From an uncultured Pelagibacteraceae bacterium (GTDB lineage: Bacteria > Pseudomonadota > Alphaproteobacteria > Pelagibacterales > Pelagibacteraceae), in contig CABYTL010000002.1 of NCBI GenBank assembly GCA_902521805.1, positions 109,674 through 173,673 on the forward strand: a DNA stretch of 64,000 nucleotides. The letters are read 5' to 3'. The position numbers and the translations under genes were made by a program. Below are positions 1 to 64,000 of this stretch, one piece after another. The notes under the pieces were generated by a model, which made no database searches, was not told the origin of the DNA, and saw nothing but the letters and a program-made list of their open reading frames with translations. How positions within the stretch are numbered: the stretch's first letter is position 1; each line of letters starts with the position of its first letter.

Positions 1-188
1 TCAGTCGCTCTGTCTAATGTGTCTGATAAACGCGCAACAGGATCTCCTAATGCAGGCCAACCAGTATTAAAAGTAGATTGTACTTTCCATCTAATTTTTT
101 CTGCTGCAGTAACTTGCTGTAATGAAAAAGTAACCATTAAAGCAAATACAGCAAAAAAACTAATAGATGTTTTTATTAGTTTTTTCAT
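1..188 (-). CDS. TRAP transporter substrate-binding protein, N-terminal fragment (truncated by window edge)
   Basis: Minus-strand reading MKKLIKTSISFFAVFALMVTFSLQQVTAAEKIRWKVQSTFNTGWPALGDPVARLSDTL...: signal peptide plus DctP-like N-terminus; open to position 1. Confidence 0.7.
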   Translation of the reverse strand, partial: MKKLIKTSISFFAVFALMVTFSLQQVTAAEKIRWKVQSTFNTGWPALGDPVARLSDTLDRAT

Positions 189-243
189 ATTCCCCTCTTT
201 CTTTTGAGCTGTTTTAGAATTTAAAGAACGTTCCCAACTCATT

Positions 244-1425
244 TTAGAACGCTCTCCATGCTTGTCCATAAAGATCAATCATTTCCTTTACGGAAGGCAC
301 TCTTGGATTGAGGTTTGGCGCTCCTGATACTTCAGCATCTGTGGCCATGTTTTCAAGTTTTTCCTCAAAATTTTTTTCATCAATCCCAAATTTTTCCATA
401 GATGGTACATCAAAATCTTTATTCATTTTATAAAGACCTTTAATCAACTTTTCACAAGCAGTATCATCATCATCATTTGGTGAAGCAAAATTTCCAGCTT
501 TACTACAATCTGCATATCTACTTTTTGCATGATCGATTGAAAATTCAGTAATAGTTGGTAATAACATTGCATTGCTTAATCCATGAGGAACCTTAAAGTT
601 GCTGCCTAATGGTCTACTCATCCCATGAACTAAGCATATTGATGCATTTGAAAATGCCAAACCTCCCAAAGTTGCAGCAAGCATTAATCCCTCTCTTGCT
701 TTTAAATCTTTTGGATCTTTATCAACTGCATAGATATTTTGTGTTACAAGCCTGATCGTGTCTAAGGCCATTCTGTCCGAAAACAATGTAGCTTTTTTAC
801 TTATAAATGCTTCAATTCCATGGGTTAAGGTATCTATAGCACTATCAATAGTTAATCTTCTTGGTTTTGATAAAGTCAAGTCATAATCAACAATTGCACA
901 TGTTGGAACAAATCCTTCACCTCTACATGAGATTTTTTCATTATTTTTTGAATCTATTATAACAGCATGATGAGTAACTTCTGAGCCTGTTCCGGCAGTT
1001 GTAGGTATAGCAATAATTGGCAAACCTTGTCTATCAAAGGTTGATGGTGGTTTATAATCTTGAATATTCTTGCTATATTTAGCCATTGCCGCGATAGCTT
1101 TAGCAGTATCTATCGGACTACCGCCTCCAAAACCTATTACAGCCTCATTTTTAAATTTTTCCAAAAAATTAATTCCATTCAAAACAACAGTATCTGTTGG
1201 ATCAGGAACAGTGTTATCAAAAACATTGGATTTTAAACCTGCTTTATCAAGAATATCTTGTAGTTTTTTTACATAACCAAATTCAACCATTTGTTTATCT
1301 GTTACAATTAAGAAAGATTTTATTGGATCCAAGGTTTTGATTATTTCAGGAAGTTGATTTAAGCTACCCTTGCCAATTTGCATGTACCTTGGCACACATA
1401 TTCGGACATTGTCTCTTTTAATCAA
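244..1425 (-). CDS. Iron-containing alcohol dehydrogenase
   Basis: 393 aa; VIGFGGGSPIDTAKAIA and PTTAGTGSEVT motifs of the Fe-ADH family. Confidence 0.9.
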   Translation of the reverse strand: MIKRDNVRICVPRYMQIGKGSLNQLPEIIKTLDPIKSFLIVTDKQMVEFGYVKKLQDILDKAGLKSNVFDNTVPDPTDTVVLNGINFLEKFKNEAVIGFGGGSPIDTAKAIAAMAKYSKNIQDYKPPSTFDRQGLPIIAIPTTAGTGSEVTHHAVIIDSKNNEKISCRGEGFVPTCAIVDYDLTLSKPRRLTIDSAIDTLTHGIEAFISKKATLFSDRMALDTIRLVTQNIYAVDKDPKDLKAREGLMLAATLGGLAFSNASICLVHGMSRPLGSNFKVPHGLSNAMLLPTITEFSIDHAKSRYADCSKAGNFASPNDDDDTACEKLIKGLYKMNKDFDVPSMEKFGIDEKNFEEKLENMATDAEVSGAPNLNPRVPSVKEMIDLYGQAWRAF

Positions 1426-1529
1426 GCCATCTCCTCTTTTTTTAAGTCTAATCTAAGCTTATGTAAATTTAGGAGTCAACAGTATATAAGCTTTAATTGA
1501 TAATATTTTTCTCATTTAAGGAATACATA

Positions 1530-1556
1530 TTGCAATCGAAAAAAACCTGTTATACT
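1530..1556 (+). promoter_or_regulatory. Candidate promoter of mmsA
   Basis: TTGCAA and TATACT hexamers, 15-nt spacer (short), upstream of ATG at 1579. Confidence 0.35.
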
Positions 1557-1578
1557 TTTATTTATAAAATAAAATTTA

Positions 1579-3072
1579 ATGAAAATTATAAGCCATTTTA
1601 TTAACGGAAAGATCTATAGTGATAGTAAATCTAGAAAAGGTCCAATATTTAACCCAGCAATTGGTGAACAAATTGCAGAAGTTGAATTAGGAACTAAAGC
1701 TACTGTAGAAAAAGCTATAGAAAGTTCATCTAAAGCATTTATAACGTGGTCAAAAACCACTCCAATAAATAGAGCTAGAATTTTATCAAAATATAAAGAT
1801 CTTCTTATAAAAAATATGGAAGAACTAGCTGTAATGGTTTCTGAACAACATGGTAAAACTATTGCAGATGCAAAAGGTTCTATCCAGAGAGGAATAGAAG
1901 TTGTCGAATATGCAACTGGTATTACTGATTCTTTAAAGGGTGATCATTCAACTAGTGTTGGAACAAATGTTGATTCTCATACACTAAGACAACCTCTTGG
2001 GGTTTGTGCTGGAATTACACCATTTAATTTTCCAGCTATGGTTCCTATGTGGATGTATCCAGTTTCAATAGCTTGTGGAAATACATTTGTTTTAAAACCA
2101 TCTGAAAAAGATCCAAGCTGTCCAATGAGACTAGCTGAAATAGCAATAGAAGCGGGTTTGCCTGCAGGAGTTTTAAATGTTGTAAATGGTGATAAAGAAG
2201 CTGTAGATACGTTACTTGAAAATAAAACAGTTCAAGCAATTAGTTTCGTTGGTTCTACCCCAATTGCTGAATATGTTTATCATACAGGTACAAAAAATAA
2301 TAAAAGAGTTCAAGCACTAGGTGGAGCAAAAAATCATATGGTTATAATGCCTGATGCAGATGTAAATAAAACTACTGACGCTATAATAGGATCTGCTTTT
2401 GGATCGGCAGGAGAAAGATGTATGGCTATTTCAGTAGCAGTCTGTGTAGGTAAACAAACAAAAGAAAAGATAAAAACAAAACTTTTAGAGGAAACTGCTA
2501 AACTAAATGTTGGGCCTTATACAGATGAAAAAAGTGATTTTGGTCCATTAAATAACAAAGCCCACTATGAAAAAGTTTTAGGGTACATAGATACTGGAGA
2601 GAAAGAAGGTGCAAAATTATTGAGTGATGGAAGAAATTTTAAGAAACAAGGATATGAAAATGGTTATTTTGTAGGACCAACAATTTTTGATGATGTGAAA
2701 CCTGAGATGAAAATTTACAAAGAGGAAATTTTTGGGCCTGTATTAAGCATGATGACTACTGAAACTTATGAAGAAGCTCTAAACCTAGTAAATGACCATG
2801 AGCTTGGGAATGGAGCTGCAGTTTTTACAAAAAGTGGGAATATTGCAAAGCATTTTACTGAAAATGCTAAAATTGGAATGATAGGAGTAAATGTACCTAT
2901 CCCAGTACCTGTTGCATATCATAGTTTTGGTGGGTGGAAACGATCTTTATTCGGAGACCACTCAATGCATGGACCTGAAGGTGTAAGATTTTACACTAAA
3001 CTTAAAACTGCGACTGTAACTTGGGTTGAGGATAATGCTGGCCCTGAGTTTACAATTCCAGTTTTATCTTAA
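1579..3072 (+). CDS. mmsA: CoA-acylating methylmalonate-semialdehyde dehydrogenase
   Basis: 497 aa; ALDH fold with GSAGERCMAISVAV, QPLGVCAGITPFNFPAMVPMWMYP. Confidence 0.92.
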   Translation: MKIISHFINGKIYSDSKSRKGPIFNPAIGEQIAEVELGTKATVEKAIESSSKAFITWSKTTPINRARILSKYKDLLIKNMEELAVMVSEQHGKTIADAKGSIQRGIEVVEYATGITDSLKGDHSTSVGTNVDSHTLRQPLGVCAGITPFNFPAMVPMWMYPVSIACGNTFVLKPSEKDPSCPMRLAEIAIEAGLPAGVLNVVNGDKEAVDTLLENKTVQAISFVGSTPIAEYVYHTGTKNNKRVQALGGAKNHMVIMPDADVNKTTDAIIGSAFGSAGERCMAISVAVCVGKQTKEKIKTKLLEETAKLNVGPYTDEKSDFGPLNNKAHYEKVLGYIDTGEKEGAKLLSDGRNFKKQGYENGYFVGPTIFDDVKPEMKIYKEEIFGPVLSMMTTETYEEALNLVNDHELGNGAAVFTKSGNIAKHFTENAKIGMIGVNVPIPVPVAYHSFGGWKRSLFGDHSMHGPEGVRFYTKLKTATVTWVEDNAGPEFTIPVLS

Positions 3073-3094
3073 TTTTTTTAAGATTTAACTTTAA

Positions 3095-3862
3095 ATGAAA
3101 GATACAAATAGCAGAACCTCTCCAAGAAGAATATTAAATATTCTAGAAGAGATAATAATTGATCCAGATAATTTTACTGCAAAAAAAATTTCTCATAAAT
3201 TAAAGATACCCCTGCCTACAATTTATCGACATATTGAAACTTTATGTGAAGAAAAGTATTTAGTTTCTAGTAATTCAAAGAGTTATCTTCCTGGCCCAAA
3301 AATGAGAAATTTAATTTTAAAAAGTTTACCCTATGAACCAAATTTTACTCTTAGAAGATCTTACTTAAGAAAATTAACTAATGACATTGAAGAAACAGTT
3401 AGTTTATCAATACCCATTGGAACCAAACTTGTATATTTCGATAGAATTGAATTCCATTGGCCTATGCAATTAAATCTAGAGGCGGGAGATCACCTTCCCT
3501 TACATGCCTCAGCATCTGGAAAATTGTATCTTTCCTCAATCGAAGAGGAAAAAGTTATTCAAATATTTAAAAATATCAAAACACCTAAAACTGCAAGAAA
3601 TACAATTACAGATATTTCTGAATTCAAAAAAGAGATAAAGAAAATAAGAAATCAAGGATATGCTTTTGATGATGAAGAATGGTTTGACGGGATGGTTGGT
3701 CTATCTGTTCCAATATTCAATTCTAATAAAGAATTATGTTTTTGTGTATCTACTCACACTGCGAAAAGTAGAAAAGATATTAATGATTTAAAAAAAATAT
3801 TATCAATCATGTTGTCTTCTGCAAATAATCTTAAAAAAGTACTTTTTAAAGATTCGAAGTAG
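3095..3862 (+). CDS. IclR family transcriptional regulator
   Basis: 255 aa; N-terminal HTH and IclR effector domain ([12 protein letters not shown]). Confidence 0.88.
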
Positions 3863-4625
3863 CAAGCATTTTTTTTATTTCAGCTATTGCTTTAGCCGGA
3901 TTAAGTCCTTTTGGACAAGCGCTAGTACAATTTAAAATAGTATGACATCTGTAAAGTTTAAGTTCGTCCGCCACTTTTTTTAATCTCTTTTCTCTCTCCT
4001 CATCTCTACTGTCAATAATCCATCTATAAGCTTGTAAAAGTACTGCTGGGCCCAAATATTTATCTCCATTCCACCAATAACTAGGACAAGATGTTGAGCA
4101 ACATGCACACATGATACATTCATAGGCACCATCTAATTTTTTTCTATCTTCTTTAGATTGAATAATTTCAGAAGTTTCAGAATTAGAGCTAGATTTTAAC
4201 CAAGGTTCAATCGATTGATACTGTTTATACAATCCATCTAAATCACAAATTAAATCTTTTTTAACTTTTAAATGAGGTAACGGATAAATATCTAAATCTC
4301 CATCGATTTCGGCATGAGGTTGCGTACATGCTAAACCATTTTTTCCACCCATATTCATCGCACATGATCCACAAACACCATGTGCACAAGATCTCCGGTA
4401 AGCTATAGTTGAGTCGATTTCATTTTTTATTTTATTTAAAATATCAAGAACCTTAGAAGGGCAATCACCTAAATCTACTTCATAGGTATCTATCCTGGGG
4501 TTTTCTCCTGATGACGGGTCCCACCTATAAATATTGACCTTTTTTATGTTCTTTGAACCAGTTTTGTCACTAAAATACTTCCCTTTTTTTATTTTAGAAT
4601 TTTTAGGTAAGTTCAATTGAACCAT
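3846..4625 (-). CDS. sdhB: Succinate dehydrogenase iron-sulfur subunit
   Basis: [52 protein letters not shown] Fe-S motifs. Confidence 0.97.
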
Positions 4626-6400
4626 TAATATACTCTTTCCTGGGGTGGAAAATATTGTACATCATTAGAAAGTGTAGAATTATGCACAGGTCTATATGTA
4701 ATCTTAGTATTTTTTCCATCACACCATGACAAAGTATGTTGCATAAATTTTTTGTCGTCACGTTTAGGGAAATCTTCTCTTGCATGAGCTCCTCTGCTCT
4801 CTTTTCTGTTATAAGCAGAGTCAACTGTCGCAACCGCTTGTCTAATTAGATTATCAAATTCTAATGTTTCAACTAAATCTGTATTAAATATCATAGATTT
4901 ATCTTTAACTGACAAAGAATTCATGCCATCATAAGTTTTCTTAATTTCTTCTACGCCCTCTTTCAAAGTTTTTTCAGTTCTAAACACTGCACATTTTGAT
5001 TGCATAGTCTTCTGCATTGATAGTCTCAAGTCTGCAGTGCTATTTTCACCGTTAGCATTTCTTAATTTATCAAATCTATCTAAACATTTTTGTGTTTCGG
5101 ACTCTCCAATATTTTCATGAGGAGTACCTGGTTTAACTAACTCGGCAACTCTTTTAGCTGCTGCCCGTCCAAATACAACTAAGTCTATTAATGAATTTGA
5201 TCCAAGTCTATTAGCTCCATGTACTGATACACACGCTGCTTCACCAATTGCCATTAAGCCTGGAACAGTTTTTTCAGAACCGTTTACCGTCAAAACTTCA
5301 GCCTTATAATTGGTTGGAATTCCTCCCATATTATAATGAACTGTAGGTACAACTGGTATAGGCTCTTTTGTAATATCCACATCAGCAAATAGTCGAGCAG
5401 CATCAGTTATTCCTGGTAATCTGCTCTCTATAATTTCCTTGTCTAGGTGGCTTAAATTTAAATGTACATGATCCCCATCTTTTCCAACACCTCTACCTTC
5501 ATTAATTTCCATCGACATTGATCGACTGACTACATCTCTTGATGCTAAGTCTTTAGCCTTAGGAGCATATCTTTCCATAAATCTCTCACCTTTAGAATTG
5601 GTTAAATATCCTCCTTCACCTCTTGCTCCTTCAGTTATTAAAGTCCCATGTCCGTAAATGCCAGTCGGATGAAACTGTACAAATTCCATATCTTGTAAAG
5701 GTAAACCTGCCCTTAAAACCATTGCGTTACCGTCTCCGGTACAAGTATGTGCTGAAGTTGCAGAATAATAAACTTTACCATAACCACCAGTAGCAATAAT
5801 TACCGAGTGAGCTCTAAATCTGTGAATAGTTCCATCATTTAAATTCCAAGCGATTAAACCTTTACACTCACCATCTTTCATTAATAAATCCAAAGCAAAG
5901 TATTCAATAAAAAATTCGGTTTTGTGTTTTAAAGCTTGCCCATATAAGGTATGCAAAATAGCATGGCCAGTTCTATCAGCAGCTGCACATGTTCTTTGAA
6001 CTATTCCATTTCCATAATTCTTTGTCATACCACCAAATGGTCTTTGATAAATTTTTCCATCATCTGTTCTACTAAAAGGAACACCATATTTTTCTAATTC
6101 TATAACTGCTTTGGGTGCTTCTTTACAAAGATATTCAATACTGTCTTGATCACCTAACCAATCTGCTCCTTTAACAGTGTCATACATATGCCATCGCCAG
6201 TCATCTTCACCCATATTACCAAGTGCAGCAGAGATGCCACCTTGAGCAGCAGAAGTGTGGCTTCTTGTAGGAAACACCTTTGAAATACATGCTGTTTTTA
6301 ATCCAGCTTCACTTAGACCAACAGCTGCTCTAAGTCCTGAGCCCCCCGCTCCAAGAACCACAACATCATATTCATGATTAATTATTTTATAAGAACTCAT
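4625..6400 (-). CDS. sdhA: Succinate dehydrogenase flavoprotein subunit
   Basis: 591 aa; [31 protein letters not shown]. Confidence 0.98.
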
Positions 6401-6720
6401 AATTTATTAAGTAATATAATTGTAATTAATGGAATTACCACAGCTGAAATTGATAAAAGCTTGTTTGCGACATTTTTGATTTGATCATTTTTAATATAAT
6501 CCTCAAAAACCTCGCTTATGCTTAAAGCTGAAAAAAAATAGGAGTTAATAATAAATATGCCAAATAAGAATTTGGAAATTGTATTTATAAAAAAGTTTCT
6601 TACACTCATAAAATCCTGATCATAAATTGCGATTAAATTTAGTAAAAACCATATCATTAATGGAACTAATAAGGCTCCACTAATTTTTAAGAAAATCCAT
6701 TTCCTCGTAGCATTAATCAT
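6397..6720 (-). CDS. sdhD: Succinate dehydrogenase membrane anchor subunit
   Basis: Small TM protein between sdhC and sdhA. Confidence 0.8.
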
Positions 6721-7103
6721 CAGATAAAATTTTTTCCAATAATATAAAAAATAATAGTAAAAATTAGTGAGCCAAAAATAACTAGGAAGCCAGTTATTTT
6801 AGTAGTTTGAACCTTAAATCCATAACCAAGACTCATAATAATATGTCTAATTTCACTTAACATTTGAAATGAAAACGACCAAGTAATAGCCAAAATAATA
6901 AATTTACCTAAAAAAGATTTAAGAAAAAAATTAATCATTAAATAGTTATTTTCACCTAGTAAAAGTAATGAGACCCAAAAACAAATAAAAGTTATTACAA
7001 TAATATTTATTATTCCTGTTATTCTATGAGAAATTGAAACCAAAGATGAAACATGCCATCTGTAAATTTGAATATGAGGAGATAATGGTTCTTTATTTTC
7101 CAT
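6720..7103 (-). CDS. sdhC: Succinate dehydrogenase cytochrome b556 subunit
   Basis: PLSPHIQIYRWHVSSLVSISHRITG SdhC signature; operon position. Confidence 0.93.
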   Translation of the reverse strand: MENKEPLSPHIQIYRWHVSSLVSISHRITGIINIIVITFICFWVSLLLLGENNYLMINFFLKSFLGKFIILAITWSFSFQMLSEIRHIIMSLGYGFKVQTTKITGFLVIFGSLIFTIIFYIIGKNFI

Positions 7104-8100
7104 AAAAGTTATTTCTCACTAATGATTCTGCAATTTCTACTGCATTCAAAGCAGCTCCCCTTAAAAGATTATCAGATACAATCCACAAATTTAATCCATT
7201 TTTTAAAGTTTTATCTTCTCTTATTCTTGAAATAAAAGTTTCATTTTTTCCCTCAGCTTCTATAGGTGTAGAATAACCTCCATCTAATCTCTCATCAATT
7301 ACTTTACAGCCTTCGAAATTTTCTAAAGCCTTTCTAATTTCATTTAAATTAAAAGATTTTTCAAATTCTATATTTACAGACTCAGAGTGAGAAATTGATA
7401 CAGGAATTCTTACACACGTTGCCGTTAAATCTATTTTGCTATCTAAAATTTTTTTAATTTCATTTGTCATTTTCAACTCTTCTTTTGTATAACCATCATT
7501 TGAAAATTCATCAATGTGGGGTATAACATTAAATGCAATTTGTTTTGTAAAGTTTTTAGACTCAATATTTTTACCTTCTAAAACTAATTTAGTTTGTTCC
7601 ATCAATTCATCCATTGATGCTTTACCTGCACCCGAGACAGATTGATATGTGGAAACAACTATCCTTTTTATACTAAATAAATCGTGTAATGGTTTAAGAA
7701 CAATTGCTAACTGAGCTGTTGAACAATTTGGATTAGCAATGATATTTTTTTTTATATTCTTTAAATCTATAGCATTTACTTGTGGAACAATTAGAGGGAC
7801 TTCAGGGTCCATTCTAAAAAAACTAGAATTATCTATGACTATACAATCTTTTGCAGCAATTTCTGCAAATTTTTCAGAAATTTTCCCTCCAGCTGTAAAA
7901 AAAGCAATTTTAACTTTTGAAAAGTCAAAATTTTTCAAGTCAAGAACTTCTAATTGTTTTTTTTTAAAAGCAATTTTTTTACCTACACTTTTTGATGATG
8001 CAACTAAGAATAAATTATCAATAACAATTTCTTTCTTTTCCAAGACTTCTAATGTTTTTCTGCCTACATTTCCGGTAGCTCCTACAATTACTATATTCAT
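7093..8100 (-). CDS. asd: Aspartate-semialdehyde dehydrogenase
   Basis: 335 aa; IVGATGNVGRKTLEVLE, ANPNCSTAQLA, STYQSVSGAG. Confidence 0.95.
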   Translation of the reverse strand: MNIVIVGATGNVGRKTLEVLEKKEIVIDNLFLVASSKSVGKKIAFKKKQLEVLDLKNFDFSKVKIAFFTAGGKISEKFAEIAAKDCIVIDNSSFFRMDPEVPLIVPQVNAIDLKNIKKNIIANPNCSTAQLAIVLKPLHDLFSIKRIVVSTYQSVSGAGKASMDELMEQTKLVLEGKNIESKNFTKQIAFNVIPHIDEFSNDGYTKEELKMTNEIKKILDSKIDLTATCVRIPVSISHSESVNIEFEKSFNLNEIRKALENFEGCKVIDERLDGGYSTPIEAEGKNETFISRIREDKTLKNGLNLWIVSDNLLRGAALNAVEIAESLVRNNFYGK

Positions 8101-8115
8101 GATGTATTTCTTATA

Positions 8116-9225
8116 CTAAATGAAAGGTAAATCGCAAACTGTTCCTACAAATATTTTTTCATTTATATCTATTTTAAATTGATCTTTTTTATCCCAGTAA
8201 GGTTTATTTATCATTGCAATACCTATAACTTTTTTGAAAGTTGGTGAGTATGCTGCAGATCTCACATAACCTACGATATTATTTTTATCATCCCACAAAG
8301 TCTTTTCACAATACATGTCAATTTTATCATGATCTATCTTAACCCCCATTAATTTTCTTTTTATTCCATCTTCTTTTATCTTCTTAAGTTTTTCTTTACC
8401 TAAAAAATCAACATCAGAATCTAAATGCACATATTTATCAAAATTTGCTTCGAAGGGGTTGTCTCTATTGTCAAAATCGTTTCCATAAGAAAGCAATGCA
8501 GACTCTATTCTTTCTATTTGATTAGGACATCCTGGCCTAACTTTAAATTCTGCACCATATTCAAACAAGTAATCATATAAATCCTGACCAGCTATATTAT
8601 CTTCAACATATATTTCAAAACCTCCTTGTTTAGACCATCCTGATCTTGCAACAAAATATTTTTTTTCTTTAAATTCAAAATATTTAAAATTAAAAAATCT
8701 TAATTCTCTAATCTCTTCACCAAACAATTTTACCATTAAATTATCAGATAGTGGCCCTTGTACTGCTAAAATATTTACATTTGGTTCTGTAATCTCTACA
8801 TCAAAATTTTTCCCAGCAGCAATACCTTTTGCGAAAAAAATTACATCTGAGTCAGCTATAGAAAGCCACCATTTATCGTCGGCCAATTTATTTATTATAG
8901 GATCATTTACTAAATAACCTTCGTGATCTATTAATGGAGCGTAATAACATCGACCTATCTTTGATTTAGATAAATCTCTACAAGTCATTAATTGAACAAG
9001 CTTTGCCGAATCTATACCTGTTATTTGAACTTGTCTCTCTGCTGCTACATCCCATACCTGAACAAATTGCTTTAAATGTTGATAATCTGCCTCCAAATTT
9101 TTAAAAGTAGCAGGTAATAACATGTGATTATAAACTGTGTAGCTACTTACACCCTGAGACTCAATCCTATCAGTATAGGGAGTGCTTCTTAATCTTCTAG
9201 ATTTAACAATTGGAAATTTTTTCAT
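8116..9225 (-). CDS. dmdA: Dimethylsulfoniopropionate demethylase
   Basis: 369 aa GcvT-family protein recognised as Pelagibacter-type DmdA; adjacent to dmdB/dmdC. Confidence 0.93.
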
Positions 9226-9275
9226 CTTTTAAATTCAATGACCTTTTCTCTTATTTCAAATGATTTTTCAATCAT
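9222..9275 (-). CDS. Possible 17-aa upstream ORF coupled to dmdA ([17 protein letters not shown])
   Basis: ATG at 9275; TGA stop overlaps the dmdA ATG as ATGA. Confidence 0.3.
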
Positions 9276-9298
9276 AATTATGTGCCCAGCTCAATAAT

Positions 9299-9328
9299 TT
9301 ATAAAAGATATAGAATTTGAAATATCAA
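9299..9328 (-). promoter_or_regulatory. Candidate promoter for dmdA
   Basis: Minus strand TTGATA (9328-9323), 18-nt spacer, TTATAA (9304-9299) in the 107-nt dmdB-dmdA gap. Confidence 0.4.
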
Positions 9329-9332
9329 TTTT

Positions 9333-10952
9333 TTACTTAAAATTTTTTCTCAACTCAAATTTTTGAATTTTTCCTGTAGAAGTTTTTGGCAATTCACAAA
9401 AAACGACTTGTTTGGGTACTTTAAACCCTGCCAAGGTTTCTTTACAAAAATCAATTAATTCCTTTTCACTTGTAGTCTTGTCTTTAACCATTTCAATAAA
9501 TGCACACGGAACTTCTCCCCATTTTTCATCTGGCTTTGCTACAACTGCTGCAATAGAAACAGAAGGATGTTTAGATAAGGTATTTTCAATTTCTATTGAG
9601 GATATATTTTCTCCTCCAGAAATAATTATATCTTTTGATCTGTCTTGAATTTTTACATATCCATCAGGATGTATCACAGCCAAATCTCCCGAGTGGAACC
9701 AGCCCCCTGCCATAGCTTTATCTGTTGCCTCCTTATCCTTAAAATATCCCTTCATTACCACATTTCCTCTAAGCATAATTTCCCCAATAGTTTTTCCATC
9801 TTTTGGAACTTCTTTCATGGTCTCTGGATCCATAATTGTTGCACCCTCAAGGTTAGGATATCTTACTCCTTGTCTAGCTTTGATTTCATTTTGTTTTTCT
9901 TCATCAAGATTATTCCAATCATCATTCCAAGCACATTGGGTAACATGACCGTAAGTTTCAGTAAGGCCATAAACATGCATCACTTCAAAACCAAGTTCTT
10001 TCATTTTCTTAAATATTATACTTGGGGGTGGAGCACCAGCAGTTAAAACATGAACTTTATGTTTTAACTTTTTTCGATCACTCTCAGGAGCACCTGTTAT
10101 CATGTTTAAAACTATAGGGGCACCACCAAAATGTGTAATATTATGTTTATCAATTAATTCAAAAATTTTTTTTACATTAATATTTCTTAGACATATTGTT
10201 CTTCCATTGAGCATTGGAACTGTCCAAGGATAACACCAGCCATTACAATGAAACATAGGTACAATTGTTAAAAAATTTAATCTATTTGGCATATTCCAAG
10301 CTACTGCACTTCCAGTTGACATCAAATAGGATCCTCTATGATGATAAACAACTCCTTTTGGATTTCCTGTCGTGCCTGATGTGTAACTGAGTGATATAGC
10401 TTGCCATTCATCTTCAGGCATTTTCCAATTGTAATTATCATCACCTGTATTTAAAAAATTTTCATATTCAAGATCACCAATTTTTTCTAGTTTTGACTGA
10501 TCAGCAAACTTGTCATGAATATCAATTATAATTATTTCTTTATCTAATTTACTTAATGCTTTTTTTACCTCTAAATGAAGTTGTCTATCTACAACTAGTA
10601 CTTTTGCATCACTATGGTTTAAAATATATGAAATTGTATTTGCATCTAGTCTTATATTAATAGTATTTAGTACTGCACCAGTCATAGGAACAGAATAGTG
10701 TGCTTCAAAAATTTCAGGAGTGTTAAAAGCTAAAAATGAGACAGTGTCTCCTTTGCGAACTCCAATTTTTTCAAGTGCACTAGCAAATTTACTTGCTCTT
10801 TTAAAAACATTGCTCCAGGTATATTTTCTATCTTCATAAACTATAGCCTCATAATTAGGGTAAATATCTTTTGCTCTCTCTAAAAAAGATAAAGGGGTTA
10901 AAGGTACGTAATTTGCCTTATTCTTATCTAAGTTAAATTCATAGTGGTTCAT
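9333..10952 (-). CDS. dmdB: Acyl-CoA synthetase, probable methylmercaptopropionate-CoA ligase
   Basis: 539 aa; SYTSGTTGNPKGVVYHHRG AMP-binding motif; between dmdA and dmdC. Confidence 0.85.
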   Translation of the reverse strand: MNHYEFNLDKNKANYVPLTPLSFLERAKDIYPNYEAIVYEDRKYTWSNVFKRASKFASALEKIGVRKGDTVSFLAFNTPEIFEAHYSVPMTGAVLNTINIRLDANTISYILNHSDAKVLVVDRQLHLEVKKALSKLDKEIIIIDIHDKFADQSKLEKIGDLEYENFLNTGDDNYNWKMPEDEWQAISLSYTSGTTGNPKGVVYHHRGSYLMSTGSAVAWNMPNRLNFLTIVPMFHCNGWCYPWTVPMLNGRTICLRNINVKKIFELIDKHNITHFGGAPIVLNMITGAPESDRKKLKHKVHVLTAGAPPPSIIFKKMKELGFEVMHVYGLTETYGHVTQCAWNDDWNNLDEEKQNEIKARQGVRYPNLEGATIMDPETMKEVPKDGKTIGEIMLRGNVVMKGYFKDKEATDKAMAGGWFHSGDLAVIHPDGYVKIQDRSKDIIISGGENISSIEIENTLSKHPSVSIAAVVAKPDEKWGEVPCAFIEMVKDKTTSEKELIDFCKETLAGFKVPKQVVFCELPKTSTGKIQKFELRKNFK

Positions 10953-10953
10953 G

Positions 10954-12717
10954 TTAATTGAATTTAAAATTCATTATATTTGAACTACCTGAAATAGCTG
11001 ATTTATAATGCTGTTCTGCCCTGGGTAAAACTTTATCAAAATAAAATTTGGCAGTATTTATCTTGTCCTCATAAAATTTTTTATTTTCCTGATAATCTTT
11101 AAAACTTACATTTAAAACCTTTATCCACGAAAAAGCTAATGATACATATCCAAGTGTTTTTAAATAATCATTCGCAGCTGCACTCACATCATCTTTTTTA
11201 TTTTCTATTCTCTCGATGGTCCATTCACTAAACTTTTTGAGTATATTTAGATAATGATTAAAATCATCTATAAAAGGCTTAACTTTTTCATTATTTGAGT
11301 TAGTTTCAGACCTCACAGTATCTAAAAATTTATTAATTATATTTCCATTTTTATTTGATAATTTTCTAAAAACTAAATCAGCTGCTTGAACAGAATTTGT
11401 TCCTTCATAAATAGGAGTTATTCTATTGTCTCTATAAAATTGCTCTATACCTTGATCTTTTGTATAACCATATCCACCAAATATTTGCATTGCATCACTT
11501 GTGATTTCCATTCCTAAATCTGAAAACAATGACTTAACAACTGGTGTCATTAATGAAACCATATCCGAAGCTTCTTGTTTAATCTTTTGATCATTGTGAT
11601 TTAAGCTTACTTCGGTTTGTTGTGATAACCAAAAACATAATGCTCTTTCTCCTTCAATTATAGATTTCATATTCAATAAAGTTTTTCTTATATCAGCATG
11701 TTCAATAATTAAGTCAGCATTCCCATTTTGTGAGTTATTATTACTTTTTCCTTGCTTTCTCTCCTTCGCATAGCTTAATGAATTTTGATAAGCAATTTCT
11801 GAAATTCCTAACCCTTGAATTCCTACAACTATTCTCTCTAAATTCATCATCGTAAACATCTGACTAAGTCCTTTATTTTTAGGACCAATCATAATACCAG
11901 CTGCTTCATCGAAATTTAAAACACAAGTAGCAGAACCTTTAATACCCATTTTTGTTTCTATTGATCCTGTGGATATTCCATTTCTTGATCCAATAGTTCC
12001 GTCATCTTTAACTATAAATTTTGGAACTAGAAATAAACTTATTCCCTTTGTGCCTTTGGGAGCGTCTGTTGTTCTTGCTATTACTAAATGAATAATATTT
12101 TCAGTTAAATCATGGTCACCTGATGTAATAAATATTTTTTGACCTGTAATTTTATAAGTACCATTTGGTTGTTCTACCGCTTTTGTTTTTAATAAACCTA
12201 AATCTGTACCACAAACTGGCTCAGTCAAACACATAGTGCCACTCCACCTTCCCTCAACCATTTTTGGGAGGTATTTGTCTTTAATTTCATCTGTTGCATG
12301 ATGGTGAATACAATTATAAGCACCAAGTGTTAATTCACTGTAGAGTTTAAACGCTAAACTAGCAGACGATATCATTTCATCAAAAAATGCGCTTACAGTT
12401 CTAGGCATACCTTGTCCACCATATTTTGGGTCACAAGATAATGAGGTCCAACCATCCTCAATATATTTCTGATAAGCTTCTTTATATCCTGGAGGTGTTC
12501 TTACAACACCATTTTCTAAAATCGCTGGATTTTCATCTCCTGCTTTCGCAAGAGGTAAAATTAAATTTTGATTAATCTTAGCAGCTTGGTCTAAGATGTC
12601 TTTAACAAGGTCTGGACTTACCTCTTTATATTTTTCTAACTCATTATAATTTTTATTATCTCTTAATTTTTCAAAAAGAAACATCATATCTTCAACTGGT
12701 GCTGTATAGCTTGGCAT
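10954..12717 (-). CDS. dmdC: Acyl-CoA dehydrogenase, probable methylmercaptopropionyl-CoA dehydrogenase
   Basis: 587 aa long-form ACAD; QIFGGYGYTKDQGIEQFYRDNRITPIYEGTN; next to dmdB. Confidence 0.87.
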   Translation of the reverse strand: MPSYTAPVEDMMFLFEKLRDNKNYNELEKYKEVSPDLVKDILDQAAKINQNLILPLAKAGDENPAILENGVVRTPPGYKEAYQKYIEDGWTSLSCDPKYGGQGMPRTVSAFFDEMISSASLAFKLYSELTLGAYNCIHHHATDEIKDKYLPKMVEGRWSGTMCLTEPVCGTDLGLLKTKAVEQPNGTYKITGQKIFITSGDHDLTENIIHLVIARTTDAPKGTKGISLFLVPKFIVKDDGTIGSRNGISTGSIETKMGIKGSATCVLNFDEAAGIMIGPKNKGLSQMFTMMNLERIVVGIQGLGISEIAYQNSLSYAKERKQGKSNNNSQNGNADLIIEHADIRKTLLNMKSIIEGERALCFWLSQQTEVSLNHNDQKIKQEASDMVSLMTPVVKSLFSDLGMEITSDAMQIFGGYGYTKDQGIEQFYRDNRITPIYEGTNSVQAADLVFRKLSNKNGNIINKFLDTVRSETNSNNEKVKPFIDDFNHYLNILKKFSEWTIERIENKKDDVSAAANDYLKTLGYVSLAFSWIKVLNVSFKDYQENKKFYEDKINTAKFYFDKVLPRAEQHYKSAISGSSNIMNFKFN

Positions 12718-12743
12718 AAAAATAGTTTAGGATAATTAGCGAA

Positions 12744-13850
12744 TTATTGCAATTTTGAAATTATCGCATCACCCATTTGAGAAGTTGAAACCTCTTTGGT
12801 TCCATTAGATAAAATATCCTTTGTTCTTAAGCCATCATTTAATACATCTTGGACTGCTTTTTCTAAGGATCCAGCCTCTTTATCGAGGTCTAATGAGTAT
12901 CTCAATGCCATGGCAAAACTTAATATTGTGGCAATAGGATTGGCTATTCCTTTTCCGGCTATATCAGGCGCAGAACCATGTATAGGTTCATACATCGCCC
13001 TCATTTCACCGTCTTTATTTTTAGCACCTAAAGATGCAGAAGGTAAAAGACCCAAAGATCCTGTCAGCATCGAAGCTTGATCAGACAACATATCTCCAAA
13101 TAAATTATCGGTAACTATTACATCAAATTGTTTGGGATTTTTTAATAATTGCATCGCGCAGTTATCAGCTAACATATGACTTAACTCTATTTCTTTATAT
13201 TCTTTATCTCGAAGACTCTGCACTTCTTCTCGCCATAGAAGTCCCGCTTCCATAACATTTGACTTTTCACATGAAGTAACTCTATTCGATCTTTTCTTTG
13301 CGAGTTCAAAAGCCACTCTTGCAACTCTGGTAATTTCTGAACTAGTATATGAATGAGTATTAATTCCTTTTCTCTCTCCATTTTCAATTGGTTTAATTCC
13401 TCTTGGTTCACCAAAGTAAATTCCACCCGTAAGTTCTCTCACGATCATTATATCTAATCCAGATACGACCTCCGGTTTTAAAGTCGAAGCATCTACTAAT
13501 TGTTGAAAACAAATTGCTGGTCTTAAATTTGCAAAAAGTTTTAGTTCTTTTCTTAATTTTAGTAAAGCTCTCTCTGGTTTTTTTGCAAACTCAACATTAT
13601 CCCATTTAGGACCTCCAACAGCACCTAACATTATAACCTCACTTTCAAGCGCTTTATAAAAAACTTCATCAGTAATAGGAGTATCATTTTTATCGTAAGA
13701 ACAACCTCCAACCAAATCTTCATCTATTTGAAAATCTAAAGACTTTTTTTTATTAAACCATTCAATTATCTTTCTTACCTCAGAGATAACTTCTGGTCCA
13801 ATACCATCGCCCGACAACAATAGAATTTTTCTTTTTCTTACTTTAATCAT
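12744..13850 (-). CDS. leuB: 3-isopropylmalate dehydrogenase
   Basis: 368 aa; [37 protein letters not shown]. Confidence 0.97.
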
Positions 13851-14448
13851 TAAATATCCAAGGTCTTTTTTCTTTTAAATTTTTTTCAAAATTTTGAATT
13901 TTATCAGATTTGTTTAAAGAGAGAGATATATCGTCTAATCCCTCTAACAAACATTTTTTCTTAAATGTATCTACTTTAAAGTTTATTTCACTGTTTCCAT
14001 AACCAATTTTCTCTTCATTGAGGTCTATAGAAATTTCCTCTTCTCTTTTTGCATATTCTGATAACTCTTTTATTTTACTTTCTTCGAGGATGATTGGTAA
14101 AATTCCATTTTTAAAACAATTATTATAAAAGATATCTGCAAAACTTGAGCTAATCACACAAGTGATCCCAAAGTCCAAAAGTGCCCATGGCGCATGTTCT
14201 CTTGACGATCCACAGCCAAAATTTTTACCAGCTATCAAAATTTTTGATTTATCAAATGGATCTTTATTAAGAATAAAATTGTTGATTTTTTTCCCTTGAT
14301 CATCATATCTCATCTCAAAAAATAAATTTTTACCTAAACCGGTTCTTTTAATAGTCTTTAAAAATTGTTTTGGAATAATCATATCTGTATCAATATTAGC
14401 TATTGGTAAATATGCCGGTATACTTTTTAATGAATTGAATTTTTTCAT
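13843..14448 (-). CDS. leuD: 3-isopropylmalate dehydratase small subunit (start reset to internal Met MKKFNS)
   Basis: [29 protein letters not shown]. Confidence 0.94.
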
Positions 14449-14449
14449 A

Positions 14450-15853
14450 TTAGTTCTGGTACTTTCTAACATCATCAAGGCTTCCAGAGATTGCTGCAGC
14501 AGCAGCCATGCCCGGACTTACTAAATGAGTTCTTCCACCTCTGCCTTGTCTACCTTCAAAATTTCTATTTGATGTAGACGCACATCTTTCCTCTGGTTTT
14601 AATTTATCTGCATTCATGGCTAAACACATTGAACAACCTGGCTCTCTCCATTCAAACCCTGAATTAAGAAAAATTTTATCTAAACCCTCTTGTTCTGCCT
14701 GTTCTTTAACTAATCCTGATCCTGGAACAACCATTGCTTGAACATGTGAAGCAATTTTTTTATCTTTTAAAATTTTTGCTGCCTCTCTCAAATCCTCTAT
14801 TCTACCATTTGTACAGCTACCAATAAAAACTTTATCAATCTTAATATCTTTAGCAGCAGTATTTGGTTTTAACCCCATGTAATTTAATGCTCTTTCTAAA
14901 GAGTTTTTTTTATCTTCATCAGTCTCGGTTTGTGGATTTGGTACTTTTCCATCAATTGTAATCACATCCTGAGGAGAAGTCCCCCAAGTTACCATGGGCA
15001 AAATCTCGCTAGCTTTTAAATTTATTTCCTTGTCAAATTTAGCTTCCTCATCAGTAATTAAAGACATCCAATATTCTAAAGCTTTATCCCAATTTTGTCC
15101 TTTAGGAGACATTGGTTTGCCTTTCAAGTATTCAAATATTTTTTCATCAGGAGCGATTAATCCTGCTCTTGCTCCACCCTCAATACTCATGTTGCAAATT
15201 GTCATTCTTTGTTCAACACTTAATGAACTAATAAGGTCTCCAGAATATTCAATCACACAACCAGTACCACCTGCGGTCCCAATTTTACCAATTATTTGAA
15301 GAATAACATCTTTTGAAGTAACTCCTAATGGCAGGTTTCCATTAATATTTATTCTAAAGTTTTTTGCTTTTTTTTGAACCAAGGTTTGAGTTGCTAAAAC
15401 ATGTTCTACTTCTGAGGTTCCAATCCCAAATGCTAAAGCACCAAATGCTCCATGAGTTGCTGTGTGACTATCTCCACATACAATTACAGTGCCTGGTTGA
15501 GTAAAACCTTGTTCAGGACCCGTAACATGAACAATCCCTTGTCTCTTATCATTCATTCCAAAAATTTTTATACCAAACTGTTTACAATTAGCCTCTAAAG
15601 TTTCTACTTGTATTTTTGACTCCTCATCAGTTATTCCCTTTGACCTCTCAGTAGTAGGGACATTATGATCAGCAACAGCAAGAGTTAAATTGGGATGTCT
15701 AACTATTCGATTAGAATTTCTAAGCGCTTCAAAAGCTTGGGGACTTGTTACTTCATGCACTAAATGTCTATCAACAAAAAGTAAAGCAGTTCCATCTTCT
15801 TGTTGATCTACTAAGTGGTTTTCCCAGATTTTATCGTATAAAGTATTAGGCAT
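14450..15853 (-). CDS. leuC: 3-isopropylmalate dehydratase large subunit
   Basis: 467 aa; [45 protein letters not shown]. Confidence 0.97.
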
Positions 15854-15864
15854 TGAAAAAAAAA

Positions 15865-16455
15865 TTATTTTTTTTCTGAAATATTTTTAAGTTTTTTTTC
15901 TGTCTCCATTTCAGACTCGGTCACTTCATTTTTTTGATTTTTGACCTCAGTTGCCTGCTTTTTTGTCTCTGCAACTGATTTATTTTCTATTTTTGCACTA
16001 ATTTCTTCCTCTTTACTTGAAGGAGCTATATTTTCCTCATTAACAGTTTCAGGTTTTACATCAATATCTACACCAATCTTTTTTCTAATTTTTTCTGTTA
16101 TTCTTGCTGATTTACCTGTTCTATCCCTTAAGTAATAGAGTTTAGCTCTTCTTACTTTTCCTGATCTAATAACTTTAATTGAGTCAATAACTGGTCCATA
16201 TAGGGGGAAAGTTCTTTCAACACCCTCTCCAAAAGAGATCTTTCTTACTGTGAATGAAGAGTTTAAATCTCTACTTTTTTTAGCAATACAAACTCCTTCA
16301 AAATATTGAATTCTATCTTTTTTTCCTTCAGTAATTCTAACGCCAACTTTTATTACATCTCCTGGAAAAAAATCTGGTATTTTTTTTTCAGATAGGATCT
16401 TTTTGACACTTTGTTGATTTATATCTTCTATTGTTTTCATTTTTAAATTTATCAA
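15865..16455 (-). CDS. rplS: 50S ribosomal protein L19 with a long charged C-terminal tail
   Basis: L19 core ([16 protein letters not shown]...[18 protein letters not shown]) plus ~60 aa low-complexity tail. Confidence 0.95.
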
Positions 16456-16456
16456 A

Positions 16457-17143
16457 CTAATTTTTTTTATATTTTTCCCACAAATCAGGTCTTCGGTCGC
16501 GTGTTATAGCCTCTGATTGAGATAAACGCCAGTCTTTAATTTTAGCATGATCTCCAGATAAAAGTACATCGGGCACTGATTTTTTCTCCCAAATTTGTGG
16601 TTTAGTATATTGTGGGTATTCTAAAAGTCCATTTTCAAAAGTTTCATCAAATACTGATTTATTGTTTCCTAAAACTCCAGGCAAAAGTCTTAATATACTA
16701 TCTAAAACTACAAAAGCAGCAGTTTCTCCACCAGATAGAATGTAATCTCCAACACTTATCTCCTCAATATTTCTTGTAGTAAGAACTCTTTCATCCACCC
16801 CCTCAAAATGCCCACATATTAAAGAAATATATTTTTCTTTTGATAACTCTTGAGCAAGTTTCTGATCGAATTTTTTTCCTCTTGGAGAAAGATAGAAAAT
16901 TCTTTCTCCTTTTTTAGAATTTTGATCAATAGAATTGGCCAAAACATCTGCTTTAAGTAACATGCCTGAACCACCACCATATGGCGTGTCATCTACGGTC
17001 TTGTGTTTGTCTGATGCTGCGTTTCTGATATCAATCACATCTAAACTCCACAATTTTTTATTCATTGCTTTGCCATAAATACCTTTAGCGAGAGGACCTG
17101 GAAAAATTTCTGGATAGAGGGTGAATACTTGAGTTTGTAACAT
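16457..17143 (-). CDS. trmD: tRNA (guanine-N1)-methyltransferase
   Basis: [30 protein letters not shown]. Confidence 0.97.
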
Positions 17144-17157
17144 AAATAAATTTTAGA

Positions 17158-17583
17158 TTATTTTTTTTCTTCTTTTGGAGCTTCTGCCTTTTTAGTTTCT
17201 TCTTTTGGAGCTTCTGCCTTTTTGGCTTCTTCTTTTGGAGCTTCTGCCTTTTTAGTTTCTTCTTTTGGAGCATCTGCTTTTTTTCTATCTTTCTTAGGTA
17301 TTGCTTTTTGAGGATTATTACCTTTACTGGGCATAGGTATTAATTCATTTTCACCCAAGATCCTTGCAACTCTTGTTGTAGGCTGTGCACCTTGACTCAA
17401 CCAATATTTAATTCTCTCAGATTCTAATCCAATTCTCTCTTTTTTTTCTTTTGGTAATAATGGGTTAAAAAAACCAACTTTCTCAATAAATCTTCCATCT
17501 CTCGCAAATCGACTGTCAGCAACAACAACTTTATAAACGGGCCTTTTTTTTGTGCCACCTCTAGATAATCTTAGTTTTAACAT
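17158..17583 (-). CDS. rpsP: 30S ribosomal protein S16 with repeat-encoded tail
   Basis: [41 protein letters not shown], then ([10 protein letters not shown])n. Confidence 0.96.
17171..17290. repeat. Four-copy 30-bp in-frame tandem repeat in rpsP
   Basis: tcttttggagc(t/a)tctgc... recurs at 17171, 17201, 17231, 17261 (period 30); last copy degenerate. Confidence 0.9.
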
Positions 17584-17595
17584 CTCTCTCCTTTT

Positions 17596-18954
17596 TTATT
17601 TTAATTGATTAAATAATTCTGGGGGTATTCCTTTATCGGACATACCTTTCAGATTTCCTTTTGACATCTTTTTCATCATTTCAGACATCATTTTAAATTG
17701 TTTTAACAATTTATTGATAGTGGCTGGATCAGTTCCTGAACCATTAGCAATTCTTTTTTTTCTAGAACCATCAATTATTTTTGGGTTCTCTCTTTCTTTT
17801 TTTGTCATTGATAAAATTATAGCCTCGTTTTTAGTAATAACATTTTCATCGACTCCTGCTGCATCCATTTGAGATTTTACTTTTGAAACACCTGGCATGA
17901 AAGACATGATGCCCTCAATACCACCCATTTTTTTCATTTGTCTCAGTTGGGTTAAATAGTCTTGCATTGAGAATTGTCCTTTTTTTAAATTTTCCTCTGT
18001 TTTTTTAATATTTTCCTCTCCAAGATCTTGGGTTGCTTTTTCAACAAGAGAAACGATATCTCCCATTCCAAGAATTCTATTTGCAATTCTATCTGGATGG
18101 AAAACTTCAAGATTTTCAATTTTTTCACCAATACCTAAAAATTTTATTGGGACCTGTGAAACAAATTTCATACTTACAGCAGCTCCACCTCTAGCATCAC
18201 CATCGGCCCTTGTTAAAATAATTCCTGATAAATTTACTGTATTGTTAAACTCTTTTGCTACTGATGCAGCTACTTGTCCAGTGAGTGAGTCTGCAACTAA
18301 AAAGGTCTCTGCAGGTTTAATAATATTTTCTATTTGTTTAATTTCACTCATCATCTGCAAATCTATTTGTGTTCTACCGGCAGTATCAAACAAGATAATA
18401 TCAGTACCATTCAAATTTGCTGCACTAATTGCTCTTTGACAAATATCACCAGGTTGCTGATCTTCAATTATTGGGAGAGTCAAAATATTATTTTGTTTAC
18501 CTAAAGATTCTAATTGCTCTTGAGCAGCTGGTCTATAAATGTCTAAGCTGACCATCATTACTTTCTTTTTTTTTGTATTCTCTAAATATCTTGCAAGTTT
18601 AGCAGTTGTGGTAGTTTTACCAGAACCTTGTAACCCAACTAGCATCATTGGTACTGGTGGAACAGCATTTAAATTTACATCATTATTTTTTTCGCCCAAA
18701 AGATTAACTAGTTCATCATAAACAATTTTTACTACCATATCCCCAGGAGATGTTGATCTAATAATTTCTTGGCCCAAGGCTTTTGGTTTAACTTTTTCAA
18801 TAAAGTCTTTAGCAACTTCAAGAGACACATCGGCCTCCAGTAAAGCTTGTCTTATACCTCTTAATCCTTCATCAACCTGATTTTCATCAAGTGATGGAGC
18901 TTTTTTTAAAGAGGAAAAAACTTCCTCGAATTTATTTGTTAAATTTTCAAACAT
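17596..18954 (-). CDS. ffh: Signal recognition particle protein Ffh (start reset to MFENLTNKF)
   Basis: GLQGSGKTTTTAKLARYL, DTAGRTQID, Met-rich M domain. Confidence 0.97.
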   Translation of the reverse strand: MFENLTNKFEEVFSSLKKAPSLDENQVDEGLRGIRQALLEADVSLEVAKDFIEKVKPKALGQEIIRSTSPGDMVVKIVYDELVNLLGEKNNDVNLNAVPPVPMMLVGLQGSGKTTTTAKLARYLENTKKKKVMMVSLDIYRPAAQEQLESLGKQNNILTLPIIEDQQPGDICQRAISAANLNGTDIILFDTAGRTQIDLQMMSEIKQIENIIKPAETFLVADSLTGQVAASVAKEFNNTVNLSGIILTRADGDARGGAAVSMKFVSQVPIKFLGIGEKIENLEVFHPDRIANRILGMGDIVSLVEKATQDLGEENIKKTEENLKKGQFSMQDYLTQLRQMKKMGGIEGIMSFMPGVSKVKSQMDAAGVDENVITKNEAIILSMTKKERENPKIIDGSRKKRIANGSGTDPATINKLLKQFKMMSEMMKKMSKGNLKGMSDKGIPPELFNQLK

Positions 18955-18967
18955 ATTTATTACACAC

Positions 18968-19063
18968 AGCAGTGATCTCACTAGTGGGCGAACCCTCGCT
19001 GACTAGTGTCGATCTCTTTGTTTCCAAAGACACCACAAATTTAATGTATTTGCGGAAACTGCC
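18968..19063 (-). ncRNA. Candidate structured RNA (four-way junction) in the ffh 5' leader
   Basis: Minus strand: GGCAGT/ACTGCT closing stem; CCGCAAAT-(7)-ATTTGTGG; CTTTG-GAAA-CAAAG; GATC..CACTAGT..GCGA-GGGT-TCGC..ACTAGTG..GATC; about 34 bp in 96 nt. G-U pairs in the first two stems become A-C mismatches on the plus strand. Confidence 0.65.
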
Positions 19064-19115
19064 ACAAACTATAATAGAGGTTCAAAAAGTCAATAAATAA
19101 GTTAAATAACTATAT

Positions 19116-19940
19116 ATGGACTTCAAAGCTTTTAAAATGGATGGATTAGGTAATGACTTTGTAATTATTGATAATAGACAAAAAATTACAAATTTAACAA
19201 AGGATCAGATAGTTAAAATTTGTGATAGAAATTTTATTGGCTGTGATCAACTAATATTTATTGAATCAGATAGTTCTGCAGATGCAAGTTTAAGATTTTT
19301 TAATTCAGATGGTGGAGAGTCTGGAGCGTGTGGGAATGGAACAAGATGTGTTGCAGATTTTATTTCAAAAGAAATAAATAATAAATCTATAATTCTAAAT
19401 ACCCTATCTGGAAAATTAAAATCTAGAATATTAGAAAAAAAAATTGTTACAACTGAAATTGGTAAAGCAAGATTAAAATGGAATGAAATACCTTTATTAA
19501 AAGAGATGGATACAAAAAATTTAAATATCAAAATTATTGATACAAATAACAATGAGCATTTAGGTGGCACAGCAATAAATGTTGGTAATCCCCATATTGT
19601 TTTTTTTGTAAAAAAGCTTGAGGATTTTAATATAGAAACTGTTGGCCCTGAGATTGAAAATCATGAGTTATTCCCTAAAAAATGTAATGTAACAATTGCG
19701 CAAATTATCAATAAAAATTTGATCAAAGTAAAAGTTTGGGAAAGAGGAGCTGGTCTCACTAAAGCATGTGGAACAGCAGCATGTGCTACTGCATATGCTG
19801 GTAAATTAAATAATCTTACAGAAAATAAAACTGATATAGAGTTTTCAACTGGAAAATTATCAATTTTTATAGATGAGAATAATTCTATTCACATGAAAGG
19901 ACCTGTTTCGGATATTAAAGAAATAAAGATAAAATTATAA
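19116..19940 (+). CDS. dapF: Diaminopimelate epimerase
   Basis: KMDGLGNDFVIID, GACGNGTRC, TKACGTAACA. Confidence 0.96.
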   Translation: MDFKAFKMDGLGNDFVIIDNRQKITNLTKDQIVKICDRNFIGCDQLIFIESDSSADASLRFFNSDGGESGACGNGTRCVADFISKEINNKSIILNTLSGKLKSRILEKKIVTTEIGKARLKWNEIPLLKEMDTKNLNIKIIDTNNNEHLGGTAINVGNPHIVFFVKKLEDFNIETVGPEIENHELFPKKCNVTIAQIINKNLIKVKVWERGAGLTKACGTAACATAYAGKLNNLTENKTDIEFSTGKLSIFIDENNSIHMKGPVSDIKEIKIKL

Positions 19941-20857
19941 TGGGTATCTTTGATAAATTTAAAATTGGATTTCAAAAGAGTGCGTCAGCTTTCACGTCTG
20001 GACTTAAAGAAATAATTATCAAAAAAGAAATTAATGATGAAAATTTAAATAAAATTGAAGAATTTTTAATTCGGTCAGATGTGGGAGTTGAGGCCGCCTC
20101 TGAGATTAAAGAAATAATTTCAAGAAAGAAAATTGATCCAAATAAAGACTTAAATAAAGAAATAAATTCTATTTTAAAAGATTATATAATTTCCTTGATG
20201 AAACCTATAGAACACAATTCTTTTTTTGAAAAAAAAGAAAAACTTAGCGCGACTTTAGTTTCTGGAGTGAATGGGGTAGGTAAAACAACAACTATTGGTA
20301 AAATAGGAAAAATATTGAAGGCTAACGGCAATAAAGTTATGTTTGCAGCTTCAGATACTTTTCGAGCTGCTGCAATTGAACAATTAGAAAATTGGGCAAA
20401 TAAAGTAGATGTTAAAATAATAAAGTCATCCCAAGGCGCCGATCCAGCCTCTGTTGCTTTTAAGGCAGTAGATGATGCTATTAAAAACAATTTTAATCAC
20501 GTTTTAATAGATACAGCAGGAAGACTCCAAAACAAAAAAAATTTAATGGAAGAATATAAAAAGATAGCTAATGTCACAAAAAAAATAGATTCCAACGCAC
20601 CTCACGATGTTATTTTAGTTTTAGATGCAACTTCAGGACAAAACGTTTTAAATCAAGTAGAAGAATTTAATAAGATTATACCAATAACAGGTATCGTCAT
20701 GACGAAATTAGATGGCACAGCTAAAGGAGGAATTTTGTTAGCATTAGCGAAGAAATATGAAATTCCGATTATTGCATTAGGCTTAGGTGAAAAAGAAGAT
20801 GACTTACAGTTATTTGAGGCAGAAAAATTTGCTGAGGCTTTTACTCAAATTAATTAA
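19940..20857 (+). CDS. ftsY: SRP receptor FtsY
   Basis: GVNGVGKTTTIGKIG, DTFRAAAIEQL, DTAGRLQNK. Confidence 0.96.
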   Translation: MGIFDKFKIGFQKSASAFTSGLKEIIIKKEINDENLNKIEEFLIRSDVGVEAASEIKEIISRKKIDPNKDLNKEINSILKDYIISLMKPIEHNSFFEKKEKLSATLVSGVNGVGKTTTIGKIGKILKANGNKVMFAASDTFRAAAIEQLENWANKVDVKIIKSSQGADPASVAFKAVDDAIKNNFNHVLIDTAGRLQNKKNLMEEYKKIANVTKKIDSNAPHDVILVLDATSGQNVLNQVEEFNKIIPITGIVMTKLDGTAKGGILLALAKKYEIPIIALGLGEKEDDLQLFEAEKFAEAFTQIN

Positions 20858-21410
20858 TTAAATTGCTAGAGATCAAAGGTTTATAGATATTACATTTGTA
20901 ATTATCATTAAATTTATAATGTCCACAATCTTTTGAAAACGAAGAGATTATAAAATCAAATTTACCAGTGGTAGGATAAAGTTGTAGTTTTTTACTACTG
21001 ATGTCATATGTAAAGTTAGCATTTAAACTTTTTACTGCACTAATCATCACTAATGTTTTGTCATCTTTTAATAAATAATATGCAAAATCATCCGGAAATA
21101 CTGGAAAATCATATTCTTGTAAAAAATATTTAGCTTGTGAAGGAAACCACTCATAAGAAATCAAAGGTGATGAGGACTTTGTTAGATGATTAAAAATATA
21201 AAGATCTTTAGGATAATCATTTATATAGTTCTCATTTTCACCTCTAGCTAAAATAGATTTTTCTCTACCTTTAAAATATAAGCTAAACTCTTTATTGTGT
21301 GAGTCCATATGATCTATATGAAATAAATCATCTGGTTGAAAAAATTTATCCTGGGAATAAGCATTAGTAATAATAAAGACCGCAATAAATAAAAAAGATA
21401 ATTTTTTCAT
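20850..21410 (-). CDS. Hypothetical exported protein
   Basis: 186 aa with signal peptide MKKLSFLFIAVFIITNAYSQ; no family recognised. Confidence 0.6.
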   Translation of the reverse strand: MKKLSFLFIAVFIITNAYSQDKFFQPDDLFHIDHMDSHNKEFSLYFKGREKSILARGENENYINDYPKDLYIFNHLTKSSSPLISYEWFPSQAKYFLQEYDFPVFPDDFAYYLLKDDKTLVMISAVKSLNANFTYDISSKKLQLYPTTGKFDFIISSFSKDCGHYKFNDNYKCNIYKPLISSNLIN

Positions 21411-21459
21411 TATCTTTTAATGAATTATAATTCTGAAGTATATTTGTTAAGATTGTGGC

Positions 21460-22278
21460 TTAATTTAAACTTTTTAAAAATGATTTAAGAGCTTTAACGA
21501 GGTTTTCGTCGTACTCCATCATATGATTGTCATGTTTAGTGAAATAAGAATATTTTGGTTCATTAGCTTTTTCATAAATTTTTTTTCCCATAAAAAATGG
21601 AACTATTTGATCAGCCTCACCATGCATTATTAAAATTGGAATTTCTATATTCTTAATTTTACTTTTATTATCAAATTTGTCTTTTAACAATAAACTTACA
21701 GGAATATATGGATAAAATGTTTTAGCTGCATCAATCATAGAAGTAAAAGGTGTTTCCAACACAACGCCAGCAAAGTTTTTATTTTGTGACAAATGAGTTG
21801 CTACACCAGTTCCTAATGACTCACCATAAATAACGATGTTTTCTTCTATGACACCTTTTCTAACTAGCCAATTTATTCCACTTCTCCCATCTTCATAAAG
21901 GCCTTTCTCAGATGGTTTCCCTTTATTACCACTGAAACCTCTCCAGGCAATTATTAGAAAATTAACATCCATTTTATTGAAATGGTTTAATTTATGAATT
22001 CTATTTTCAAGAGAACCAGCATTTCCATGAAAAAATAAAATCGTTTTATATTTTTGTAAGTCTTTTTCGTGAAACCAGCCCAATAATTCAATATTATCCT
22101 TTGTATTAATTTTTACTTTTTCAATTGGAACTGACATTTGATCGCCAGAATAATTATTTTCATTCGGGTGATATAATAAATTTCTCTGATAAAAATATAA
22201 AAAAACTAAAACTAAAAAATAAACAAAAATAACTATTTGAAAAAATAACAACAAATTATTCCTAAACTTTTTTAACAT
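21460..22278 (-). CDS. Alpha/beta hydrolase, N-terminal TM anchor
   Basis: FFHGNAGSLENR, YGESLGTGVA nucleophile elbow, HGEADQIVP. Confidence 0.85.
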   Translation of the reverse strand: MLKKFRNNLLLFFQIVIFVYFLVLVFLYFYQRNLLYHPNENNYSGDQMSVPIEKVKINTKDNIELLGWFHEKDLQKYKTILFFHGNAGSLENRIHKLNHFNKMDVNFLIIAWRGFSGNKGKPSEKGLYEDGRSGINWLVRKGVIEENIVIYGESLGTGVATHLSQNKNFAGVVLETPFTSMIDAAKTFYPYIPVSLLLKDKFDNKSKIKNIEIPILIMHGEADQIVPFFMGKKIYEKANEPKYSYFTKHDNHMMEYDENLVKALKSFLKSLN

Positions 22279-23167
22279 TTTTTTTCTTTGCTAAGTATAT
22301 GCCAAAAAACACCAAGATCGTTCCAATGAAATGATAATTTTCAAATTGTTCATCAAATAAAAAATATCCGTAAATTGCTCCATAAACTGTAAAAACATAA
22401 AGAGTGAATCCTGTTAAAGACGCACCTAATTTTTTTTGAGCAACAGTATAAAGTGTAAAAGCTATTATTCCTGGTGAAATAGCAGCAAAAATTACCCAGA
22501 AGTAAAATTCAGGTATAAAAACAGTTTGTTTATAAAATATTTCTTCACCAACATAGAATGGTAATAAACTTAAAGCTCCAAAAAATGATATTAAAGTAAA
22601 TCTTTCAAAAATTTTAAGTTCTGAATTCCAGTAAAATAAATAAATAGAATATAATGCCCATCCGATTGCGGCAGCCAACATCCATAAATCACCAATAGTA
22701 AATTGTAAATTAATTAGTAAATTTAAATCTCCTTTTATAATAATTATAAAAACACCTATCAAACATGCAATTAATCCTATTATTTTTGTAAAATTTATTT
22801 TTTCATGAAAGAAAAAGTATGAAATCAAAATTATAAATACAGGTGAAGATGTATAAATAATTCCCATATTCGTTACAGTTGTAGTTTCGCCTGCCAAAAA
22901 TGGAAAGGCTCCGCATACACCACATCCCATTAAGCCTAAAAAAAATAATTTTTTATATTCTTTTTTAATGATCTTAAAATTTTTTTTTAATGTTATGTAT
23001 GTAAAAGGTAATAATATTAAAAAAACTAGTGTCCATCTCCAAAATGCTAAAGAAATTGGAGGAACAAATTCAACACCACCTCTAGCTACAACTAGATTTG
23101 ATGCCATAAAAATAGGCTGAATAAATAAAAGTGAAAATGCAAAAAGATTATTAGCTTTCATGCGCAA
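22262..23167 (-). CDS. EamA/DMT family transporter
   Basis: 301 aa, ~10 TM, duplicated EamA architecture. Confidence 0.85.
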   Translation of the reverse strand: MRMKANNLFAFSLLFIQPIFMASNLVVARGGVEFVPPISLAFWRWTLVFLILLPFTYITLKKNFKIIKKEYKKLFFLGLMGCGVCGAFPFLAGETTTVTNMGIIYTSSPVFIILISYFFFHEKINFTKIIGLIACLIGVFIIIIKGDLNLLINLQFTIGDLWMLAAAIGWALYSIYLFYWNSELKIFERFTLISFFGALSLLPFYVGEEIFYKQTVFIPEFYFWVIFAAISPGIIAFTLYTVAQKKLGASLTGFTLYVFTVYGAIYGYFLFDEQFENYHFIGTILVFFGIYLAKKKNVKKV

Positions 23168-23186
23168 TGATTTTCTTTTAGATTAT

Positions 23187-23363
23187 TTATTTATTATCAA
23201 AGAAGGCTTCATACAACATCATAAAGATTGCAATACCCATTAAAATATAGACTGGCAATACGTCAAAGAAACCTATCATTGAAGATCTAGTTAATGTGAA
23301 TGCAAGGCCAACTAAAAAGACTATTGCAAGTAAAGATCCTAAAAACGTCGTAAACTTTTGCAT
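23187..23363 (-). CDS. Small two-TM membrane protein (58 aa), below the ORF-track cutoff
   Basis: MQKFTTFLGSLLAIVFLVGLAFTLTRSSMIGFFDVLPVYILMGIAIFMMLYEAFFDNK; fills the gap between DMT transporter and amidase on the same strand. Confidence 0.65.
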   Translation of the reverse strand: MQKFTTFLGSLLAIVFLVGLAFTLTRSSMIGFFDVLPVYILMGIAIFMMLYEAFFDNK

Positions 23364-23364
23364 T

Positions 23365-24690
23365 TTAATTATTACATTCCTTTTCTAACCAATTAGCAAC
23401 CCCTAAAAATCTATGATCATCATAACGATCTCCTATTAGCTGCACTCCTAATGGTAAATTATCTTCACCTTCAAGTAGTGGAAGAGAAATACAGGGTGTT
23501 CCTAAATAAGACCAAACTTTATTAAATTCTGCTGTTCCAGTACTTTTCAACCCTTTAGGTGCTACACCAGGACTAGAAGGCGATAATACACCATGGTAAT
23601 CTTCAAATACTTCTTGATAAGACTCGTAACTTCTTTTTTTAAAATCAATTGCCTCAGCATATTCTTTTGCTGAATACTTATTGCCTTTAGTTATAGCAGT
23701 TTGCATATATTTTGATAATTTCGCTTTATATTTTTTAAAGTACATTGCAAAATTATTGGCCAAATCTGTTTCGTGAATAATTTGATGATATTTATGAATA
23801 TCTTTAAAATATAAGGGAGTGTCAAATACCTCAATATTTTTAAATGACTTAATAAAATATTCAAAGGACTCCCTAGACTTTTTATCAATTATCTTCCAAT
23901 AATCTGACTTATAAAAAATGAACTTAGGTTCATATGCTGGGCCTTTTTTTGTTTCTTCTAAAATATTTTCAGCTGAATAGTAAATAGTTGCTGGATCATG
24001 ATGATCTTTTTTAATTAAAACCTTTGCTAGTAATGCTACATCTTCAACAGTTCTTCCAAATATACCCATATGATCTAAAGAATATGAAGTTCTCAAAACA
24101 CCATTTCTTGAAATTAAACCATAAGTTGGTTTATATCCGACAACGCCACAGTAAGAAGCGGGTCTTATAACTGATCCACCTGTTTGTGATCCAATAGAAA
24201 GAGGTGCCATAAGAGAGGCAACACATGCAGCTGAACCACTAGATGAACCTCCTGGCGTCCTTGAATAATCATTAGGATTGGTTGTTTTTGGTGGTCCAAG
24301 ATAAGCCAATTCTGAGGTAGCTGTTTTGCCCATTACAATAGCGCCAGCAGAATATAAAAGTTCAACTATCTCGGCATTTTGAGAATAAGATTTACCTTTT
24401 CTTATTGGCGTGCCACACTCCGTTGGCATATCAACAGTTCCAATTATATCCTTTAAAGCTATCGGAACTCCGTGCAATAAGCCCACCGGTTTTCCTGATT
24501 TTCTATGTTCATCTGCATCTGCAGCTTTCTCCAATAAAACTTTTTTATCAAAGTGAGCCCATGCTTTAATATCTTTTTCAAATTTACTTATTCTTTCGAT
24601 ATATTTTTCACAAATTTCAACAGAGCTTAAATGACCTTCTTTAATTTTTAAGGCCATCTCTTCCACACTTAACGATAATATATCAATCAT
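23365..24690 (-). CDS. Amidase (amidase signature family)
   Basis: GLLHGVPIALKDI, RTPGGSSSGSAACVA, IGSQTGGSVIRPASYCG. Confidence 0.92.
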   Translation of the reverse strand: MIDILSLSVEEMALKIKEGHLSSVEICEKYIERISKFEKDIKAWAHFDKKVLLEKAADADEHRKSGKPVGLLHGVPIALKDIIGTVDMPTECGTPIRKGKSYSQNAEIVELLYSAGAIVMGKTATSELAYLGPPKTTNPNDYSRTPGGSSSGSAACVASLMAPLSIGSQTGGSVIRPASYCGVVGYKPTYGLISRNGVLRTSYSLDHMGIFGRTVEDVALLAKVLIKKDHHDPATIYYSAENILEETKKGPAYEPKFIFYKSDYWKIIDKKSRESFEYFIKSFKNIEVFDTPLYFKDIHKYHQIIHETDLANNFAMYFKKYKAKLSKYMQTAITKGNKYSAKEYAEAIDFKKRSYESYQEVFEDYHGVLSPSSPGVAPKGLKSTGTAEFNKVWSYLGTPCISLPLLEGEDNLPLGVQLIGDRYDDHRFLGVANWLEKECNN

Positions 24691-24693
24691 TTT

Positions 24694-26055
24694 TTAGTCT
24701 GCAAATAATACATCTGGCAGCCACAAAGCAATTCCAGGGAACATGTACATCAAAAACATTCCAAATATAACTATACCCAAAAATGGCATGATTCCTTTAA
24801 ATATTTCTAATAATTCAACATTAGTTTTTTGAACTCCTTTTAAATAATAAGCTGACATAGCCATTGGGGGAGTTAAAAATGAAGTTTGTAAATTTAATGC
24901 AATTAACATTGCAAAAAAATATGGATTAACATTAAATATTTCTAACAATGGTAAAAATATTGGTACAAATATGATTAGAATTTCTGTCCATTCCAAAGGC
25001 CATCCTAAAAGAAAAATTATTATTTGAGTTATTATTAAAAATTGCCATGTAGTTATATTTATTGATGTAAAGAAATGTTCAAATACCTCATGACCACCTA
25101 AATAAGAAAAGACCGAAGAAAAAGTCCAAGATCCAATAAATAACCACATAATCATTGCAGTAGTTTTTGCTGTTAAAAAAACAGATTCTTTAAAATTTTG
25201 CCATTTAAGTGTTTTATAAAACCAAGATAAAATTATAGCACCAAAAGCTCCTGCAGCTGCAGCCTCTGCTGGAGTGGCAATCCCTGCCAAAATCGTACCA
25301 AGCACCAGCATTATCAAACCAAATAGAGGTACAAAAGAAACTAAAACTTCTTTTAAAATTTCTGCTCTCGGTGGAATATCTTCAGCTGGTGGTCGTGGAG
25401 CTATTGAAGGATTAAGCCATGCTCTAAAAACTGCATATCCAATATATAGTCCTGCTAACATTAATCCTGGAAAAATTGCAGCAGCAAATAATCTTAATGG
25501 TGATAATTGTGCAATGACAGAATAAACAATTAACATAATACTGGGTGGAATTAAAATTCCTAAGCAACCACCACTACAAATTATTCCTGATGCAAATTTT
25601 TTGTCATATCCTGCTTTTACCATCGCAGGCCAAGCTAATAAGCCCATCAAAGTTACGACAGCTCCAATAATTCCTGTCGCCGTAGAAAATAAAGTACATG
25701 TTATAAGAGCAGCTACAGCCATTGATGCTGGCAATTTGTGTGCAGCTAATCTTATTGCAAAAAATAGTTTTGCTACAATTCCTGCTCTTTCAACCAAATA
25801 TCCCATGAATAAAAAAAGTGGTACTGCGGTGAGAACATTATTATCCATGACAGTATAAGTATTTTTTACAAATAAAGAAAATATTCTATTATCAAAAAGA
25901 TGATCCATTAACACTGGATCGTAATATGCATAATACCCAAAACCTATCCCCATTGCCATTAAAGTAAAAGCTATTGGAAACCCCAATAGAACTGCAAATA
26001 GAAATACTCCCATCATTAAAATGGCAACTTCAGGATTTGTAAGACTAAATAACAT
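24694..26055 (-). CDS. TRAP transporter large permease (DctM)
   Basis: 453 aa; GCLGILIPPSIMLIVYSVIA, GFPIAFTLMAMG. Confidence 0.94.
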   Translation of the reverse strand: MLFSLTNPEVAILMMGVFLFAVLLGFPIAFTLMAMGIGFGYYAYYDPVLMDHLFDNRIFSLFVKNTYTVMDNNVLTAVPLFLFMGYLVERAGIVAKLFFAIRLAAHKLPASMAVAALITCTLFSTATGIIGAVVTLMGLLAWPAMVKAGYDKKFASGIICSGGCLGILIPPSIMLIVYSVIAQLSPLRLFAAAIFPGLMLAGLYIGYAVFRAWLNPSIAPRPPAEDIPPRAEILKEVLVSFVPLFGLIMLVLGTILAGIATPAEAAAAGAFGAIILSWFYKTLKWQNFKESVFLTAKTTAMIMWLFIGSWTFSSVFSYLGGHEVFEHFFTSINITTWQFLIITQIIIFLLGWPLEWTEILIIFVPIFLPLLEIFNVNPYFFAMLIALNLQTSFLTPPMAMSAYYLKGVQKTNVELLEIFKGIMPFLGIVIFGMFLMYMFPGIALWLPDVLFAD

Positions 26056-26629
26056 TATTCTTATCCTCCTCTTGTGAAGTTCTCATTAAAATTTTATCTG
26101 TCTCTTCAGCAACAACCATTCGTGAAGGCCAAATACCAGTTTTTATACAAATTATTGATCTGAATACTTCACTTAATCCCTGAATAATTAACATAACACC
26201 AGCAGCAGGGATCATAGATTTTACCATATAAATTTGAATTTGGGCCGGACTACTCCAGCTAGTTTCTTTAATTTTCCAAGCTTGTGCTGCGTACTCATAA
26301 CCATAAAATGCTAGAGCTATAACCCCTGGAAAAAAGAAAATAAAATAAAGTACTAAATCTATCCATGCCTGAGTTTTTTGGCTAAACAATCTATAAATTA
26401 CATCTCCTCTTACATGAGCTTCAGTTGCAAGACAGTAAGCGCCTGACATCATTAATATAGCTCCATACATCTGCATACTAAAATCAAAATTCCATAACGT
26501 TGGCTTATTGAAAGCATAAGCCATTACCACTTCGTAAACTGTCCCTCCCATTAAAATAACAATACACCAACTAAAAGCTTTACCCATTGAGGTGCTTAAT
26601 GTATCTGCAAATCTTATATAGGATTCCAT
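26045..26629 (-). CDS. TRAP transporter small permease (DctQ)
   Basis: 194 aa, 4 TM, EAHVRGDVIYRLFSQKTQAWIDL. Confidence 0.9.
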   Translation of the reverse strand: MESYIRFADTLSTSMGKAFSWCIVILMGGTVYEVVMAYAFNKPTLWNFDFSMQMYGAILMMSGAYCLATEAHVRGDVIYRLFSQKTQAWIDLVLYFIFFFPGVIALAFYGYEYAAQAWKIKETSWSSPAQIQIYMVKSMIPAAGVMLIIQGLSEVFRSIICIKTGIWPSRMVVAEETDKILMRTSQEEDKNNVI

Positions 26630-26660
26630 TATAATTTATAAGTATAGTAATTCTCGATAA

Positions 26661-26688
26661 AAAAAAAGGGGGTTTTAAACCCCCTTTT
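26661..26688 (-). terminator. Stem-loop with U-tract between TRAP dctP and dctQ (attenuating terminator)
   Basis: Minus strand AAAAGGGGG-TTTAAAA-CCCCCTTTTTTTTTT. Confidence 0.8.
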
Positions 26689-26710
26689 GTTTAAATAAAT
26701 TTAAAGTTAA

Positions 26711-27868
26711 TTAAATTTTAACTTTTCCAATTGGACCAAACTCATTTTCATAAGCCAATTTGTAGTTCGGTTGATTCATCAACAGATACTTCATTGTTCT
26801 TTTAGCGTATGCTTTCTGAGATGCGATAATTTTCTTAAAGAAAGGATCTTTCCCTGAAAATTCACCTACTATTTTGTCCCAACCTTTTAATTGTTCGGCT
26901 AAAATAGAATCAGATGTTTGGTAAACGTTTACTTTATGCTCGTTCATCAACTTAGCTAAGTCAGCTGAATATCTAACTAAAGCTTTGAAGTAGTTATCTG
27001 AGTTTGCAGCATAAGCAGCATTTTTCAAGATAGCTTGATGAGCAGGTGAAAGGCTATTGTATCTTTTTTTGTTCACCGGTATCTCAAACATTTCTTGAGA
27101 CTGGTGGAAACTACCTAAGTGATAGTGTTTAGATACGTCTTGCATTCCAAACTGTGAGTCTGATGTTGGGTTGTTAAATTCAGCAGCATCAATCAAACCA
27201 GTTTTCATAGCTGGTTGAATTTCACCACCTGGTAATTGTCTTACGACCATTCCCATAGCAGTTAAAACGTTAGTCGCTAGACCAACTGTTCTATACTTCA
27301 TTCCTTTAACATCAGATACTTTTGTTACGTTCTTTTTGAACCAACCAAAAGGCTGTGCCGGCATAGGCATGTGAAAAAAACCGATATAATCAAATCCCAC
27401 TTTAGCAAGAGTTTCATCATATAATTTTCTTCCTCCACCATATTCCATCCATCCCATTACTTCTTGAGATGACATTCCGTATGATGGACCAGTTCCAAAA
27501 AGTGAAGCGGCAGGGTTTTTACCATACCAGTATGCTGTTACCCAGTGACCCATATCAAGGTTACCGTCACTAACAGCTGCTCCTATTTCTGAAGTTTTTA
27601 CAACTGCTCCAACTGGTTGAAGATCAATCTTAAGTGAACCTCCAGACATTTCTTTAACCATGTTACAGTAGTCACCAGCCATTTCAAAAAAGATGTTAGC
27701 GCCTGAAGGCCAAGCAGCCTGCATCTTTAATGTTACATGACCATCTGCTCTTGCAATGTTAGGCATTGCAACTGTAGCTGCTGCAACAGCTCCAGCTTTA
27801 GCAGCGGTTTTAAAGAACTTACGTCTTGAAGATGTTTTGATCTTCAAGGATTTGTTTTCTTTTGTCAT
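26711..27868 (-). CDS. TRAP transporter substrate-binding protein, Tat-type signal
   Basis: SRRKFFKTAAKAGAVAAATVAMPNIARA Tat signal; DctP/TakP-like body; next to DctQM. Confidence 0.93.
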   Translation of the reverse strand: MTKENKSLKIKTSSRRKFFKTAAKAGAVAAATVAMPNIARADGHVTLKMQAAWPSGANIFFEMAGDYCNMVKEMSGGSLKIDLQPVGAVVKTSEIGAAVSDGNLDMGHWVTAYWYGKNPAASLFGTGPSYGMSSQEVMGWMEYGGGRKLYDETLAKVGFDYIGFFHMPMPAQPFGWFKKNVTKVSDVKGMKYRTVGLATNVLTAMGMVVRQLPGGEIQPAMKTGLIDAAEFNNPTSDSQFGMQDVSKHYHLGSFHQSQEMFEIPVNKKRYNSLSPAHQAILKNAAYAANSDNYFKALVRYSADLAKLMNEHKVNVYQTSDSILAEQLKGWDKIVGEFSGKDPFFKKIIASQKAYAKRTMKYLLMNQPNYKLAYENEFGPIGKVKI

Positions 27869-27881
27869 TATTTCTCCTCTA

Positions 27882-27897
27882 CTAGTTAATTAACTAG
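27882..27897. promoter_or_regulatory. 16-bp perfect palindrome in the dctP leader
   Basis: CTAGTTAATTAACTAG immediately upstream of the dctP RBS (GAGGAGAAATA). Confidence 0.45.
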
Positions 27898-27986
27898 AAT
27901 AATTTAAACATAGAATTTGATTAGAGTCTTTCTAAAAAAAGGCAGAGATGTCGCAAAAGTTGAATTTTATACAATCCAGAGTAGAA

Positions 27987-28940
27987 TTAGTTTACTTTAT
28001 TCCTAGAATTTCCCGTTTTAAAGAACTCGTCAATATTATCGATAGCTAAGTTTGCCATCGCAATTCTGGTGTCTTTAGTTGCGCTTCCTAGATGAGGTAA
28101 AATAAAAGCTGATTTTATTTTGTGATAACCCGGATTTAAATTTGGCTCATTTTTATAAACATCTAAACCAACTGCATAAATTTTCCTTCGATTTAATGCA
28201 TCGATCAATGCCTCATCCTCAATTATATCTCCTCTAGCAACATTAGTTATCACTGCTCCTTTTGGAAAATATTCAACTGTCTCTTTATTGATCATATTTT
28301 CAGTTTCTTTAGTAGCTGGACAACAGATAGATAGAACATCAGATACAGAGAATAAACTTTTTATATTATCATGATAAATAGCTCCCTGTTCCTTATCTTC
28401 ACTTAACTTTGAGCGATTGTGATAATGAATTATCATTCCTAATGATTTTGCTATCTTAGCTATTTTTTGACCAATTCTTCCCATGCCTAGAATACCTAAT
28501 CTTGTTCCAGTCAATTGTTTTCCTATCAAATAATCAGCAGACCATTTCCACCCACCTTCTCTAGCTGACTCTATTCCCTCGGCAACTCTCCTACAGGCGC
28601 CTAGTATTAAAAGCATTCCAATTTCTGCAGTGGCATCAGATAATACCTCTGGCGTATTTGTAACTGTGATGCCTCTTTTTTTTGCTGCTTCTAAATCAAT
28701 ATTACCAAAACCTACTGCAAAATTTGAGATGATCTTTATTGTATCAGGTAACTTGTCAATTATATCTTTGTCTAATTTTTCAGTCAAAGATGATAGAATT
28801 CCATCACAACCCTTACTCATCTCAATTATTCTTGATTGGGAATATAATTCATCATTAGAATTAAATATTGCTTCAAAAGTTTTTGAAGCTTTATCCTCAC
28901 TTTCCTTAATTAATTTTCGGGTTATCAAAATTTTTTTCAT
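27987..28940 (-). CDS. D-isomer-specific 2-hydroxyacid dehydrogenase (glyoxylate/hydroxypyruvate reductase type)
   Basis: LGILGMGRIGQKIAKIAKSLGM, VITNVARGDIIEDEALIDAL. Confidence 0.9.
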   Translation of the reverse strand: MKKILITRKLIKESEDKASKTFEAIFNSNDELYSQSRIIEMSKGCDGILSSLTEKLDKDIIDKLPDTIKIISNFAVGFGNIDLEAAKKRGITVTNTPEVLSDATAEIGMLLILGACRRVAEGIESAREGGWKWSADYLIGKQLTGTRLGILGMGRIGQKIAKIAKSLGMIIHYHNRSKLSEDKEQGAIYHDNIKSLFSVSDVLSICCPATKETENMINKETVEYFPKGAVITNVARGDIIEDEALIDALNRRKIYAVGLDVYKNEPNLNPGYHKIKSAFILPHLGSATKDTRIAMANLAIDNIDEFFKTGNSRNKVN

Positions 28941-28954
28941 GAGTTAATAGACTG

Positions 28955-30328
28955 TCAATCAAGATCAAATATTTTGCCTGGATTCATTATATTATTTCTA
29001 TCGATACCTCTTTTAATAGTTCTCATTAGTGCAATACAATCACCATGCTCTTTAAGTAAATATGCTTTTTTATGAAGTCCAACACCATGTTCTCCTGTAA
29101 TAGTTCCATTAAGTTCTAAAGTTTTATTAATCAACAAATCACTAAATTCCCTTATTTTATTATATATTCCCTCTTCTTTAGGATCATAAGGCAAAATTAC
29201 ATGAAAATTTCCGTCTCCTAAGTGACCAACCATAGGAGCTCTTAAACCAAGTTTTTTTGTTTCCACTTCAGCAAAATTTACACACTCTGTAATTTTTGAA
29301 ATTGGAAGGCATACGTCTGTTGAATAAACTCTTCCATTATTAATTAAAGCTTTAACAGAGTAGTAAACATCCCATCTTGCTTTCCAAAGTTTATTTCTTT
29401 CCTCCAAATCTTTAGCCCATTTAAACGAACTTCCATTATTATCGTTTGAAATTTCCTCAACAATTTTTATATTTTCTTTATTTGAAAGTTCTGAGCCATG
29501 AAACTCAAAAAAAAGCGTAGGCACTGCCTCAATATCTTTTAATTTTGAATAATTTATACTAATTTCCATTTGCTCTTGATTAAGCATCTCAATTCTTGCT
29601 ATGGGAACTCCATATTGAATTACTTGTTGAGCTGTTTGAACTGCCATTTCTAAAGATGGAAAATGACATACAGCGCTCATAATACTTTCCGGTATTGGAG
29701 ATAATCTTAACTGGATCTCGGTAATTATTCCTAAAGTGCCTTCAGAACCAATAAAAAGATTTGTTAAATTATAACCAGCTGATGTTTTTTTTGTTCTGCC
29801 ACCAGTTTTTATAATTTCACCATCTGGAAGTACAACTGTAAGACCAGTTATTGCAGTTTTCATAGTACCATATTTTACAGCCATTGTGCCTGAGGCTGAT
29901 GTTGAGGCCATACCACCAATTGCTGCATTTGCACCCGGATCGATTGGAAAAAAAACTCCATCCTCCCTTAAATACTCATTTAATTGTTCTTTGGTTACAC
30001 AAGCTTGAACTCTACAGTCAAAATCCTCAGCATTAACATCTAAAATTTTATTCATTTTCTCTAAAGAAATCGTAATACCTTTTTTATTACCAACAACGTT
30101 TCCTTCTAAAGAAGTGCCTGTCCCAAAAGGAACTACAGGTATTTTATGTTGATTACATAAGCTTAATATCTTTGAAACTTCTTCATTCGTCTCAGGAAAA
30201 ACTACTGCCTTAGATAAAATTGGATCATAAGTATCCTCACCTCTAGCATAATTAGCCCTAGTAGATTCAGAAGTTGAAAATCTACCATTAAATATCTTTT
30301 TTAATTCTGCTTGAACTTGTTCATTCAT
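28955..30328 (-). CDS. FAD-linked oxidase (D-lactate dehydrogenase / GlcD-like)
   Basis: PVVPFGTGTSLEGN, GSEGTLGIITEI, GHLGDGNFHVILP, GTITGEHGVGLHK. Confidence 0.9.
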   Translation of the reverse strand: MNEQVQAELKKIFNGRFSTSESTRANYARGEDTYDPILSKAVVFPETNEEVSKILSLCNQHKIPVVPFGTGTSLEGNVVGNKKGITISLEKMNKILDVNAEDFDCRVQACVTKEQLNEYLREDGVFFPIDPGANAAIGGMASTSASGTMAVKYGTMKTAITGLTVVLPDGEIIKTGGRTKKTSAGYNLTNLFIGSEGTLGIITEIQLRLSPIPESIMSAVCHFPSLEMAVQTAQQVIQYGVPIARIEMLNQEQMEISINYSKLKDIEAVPTLFFEFHGSELSNKENIKIVEEISNDNNGSSFKWAKDLEERNKLWKARWDVYYSVKALINNGRVYSTDVCLPISKITECVNFAEVETKKLGLRAPMVGHLGDGNFHVILPYDPKEEGIYNKIREFSDLLINKTLELNGTITGEHGVGLHKKAYLLKEHGDCIALMRTIKRGIDRNNIMNPGKIFDLD

Positions 30329-30367
30329 ATAAAAGAATATTAATAAAGATTAAAGGAAAAATACAGC

Positions 30368-31534
30368 TTATTTAGTTAGCATTTTCTTTATGTTTTCTAA
30401 TGCTTGTGAAATATTATCTCTAGAAGCAGCAAAACTAAATCTTACATAATTTTGGCAAGTTTCACCAAAAGCAGATCCGGGTACTATCGCTACTCCAGCT
30501 TCATGCATTGCTTTCCTAGCAAACTCTGCCCCATTCATTCCAGTTCCAATAACTTTTGGAAATGCATAGAAAGCTCCTCCGGGGAGACTGCATTCTACTC
30601 CTTCTAAGTCATTTAGACCTTTGTAGATTAAATCTCTTCTTTGTGTGAACTTTTCCATCATTTCATGGATTGAGTCATCTGGTCCATCTAATGCAGCAAT
30701 TCCAGCAAATTGAGCTGCAGCATTAACACAAGAGACACTATTAATTAATTGTTTATTGACATGTTCAACCAAATATTGTGGCCAAAAACTCCAGCCAAGT
30801 CTCCATCCTGTCATTGAATAGGCTTTACTCCATCCCTCTAATACTATTAATCTTTCTCTTAACTCAGGATAATTAAAAAATGTAGGCATTTCTTTTCCAT
30901 CAAAAATTTGTCTACTATAAATTTCGTCACTTAATATTGTTACATGAGGGTGTTTCTTCAAACCATCAGCCAAAACGTCAATATCTGCTTTTTCAACAAA
31001 GCTACCAGTAGGATTATTTGGATTTATCAAAATTAATAATCGAGTTTTGTCTGTGATAAGAGATAATATTTTATCAGGATTAAATTTTAAATCCTTATCC
31101 TCAGTTAAGTCATATGGAACTGAAGTTGAACCAGTGTAATTTATCATTGACTCATAAATCGGGAATGCTGGTGTAGGATGTATAATTTCTGCTCCTGGTT
31201 CACCAAAACATTGAATAGCATAATGCATTGTTGGTTTTCCACCTGGCATAATTAGAATTCTTTCGAAATCGATATCTACATTGTAACGTTTTTTTATCCA
31301 TCTAGTTACAGATTGACGACATTCAGGAATACCATTTGACATAACATATCCATGATGACCATCATCAAGAGCCTTCTTTGCTGCTTCTACGACATGTTTA
31401 GGAGTTTTAAAATCAGGTTGTCCTAATCCTAAATGAATCATTGGTTTTCCTTGGGCCTCTAATTTTTTTGCCTCGGCAAGAACAGTAAATGCCGATTCAG
31501 TTCCTAATCTTTCTAAACTTTTAGCTAATTTCAT
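30368..31534 (-). CDS. Class I/II PLP-dependent aminotransferase
   Basis: LINPNNPTGSFV, EGWSKAYSMTGWRLGW. Confidence 0.92.
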   Translation of the reverse strand: MKLAKSLERLGTESAFTVLAEAKKLEAQGKPMIHLGLGQPDFKTPKHVVEAAKKALDDGHHGYVMSNGIPECRQSVTRWIKKRYNVDIDFERILIMPGGKPTMHYAIQCFGEPGAEIIHPTPAFPIYESMINYTGSTSVPYDLTEDKDLKFNPDKILSLITDKTRLLILINPNNPTGSFVEKADIDVLADGLKKHPHVTILSDEIYSRQIFDGKEMPTFFNYPELRERLIVLEGWSKAYSMTGWRLGWSFWPQYLVEHVNKQLINSVSCVNAAAQFAGIAALDGPDDSIHEMMEKFTQRRDLIYKGLNDLEGVECSLPGGAFYAFPKVIGTGMNGAEFARKAMHEAGVAIVPGSAFGETCQNYVRFSFAASRDNISQALENIKKMLTK

Positions 31535-31546
31535 TTATACTACCCT

Positions 31547-32698
31547 CTATTTTCTATAGATTAATTTTGAACTATTCAACTCTTTTAAATTTTTACATCC
31601 CATCAAAACCATATTTCTATTTATCTCATCGTGCATGTTTTGAAGTAAATGTTCAACACCTTGTTGACCCCCTGCGGCCAAAGAGAACAAAAACATTTTT
31701 CCAAAACTACATGCTTTTGCACCAGCTGCAATAGCTTTTAACACATGTGTTCCTCTTCTAACCCCTCCGTCTAAAATTATTTCTATCTTGTCTCCTACAG
31801 CATCCGAAATTGCTTTTATTTGGTCAAAGGGAGATCGAGAACCATCTAATTGTCTTCCCCCATGATTTGATATCATAATAGCTGTGCATCCAATATCTAC
31901 GGCTCTTTTAGCATCTTCAACTGACATAACCCCTTTTAAAGCAAAAGGTCCATTCCACTTTTTTGCACAATACTCAGCATCTTTCCAGCCCATTGCAGGA
32001 TCATACTGTTCATTAATATATTCAATTACTGACTTAGCAATATTTGTTCCTTTGTCTGTCTTTTTTTTAACATTTGATAATTCAAATCTTTTACCGGTTA
32101 AATAGTTAAAAACCCATCCAGGACGCATTGCAAAACTCATTAAACTTTGAAGTGTGAGTTTTGGTGGAGTAGTAAATCCTGTTCTATGATCTTTTTCTCT
32201 ATTGCCAGCAACCAAAGTATCTACAGTTAAACACATAGCATCAAAACCAGATCTTCTGGATCTATCTATCAAGTCATCTGAAATAGATCTATCCTTATGA
32301 ACATAAAGCTGAAATAATTTTGGACCACTTGAAATATTTGACACTTCTTCAATCGTATTATTTCCCATTGAGGACATACTGTAAAAAGTATTAAATTTTT
32401 CTGCAGCTCTAGCTGAAGCTCTATCTCCTTCTGGATGATACAATCTCTGCATAGCTGCTGGGGAAAGAAAAATAGGCATATCAATTTTTCGTCCAAACAA
32501 AGTGGTTGATAAATCAGGCTTACCTACGCTTGCTAAAATATTAGGGACCAAATCACATTCTTCAAATGAGTCAGTATTTCTTTTTAAAGTACTCTCATCA
32601 TCGGCTCCACCATCAATATAGTGAAAAATAGGTGATGGTAATTTTTTTTTTGCTAATTTTCTAAAGTCCTCAAAATTGTAACAATTTTTCAAGCTCAT
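31547..32698 (-). CDS. FMN-dependent alpha-hydroxy acid oxidase/dehydrogenase (copy A)
   Basis: ISNHGGRQLDGSRSPFDQI, LDGGVRRGTHVLKAIAAGA. Confidence 0.9.
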   Translation of the reverse strand: MSLKNCYNFEDFRKLAKKKLPSPIFHYIDGGADDESTLKRNTDSFEECDLVPNILASVGKPDLSTTLFGRKIDMPIFLSPAAMQRLYHPEGDRASARAAEKFNTFYSMSSMGNNTIEEVSNISSGPKLFQLYVHKDRSISDDLIDRSRRSGFDAMCLTVDTLVAGNREKDHRTGFTTPPKLTLQSLMSFAMRPGWVFNYLTGKRFELSNVKKKTDKGTNIAKSVIEYINEQYDPAMGWKDAEYCAKKWNGPFALKGVMSVEDAKRAVDIGCTAIMISNHGGRQLDGSRSPFDQIKAISDAVGDKIEIILDGGVRRGTHVLKAIAAGAKACSFGKMFLFSLAAGGQQGVEHLLQNMHDEINRNMVLMGCKNLKELNSSKLIYRK

Positions 32699-33849
32699 TA
32701 TCTTCTAAATCGTAAGTTTTCTCGATTTAGATCACTTATTTTTGTACACCCCATTAATTTCATATCTCTTACTAACTCAGACTTATATTTTTCTATAGCT
32801 CTTTCGACACCTGCTTGACCTCCAGCTGCTAAAGCATAAAGATATAATCTTCCCCCTGAACAAGCTTTGGCACCTAATGATAATGCTTTAAGCATATGTG
32901 TGCCTCTATGAATTCCACCTTCACATATCACGTCTAATTTATCACCAACTGCATCAACAATTTCTGCAAGTTGATCAAAAGGTGCTCTAGATCCATCTAA
33001 TTGTCTTCCACCATGATTTGATACCATTATACCCGTGCATCCTATGTCTACTGCTCTTTTTGCATCTTCTACACTCATAATTCCTTTGAGTGCAAAGTGA
33101 CCTCCCCATTTAGAGCAAAGATTTTCAGCGTCTTTCCAATTCATAGATTGATCCAACATGGTTGAAAAATAATTTCCAATTGATGAGTTAACATCAGTAC
33201 CTTCTTTCACAAAGTCTTGTAAATGAGGTAATTCAAACTTACCTTTTGTTAAATAATTAATTCCCCACATCGGTTTAGTAGCAAAACTATATAAACTTGC
33301 TAAAGTTAACTTTGGTGGAGAGGTAAATCCTGTTCTTAAGTCTCTCTCTCTATTTCCTCCAGTAATAGTGTCGACCGTTAACGCCATCACATCAAAATTT
33401 GCTGCTTTAGCTCTTTCTAAGCATGAATCGTTTAAACCTCTATCTTTATGAAAATAAAACTGAAACATTTTTGGAGTATCAATCATTGATGATATTTCTT
33501 CTACGCTAACTGTTGCAAGAGCTGAAACACCAAACATCGTATTAAATTTTTTTGCTGCTTTACCAACTGCTCTCTCACCATCATAATGAAAAAGCCTTTG
33601 AAGTGCTGTTGGTGATAAGTAAAAAGGTAAATCTAGTTTTTTTCCAAATATTGTAGTAGAAAGATCTACATTTTCTACTCCTCTTAAAACATTAGGAACC
33701 AAGTCCACGTCATCGAATGCGCTAGTATTTCTAGCATATGTTACCTCATCATCTGCTGCTCCATCAATATAATGAAAGATTGGTGATGGTAGTTTTTTTT
33801 GAGCTAATTTTCTAAAGTCACTAAAATTATGGCAATCTTTTAAATTCAT
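32698..33849 (-). CDS. FMN-dependent alpha-hydroxy acid oxidase/dehydrogenase (copy B)
   Basis: VSNHGGRQLDGSRAPFDQL; same length (383 aa) as copy A and overlapping it by one base. Confidence 0.9.
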   Translation of the reverse strand: MNLKDCHNFSDFRKLAQKKLPSPIFHYIDGAADDEVTYARNTSAFDDVDLVPNVLRGVENVDLSTTIFGKKLDLPFYLSPTALQRLFHYDGERAVGKAAKKFNTMFGVSALATVSVEEISSMIDTPKMFQFYFHKDRGLNDSCLERAKAANFDVMALTVDTITGGNRERDLRTGFTSPPKLTLASLYSFATKPMWGINYLTKGKFELPHLQDFVKEGTDVNSSIGNYFSTMLDQSMNWKDAENLCSKWGGHFALKGIMSVEDAKRAVDIGCTGIMVSNHGGRQLDGSRAPFDQLAEIVDAVGDKLDVICEGGIHRGTHMLKALSLGAKACSGGRLYLYALAAGGQAGVERAIEKYKSELVRDMKLMGCTKISDLNRENLRFRR

Positions 33850-33858
33850 AATCCTATA

Positions 33859-34371
33859 TTAGAAATCTTTAATGAAATTGAACATGTAACTATTTGCACC
33901 AGGGTTTTTATCTCCTAAACTTGCATTAGATACATGATTATATGAAATACCAAAACTTGTAGTATCAGAGGTTGAATATGATAATTGAACTTCTGATTTA
34001 AATTCAATTATATGACCAAGATCTTTACCATTTCCCTCGTGATATAATCCTGGAGCAAAACTAGGGGTGAATAATAGACCACCCATATCTACGTTCCACT
34101 CAATTCCAGTGTAGAAATAAGCGGCTGAATTTTCAGTAACAAAACCTCCTGTAATTGGAGAAACATTTCCTAAAAAAGTATCTCTGTTTAAATTTATATT
34201 TTGATGCTGAAATCCAATTAGAATAGCTTTCTGTTTGTCATCACTAAAATCAAAATTTCCTGTGAAAAAATTTAACTGATTTTCATTAGTGCTTATTTCT
34301 TGAGCTGTCACTACTCTTGTAATTACAAACAGCACTATAAAAAATATAATTAATTTTTTTAAAAATAACAT
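33859..34371 (-). CDS. PagL-like lipid A deacylase / acyloxyacyl hydrolase family outer-membrane protein
   Basis: Signal peptide, beta-rich body, C-terminal FGISYNHVSNASLGDKNPGANSYMFNF (PagL-type His-Ser motif). Confidence 0.7.
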   Translation of the reverse strand: MLFLKKLIIFFIVLFVITRVVTAQEISTNENQLNFFTGNFDFSDDKQKAILIGFQHQNINLNRDTFLGNVSPITGGFVTENSAAYFYTGIEWNVDMGGLLFTPSFAPGLYHEGNGKDLGHIIEFKSEVQLSYSTSDTTSFGISYNHVSNASLGDKNPGANSYMFNFIKDF

Positions 34372-34383
34372 TTTATAAGCAGA

Positions 34384-34746
34384 TTATTTTAATCTTATTA
34401 GTTTTTTAAATATTATTGTACCACCAAATAAAAAGATCAATAGAGGTAAAAACCATAATAAATATGTATATTTATTAAATTGAGGATCATACAAAATCCA
34501 ATCCCCATATTTTTCTATTAAAAAATTATAAATTTGATCCTCAGATAAACCTTCTTTTATCTTATTGCTTACTACAAGTTTTAAACTTATAGCAAATTCA
34601 GAGTCTGAATCATAAACAGACTGACCTTGACAAACTAAACATCTCAAATTTTTGGTTATTTTGTTTTCTAATTCATAATCATTAGCATTTGAAGGAGTAA
34701 AATAAAATACAATAATAATTATCAAAAAAAATTTAAGTATTTTCAT
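34384..34746 (-). CDS. ccmH: Cytochrome c maturation protein CcmH
   Basis: LRCLVCQGQSVYDSDSEFA, C-terminal TM. Confidence 0.93.
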   Translation of the reverse strand: MKILKFFLIIIIVFYFTPSNANDYELENKITKNLRCLVCQGQSVYDSDSEFAISLKLVVSNKIKEGLSEDQIYNFLIEKYGDWILYDPQFNKYTYLLWFLPLLIFLFGGTIIFKKLIRLK

Positions 34747-35258
34747 TTTATAATTTTTTCTATTTTATCAAATGATTTTTCGTTTAAAGGACCAATAAAC
34801 TTCAATACAATCTTATTTTGATAAATCAAAAATGTTTCAGGAACACCAAATGCTCCCCACTCAATAGCTTTAGTTCCATCTTCATCAAGCAATATTTTTT
34901 CATAAGGATTTCCTAGTTTATTAAGAAATTTTTTTGCACTCTCGAAATTATCTTTATAATTAAGTCCTATAAGTTTTAATTTGTCATTATCACGTAATCT
35001 TAATAACAAAGGATGTTCTTCTCTGCAAGGTAAGCACCATGAGGCCCAAATATTTATTAAGTAATACTCATTTTGTTCAAAAAAATTTTCTGAATTTATT
35101 TTTTTCTTTTCAAAAAAAGTTAGGGCTGAAAATTTTGGAATATTTTTTATTTCATTCTTAGGCTCATATAAGCTTGATTTATTTAAGCCTTTATAAAAAA
35201 TAAAAAAAATAAAAACTAGTGAAATAACAAACAAAAAAGAAAATGTTTTATTTATCAT
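34743..35258 (-). CDS. ccmG: Thiol:disulfide interchange protein CcmG/DsbE (start reset to MINKTF)
   Basis: NIWASWCLPCREEHP thioredoxin-like motif. Confidence 0.92.
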   Translation of the reverse strand: MINKTFSFLFVISLVFIFFIFYKGLNKSSLYEPKNEIKNIPKFSALTFFEKKKINSENFFEQNEYYLINIWASWCLPCREEHPLLLRLRDNDKLKLIGLNYKDNFESAKKFLNKLGNPYEKILLDEDGTKAIEWGAFGVPETFLIYQNKIVLKFIGPLNEKSFDKIEKIIK

Positions 35259-37129
35259 ACTGATTTTCCTCTTAATAAACTCAAAGCTCCCCCTAAAGAA
35301 ATTAATAAAACAGAAATCCATATCCAAACCATGAAAGGTTTAACCTGATATCTAATATTAAAATATTCCTCATTTTGAACAGTGTTCATAGTTATAAATT
35401 TATCAGATAACATAGAAGTTTTTATATCTGCCTCACTAGTTATTATATTTGGTTGGTTATAAACTCTTAATTCTGGTTCTAAATTATCTTCAAGCTTTCT
35501 TTCTTTTATTAAAAAATATCCTTTGAATGACACATAATTTTTTTCCTCAAATTTTTTTAAATTGGTAAATGTAATTTGGACTTTATCATTATCAAATTTT
35601 TCACCAACTTTTAAGTTTGTTATTATTTCAGTTGAAAAAATATTATTAAATAAAATACTCAATATTAATAAGCTAAATCCAAAATGAGATAAGTTTTGTG
35701 AAAAATTTTTATTCCTCTTAAAAATAAAATCTCTAATAGTAACAAAAAACAGATAAAAAGCACTTCCAACCAATATTGTATTAATCAGAAGAATTGCATT
35801 AAAGATTTTTAAAATTAAGAATGAAATTAAGATAGATAATGCAAATAGTATTAATAAGTAAAATTTACTGTGTAATCCTGACTTCATCCACTTTAGCTGG
35901 GGACCAATTGCCATAAAAATTAAAAACGGGATCAAAAATGGAATTATCAATTTGTGATAAAAGGGTGGGCCAACAGAAATTTGCTCTGAAGATATAACAT
36001 CCAAAAAAATTGGATATACAGTGCCAATTAAAACAACTGATAAAAAATACATCATAAACCAGTTATTAATTAATATAGATGTTTCTTTGCTTAGTAATGA
36101 AAATGAAACTAGACTATCTCGATTAGTTTTATGGAAAGTAAAAAAAATAACTAATGAGATAAGGATTAATATAAATAAAAAGATTAATATAAATAAACCT
36201 CTTTCTGGATCGTTTGCAAAAGTATGCACTGAGTTTAAAATCCCAGAACGAACTAAAAAAGTTCCACACATGCTTAGTGTAAAAGTAGTAATTGATAGAA
36301 TTATCACCCATGAACTAAGTAAAGATCTTTTTTCTAAAATTAATACACAATGCAATAAAGTTGTGAGTGCTAACCAAGGCATTAACGAAACATTTTCAAC
36401 TGGATCCCAAAACCAAAAACCACCCCAACCTAATTCATAGTAAGCCCAAATAGATCCTAACAGAATTCCTAAAGTCAAAAAAATCCATGACACTAGTACC
36501 CATTTTTTAATATGCGTAGCCCAAGTTTTCGAAATGTAGTTCAAAGAAGTTGCGGAAAGAACACTAGAGAAAATTATTGATGAGCCAACATAGCCTAAAT
36601 ATAAAATTGGCGGATGAATTGCTAAAGCAGGGTCTTGTAAAATTGGATTAAGGCCCAATCCTTCTTTTGGAGCAGGTGATATATAGTTAAAAGGATTTGA
36701 AGATTTTATCAAAAATACAAAAAAACCAATTATTATTATTTGTTGAAATAATAAAGTTAAAATTCTGTATTCCTTTAATAAATTTTTTGATTTGATCAAA
36801 AATATAAAAATAAATAATGTTAAAACAAGTAGCCAAAGTAATAAACTACCTTCATGATTTCCCCAGGTGCCAGTAATTTTATAAAATAAAGGTTTTGTTG
36901 TGTGAGAGTTATTAAAAACTGTTTCATTACTAAAATCTGAATAAATAAAAGAAAAAATCAATCCTATAAAACTTACAATCACTAAAAATAATTGAATGAA
37001 TGTAAAATTAATGATTTTATTATCTAGTATTTCTCTATTTTTGAAATTCCTGATTGAAAAAAAAAATATAGGAAATGAAATGGTTAAACCTAAAATTAAA
37101 GCATAATAACCAATTAAGCTAGATAGCAT
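35255..37129 (-). CDS. ccmF: Heme lyase CcmF
   Basis: 624 aa; WGGFWFWDPVENVSLMPWL WWD domain. Confidence 0.96.
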   Translation of the reverse strand: MLSSLIGYYALILGLTISFPIFFFSIRNFKNREILDNKIINFTFIQLFLVIVSFIGLIFSFIYSDFSNETVFNNSHTTKPLFYKITGTWGNHEGSLLLWLLVLTLFIFIFLIKSKNLLKEYRILTLLFQQIIIIGFFVFLIKSSNPFNYISPAPKEGLGLNPILQDPALAIHPPILYLGYVGSSIIFSSVLSATSLNYISKTWATHIKKWVLVSWIFLTLGILLGSIWAYYELGWGGFWFWDPVENVSLMPWLALTTLLHCVLILEKRSLLSSWVIILSITTFTLSMCGTFLVRSGILNSVHTFANDPERGLFILIFLFILILISLVIFFTFHKTNRDSLVSFSLLSKETSILINNWFMMYFLSVVLIGTVYPIFLDVISSEQISVGPPFYHKLIIPFLIPFLIFMAIGPQLKWMKSGLHSKFYLLILFALSILISFLILKIFNAILLINTILVGSAFYLFFVTIRDFIFKRNKNFSQNLSHFGFSLLILSILFNNIFSTEIITNLKVGEKFDNDKVQITFTNLKKFEEKNYVSFKGYFLIKERKLEDNLEPELRVYNQPNIITSEADIKTSMLSDKFITMNTVQNEEYFNIRYQVKPFMVWIWISVLLISLGGALSLLRGKSV

Positions 37130-37549
37130 TTATTTATCCTCTAAGGCTTTTTTAACTTCTGGAGGCATATAATTTTCATCATGTTTTGCCAAAATTTTTG
37201 ATGCTTCAAAAAAACTTCTATCTTTTAAAAATCCCTCTGCAACTACCCCTTTTTGTTCTGAAAAAAGATTTGGTATAACTCCCGAATATGTAACATTAAT
37301 TTCATTTTTAAAATCTGTTATTACAAAATTTACATCTTGATTTGAAATTTTTATTGAATCCTTTTTAACCATACCACCTATTCTAATCTTTTTATTGTCT
37401 AATTCTTCTAATAATTTTACATCCGAAGGGGATTTGAAATAAACTACATTTTCGTCTAAAGATTTTAATAATAAAAAAACAGAAAAAACCAATGACAATA
37501 AAATCAAGACTACAAATAAAAATCTTAATTTAACTTTTCGACCATACAT
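37130..37549 (-). CDS. ccmE: Heme chaperone CcmE
   Basis: [27 protein letters not shown] heme-binding His. Confidence 0.95.
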
Positions 37550-37557
37550 GGTTGTAG

Positions 37558-37785
37558 TTAAATACTCTGGCCGCTAGATAAAATTTCTTTGTTAATTTTT
37601 TGAGATCTTGCTGTTTCTGCTTTTTTAGAGTCTAGGGCTCCATATTTAGAGATAAATCTATTTCTCTCTTTAGTATATTGAACTTTTATAATTACATACA
37701 AAGTTATAAAGCTTAAAAGAGTAAAAAAAAATGATGTCCAAACATAAATACCATATCCATTCATATAAAATATTTCAGTTATCAT
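37558..37785 (-). CDS. ccmD: CcmD-like heme exporter protein
   Basis: 75 aa single-TM protein between ccmC and ccmE. Confidence 0.75.
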
Positions 37786-38489
37786 AATCTATCTAAGCCT
37801 TTATTTTTAATTTTTATCAGCTCTGTATTATATTTCATTAAAAAAATTAGCAAAGAAAATAGGGTAAATGCCGCAGTCATAATAAATAATGGAAATAACA
37901 TTGATGTATGTATTGAAGATTTAGACAATAAATTTATTGAAGCTGGTTGATGCAAGGTATTCCACCAGTCAACTGAATATTTAATAATTGGAACGTTAAC
38001 AATTCCAAATATTGTAATTATTGTAGTAACTCTTAAAACTTGATCTTTATTTTCATACATTCTCCACGCAACCAAATACATTAAATAGAAGATAGCTAAA
38101 ATTAGCATTGAAGTAATTCTTGCGTCCCAAGCCCACCAACTTCCCCACGTAGGTTTTCCCCAAATGGAACCTGTAACTAAAGCAATAATATTAAATAATA
38201 ATCCTGAGGGAGCAAAACTTTTTGCAATTAAAAAAAAATTTTTATTTTTAAAAATATAACCACTTACTGATAGTAAAGTAATTGATGAAAAAATTCCCAA
38301 TGAAATCCATGCAGCTGGCACATGAACATACATTATCCTTACTGAATGTCCTTGTTTATAATCTTCTGGAGATAAAAACAAGGCTTCAACTAGACCTATA
38401 GAAATTACCATAATAAATAAAATTAAAACATACTTTGGTGCTCTAGAGGTGATTATAAATATTTTATTTGGTTCAAAAATTTTAAACAT
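37782..38489 (-). CDS. ccmC: Heme export protein CcmC
   Basis: IMYVHVPAAWISLG, WGKPTWGSWWAWDARITSMLIL. Confidence 0.95.
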   Translation of the reverse strand: MFKIFEPNKIFIITSRAPKYVLILFIMVISIGLVEALFLSPEDYKQGHSVRIMYVHVPAAWISLGIFSSITLLSVSGYIFKNKNFFLIAKSFAPSGLLFNIIALVTGSIWGKPTWGSWWAWDARITSMLILAIFYLMYLVAWRMYENKDQVLRVTTIITIFGIVNVPIIKYSVDWWNTLHQPASINLLSKSSIHTSMLFPLFIMTAAFTLFSLLIFLMKYNTELIKIKNKGLDRL

Positions 38490-38522
38490 AATTATTAGAA
38501 GCTTTTAATATGAAAGATTTAT

Positions 38523-38579
38523 CTGATCAAGAATGTAGAGGGAGATAATAATGAGGGATAATTTCACACTCTTGATCAG
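38523..38579 (-). promoter_or_regulatory. Long hairpin in the ccmC leader region
   Basis: Minus strand CTGATCAAGAGTGT ... ACATTCTTGATCAG, 14 bp including one G-U; loop contains AUCCCUC...AUCUCCCU. Confidence 0.5.
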
Positions 38580-38616
38580 TAATAATATTAATATCATAAA
38601 TTTCTGTGACTAAGTT

Positions 38617-38654
38617 TTGAGCTAATTGTGTTTAAATAATGAAAATTAGCTCAA
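38617..38654 (-). terminator. 11-bp hairpin across the hspQ stop codon (possible terminator, no U-tract)
   Basis: TTGAGCTAATT ... AATTAGCTCAA. Confidence 0.4.
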
Positions 38655-38971
38655 TTTGAGGGCTTGAAATAACTGGAGCCTTTTTTTCCAGAGAAAATCT
38701 CCTCAATCAAAGGATGTTTTATTGGTTCATCCGAGTCATCAGTTAAAAGATTTTGCTCTGAGACATAAGCCTCATAAGTAATCTCATCATTTTCAGCTAA
38801 CAAATGATAAAAAGGTTGATCTTTTCTTGGTCTTACATTTTTTGGTATTGATTGATACCACTCTTCAGAGTTATTAAACTCAAAATCAACATCGTAAATT
38901 ACTCCTCTAAATTCAAAATGTTTATGCTTTACGATATCACCGATTGAAAATTTAGCTTTTTGAATTGCCAT
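38651..38971 (-). CDS. hspQ: Heat shock protein HspQ / YccV-like hemimethylated DNA-binding protein
   Basis: FSIGDIVKHKHFEFRGVIYDVD...QPFYHLLAEN. Confidence 0.88.
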   Translation of the reverse strand: MAIQKAKFSIGDIVKHKHFEFRGVIYDVDFEFNNSEEWYQSIPKNVRPRKDQPFYHLLAENDEITYEAYVSEQNLLTDDSDEPIKHPLIEEIFSGKKGSSYFKPSN

Positions 38972-39057
38972 TTGATTTAATATGGAGATTTAAAAATAAA
39001 AATCAATAAGAAAATTTAAAGTTTTTATGGAGTAATTAATTATGTTAATATCTTTAA

Positions 39058-39609
39058 GTGAATAAAACTTTTTTAAAATTTCTTACAGATTTTGGGCCTT
39101 TAGCGATATTTTTTTTCTACTATTACAATAATAACAAAGATATTTCTATTGCAATTCCACCTTTAATAATTGCGACATTAATTGCACTAATAATTGTTTG
39201 GATCTTTGAGAAAAAAATACCCCCGATGCCTTTAGTAAGTGGAATTTTAATCACTTTTTTTGGAGGACTAACTATTTATTTTAATGATCCAATATTTATT
39301 TACATTAAACCAACTATAATAAATATAATGTTTGCTTTAGCCCTATATTTTGGCAAATATTTTACTAAAGAACCAGTACTTAAAAAAATTCTCGGAAAAT
39401 CAATATTATTAACTGATTTGGGATGGGAAATACTTAATAAAAGATGGATGTTATTCTTTTTTGGACTTGCTTTACTAAATGAGTTTATATGGAGAACACA
39501 ATCTGAAGAATTTTGGGTAAATTTTAAAGTTTGGGGAATGCTACCAATTACTATAATTTTTACAGCGTTTCAAATTGGTTTAATAAACAAACACAAGGTA
39601 AATGAGTAG
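39058..39609 (+). CDS. Septation protein A / YciB family (GTG start)
   Basis: FLKFLTDFGPLAIFFFYYY, GWEILNKRWMLFFFGLALLNEFIWR. Confidence 0.88.
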   Translation: MNKTFLKFLTDFGPLAIFFFYYYNNNKDISIAIPPLIIATLIALIIVWIFEKKIPPMPLVSGILITFFGGLTIYFNDPIFIYIKPTIINIMFALALYFGKYFTKEPVLKKILGKSILLTDLGWEILNKRWMLFFFGLALLNEFIWRTQSEEFWVNFKVWGMLPITIIFTAFQIGLINKHKVNE

Positions 39610-39940
39610 TAATTTAAAACTAGTAATAAATAATTCAAATAAAAAATTTGAGGACAAGTATTTTTTTGAAAAGAAAGAGTTAAAAATAATTTTAGATTTA
39701 TATGCAAAAATGGTATCCGAAGGTTCGTGGAAAGATTATGGATTAAGTATATCAAGTAAACAAGTAGGTTTTAGTGTTTTTAAAAATGCCACTGAAAATG
39801 CTCTTTATAAAATTTGTAAAAATTTTAAACCAAAAAACAAGAATCTTAAATATTTAATTACAGATACAAATGGAAAGATACTTAAAAACTCTGATGAATT
39901 GGATCAATTATTAAAAAATACTAATTGGAAAAAATTATAA
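39602..39940 (+). CDS. DUF2794 family protein
   Basis: LILDLYAKMVSEGSWKDYGLSIS...FSVFKNATENALYKI resembles alphaproteobacterial DUF2794. Confidence 0.75.
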   Translation: MSSNLKLVINNSNKKFEDKYFFEKKELKIILDLYAKMVSEGSWKDYGLSISSKQVGFSVFKNATENALYKICKNFKPKNKNLKYLITDTNGKILKNSDELDQLLKNTNWKKL

Positions 39941-40011
39941 GTTTCATTACCCAAGACTTAGATAAGATATGTTACAATTTTATTTATTAAATATTAAGAT
40001 TTTTTTATTTA

Positions 40012-40773
40012 CTATCTTCTTTGACCAAAAAGTCTCAAAAGCATTATAAATAAGTTTATGAAATCTAGATAAAGCGTTAAAGCACCCATGACTGCTTTTT
40101 TACCTATTATCTCCCCTGAGTCTGAGGCTGTATACATATTCTTAATTTTTTGAGTATCATATGCAGTCAGACCAACGAATATCAAAACTCCTAAAATTGA
40201 TATAACAAAGTACATCATTGATGATTTCATGAATAAATTTACTATTGAGGCAATAATTATTCCTATTAAACCCATCATTAAAAAAGAACCTAGCTTTGTA
40301 AGATCTCTTTTAGTCGTGTAACCATATATACTCATTGCTCCAAATGTAGCTGAGCAAATAAAGAAAACCCTAGTCACACTCATTCCTGTATAAATTAATA
40401 ATATTGAGGATAAAGATAAACCCATTAATGCCGCAAAAACCCAAAAAGTTGTTTGAGCTTTTGATGCACTCATTTTATTAATCCCGAAGCTCATATAAAA
40501 AACAATTCCTAAAGGTGCCAACATTACAAGCCACTTAAGTCCAGACATATATATTGCATTGCCTAATTGGGTTAAACCAACAATAGATCCAGCGTCATTT
40601 GTAACTACTGACATCTTAAAGGTTAAAAGAGCCACTATACCGGTTAATAATATTCCTGTTGCCATATAGTTATAAACTTTAAGCATGTAGGCTCTTAAGC
40701 CTTCGTCCATTGCTACTGTTGATTGTTGAGCTGCTTTAGCTCTTTCTAAAATACCTTTTTTATTAAATTCCAT
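40012..40773 (-). CDS. Bax inhibitor-1 / YccA family membrane protein
   Basis: AYMLKVYNYMATGI, 7 TM, LTAYDTQKIKNMY, ALTLYLDFINLF. Confidence 0.92.
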   Translation of the reverse strand: MEFNKKGILERAKAAQQSTVAMDEGLRAYMLKVYNYMATGILLTGIVALLTFKMSVVTNDAGSIVGLTQLGNAIYMSGLKWLVMLAPLGIVFYMSFGINKMSASKAQTTFWVFAALMGLSLSSILLIYTGMSVTRVFFICSATFGAMSIYGYTTKRDLTKLGSFLMMGLIGIIIASIVNLFMKSSMMYFVISILGVLIFVGLTAYDTQKIKNMYTASDSGEIIGKKAVMGALTLYLDFINLFIMLLRLFGQRR

Positions 40774-40853
40774 ATGACCTATATATATAGTCTTTTATAA
40801 TTATTCAAGATACCTTAAAAGATAAATATAAAACTAATTCTTAAAAAGCCTTA

Positions 40854-41894
40854 ATGAATTACAAAAAATTAGGAAGTACAGATCTTAATGTAAGTACAAT
40901 TTGTCTCGGTACTATGACATGGGGAGAACAAAATTCTCAAAAAGAGGGTTTTGAGCAAATGGACTTTGCCTTAGATCAAGGAGTAAATTTTTGGGATACT
41001 GCTGAAATTTATTCAATTCCAATGAGAGAAGAAACATATGGTGAAACTGAAAGAATTATAGGTAATTGGTTTCAAAACACAAACAAAAGAGATAAAGTTA
41101 TTATTGCAAGTAAGGTTTGTGGTAATACTTCTAATGAATATATTAGAGGTGGTGGAAATAATTTTGGTAAAAAGAAAATTACTCAAGCTTTAGAAGAAAG
41201 TCTTAAAAGGTTAAAAACTGATTATATAGACTTATATCAACTTCATTGGCCTGAAAGAACTACTAATTTTTTTGGTAAACACGGATACGAACATGATGAT
41301 AGTAACAATAACTGGACACCTTTTGAGGAAATACTTGAGAGTCTTCAAAAATTTATCAATCAAGGTAAAATTAGATATGTTGGTTTGTCTAATGAAACGG
41401 CATGGGGTTTATCTAAATTCCTTGAATTATCAAAATTAAAAGATCTTCCAAAAATGATGTCTGTTCAAAATCCTTATAACTTACTAAATAGAACTTATGA
41501 GGTCGGATTAGCAGAAATTTCAATTAGAGAGAAAAGTGGATTATTAGCTTATTCCCCTTTAGCATTTGGATATTTAACTGGAAAATACAGAAATGATAAC
41601 TTACCCGAAAAATCTAGGATGAAATTATTTAAAGATTTTACAAGATACAAAAACGAAAATGGTCAAAAAGCTATTGAGGAATATTACAAGTTATCAAAAA
41701 AATATAATATAGATTTTGCTCAAATGTCATTAAAATTTTGTGAAATACAGCCTTTCACGACAAGTGTAATTATTGGTGCAACGACAATGGATCAGTTGAA
41801 AACAAATATAGAAAGTGTAAATATAAAATTAAACGATGAAATTATTTATAATATTAACAAAATTCAAAAAAATTATCCAAATCCATGTCCATAA
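40854..41894 (+). CDS. Aldo/keto reductase (Tas-like)
   Basis: FWDTAEIYSIPMREETYGETERIIG, DYIDLYQLHWPERTTNFFG. Confidence 0.92.
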   Translation: MNYKKLGSTDLNVSTICLGTMTWGEQNSQKEGFEQMDFALDQGVNFWDTAEIYSIPMREETYGETERIIGNWFQNTNKRDKVIIASKVCGNTSNEYIRGGGNNFGKKKITQALEESLKRLKTDYIDLYQLHWPERTTNFFGKHGYEHDDSNNNWTPFEEILESLQKFINQGKIRYVGLSNETAWGLSKFLELSKLKDLPKMMSVQNPYNLLNRTYEVGLAEISIREKSGLLAYSPLAFGYLTGKYRNDNLPEKSRMKLFKDFTRYKNENGQKAIEEYYKLSKKYNIDFAQMSLKFCEIQPFTTSVIIGATTMDQLKTNIESVNIKLNDEIIYNINKIQKNYPNPCP

Positions 41895-42397
41895 TTAAAA
41901 AAAATTTATTTTTTCTATGTATTTTTATATTATTTTCTATTTCAACAGCTAAAAGTGAAGATTTGAAAGTAATAGGAAAATTCAAAGACTGGCAAACTAT
42001 GGTATTAATTGAACAGTCTGGAACTATTTGTTTTGCTCAGTCATCTCCTATACTGCAAGCACCAAAATCAAATAAAAGAGATGCAAGATTATTTGTAACA
42101 TTCAGACCAAATGAAAAAATAAAAGATGAAATCAGCGCAAGTTCTGGATATGAATTTAGTAAAAATAATTCTGTTACTGCTATTTCAGGAAAAAACAAAA
42201 TCAAATTTGATATAGTTCAGCAAGGTTTTGCTTGGATAGCTGATAATAAGATTGAAAAAAAAATGGTAAAAGTGATGAAAAAAGGTTCTAGAATAATGAT
42301 TAAAGGGTACAATGAAAAAGGGTCTCAAACAATTGATCATTACTCTCTGCTTGGTTTTACAAAAGCTTATAATGCTGCCAAAACTGCCTGCAGCTAA
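41885..42397 (+). CDS. IalB (invasion-associated locus B) family periplasmic protein
   Basis: Signal peptide; KDWQTMVL...TICFAQSSP, GFTKAYNAAKTAC. Confidence 0.75.
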   Translation: MSIIKKNLFFLCIFILFSISTAKSEDLKVIGKFKDWQTMVLIEQSGTICFAQSSPILQAPKSNKRDARLFVTFRPNEKIKDEISASSGYEFSKNNSVTAISGKNKIKFDIVQQGFAWIADNKIEKKMVKVMKKGSRIMIKGYNEKGSQTIDHYSLLGFTKAYNAAKTACS

Positions 42398-42400
42398 TAA

Positions 42401-43588
42401 ATGAAATATAAAAAAAAAATTGTTCTAGCTTATTCTGGAGGTTTAGATACATCAATAATTTTAAAATGGCTTCAAGAAAACTATAACGCTGAAGTAATTT
42501 GTTACACCGCTGATATTGGACAAGACATCAATCGTAAAAAAATATTTCAAAATGCAAAAAAATTTGGTGTTAAACATATTGTTGTGAGAGACCTTAAAGA
42601 TGAATTTGTAAAAAATTATATATATCCTATGATTAGAGGACATGCGATATACGAAGGAGTTTATTTATTAGGTACTTCGATTGCAAGACCCTTAATTGCA
42701 AAAGACCAGATTAAAATAGCAAAAAAATTTAAAGCATATGCTGTTTCTCACGGAGCAACAGGAAAAGGAAATGACCAAGTAAGATTTGAATTGGGTTATC
42801 ATTATTTTGATCCAAAAATTAAAATAATTGCACCTTGGAGAATTTGGAAATTAAAATCCAGAAAAGATCTTATAAATTATGCTAAAAAACATAAAATTAA
42901 TATTCCTAAAGATAAAAAAGGAGCTCAACCATTTTCAGTTGATGATAATTTATTGCACACATCGACAGAAGGTAAGTTTTTAGAAAATCCAAAAAATTCT
43001 GCACCAGAATTTATATTTCAAAGAACTGTGTCTCCAGAAAAGGCTCCCAATAAACCTCAATATGTAATGATTAATTTTAAAAATAGTAACCCAATAGGTA
43101 TTAATGGAAAAAAACTATCTCCCTCAAAATTGTTAGAGAAACTTAATCATCTTGCAGGAAAAAATGGTATTGGAAGAGTTGATTTAGTTGAAAATAGATT
43201 TATTGGAATTAAATCAAGAGGTATCTATGAGACACCTGGTGGAACATTGCTTATGACGGCACATAGAGCAATTGAATCTATTACTCTCGATAAAGAAACA
43301 ATGCATAAAAAAGAACAAATCATGCCAAGATATGCAGAGCTTATATATAATGGTTATTGGTATTCAAGAGAAAGACTGAATCTTCAAAAAATTGTTGATC
43401 TTAAAAAAAATAAAGTAAACGGATCAGTAAAACTTAAACTATATAAAGGTAATATAATAATTGTATCGAGACAGACTAAAAGTTCTGCGTATTCAATTAA
43501 AAAAGTTTCTTTCGAGGAAAATAAATCTTTTAATAAATCATATGTTGAAAGATTTATTAATTATCATAAAAAAAAACTTCGATCTTAA
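42401..43588 (+). CDS. argG: Argininosuccinate synthase
   Basis: VLAYSGGLDTSIILKWL, SHGATGKGNDQVRFE. Confidence 0.97.
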   Translation: MKYKKKIVLAYSGGLDTSIILKWLQENYNAEVICYTADIGQDINRKKIFQNAKKFGVKHIVVRDLKDEFVKNYIYPMIRGHAIYEGVYLLGTSIARPLIAKDQIKIAKKFKAYAVSHGATGKGNDQVRFELGYHYFDPKIKIIAPWRIWKLKSRKDLINYAKKHKINIPKDKKGAQPFSVDDNLLHTSTEGKFLENPKNSAPEFIFQRTVSPEKAPNKPQYVMINFKNSNPIGINGKKLSPSKLLEKLNHLAGKNGIGRVDLVENRFIGIKSRGIYETPGGTLLMTAHRAIESITLDKETMHKKEQIMPRYAELIYNGYWYSRERLNLQKIVDLKKNKVNGSVKLKLYKGNIIIVSRQTKSSAYSIKKVSFEENKSFNKSYVERFINYHKKKLRS

Positions 43589-43594
43589 ATAATT

Positions 43595-44737
43595 ATGAAA
43601 TTTGAAAGTACACGGGCCAAAGCCCTTGAAAAGTTAGAAAATTTTGTAGAAAAAAATCTTTCAGAGTATTCTAGATTGAGAAATTTTGATTTTGGTATAG
43701 AGAATAGATCCAATGTCTCTTGCTTGTCACCATATATAACTCACGGGGTTCTTAACGAATTAGAGATAATCAAAAAATCACTGAATAAATTTTCTTTTTC
43801 CAAAAATGAAAAATTTATTCAAGAAGTTTTATGGAGAACTTATTGGAAAGGTTGGTTAGAATTAAGACCTGTAGTTTGGACTGATTATTTAAACGAACTA
43901 AAAGAAATACGAAAAGAGTTTAAAGACAACGCTAACTATAAAAATGCTGTTGAAGGCGTCACTAGTATCCAATGTTTTAATGAGTGGGTTAAGGAATTAA
44001 AAGAAACTAATTATTTGCATAATCACACAAGAATGTGGTTTGCAAGTATTTGGGTTTTTACTTTGGATTTACCTTGGCAACTAGGCGCAGAGTTTTTTAT
44101 GAAACATCTTTACGATGGAGATGCAGCATCCAATACTTTAGGATGGAGATGGGTTGCTGGAATTCAAACACAAGGAAAAAATTATCTAGCTAGTGAATGG
44201 AACATTAAAAAATTTACTAACAGCAGATTTAGTAATATCAAACTAAATGAAAATGCTCCTCCGAAAACAAGCAATAAAACTTATGCTGCATCAAAATTGG
44301 AGTTTAATAATCCACAAAATTTTGAAGAAAAAAATCTTCTTATTTTTGAGAATAATTTGTCTTTTGAAATGGGTGATTTTAAAGATCAAAAATTTAAAAA
44401 GATTTTTTTAGTTTCTAACAAAAATGAAAACCGCACCATAGAGCTCAGTGAAAAATTAGTAAAATTCAAGTCTCAATTAATTGAAGATCAAAAAAAGAGA
44501 TTAGAAGAAAAATCAATCAATGCTGAAATTATAGATTTAAGTGAGATACAGAATATTAATGAAACTTCTTATGGTTTATATCCTACGGTTGGTGAAAACC
44601 TGGATTTTATAAATTCAAATAATTTAAAAATAGAATTTCTGTATAGAAAATTAGACCAATTTTCTTGGCAATATTGTAATAAAGGTTTTTTTAATTTTAA
44701 AAATTATATTCCAAAAATAATTACAACTTTTAATTAA
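43595..44737 (+). CDS. Photolyase FAD-binding-domain protein with C-terminal Rossmann-like extension
   Basis: N-terminal half: CLSPYITHGVLNE, HNHTRMWFASIWVFTLDLPWQLGAEFFMKHLYDGDAASNTLGWRWVAGIQTQGK; no antenna-domain segment before it. Confidence 0.85.
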   Translation: MKFESTRAKALEKLENFVEKNLSEYSRLRNFDFGIENRSNVSCLSPYITHGVLNELEIIKKSLNKFSFSKNEKFIQEVLWRTYWKGWLELRPVVWTDYLNELKEIRKEFKDNANYKNAVEGVTSIQCFNEWVKELKETNYLHNHTRMWFASIWVFTLDLPWQLGAEFFMKHLYDGDAASNTLGWRWVAGIQTQGKNYLASEWNIKKFTNSRFSNIKLNENAPPKTSNKTYAASKLEFNNPQNFEEKNLLIFENNLSFEMGDFKDQKFKKIFLVSNKNENRTIELSEKLVKFKSQLIEDQKKRLEEKSINAEIIDLSEIQNINETSYGLYPTVGENLDFINSNNLKIEFLYRKLDQFSWQYCNKGFFNFKNYIPKIITTFN

Positions 44738-44955
44738 AACCACCTAAACATTCCGATAATCCCAACAGTTGCTTGAAAAAATTGTAAAAATAATACTCCT
44801 TTATGACCTCCTCTATAGGCCCAAGTTCCAATTAAAACTGCTGACAATAATAATAAACAAAAACCAAAAAATTCTATTCCTATATTTAATGCAACAAATA
44901 AAGAGTACAGTATAGATGTAACAACCCCCGCCCATTCAAAAAGTTTATTGTTCAT
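44734..44955 (-). CDS. Small conserved membrane protein
   Basis: 73 aa, 2-3 TM, ends VGIIGMFRWF. Confidence 0.55.
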   Translation of the reverse strand: MNNKLFEWAGVVTSILYSLFVALNIGIEFFGFCLLLLSAVLIGTWAYRGGHKGVLFLQFFQATVGIIGMFRWF

Positions 44956-45671
44956 AATATTTTTTTAAAATTTTCATAAAGAATCTTAGAATAATTATTC
45001 ATATCAGTCATATTATCTTTTGCAGCATTATCAAATTTTTTTAATGCTCCATCTCCTAATTGATCTTCAAGAGCCTTTTTATACTCTGGCACACATCCCC
45101 ATTCGTTGACTGTTGTGTCTTTAATTTCGATATGAAACTGAATACCATAAGCATGATTTTGATATTTAAAAATTTGATACTTAGTTACTGGTGATGAAGC
45201 TAATAAAGTTACATCTTTATTATTCTCAATACCCTGCACTTCATAAGAATGCCATTGTAAACTTTTTATTTTATTTGGAAATTTAGAGAATAAATTGTCA
45301 TTATCTTTTTCTTTAGAAAAATTAATATCCATAATCCCTATTTCTGCTGGTTGAGATTTAACTACTTTGCCACCAACAACTTCACCTAACAACTGGCACC
45401 CTAAACAAAAACCCAAATAAGGTTTTTTTAAATCAATAACAAACTCTTTGATTGCTTTTTTTTCCTCAACTAACCAAGGATAATCTTTTTCCATAAACGT
45501 ATCCATTGGCCCACCCATACAAAACATCCCTTCAAATTTAGTTAAATCGTCTGGAATTTTTCCGCCTTCATCTAGCTCAATTGTAGTAAGATTAAATCCA
45601 TCAGCTAACATAAGATCTTTTATGTAACCAGGATCTTCAATTTTAATATGTTGTAAAATTATTATGTTCAA
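44952..45671 (-). CDS. Class I glutamine amidotransferase domain protein
   Basis: PYLGFCLGCQLLGEVVGGKV, YGIQFHIEI. Confidence 0.88.
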   Translation of the reverse strand: MNIIILQHIKIEDPGYIKDLMLADGFNLTTIELDEGGKIPDDLTKFEGMFCMGGPMDTFMEKDYPWLVEEKKAIKEFVIDLKKPYLGFCLGCQLLGEVVGGKVVKSQPAEIGIMDINFSKEKDNDNLFSKFPNKIKSLQWHSYEVQGIENNKDVTLLASSPVTKYQIFKYQNHAYGIQFHIEIKDTTVNEWGCVPEYKKALEDQLGDGALKKFDNAAKDNMTDMNNYSKILYENFKKIL

Positions 45672-45676
45672 TAATC

Positions 45677-45805
45677 TTAACTTAGCTTAGAACACTTCTT
45701 AGAACAATATTTTACTCTCTCCCAGTTTAATCTCCATTTCTTACGCCAAACAAAAGGTCTTTTACAAACAGGACAAATTTTTGAAGGAAGATTTTCTTTT
45801 TTCAC
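45677..45805 (-). CDS. DUF2256-type small zinc-ribbon-like protein (42 aa, GTG start), missed by the ORF track
   Basis: (V/M)[44 protein letters not shown] overlaps upstream TAG. Confidence 0.8.
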
Positions 45806-47295
45806 TAGATTGTATTTTGTTTAATAAATTTATCTGCAGCTGACAAAATTATTTTTTTTCTTTCAGATTTCATCTTATCAAAAATTCTTACCATCATAGA
45901 AAGCCTTGGATTTTTTAAAAAAAATTTTCTATTTCGATCAATAAATCTCCAGTACAGTCCGTCCATGATGTTGCACCAATCACCTTTTTTAAAATCCATC
46001 ATTTTCATAAAGTAACTTGATCCACATATATAAGGTTTAGTTGCAAATATTCCTCCATCACTAAACAATCCCATTCCATAAACATTAGGCACCATTACCC
46101 AATCTGAAGAGTCTACAAACATTTCCATGAACCATTTGTAAACAATGGTAGGTTTAATTTCACAAAGATTCATAATGTTAGATAAAATCATTAACCTTTC
46201 GATATGATGAGACCATCCATAATTTAATGCATTTTTAATTGCGTAATCCAGTGGAGGTAAACCAGTCGTTCCGTCATACCATGACTTTTTCATTTTACGA
46301 TTTTGTTTAAAAAAGTTTCCGGTTTCCATTTCATTTGAGTAACTTTGATAAATTCCTCTCATAAATTCTCTCCATCCTATAACCTGACGAACATAGCCTT
46401 CTAAAGAATTTAATCTAATTTTTTTATTCTTATGGAAATCTAAAACTTTTTTAATAATAAATTCAGGTGTGATTAAACCTAAGTTGATATAAGGACTCAA
46501 AGCGCTGTGAAATAAGATATTATCTTTTTGATCCACTGCGTCTTCATAATCACCAAATAAATTAGATTTTTCTTTAATAAAAAAATTCAATAATTTGACC
46601 ACGTCATTATACTCTGTAGCAAACCAAAAATTTTTGGTTGTTCCTGGATGATCTTTGAATAATTTCTCAATAATTGGTTTTAATTTTTTAGTATGATTTG
46701 TTTCATTAATTTTTGGGAACTTTGGAATAGAAATATTTTTTGGTAACTTATTTCTATTATCTTCATCAAAACTCCATTTGCCTCCAATAGGATTTCCATT
46801 AGAACCCATTAATATTCCAGATTTCTTTCTCACTTCCTTGTAAAAAGTTGCCATGAAAGGTTTTTTTGATTTGGATAGATATTGTTTAAATTCCTCTCTT
46901 GAATTTAGAAACATTGGAGTTGGAATAATATTCCATTTTATTTTTTTCTTTTTAAGAAATTGATTTATTTTTTTTTCAAAAAATTTATCTTCAATTTCAA
47001 AACTTGAAATCTCTTTTATTTTTTTTGAGCTAATTACTTTTTTTAATTTTTTACAATAATCATCCTTAAATTCTTTATCCTCAATCTTAATATACTCTAA
47101 TTTAAATTTTTCTCTTTTAAGACTATCTGCATGTGAGCGCATTGATGATAAAAAAAGGAGTATCTTTTGTTTATGATGTTTTTCATAAGTACATAGTTGA
47201 TAATCTTCAGCCATAAAAAATAGGTGGTCTTTTTTGAAGCGGTCTAAGTATTTTGATGGAAATAATTGATTACCCAGTATAAAAAATAACTTCAT
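45805..47295 (-). CDS. Cryptochrome/photolyase-related protein (FeS-BCP / (6-4) photolyase-like)
   Basis: [15 protein letters not shown]...[50 protein letters not shown]. Confidence 0.88.
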
Positions 47296-47322
47296 ATTTA
47301 AATATAACGAATAAAATTTTTT

Positions 47323-48033
47323 ATGTCAGAAAAATATCTTATTTTTGGTGCGACAGGTTCAATCGGATCTAGCTTAGCTGAACAAATGGTAAACTCAGGA
47401 AATTCTGTTCATTTAGTTGGAAGAAATGAAAATGAAACGAAAAGTATTTCTGAAAAACTTGGTTGTACTTTTACCATTACCGATGTTTTAGAAGATGGAT
47501 TTATTGAAAAGGTTAAAAATGACATTTTAGATATAAAAGGTGTTGCTTATTGTGTTGGTTCAATAGATTTAAAACCTTTGAGAATGGTTAATGAAAACGA
47601 TTTTAATAAATGTATGAAATTAAATCTCTATTCGGCAGTTGAAGTTATTAAAGGTTATCAAGAAAGCTTAAAAAAAAATAAAGGTTCGGTAGTTTTATTC
47701 TCTACAGTAGCAGCACAAAGAGGATTTACTAACCACGCAATAATTGCCTCCACAAAAGCTGCTGTCGAAGGTTTAACTGTTTCCCTTGCTGCAGAATTTG
47801 CACCAAATATTAGGGTGAACTGTATTGCACCTAGTTTGACTTACTCGAAAATTGCCGAGCCAATGTTAAAAAATAAGGCATTGGCAGATGGTATAGCTAA
47901 AGCCCATCCTTTAAAAAGATTAGGTGAAGGTAAGGACTCTGCCTCTCTTGCAAAATTTCTCATTACCGACGACAGTTCTTGGGTTACAGGTCAAATCATT
48001 GCTGTTGATGGTGGTAGATCAAAACTTTCTTAA
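47323..48033 (+). CDS. SDR family oxidoreductase
   Basis: IFGATGSIGSSLAEQM, STKAAVEGLTVSLAAEFAPNIRVNCIAPS. Confidence 0.92.
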   Translation: MSEKYLIFGATGSIGSSLAEQMVNSGNSVHLVGRNENETKSISEKLGCTFTITDVLEDGFIEKVKNDILDIKGVAYCVGSIDLKPLRMVNENDFNKCMKLNLYSAVEVIKGYQESLKKNKGSVVLFSTVAAQRGFTNHAIIASTKAAVEGLTVSLAAEFAPNIRVNCIAPSLTYSKIAEPMLKNKALADGIAKAHPLKRLGEGKDSASLAKFLITDDSSWVTGQIIAVDGGRSKLS

Positions 48034-48034
48034 A

Positions 48035-49099
48035 GTGAAAAGAACGCTTGTTACAATTTTTTTATTTACACTTTTTATAAATTATTCATTCGCTGATAAT
48101 TTAAGATTTAAGAAGATTGTAAATTTAAAAGGTCCATGGGGATCTACTTTTATTAATGATACAGAATTATTAATTACTGAAAAAAGTGGAGAAATTAAAT
48201 TAATAGACCTTAATACTAATAAAATTTCTTCATTAAATCACAATCTTAACTATTTAGAGCATGGACAGGGTGGTTTATTAGATATTCTTTATAAAGATGA
48301 TTTTGTCTATATTTCTTATACCGAAAATAGAGGAAATTGGAAAACTAGTACTTCAATAGCAAAATCGAAATTTAATGAAAAAGATTTAATATTTAAAAAT
48401 ATTTTTCAAGCTAATCCACCTATAGACTCAGGATATCACTTTGGATCAAGGTTGGCGATCAAAGATGGTTATCTTTTCGCGTCTGCTGGTGAGAGAGGTC
48501 AAGGTATGATTGCACAAGATCCTACAAAACATCCTGGTAGTATCATTAGAATAAATATTGATGGTAGTATCCCAAAAGATAATCCAAAATTTCAGGGTAA
48601 ATCAGATTGGTTACCTGAAATTTATCAAATAGGTATTAGGAATCCTCAAGGTCTAACTTTATCACCATTTGATGAAAAAATTTATATGAGTAATCATGGA
48701 GCAAGAGGTGGGGATTGGTTTGGCGAAGCAAAAAAAGGTGAAAATTATGGATGGAAAATTTTAGGTTGGGGAGGGACAAACTATTCAGGCATTCCTATCG
48801 GTCCAAAATGGAAACCAGGTTTTACAAAAGCGATACAATATTGGGTGCCATCCATAGCAACAAGTGCAATCACAATTTACAAAGGAAAAGAGTTTAGTAA
48901 ATGGAATGGACATGCTTTAATTACTTCACTTAAAGACAAATCTTTAAGAAAATTAATATTTGACGACTTATCTAATGTAAAAGAGGAAATCATATTTAAA
49001 AATAAAATTGGCAGAATAAGAGATATACAAGTACATCCTAATAACGGAAAGGTTTACTTTTTAGGAGAAGACGCTCTATGGCTAATGGAGAAAATCTAA
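48035..49099 (+). CDS. PQQ-dependent sugar dehydrogenase-like protein (probable GTG start)
   Basis: Signal peptide VKRTLVTIFLFTLFINYSFA; EHGQGGLLDI, GIRNPQGLTLSP, SNHGARGGDWFGEAKKGENYGW. Confidence 0.88.
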   Translation: MKRTLVTIFLFTLFINYSFADNLRFKKIVNLKGPWGSTFINDTELLITEKSGEIKLIDLNTNKISSLNHNLNYLEHGQGGLLDILYKDDFVYISYTENRGNWKTSTSIAKSKFNEKDLIFKNIFQANPPIDSGYHFGSRLAIKDGYLFASAGERGQGMIAQDPTKHPGSIIRINIDGSIPKDNPKFQGKSDWLPEIYQIGIRNPQGLTLSPFDEKIYMSNHGARGGDWFGEAKKGENYGWKILGWGGTNYSGIPIGPKWKPGFTKAIQYWVPSIATSAITIYKGKEFSKWNGHALITSLKDKSLRKLIFDDLSNVKEEIIFKNKIGRIRDIQVHPNNGKVYFLGEDALWLMEKI

Positions 49100-49156
49100 T
49101 TTTTTAGATATAAGTAACCACTTAATTCGATTAAAAGATTATATCTAAATAAATTT

Positions 49157-50056
49157 ATGAATTGGGTAGTTTTTACAATTTTAGCAGCTTTTTTTCAAAA
49201 TCTAAGAACTTCATTACAGAAAAAATTAAATAAGGATTTATCATTGGTTGCTTCTGCATATGTAAGATTTGCCTTTGCATTACCATTTGCTTTTGTATTA
49301 TTTTTTTTTTTTCACGATTTTGATATCATTTCAGATATTCTAGATCAAACTAACTTCATTTTTTTTACTTTTTTAGGATCTATTTTACAAGTTACTTTTA
49401 CAATAACGCTATTATACCTTTTTAGATTTTCGAATTTTGTTGTCGGTACTTCACTAAGTAAAACAGAAGTTATTCAAATTGCGATTTTTGAATATATCAT
49501 ATTAAAAGATAAACTGAATTTGCTTGGTGTTTTTGGAATAATAATTGCAACACTTGGGGTTATTATTATTTCGATCAAAGATTATAAATTGTTTTTTAAA
49601 AACTTTTTTTCAAAGGTAACACTTATTGGATTGGGAGCAGGACTTTTACTGGGTCTCAGTGTTGTCTATTTTAGGGCAGCAGCACTAACACTTGAAAATT
49701 TTTCCTCTAATTTTGATAGAGCACTTACTACAGTTTTTTTTGCTTTAGTAATTCAAACTATAATCATTAGTGCATATCTGATAATTTTTGAAAAATCGGA
49801 ATTCAAAAAATTTTTTGATAATAAATTTGAAATATGCTTGACTGGATTAGCTGGTTTTTTAGCAACACTATCCTGGTTTTTTGCTTTCACTTTAATTCAA
49901 GCATCTTTTGTAAGAGCTGTTGGTCAAATTGAAATATTTTTTAGTTACATCTCATCAAAATATCTTTTTAAAGAAAAAATAACTTTTATTGAAATTTTAG
50001 GTATTTTGATATTTATAGCTGGTGCAACTTTATTGCTTTTAACAAGAACAACTTAA
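49157..50056 (+). CDS. EamA/DMT family transporter
   Basis: ~10 TM; GTSLSKTEVIQIAIFEYIILKDKLNLLGVFGIIIATLGVIIIS. Confidence 0.85.
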   Translation: MNWVVFTILAAFFQNLRTSLQKKLNKDLSLVASAYVRFAFALPFAFVLFFFFHDFDIISDILDQTNFIFFTFLGSILQVTFTITLLYLFRFSNFVVGTSLSKTEVIQIAIFEYIILKDKLNLLGVFGIIIATLGVIIISIKDYKLFFKNFFSKVTLIGLGAGLLLGLSVVYFRAAALTLENFSSNFDRALTTVFFALVIQTIIISAYLIIFEKSEFKKFFDNKFEICLTGLAGFLATLSWFFAFTLIQASFVRAVGQIEIFFSYISSKYLFKEKITFIEILGILIFIAGATLLLLTRTT

Positions 50057-50059
50057 TCT

Positions 50060-50317
50060 TTAATTATTTAATAATTTATTTTTTGCCTTTTCAAACTCTT
50101 CTTGAGTTAATACACCGCTTTCTCTTAGTTCATTCAATTTTTCTAATTCATTACTCAAAGATTTATCAGTGTTTGACTCCTCATTATTTTCATCTATTTC
50201 ATTTTCATCTTTGTTAGCTTGTTTCGCACTAACACCACTCATGATAGCTCTCGACCCTAAGTATAAAACAAAGAATAAAATAGGAATTACCAATCCAAAA
50301 AAAATTAATTTTTCCAT
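50060..50317 (-). CDS. Small membrane protein with SHOCT-like C-terminus
   Basis: One TM, acidic linker, LEKLNELRESGVLTQEEFEKAKNKLL. Confidence 0.75.
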   Translation of the reverse strand: MEKLIFFGLVIPILFFVLYLGSRAIMSGVSAKQANKDENEIDENNEESNTDKSLSNELEKLNELRESGVLTQEEFEKAKNKLLNN

Positions 50318-50320
50318 TAC

Positions 50321-50524
50321 CTAATCATCATCCTCTTCTCTCCAATTTTTTTCATACATTAGCCAAGCTGCATATATAACTGAAAATGTTCCGACAATCA
50401 TACCATAATCAAAACCTGTTTGTTGATCATATAAGTACCAGCCCAATTGGGTTGCTCCAATGGTAGGAACTGTTAAAATTAAGAATAAAATTGCAATTCT
50501 ATATGGATATTTAGGTTTCTTCAC
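50321..50524 (-). CDS. Small two-TM membrane protein
   Basis: 67 aa; same strand and tightly spaced with its neighbours. Confidence 0.55.
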   Translation of the reverse strand: MKKPKYPYRIAILFLILTVPTIGATQLGWYLYDQQTGFDYGMIVGTFSVIYAAWLMYEKNWREEDDD

Positions 50525-50560
50525 ACCTTAAAATATCAAAAAATTTAATAGGTTGTAACT

Positions 50561-51406
50561 TTAAAGTTGCGATCTTTTGAAACACTCTACAGTATTTTTT
50601 AATAAACAAGCGATTGTCATTGGTCCAACTCCACCTGGAACTGGTGTTAAAGCTTTAGCATTTTTTGAAACTTCATCAAATGCAACATCACCAACAATAC
50701 CTTTGTCGGTTTTATTAATTCCAACGTCAATTACGATTGTGTCTTTTTTAACCCAATCTCCTTTAACAAGTTCAGGGATACCGACAGCAGCAATAATTAT
50801 ATCTGCTTCTAAACACTCGGCCTTGAGATCTTTTGTTTTTGAATGGGTAATTGTTACCGTGCAATTTTCTTTTAAAAGAAGTTGTGTCATCGGTTTTCCA
50901 TTTAGATTAGATCTTCCAACTACAACTGCTTTTTTTCCACTTAAGTTTGGCTCAATTTTTTTAATTAATAAATAACAGCCTAGTGGAGTACAGGGCACGG
51001 AACTCTCGTAACCTGAAGAAAGATTACCAACATTCATAGGATGAAATCCATCAACGTCTTTAGATGGATGAATAGCCTCAATAATTTTTTGTTTATCGAT
51101 ATGTTTTGGCAATGGTAACTGAACTAAAATACCTGAAACGCTCTTATCTTTATTTAGATCATTAATCTTGTCCAAAATAACTTTTTCTTCCACAGAGTCT
51201 GGGTATTTAATTACGTCAGACTTTAAACCAACCTCTTTTGCTGATTTCTCTTTGTTCCTAACATATATTTGACTTGGGGTAAGATCTCCAATCAAAATCA
51301 CCGTTAAACCTGGTAGTTTATTGTACTTATTTTTTAATTCAGCTACTTCCTGTTTAAGTTCTTCTCTTAACTCAGCTGCTGCTTTTTTTCCGTCAATTAA
51401 AATCAT
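50561..51406 (-). CDS. folD: Methylenetetrahydrofolate dehydrogenase/cyclohydrolase (start reset to MILIDGKK)
   Basis: VQLPLPKHIDKQKIIEAIHPSKDVDGFHP, VVVGRSNLNGKPM, TPVPGGVGPMT. Confidence 0.97.
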   Translation of the reverse strand: MILIDGKKAAAELREELKQEVAELKNKYNKLPGLTVILIGDLTPSQIYVRNKEKSAKEVGLKSDVIKYPDSVEEKVILDKINDLNKDKSVSGILVQLPLPKHIDKQKIIEAIHPSKDVDGFHPMNVGNLSSGYESSVPCTPLGCYLLIKKIEPNLSGKKAVVVGRSNLNGKPMTQLLLKENCTVTITHSKTKDLKAECLEADIIIAAVGIPELVKGDWVKKDTIVIDVGINKTDKGIVGDVAFDEVSKNAKALTPVPGGVGPMTIACLLKNTVECFKRSQL

Positions 51407-51411
51407 AAGTT

Positions 51412-51702
51412 TTAAAAAATTAAAGGTGCGATGTAGAGCTTCATACACATTTCTATAAACCAAATCAATAGAAGTAATATAATGGGTGAGATATCTAAGG
51501 ATCCTAGATTAGGTAAAAAACGTCTTATTTTATTTAGTATAGGATCTGTTAAACGATAAGTTAACTCTAAAATTGAATAAACAAATCTATTTTGTGTATT
51601 TAAAACATTAAAAGCAACCAACCAGCTTATAATTACATTCGCTATTACTACGTAGGAATAAAGCTTTAATATTTGTAAAGCTAAATAAAAAATGGCTATC
51701 AT
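51412..51702 (-). CDS. YggT family membrane protein
   Basis: 96 aa; LTYRLTDPILNKIRRFLPNLGSLDISPIILLLLI. Confidence 0.88.
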   Translation of the reverse strand: MIAIFYLALQILKLYSYVVIANVIISWLVAFNVLNTQNRFVYSILELTYRLTDPILNKIRRFLPNLGSLDISPIILLLLIWFIEMCMKLYIAPLIF

Positions 51703-52784
51703 TTTTTTTCTATATAAATAGATGAACTTGGGAATGCAAAAGATGCTTTGTTTTTTTCGACAATTTGTTTAATTTCGATTGCTAATTTCTCTTTTACTGA
51801 TAACCACTCGTTCCAACTATCTGATTTAGTAAAACAACGAACATACATATCAATTGAACTATCAGAAAATTTGTCAACTCTTACTGCAATTCCTATACTA
51901 GTATTAAAGTCCTCACTTTTTTGAATGTGATCTTCAATTTCATTTCTTATCGTTTTTAATTGATCAACCGTTGTGTCATATTGAAGAGTAATAATCCAAC
52001 TTATTAACCAATTTGAAGTTTCACTTACATTTACAACTGCATTTTCGGCAAATTGAAAGTTAGGAATAATTGCTAAGGATTTATCAAATTTTCTAATTGT
52101 TGTAGACCTAAAGCCAATTTTTTCAACTATGCCCTCTATTATACCTTCTACTGCAATCCAGTCTCCAATTTTAAATCTTTTTTCAACTAAAACTAAAATG
52201 CCTGAAATCAAATTTTTAAATAGGTCTTGCGCACCTAAAGCAACTGCTACACCAAACAATCCTAGTCCAGCGATAATTGGTCCTATCTTTATACCCCATA
52301 ATTCAAGAACCGCCGCTAGTCCTAATATGAATATTAAAACTTTAAGAGATTTGATTATCCATCCAATCAGCTCTCTTGTTAATAATTTATCCAAACCACT
52401 TAGCACATAAGAAATGGGCTCTATAATTTGATGTATTATCCAAAAGATTAAAATTGTAATTAGAGTTCTATTAATAGTATCGACAATTTCTCTACCTTCC
52501 AAAGAAAAGGTCATATAATAACTTGATATAAAAAAACCTATAACAATTGGGAAAAATCTAGCTGGACCTACAAGTGAGCTTACGAAAGTATCATCTAGTT
52601 TATTTGTAGTTCTTTTAGAGATTAATTCCAATTTTTTGATAATCAATTTACTAATAATTCCTCTAAAAATTAAAAATATTAAAAAAATTCCTATTCCAAT
52701 TAAAATTTGAAATATATCTACGCCAAGAATCCCTTTATTCCAAACGGACAAAAAAAGATCAGAAAAATTATTTATTAAATCCAT
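51699..52784 (-). CDS. Small-conductance mechanosensitive channel (MscS family)
   Basis: GLGLFGVAVALGAQDLFKNLISGILVLVEKRFKIGDWI. Confidence 0.94.
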   Translation of the reverse strand: MDLINNFSDLFLSVWNKGILGVDIFQILIGIGIFLIFLIFRGIISKLIIKKLELISKRTTNKLDDTFVSSLVGPARFFPIVIGFFISSYYMTFSLEGREIVDTINRTLITILIFWIIHQIIEPISYVLSGLDKLLTRELIGWIIKSLKVLIFILGLAAVLELWGIKIGPIIAGLGLFGVAVALGAQDLFKNLISGILVLVEKRFKIGDWIAVEGIIEGIVEKIGFRSTTIRKFDKSLAIIPNFQFAENAVVNVSETSNWLISWIITLQYDTTVDQLKTIRNEIEDHIQKSEDFNTSIGIAVRVDKFSDSSIDMYVRCFTKSDSWNEWLSVKEKLAIEIKQIVEKNKASFAFPSSSIYIEKK

Positions 52785-52786
52785 AT

Positions 52787-53485
52787 TTAAATTTTATATA
52801 ACAGATACTCTTCCTCTCCAGTATTAAAAAGAAATATTTTTTTCCACTTTATTTCATTTAATATTGATGAGGTTTTTTCACCTAAACACATTAAATTAGT
52901 ATTCTTCCAAAAGCTTTCTAAATTCTCATTTTTAATAAAATTTAAAAAACTAAGCGCACTATTTTGGGAATAAATATAAACAACTTCTGGCATATTAATC
53001 TTCAATTTTTCAGTAAAATCATTCCCAAAAAAATGATTATGATCTGTCTTATAATTTATTACTCTTCTAATAGAGTAACCATCATTTATTAATTGTTCAT
53101 CTAGGTCAGAGGATATAATTTCACCACTTACGTAAACTAAATTACCATCCGAGGAACTAAAATTTTTTAAGATAAGTTCTTTGAGATTACTTACATTTCC
53201 TTCTGCAGATATAATATTTTGAAAACCCACACTTTTTGCTTTTTTTTCAGTAATAGAGCCAACACAAAAACATTTAATTTCTTTATTTATCTTTTTTACA
53301 TCTAAAAATTTAATAGCATTAGCACTTGTAAAAATAATTCCTTTACAATTTATGATTTCTCTTAAATCATAAGAAATTTTTTTAATATTTAACAAAGGTA
53401 AATGTGATACCAAGTGACCAAGTTGTTTAAAACGAAAAATTAAATCAGAACAATCTTCAATGGGTCTTGTTAACAATATATGCAT
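52787..53485 (-). CDS. hemD: Uroporphyrinogen-III synthase
   Basis: ILLTRPIEDC, IIFTSANAIKFL; directly downstream of hemC. Confidence 0.88.
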   Translation of the reverse strand: MHILLTRPIEDCSDLIFRFKQLGHLVSHLPLLNIKKISYDLREIINCKGIIFTSANAIKFLDVKKINKEIKCFCVGSITEKKAKSVGFQNIISAEGNVSNLKELILKNFSSSDGNLVYVSGEIISSDLDEQLINDGYSIRRVINYKTDHNHFFGNDFTEKLKINMPEVVYIYSQNSALSFLNFIKNENLESFWKNTNLMCLGEKTSSILNEIKWKKIFLFNTGEEEYLLYKI

Positions 53486-53486
53486 T

Positions 53487-54407
53487 CTACTTTTTATAAC
53501 TTCCTTTTGATTTTTTTTTTAAAATTTTACCAATCTCTAAGCCTATTTTATCAAAGTTTTTTTCATTTTTAGTTATTTTTTTAAAAAATCTATTTTTTCC
53601 ATCTAAAGAAAAAAGTTCAGCATTAAGAGTTATTTTATTATCTTTCAAGAAAGCATGTGCCCCTACTGCAGTTTCACAATCTCCATCTAAAATTTTTAAC
53701 ACATCTCTTTCTGCAGTAACGCATTTGTAAGTATCTGAGTCACTTACACTATTTAATAATTTCAAAATTCTTGTATCGTCTTCTCTACATTGCATCAAAA
53801 TAACACCCTGACCAACACTTGGAATTATCTCATTTACAGGAAATACTTGAGTAATTTCTTTTTCCAATTTAAGAGATTTTAGACCTGCAGATGCAAGTAT
53901 TATTGCATCATATGATTTATCTTTAAGTTTTTTTATTCGAGTATCAATATTTCCTCTGATTAATTTACAAGAAATATCATTTCTAATTTTTTTTATTTGG
54001 TATTCTCTTCTTAGAGACGAAGTTCCAATTATTGATCTAGGTTTTAAATCTCTTAATTTTTTTTTTTTGGTACTTATCAAAATTTCTCTAGGGTCGTTTC
54101 GTTTTAAAAAAAAACCAGCAAATAATCCCTTAGTCTCAATTGCTGGCATATCTTTAAGTGCATGCACTGCAATATCAATATTGCTATCTATGAGTTCCTT
54201 TTCAATATTTTTTGAAAATAATCCTTTCCCTCCTATTTCAGAGAGTCTCGTGTCTTTTGCTTGATCACCTTTAGTTACAATTTTTTTGATTATTATTTGA
54301 TTTTCTCTATATTCGGAATGTTTTATAATTTGATTTTTTACATTTTGAGCATAATTTAATGCCAATTTACTCCCTCTTGATCCAATTATAATTTTTTCTT
54401 TTTTCAT
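53487..54407 (-). CDS. hemC: Porphobilinogen deaminase
   Basis: GSRGSKLALNYAQ, DIAVHALKDMPA, GTSSLRREYQ, RGNIDTR. Confidence 0.97.
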   Translation of the reverse strand: MKKEKIIIGSRGSKLALNYAQNVKNQIIKHSEYRENQIIIKKIVTKGDQAKDTRLSEIGGKGLFSKNIEKELIDSNIDIAVHALKDMPAIETKGLFAGFFLKRNDPREILISTKKKKLRDLKPRSIIGTSSLRREYQIKKIRNDISCKLIRGNIDTRIKKLKDKSYDAIILASAGLKSLKLEKEITQVFPVNEIIPSVGQGVILMQCREDDTRILKLLNSVSDSDTYKCVTAERDVLKILDGDCETAVGAHAFLKDNKITLNAELFSLDGKNRFFKKITKNEKNFDKIGLEIGKILKKKSKGSYKK

Positions 54408-54446
54408 ACTTGTAAAGCGATTGTACTATTAATAAAAACTATTTGA

Positions 54447-55520
54447 ATGAACAAAAAGCCGATAATTCTTGGTATAGAAACTAGTTGCGATGAGACAGCT
54501 GCATCTATCGTGACAGAAACTGAACAAGGAATACCAATAGTTTTATCCAATATAATATCCAGCCAAGTGGACGTCCATAAAAAATTTGGAGGAGTAGTCC
54601 CAGAGCTAGCTGCAAGATCTCACATAGAGAAAATAGACTGGATTGTACAAAAAGCTATAGATGATAGTAAAATTCAAATAGAAGAAATTGACGCTGTTGC
54701 TTCTACTGCTGGTCCAGGGTTAGTAGTATGTCTATCGGTGGGTTTAAGTTTTGGGAAATCTTTTGCTTCAATAATGAATATTCCATTTATTTCAGTTAAC
54801 CACCTAGAAGGTCATGCGCTAAGCCCAAGGCTAAATTCAAAATTAGATTATCCTTATTTGTTATTATTAATATCGGGTGGTCATTCACAATACCTGTCGG
54901 TTCAAGAAATTGGTAATTATAGAAGATTGGGAACTACAATTGACGACGCTTTAGGAGAGGCTTTTGATAAAACAGCAAAATTATTAGGAGTAGAATTTCC
55001 TGGAGGCCCACAAATAGAAATAATGGCTGATAAAGGAGATCCAAATAAATTTGCTTTGCCTAAACCAATATTTAATAAAGGAGGATGCAACTTATCTTTT
55101 GCAGGACTAAAAACCTCAATATTAAAAATATCTAAAAATATTAAAGAAGAAAAAGATAAATTTGATATTGCTGCTTCTTTTCAAAAAACTATTGAGGATA
55201 TTCTTTATAAAAAAACAAAAATAGCTTTTAATGAGTTTGAAAAAGTTAATAGAACACAAAAAAAGGTATTTGTTATAGCGGGAGGTGTAGCAGCAAATAA
55301 AAAAATCCGCTCTATGCTTGTTAAACTTTGTAAAGAGCATAAATATAAAGACATATTTGCTCCTGTAAATTTTTGCGGAGATAATGCAGCAATGATAGCC
55401 TTGGTAGGATTAGAAAAATTTAAAATGAAACAATTTAATAATCTAGATTTTCCAGCAAAACCAAGATGGCAACTAGATAATGAAGCTGCATATCTTAAAG
55501 GGGCGGGTGTAAAATTTTAA
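54447..55520 (+). CDS. tsaD: tRNA threonylcarbamoyladenosine biosynthesis protein TsaD
   Basis: GIETSCDETAASIV, VNHLEGHALSPRL, LISGGHSQYL. Confidence 0.97.
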   Translation: MNKKPIILGIETSCDETAASIVTETEQGIPIVLSNIISSQVDVHKKFGGVVPELAARSHIEKIDWIVQKAIDDSKIQIEEIDAVASTAGPGLVVCLSVGLSFGKSFASIMNIPFISVNHLEGHALSPRLNSKLDYPYLLLLISGGHSQYLSVQEIGNYRRLGTTIDDALGEAFDKTAKLLGVEFPGGPQIEIMADKGDPNKFALPKPIFNKGGCNLSFAGLKTSILKISKNIKEEKDKFDIAASFQKTIEDILYKKTKIAFNEFEKVNRTQKKVFVIAGGVAANKKIRSMLVKLCKEHKYKDIFAPVNFCGDNAAMIALVGLEKFKMKQFNNLDFPAKPRWQLDNEAAYLKGAGVKF

Positions 55521-56656
55521 TTTGTTAATATCTTTTCAATTTCTAAATAGTATCTAAACTGTGTAAAATTTTTTACCTCTTTTTTTGCATTAATTAATTT
55601 TTTTTTAACATCTAATTTCTTATCCTCAAAAAATAATTCAAAAGCATTTAAAGCAGAGTTCATATCATTGGTTTTAAATATATATCCTCTTTTGTTATTC
55701 TCAATAAACTCTTTTCTTCCATTCTTGCAGTCACTACAAATTATTGGGGTATTTAAAAAGGCTGCATCAAGCATTGCAAGATCTGGACCTTCCCATAATG
55801 AAGTAGAAAAATAACAAAGCGAGTTATCCAGATATTTATAAATATTTTTTTGGAAACCTTCCAGACTCACATAATCATTAATAGATAATTCTTTAATTTT
55901 TTTTTTAATTAAGTCCTTATCCTCGCCGTCTCCAATGATCTTTAATCTTAAATCATTATTAATTTCTAAAATTTTTTTAAAAGTCTCTAATAAAAAAAAA
56001 TAATTTTTTTGTTTTGTTAAACGACCAATTGAAATAATGTTATTTTTTGAATTTAAAATATTTTTTTCACTTAAATTTTTTTTGATTATAATATGACTAG
56101 GATTTATATGAGGGTCTTTAATTACTGTAAGTATTTTTTTATTGAAAATTTTCTTTTCTATTAGAAGATCTTTTGTTTCATTTGAAGGACAAATAATTCT
56201 ATAAATTTTATTTTGAAAATTCTTCCAGAAGAGCGTACGAATTAATGTTAATTTTGGAAAACCTGCAATACTTAATATTAATTTAGTCTCGTTTTTTAAA
56301 AATTTAGTTAAAAAAATTGGTAAGGAGGTAATTAAATGTATGAAAAAAAAATTATAATTTTTTTTTTTTAATATTCTTAATAATGGAATTATAGACAAAA
56401 TAATAATTAAAATTGTATAAAATCTGCTACTTATAAATCCTCCTTTTTTCTCTTTTCTCAAAAATTCATAATTTAACAAAGAAATCTTATTTACATTAAT
56501 ATCATCAAAATTATAATCGTCCCATTCACCAAAAACATTTATTAAATCGATTTTATATTTTTTTTTAGAATATTTTGTAAGTGAATTTATTATATTACAA
56601 ACATTAGTTGTTGTGCCAACTTTTTGTAAAAAAGGTGACCAAATAAGAATATTCAT
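55517..56656 (-). CDS. Glycosyltransferase (GT4-like)
   Basis: NIISIGRLTKQKNYFFLLETF, LKIIGDGEDKDLI, WEGPDLAMLDAAFLNTPIICSDC. Confidence 0.88.
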   Translation of the reverse strand: MNILIWSPFLQKVGTTTNVCNIINSLTKYSKKKYKIDLINVFGEWDDYNFDDINVNKISLLNYEFLRKEKKGGFISSRFYTILIIILSIIPLLRILKKKNYNFFFIHLITSLPIFLTKFLKNETKLILSIAGFPKLTLIRTLFWKNFQNKIYRIICPSNETKDLLIEKKIFNKKILTVIKDPHINPSHIIIKKNLSEKNILNSKNNIISIGRLTKQKNYFFLLETFKKILEINNDLRLKIIGDGEDKDLIKKKIKELSINDYVSLEGFQKNIYKYLDNSLCYFSTSLWEGPDLAMLDAAFLNTPIICSDCKNGRKEFIENNKRGYIFKTNDMNSALNAFELFFEDKKLDVKKKLINAKKEVKNFTQFRYYLEIEKILTN

Positions 56657-56716
56657 TTATGAAACTTATATATATAAATTTTAAATAATTATATTTTAAA
56701 AACAGATTTAATTTAA

Positions 56717-57541
56717 ATGAAAATTTTAATCATAGGAAAAAATAGTCGTATAACACAATTTCTGAAAGATTATATTGATAAAAATTTTCAAATAACAGTC
56801 CAAAATTACATTGATGTGATTAAAAAAGATCAAATTTTTTTTAAAAAATTTAATTTCATAATTAACTGCACTTCAAATAAGAAATATATTAATTCTATTT
56901 ATAATTCTAAAAATGATTTCGACCTTAAGATTGTTAGGAAAATCATAAAATCAAAAACTTCTTATATTTTTCTTAGTACAAGGAAAATTTATAAACCAAA
57001 AAGCAACTGTTCAGAGAAAACCAATCCAAACCCTGGATGTAATTATTCTAGAAATAAGCTCATTACTGAAAATAAACTTAAATCTTTAATAAAAAAAAGA
57101 TTAATAATTTTAAGAATTTCAAATGTAATTGGTATAAATAAAATTATATCAACAAAAAAACTTCATAATACATTTGTAGATATTTTTTTTAAAAATATTA
57201 AAAAAGGAATTATTATAAAAAATAACGACATATACAAAGATTTTATATCTTCAAAAAAACTTTCTCAAATTATATCAAAATTAATAAAAATTAACGCTTA
57301 TGGAACTTATAATGTTTCGACAGGAAAAAAAATTTACTTAGATGATATTGTAAAGTGGTTAAATTTTTATAACTCTAAACCCTATAAAGTTATCAGTAAT
57401 AGTAAACTAAATCTTAATAGAGATTCATTTTATTTAAATAATAATAAAATTGTTAAAAAAACTAAAATTAAAATTTCAATATCAAGTTTAGAGAAAGAGT
57501 GTAAAAATATAAGTGAAAAATATTTTTTAAATTTTAAATAA
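56717..57541 (+). CDS. NAD-dependent sugar epimerase/reductase-like (RmlD-like SDR)
   Basis: MKILIIGKNSRITQFL; extended-SDR NYSRNKLITE (Yx3K), GTYNVSTGKKIYLDDIV. Confidence 0.75.
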   Translation: MKILIIGKNSRITQFLKDYIDKNFQITVQNYIDVIKKDQIFFKKFNFIINCTSNKKYINSIYNSKNDFDLKIVRKIIKSKTSYIFLSTRKIYKPKSNCSEKTNPNPGCNYSRNKLITENKLKSLIKKRLIILRISNVIGINKIISTKKLHNTFVDIFFKNIKKGIIIKNNDIYKDFISSKKLSQIISKLIKINAYGTYNVSTGKKIYLDDIVKWLNFYNSKPYKVISNSKLNLNRDSFYLNNNKIVKKTKIKISISSLEKECKNISEKYFLNFK

Positions 57542-57546
57542 AACTT

Positions 57547-57960
57547 ATGAAGAAATGGTTATTAAAATCTGAACCAAATGTTTGGTCTATAGAACAGCAG
57601 AGAAAAGCAGGACCTAATGGCGCTCCATGGGACGGTGTAAGAAATTATCAAGCGGCAAAAAATTTGAAATTAATGAAAAAGGGGGATCAATGTTTTTTTT
57701 ATCATTCAAATATTGGTAAACAGATTGTTGGGATAGTTGAAGTTATTAGAGAAGCATATTTAGATAAAACTGATAAATCAGGTCGATTTGTAGCTGTAAC
57801 AGTGAGGTTCTTAAAAAAATTAAATAAACCAATAACCCTGATCGATATTAAAAAAAATAAGGATTTATGCCACTTATCCTTAATAAAACAAAGTAGATTA
57901 TCTGTAATGCCGATTGACTCTAAAAGCTGGAATATTTTGAATAAGATGGGTAAAATTTAG
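57547..57960 (+). CDS. EVE domain protein
   Basis: [45 protein letters not shown]. Confidence 0.93.
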
Positions 57961-57977
57961 ATATAAATTTTAACTTG

Positions 57978-60047
57978 ATGCCTAAAAAAAAAAGAAAAGC
58001 TAAAACTAAAAAAAAATCTTCAAAAAGAAAAGTTGTAAAAAGACAGTCAGTGAAGAGAAAAATTAAGCGTGTTAAGAATAATAAAAAAAAAACTAAGAAA
58101 AAGAATATTCCAAACGAGTTAATCATAAAAACCAGGCCTGAATGGGTAAAAGCAAGCTTAGCAAACAAATCACAGTATCAAAAAAATTACAATGAATCGA
58201 TTAAGAATAATGATAGTTTTTGGAAAAAAGAAGCAAAAAGAATAACCTGGATAAAGCCTTTTAAAAAAATCAAAGATGTTAAGTATAGCTCAAAAGATGT
58301 AAGGATTAAATGGTTTCAAGATGGTTCTTTAAATGCTGCTGCTAATTGTATTGATAGACATTTAAAAGATAAAAAAGATAAAACTGCAATAATTTGGGTT
58401 GGGGATGATCCTAAAGATAATCAAAAAATTTCTTATAAACAATTACATCAAAAAGTTTCGAAAGCAGCAAATGGTTTAAAAAAATTAGGAATTCAGAAAG
58501 GTGATCGAGTTACAATATATCTTACAATGATACCTGAACTTGCAATTTTAATGCTTGCATGTGCAAGAATTGGTGCTGTCCATTCAATTATTTTTGGTGG
58601 ATTTTCTGCAGACTCTATATCAGGAAGAGTAAATGATTGTGAATCTGAGTATATCATTACTGCTGACGAAGGTGTTAGAGGTGGAAAAACAATACCTCTA
58701 AAAGCAACAACAGATGAGGCGCTAGAAAGCTGTCCTAATGTAAAAAAATGTATTGTTGTAAAAAGAACAGGAAATGAAATTGGATGGAATGATTATAGAG
58801 ATATTTGGTATCATGACTTAATTAAAGATATACCGTCTCATTGTGAACCTGAAGAAATGAATGCTGAAGATCCATTGTTTATCCTTTACACTTCTGGATC
58901 AACTGGTAAACCAAAAGGGGTACTTCATACTACTGGTGGCTATATGGTATACGCTTCGATGACCCATCAATATATTTTCAACTATAAAACAAAAGATATA
59001 TATTGGTGCACAGCTGACATTGGTTGGGTAACTGGACATAGCTACATTATTTATGGTCCTCTTGCAAATGGTGCAACAACTATAATGTTTGAAGGTATAC
59101 CAAATTATCCTGACAGTTCACGTTGGTGGCAAATTGTAGATAAATATAAAGTTAATACTTTTTATACAGCTCCTACAGCAATAAGAGCTTTGATGAGAGA
59201 GGGAGATGGTCCAGTTAAAAAAACTTCGAGAAAATCGCTTAAACTATTAGGCACCGTTGGTGAACCAATAAATCCAGAGGCCTGGATGTGGTACTACAAA
59301 ACAGTTGGGAATTCTAAATGCCCTATAGTTGATACTTGGTGGCAAACTGAAACAGGTGGGATAATGATAGCTCCACAAACAGGAGCAATTCCATTAAAAC
59401 CAGGTTCTGCAACAAAACCTTTCTACGGAATAAAACCCGCCCTTTTAGATAAAAATGGGAAAGAAATAAAAGGAGCAGGCGAAGGAAGACTTTGTATCTC
59501 TCAATCTTGGCCAGGACAAATGAGAACTGTGTATGGGGATCATCAAAGATTTATTGACACATATTTTTCACAATTTAATGGAAAGTACTTTACTGGAGAT
59601 GGTTGTAGAAGAGATAAAGATGGATATTATTGGATTACTGGAAGAGTAGATGATGTTATAATTGTTTCAGGCCATAATCTTGGAACCGCAGAAATTGAAA
59701 GTGCATTCGTAGCTCATCCTAAAGTCGCGGAAGCTGCAGTAGTTGGATATCCTCATGATATTAAAGGTAATGGTTTATATTGTTATGTAACATTAAATTC
59801 TGGTGAGGTAGAAACTGGAGAGCTAGAAAGAGATCTAAAACTTTGGGTCAGAAAACAAATAGGTCCTCTTGCGACTCCTGATTTAATTCATTTTACACCT
59901 GGATTACCAAAAACAAGATCTGGAAAAATTATGAGGAGAATTTTAAGAAAAATTGCTGCAAACGAACATGACCAATTAGGGGATACTACCACATTAGCTG
60001 ATCCTAGTGTCGTAGATAGCTTGGTTGACAATAGAAAAAATTCTTAA
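57978..60047 (+). CDS. acsA: Acetyl-CoA synthetase with Lys/Arg-rich N-terminal extension
   Basis: [50 protein letters not shown] at 57978 preferred over the TTG in the track. Confidence 0.96.
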
Positions 60048-60667
60048 AAATTAATTCTTTCTTTAAATTCTTTTTTAATTATATCCCATTTTAATATCAT
60101 AGAATTTAAAACAATTTTTCTATCTAAGTTTTTTAATTCATCCGCAATAGGTGCCCATTTATACAGAGAGAGTGCACTCGGGTTAAATGGAAGATCATTA
60201 TAATAATTTTCCCAATTAATAACTTTTAATCTTTCTTCAAAATTTTTTTTTGCTTCATCAATAATTTTTAATGGCATGTTGTTAGAAGTTTCATCATCTA
60301 AAATTTTTATAAAAATTTCTTTAGCTTTATCTACGTCTTGAAAATTGCAATTTTCTTTCAAATAAGAAAAAACATAAAAATTTAGGTCCTGAAGTGCTAC
60401 AGCATAAATATTCCATTTTGCTTTATTAACTGACTCCATAAATTCATCATTATCAAAATGAAGAACATATCTTGTACCCATTCTAGTTTTAAGATAACCA
60501 TAAAGCGTCACCTGAGATACCCAGGCTGATTTTGTTTGAATAAAATTTTCTAAATCATCTAAATTTTTAATTTTTTTCTTTGGAATGAATGCTTTAAACA
60601 AAGAGAAAAAGTAAATTCTAAAATCATTTAATGTTATGTCCCTCCAAGTAAATTTTTTTTTTGTCAT
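60044..60667 (-). CDS. Conserved hypothetical protein
   Basis: 207 aa, [24 protein letters not shown]; no family assigned. Confidence 0.65.
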
Positions 60668-60790
60668 AAAATTCTATTTTTATTGGAAAATAAGGGAAAA
60701 ACTAACCTAATATGTACCATTTTTACACTTTTAATCTATCTCAGAATGGTTATGGTTTTGCAAGTTATAACTAAAAAGAGAGAGGTATAC

Positions 60791-61051
60791 ATGGCAAAAA
60801 ATGCACAACACTGGGAAAAGACCAAGGGTTTGCTAATTGTGACATTAGCAATTTGGGCTATATTCTCAATGGGTATATTCCTTTTTGGCGCTGAAATGAA
60901 CTCTGTTAGTGGTCCTTTTGGATATCCATTAACATATTGGTTCACTTGTCAAGGATCTCTTGGAATATTTGTAATCCTAATTTTCTGGTTTGCAGGTAGA
61001 CAAGAAAAAATTGATGAAGAGTTCGGTTTTGCAGAAAGAGGAGAAGATTAA
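60791..61051 (+). CDS. DUF4212-type small subunit of sodium/substrate symporter (start reset to MAKNAQHW)
   Basis: KTKGLLIVTLAIWAIFSMGIFLFG...FGYPLTYWFTCQGSLGIFVILIFWF; overlaps the symporter start. Confidence 0.85.
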   Translation: MAKNAQHWEKTKGLLIVTLAIWAIFSMGIFLFGAEMNSVSGPFGYPLTYWFTCQGSLGIFVILIFWFAGRQEKIDEEFGFAERGED

Positions 61052-62862
61052 TGATTAAAGGTAATTTTATAGACAACTTGCCTAAGATTTATGGAATTTA
61101 TACAGGAGGTTTTTTAGGTTTCATAATTCTGATGGCTATAGGTGAGCAGATGGGTATGACATCGAAAGCAATAGGAATTTGTTTCGTTGCTTTCACGGTA
61201 GCCATCTACGCAATTATTGGTTGGCTATCTCGTACAGCACAAGCGAGTAACTATTACGTAGCAGGAAGATCAGTACCAACTGTTTTCAACGGAATGGCGA
61301 CAGCAGCAGACTGGATGTCTGGTGCTTCATTCGTTGCAATGGCAGGTGGTATCTATTTTAAAGGTTACGGATATATGGCATTGCTTGTAGGTTGGACAGG
61401 TGGTTATGTGTTAGTCGCAACTTTATTAGCACCATACCTAAGAAAGTTTGGCTGTTATACAGTTCCAGATTTTGTTGGTACAAGATACGGTGGTAATACT
61501 GCAAGGTTAATGGCGGTTATAGTTTTGACTGTTGCGTCATTTACTTATGTAACTGCACAAATTAACGCTACTGGTACTATTGCATCTGTTGCTCTAGATA
61601 TTCCATTTCAATACGCCGTTTATGTTGGGCTAGTAAGTATTTTACTATGTTCAATGTTAGGTGGTATGAGAGGAGTAACCTGGACACAGGTAGCTCAATA
61701 CATTGTACTAATTATAGCATACTTGCTTCCAGTGTTCTGGATCAGTAATAATATTGGAGCGGGATTCTTCCCTCACTTTATGTTAGCTGATGAAGTAGCT
61801 AGAATTGGTGAGTTAGAACAACAGTTTGGTTTTGTTAAAAATGCAGCTGCTGATCTAAAAACAGTGCCTAAAGGGTTAGCTGGTATTACTAAAGCTCACT
61901 CAGAAGTTAACGCAACACCTTGGGCTTTTATCTCATTAGCATTAGCAATGATGATGGGAACTGCTTCATTACCACATGTAATGATGAGGTTCTTTACAAC
62001 TCCAAGCGTAAAAGCAGCAAGAAAATCAGTAGGTTGGTCTGTATTTTTTATATTCCTACTTTACTCTTCTGCACCTATGTTAGCGACACTTTCTAAACTT
62101 GCTTTGATTGATCCATCATTGCCGACAGGTATTATTGGTAAGTCAATCGCTGAAGTACAAGCAATAGATTGGTATCAAAACTGGAATTCAGCTAATCTGA
62201 TGTTCGTCAGCGACTTTAACGGAAATGGAACTGTTGAATTAAACGAGTTCTTCATGGCCGGTAAAGCTGTTGTATTAGCAACTCCAGAAGTAGCGGGATT
62301 ACCTTATGTAATCTCAGGTCTAGTTGCTGCCGGAGGTATGGCTGCTGCCATGTCGACTGCAGATGGTTTAATTCTAGCAATTGCTAACGCAATCTCTCAT
62401 GATGTTTATTATAAAATGATAGACCCGAAAGCAGAGACTGCTAAAAGACTAACTGTTGCAAGGGTATTACTTGTAGTAATTGGTTTTGCTGGAGCAACTA
62501 TTGCAGCAATGGAGATCCAAGGTATCTTGGGTTCAGTAATATGGGCTTTTGACTTTGCGATGTCTGGTTTGTTCTGGCCACTTGTACTAGGTGTATGGTG
62601 GAAGAGAGCAAATAAAGAAGGTGCTGTAGCTGGTATGATCCTAGGTTTACTTTCAGGCTTGTTTTACCTAATTTGGGTAAGAAGTGGTGGAAGTGGATTC
62701 TTAGGAATTACTCAGTTAACTTTTGGTATCTTTGGTTCGACTGTAAGTTTAGTTGCAATGATAGTTGTTACTTTAATGACTTCAGAGCCATCTAGTGCGA
62801 TTCAAAAGATGGTTGATGATGCTAGAGTACCTGCGGGTGCACAAGTAATTAGCCAAAAATAA
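61051..62862 (+). CDS. Sodium:solute symporter (SSS family, VC_2705/ActP-like)
   Basis: 603 aa; YYVAGRSVPTVFNGMATAADWMSGASFVAMAG, GLVAAGGMAAAMSTADGLILAIANAISHDVYYKM. Confidence 0.93.
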   Translation: MIKGNFIDNLPKIYGIYTGGFLGFIILMAIGEQMGMTSKAIGICFVAFTVAIYAIIGWLSRTAQASNYYVAGRSVPTVFNGMATAADWMSGASFVAMAGGIYFKGYGYMALLVGWTGGYVLVATLLAPYLRKFGCYTVPDFVGTRYGGNTARLMAVIVLTVASFTYVTAQINATGTIASVALDIPFQYAVYVGLVSILLCSMLGGMRGVTWTQVAQYIVLIIAYLLPVFWISNNIGAGFFPHFMLADEVARIGELEQQFGFVKNAAADLKTVPKGLAGITKAHSEVNATPWAFISLALAMMMGTASLPHVMMRFFTTPSVKAARKSVGWSVFFIFLLYSSAPMLATLSKLALIDPSLPTGIIGKSIAEVQAIDWYQNWNSANLMFVSDFNGNGTVELNEFFMAGKAVVLATPEVAGLPYVISGLVAAGGMAAAMSTADGLILAIANAISHDVYYKMIDPKAETAKRLTVARVLLVVIGFAGATIAAMEIQGILGSVIWAFDFAMSGLFWPLVLGVWWKRANKEGAVAGMILGLLSGLFYLIWVRSGGSGFLGITQLTFGIFGSTVSLVAMIVVTLMTSEPSSAIQKMVDDARVPAGAQVISQK

Positions 62863-62874
62863 AAAAATCTTTTT

Positions 62875-62901
62875 AAGGGGCGATTAATTTCGCCCCTTTT
62901 A
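62875..62901 (+). terminator. Rho-independent terminator after the symporter
   Basis: AAGGGGCGA-TTAATT-TCGCCCCTTTT, 9-bp stem. Confidence 0.88.
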
Positions 62902-62932
62902 ATTCTTTTCTTTATCAAATATAAATTCACTC

Positions 62933-63289
62933 ATGTCAGCTAATTTTCATCCATTAGTTTATATTGTCGATTATATACTTGGAATAATTATGTGGACTTT
63001 GGTTGGAAGAGTTGCAATGAATATATTCCAAAAAGAAGATTCCCATTTTTTCTTTATGAGAGTTTTTGTAAAATATACAAATCCGTTACTAACTCTTTTT
63101 AAGCCATTAACTCCGAAATTTATAGTTCAACCATTAGTGCCACTTTATGTCGCTTGGTTCTTTTTTATGATAAGATTTTATCTTATGCCATATCTATTGG
63201 GTTACTCGGTGATGGGAATGCTTTCTTTTCCACTTGAAAGCGAGATATCAAGACAAATTTATCAATTTTTTAATTCAATAAAATTTTAA
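62933..63289 (+). CDS. YggT-like integral membrane protein
   Basis: VDYILGIIMWTLVGRVAMNIF...YTNPLLTLFKPLTP. Confidence 0.6.
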   Translation: MSANFHPLVYIVDYILGIIMWTLVGRVAMNIFQKEDSHFFFMRVFVKYTNPLLTLFKPLTPKFIVQPLVPLYVAWFFFMIRFYLMPYLLGYSVMGMLSFPLESEISRQIYQFFNSIKF

Positions 63290-63317
63290 AAATTGATACT
63301 AATAAATTTGTTACCAA

Positions 63318-63977
63318 ATGAAAAAAATTAAAATTTCACCATCTATTTTATCTGCTGATTTTAGTCGGCTTGGTAATGAAATTAAAAGACTTGAAGAAGG
63401 AGGGGCTGATTTAATTCATGTAGACGTGATGGATGGTCACTTTGTTCCTAATTTAACAATTGGCCCACCAGTAATTAAAGCACTTAAAAAAAACTGCTCG
63501 ATTAAATTTGATGTTCACTTGATGATTTCACCTGTTCACAAATATATAGATGCTTATTCTGAAGCTGGGGCTGATATTATTACTATTCATCCAGAAGCTA
63601 CTGACGATTTATCTGCATCAATTTCTAAAATTAAAAATTTAAAGAAAAAAGTAGGGGTTTCACTAAATCCAGAATCAAAAGTAAGTTTAATTAAAGATTA
63701 TCTAGATCGAGTTGATTTAGTATTAATAATGAGTGTAAATCCTGGTTTTGGGGGTCAAAAGTTTATGCCCAAAGTCTTAGATAAAATTAAAGAACTTAAA
63801 ATAATTCAAGAGAATCAAAAAATAGATTTTGATATTGAAATAGATGGTGGGATCAATTTTGAAAATGCTAAGGAGGCTATTAAAGCTGGGGCAAATATCC
63901 TTGTTTCCGGCACCACAATATTCAAAAGTAATAACGGAGATATTAAAAAAAATATTAGTTTACTAAAATCTTTATAA
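63318..63977 (+). CDS. rpe: Ribulose-phosphate 3-epimerase
   Basis: SPSILSADFSRLGNEI, HVDVMDGHFVPNLTIGPPV, MSVNPGFGGQKF. Confidence 0.97.
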   Translation: MKKIKISPSILSADFSRLGNEIKRLEEGGADLIHVDVMDGHFVPNLTIGPPVIKALKKNCSIKFDVHLMISPVHKYIDAYSEAGADIITIHPEATDDLSASISKIKNLKKKVGVSLNPESKVSLIKDYLDRVDLVLIMSVNPGFGGQKFMPKVLDKIKELKIIQENQKIDFDIEIDGGINFENAKEAIKAGANILVSGTTIFKSNNGDIKKNISLLKSL

Positions 63978-64000
63978 TGAGATGATTTTAAGAAATCCCT

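Follow-up and report, generated by a model that had tools for sequence, protein, structure and literature searches.

A covarying RNA hairpin with a near-invariant C-rich loop precedes ccmC in Pelagibacter

The ar14 small RNAs (NfeR1 in Sinorhizobium meliloti) contain three hairpins that each carry CCUCCUCCC, an identical C-rich motif displayed in unpaired loops on stems that are highly different (PMC10746234). The hairpin described here, located between hspQ and ccmC in a 64,000-nucleotide stretch of DNA from an uncultured Pelagibacteraceae bacterium (hereafter the window), resembles them in being alphaproteobacterial and in conserving a loop motif while the stems differ. However, its motif is UCUCCCU or ACUCCCU rather than CCUCCUCCC, it is a single hairpin instead of three, and it sits in the putative leader of ccmC, with no terminator and no Shine-Dalgarno (SD) targets detected. 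The ar14/NfeR1 RNAs are a working analogue of this element and not its family; two of their defining features were tested here and were not found.

Structured leader motifs have also been described in 'Candidatus Pelagibacter ubique' by Meyer et al. (2009), including those of rpsB, rpsL, ffh, pntA, rhtB, and others (PMC2704228). Like them, the present element is a conserved hairpin in a long Pelagibacter intergenic region before a gene, and the pntA loop is also especially conserved (PMC2704228). Their list includes no motif adjoining hspQ or ccmC (PMC2704228). The accompanying table ranks gaps with a GC content above about 26% (PMC2704228), and the GC content of the hspQ-ccmC gap is 24.8%, which suggests that screens restricted to GC-rich gaps overlook AU-rich RNAs in such genomes. 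No match to the gap was found in Rfam 15 at the gathering score, and at a relaxed threshold the best hit (E of 0.22) was to a microRNA model that is unrelated and whose cut-off it missed by far. A metatranscriptomic survey of small RNAs in the sea, reportedly that of Shi et al. in 2009, may hold an earlier, unnamed sighting of the hairpin. The sole Rfam match in the window is the SAR11 ffh leader RNA (RF01793) at positions 18970–19023. Stabilising stem-loops of the ompA type are hairpins that form the 5' terminus of an mRNA; the ccmC element shares this predicted position, whereas its loop sequence is conserved, which would be unneeded for a mere stabiliser.

In the window, ccmC lies on the minus strand downstream of hspQ and is followed on the same strand by ccmD, ccmE, and ccmF. 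The order hspQ, gap, ccmC is kept in 50 of the 50 loci first examined, as well as in genera g2–g5. Genus and family labels (g1–g5, f1, f2) are numbers of the search tool; the named members of g1 are Pelagibacter or Pelagibacteraceae records, 'Ca. Pelagibacter ubique' AAA795-D22 among them. The features of the locus, given in the direction of the ccmC strand, are as follows:

38651–38971, minus strand: hspQ, the upstream gene, 106 aa (open reading frame and synteny)
38607–38638, minus strand: promoter-like block TTnAACACAnTTAGYTCAAAnCTTnGaCA (array scoring, conserved in g1–g5)
38590–38598, minus strand: predicted -10 region, family consensus TAnnnT (profile)
38583, minus strand: predicted transcription start, an A, 4 nt before the stem (from the -10 spacing)
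38566–38579, minus strand: hairpin 5' arm CTGATCAAGAGTGT (folding and stem search, covariation)
38537–38565, minus strand: 29-nt loop with two C tracts, AUCCCUC and UAUCUCCCUC (sequence, loop comparison)
38538–38548, minus strand: conserved loop motif UUAUCUCCCUC, family core (U/A)CUCCCU (loop comparison across g1–g5)
38523–38536, minus strand: hairpin 3' arm ACATTCTTGATCAG (folding and stem search, covariation)
38490–38522, minus strand: AU-rich linker between the hairpin and the start codon of ccmC; its sequence and length vary, and it has neither an SD nor an intrinsic terminator
37782–38489, minus strand: ccmC, 235 aa (open reading frame)

A preliminary description of this DNA had proposed a 14-bp minus-strand stem of CTGATCAAGAGTGT and ACATTCTTGATCAG, closing a 29-nt loop in an hspQ-ccmC gap of about 160 nt. 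The stem was recovered at 38579–38523, with the single G-U pair claimed for the minus strand (A-C if read on the plus strand); the loop tracts AUCCCUC and AUCUCCCU are both present in the 29-nt loop, and the gap measures 161 nt. Folding of this gap gave a z score of -3.64, with an equally stable structure in one of 200 shuffles, and the predicted transcript folded alone gave a z score of -3.98, a stability matched by none of 200 shuffles. The gapped stem pattern occurs once in the 64 kb and in none of 100 shuffles. Each locus folds into one hairpin with a single helix, and no further conserved pairing was seen in the leader by inspection. The hairpin is a single-copy element that was never found at loci other than hspQ-ccmC. 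Two additional pairings were considered and rejected by eye: a pseudoknot between ATTATC in the loop and a downstream GATAAT is broken in the alignment of many relatives (e.g., L003, L037, and L039), and pairing of the upstream AACACA with GTGTT of the arm showed no covariation. A second inverted repeat, TTGAGCTAATT and AATTAGCTCAA at 38617–38654, spans the hspQ stop codon and overlaps the promoter block in this genome; judging from the relatives, in which its upstream arm is not kept, it probably arose by chance.

Relatives were searched for an unconserved stem or for substitutions that break the pairing, as the preliminary description had proposed, and the hairpin survived this comparison, its pairing being kept with compensatory change. 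The 13 core pairs are paired in 100% of 36 distinct sequences from close relatives. When SAR11 hspQ-ccmC gaps were aligned in a wider set of 25 sequences (g1 plus one g2 row), 98% of the cells were paired and 11 of the 14 pairs showed two-sided compensatory change, a figure slightly under-counted because the single g2 row is out of register. On no measure did any of 500 shuffles match these values, and pairing in slid controls was 28–43%. Many of the substitutions produce G-U on the minus strand, equivalent to an A-C mismatch on the opposite strand, and these wobbles fit the ccmC strand only. The stems of g2, g3, and g4 (GTCCAGTTTGAAG/CTTCAAACTGGAC, ACCTAACTGAG/CTCAGTTAGGT, and GTCTGGTTTGGAG/CTCCAAACCAGAC) pair perfectly, as does the 15-bp stem of g5, which starts with AGCCCGATTGAGG; the stem sequences of g2–g5 are unrelated, yet pairing is kept and the loop core is the same. 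The element is almost certainly a real RNA hairpin under selection, and very probably it is a so far undescribed regulatory RNA.

Of 399 genomes in the genus, 306 have a match to the 221-nt region searched, including 53 of the 57 that are at least 90% complete, a spread far beyond chance. The hairpin is present in all 181 hspQ-ccmC gaps examined from g1 (Pelagibacter) and g2, with 69 distinct stems, and at one locus each of g3, g4, and g5; g2 was seen in eight genomes, and g3, g4, and g5 are represented by one sequenced locus each. At every f1 locus found, it lies upstream of ccmC on the same strand. Fourteen g1 genomes are without the hairpin, and they are probably cases of assembly gaps rather than losses, because hspQ is missing as well (present in 0 of the 14 assemblies). 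In family f2 of the same order, neither the hairpin nor the CA array described below was seen before ccmC, which is preceded by a gene whose end resembles CcmB, and hspQ is followed by another gene. At L275, L276, L277, L281, L283, and L284 of the sister family, ccmC directly follows the end of a ccmB-like gene, whereas it follows hspQ in f1. From these gene orders, the ccm cluster appears to be rearranged between f1 and the sister family, the hairpin RNA accompanying the f1 arrangement.

A search with model R2 over 337 genomes of the class returned members of Pelagibacter and one further contig, assigned to a genome of another family (G793; L320, G793:C48). This contig is Pelagibacter-like, carrying hspQ, the hairpin, and ccmC in the same order, with hspQ 90% and ccmC 75% identical, and is probably misbinned or an assembly contamination. 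With strict filters R2 did not detect genome G399 of g2 and could therefore also overlook remote relatives outside the family; within what was searchable, the hairpin RNA appears confined to family f1. Matches of model R1 in family f2 are located inside a coding gene, a 20-pair stem around CTCCCT at L295 runs antisense within the coding sequence of a DegP-type protease, and no viral copies of the exact g1 motif were found.

The loop varies from 17 to 38 nt across loci, and its core, UCUCCCU (ACUCCCU in a few loci), is nearly invariant across genera. A second, weaker C tract (e.g., ACCCUUC or UCCCUC) stands 8–12 nt before the main motif in 65 of 88 distinct loops, at 38555–38561 in this genome, and is missing in some clades.

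The hairpin is preceded by a conserved array that resembles a promoter. The block contains three CA half-sites at a spacing of exactly 11 bp, and the -10 follows 11 bp after the last of them. In 63 non-redundant gaps anchored on the block, a TAnnnT element follows 12–17 nt after it (T in 95%, A in 97%, and T in 70%); this genome departs at the first T, with TATGAT at 38598–38593 or GATATT at 38595–38590 as the candidate. No -35 hexamer or TTGACA was found at the normal spacing. The array was scored on four features, namely each of two further CA half-sites, correctly spaced, the G, and a TA at the proper distance. All four are present in 116 of 135 distinct gaps and three in the other 19, with g2–g5 included; shuffled sequences reached a score of three in 0.9% of cases and never four. 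The distance from the TA of the -10 to the stem is 16 ± 1 nt (range 14–18), and transcription should therefore begin about 4 nt before the hairpin, where an A occupies the expected position in 71% of loci. Promoters activated by OmpR/PhoB-type regulators carry direct half-sites with an 11-bp spacing, the last of them about 11 bp before the -10, in place of a -35. The three half-sites here are spaced and placed alike, whereas the half-site is nCA(n)A; by this analogy, the array may be under the control of an OmpR/PhoB-type DNA-binding regulator.

The preliminary description had placed the hairpin in the leader of ccmC, had suggested that its loop could pair with purine-rich, SD-like sequence, and had proposed that it may regulate cytochrome c maturation genes or be a small RNA. 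The placement agrees with an RNA on the ccmC strand that would lie behind the conserved promoter-like sequence; pairing with an SD of ccmC itself is not supported. None of 86 non-redundant loci has an SD before ccmC. The loop complement AGGGAG appears in 2 of the 86 ccmC transcript regions, whereas its permutations average 6.7; therefore the loop does not mask the ribosome-binding site of its own gene. Trans pairing with the SDs of other genes is likewise unsupported, since in four genomes AGGGAG shows no enrichment relative to permuted seeds: it is followed by ATG within 14 nt at 169 places, compared with 186 for the permuted seed GAGAGG. The exact 9-nt complements of the loop that were checked in the retrieved loci fall within coding sequence or antisense to it, with none at a conserved SD. 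Elsewhere in the window, the exact loop complement GAGGGAGATA was resolved as antisense in argG and as lying inside an acyl-CoA-synthetase-like coding sequence. Of the other GAGGGAGAT sites, those that were assigned are in coding sequence, and the only repeated gene, in two genomes, is RsmE-like. In argG, the sense strand at 43115–43125 reads CTATCTCCCTC, almost the 11-mer of the hairpin loop. G402 and G411 also have GAGGGAGAT sites roughly 4.5 kb away from the hairpin, a recurrence that likely reflects coding conservation.

With slightly better than even confidence, the element is read as a hairpin at the 5' terminus of the ccmC mRNA, in its leader, with a loop recognised in trans. A putative promoter of its own inside the hspQ-ccmC gap would drive the ccmC(DEF) mRNA, at whose extreme 5' end the hairpin would display the near-invariant C-rich loop with its core (U/A)CUCCCU. 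A trans partner, either a protein or an RNA with a purine-rich segment, would bind the loop and thereby set the stability or translation of the SD-less ccmC message, and an OmpR/PhoB-type regulator may act on the 11-bp-spaced CA half-sites. We infer the start site, the role of the leader in cis, the class of the regulator, and the existence of a loop partner. Against the leader model, the linker between the hairpin and ccmC is unconserved, with no mechanistic tie of the loop to the ccmC start. A conserved loop with stem turnover is also the pattern of anti-SD small RNAs. In the main rival reading, possible if rather doubtful, the hairpin is a small RNA of its own that acts in trans, or a dual leader and small RNA processed from the ccmC leader, and its C-rich loop pairs with purine-rich translation starts of other mRNAs, in the manner of the alphaproteobacterial anti-SD small RNAs. 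Such an RNA would account for a loop core kept while stems are replaced, as in ar14/NfeR1 (PMC10746234), and it agrees with the second upstream C tract, the rarity of AGGGAG in the ccmC transcript, the promoter-like array of its own, and a few individual genes (PII-like L289, L296, and L297) with AGGGAG just before the start codon. However, AGGGAG before ATG shows no enrichment, none of the exact complements checked lies at a conserved SD, the hairpin was found nowhere else, and it is followed by neither a terminator nor a U tract; a scan for intrinsic (Rho-independent) terminators found none, and the 3' flank in g2, AGACTAACACATACC, is without a U tract.

If the ccmC leader hairpin served simply as a passive 5' stem-loop protecting the mRNA from 5'-end-dependent decay, its predicted place 4 nt downstream of the start site and the retention of the stem through complete sequence change would be explained, but a near-invariant core of 6–10 nt in a loop of such variable length would not, and this explanation is considered unlikely. 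Still less probable is a DNA feature, either a palindrome bound by a protein or a side effect of promoter conservation: the element is an inverted repeat with a 3' arm that is almost invariant inside g1, yet its wobble pairs fit one strand only and its arms change wholly between genera with pairing retained. A small leader peptide gene is scarcely credible; an ATG-started frame of about 30 codons crosses the hairpin in this genome, but hairpin lengths fall evenly into the three classes modulo 3 (36, 33, 30) and a frame of at least 20 codons crosses the hairpin in only 47 of 99 cases. An intrinsic terminator of hspQ is given equally little credence, the terminator scan being negative and the stem lacking a U tract. 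The features of a riboswitch, a conserved aptamer core that goes beyond one hairpin and a switching structure, were not found either: there is a single helix, no other conserved pairing on inspection, and a variable linker.

The ccmC product has a role in building cytochrome c, and SAR11 bacteria are among the most abundant in the ocean. In sulfur-limited stationary cells of 'Ca. P. ubique', ccmC mRNA was 10.35-fold up in one comparison and 4.74-fold up relative to control stationary phase, and ccmC is one of only three transcripts singled out under sulfur limitation (PMC5069961). The rise was attributed by the authors to heme c demand, and no element was proposed (PMC5069961). Since ccmC mRNA rises 5–10 fold in sulfur limitation, regulation is plausible; the increase could also stem from the promoter alone. 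SAR11 bacteria have few regulators, and the median intergenic spacer of 'Ca. P. ubique' is 3 nt (PMC5069961); therefore, the persistence of a 160-nt gap throughout a family, together with a covarying hairpin and a fixed promoter-like array, speaks strongly for its being used. The hspQ-ccmC synteny itself could persist for other reasons in a streamlined genome. For the unexplained 5–10 fold rise of ccmC under sulfur limitation, the hairpin is a concrete candidate cis element, and its defined loop gives a search target for a binding partner. A more speculative and fairly improbable idea is that the RNA has a dual function, as a ccmC 5' leader whose (U/A)CUCCCU loop also acts in trans, coupling the induction of cytochrome c maturation to repression elsewhere. 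If true, the most abundant bacteria of the ocean would in this way link ccm induction under sulfur or redox stress to the repression of other mRNAs.
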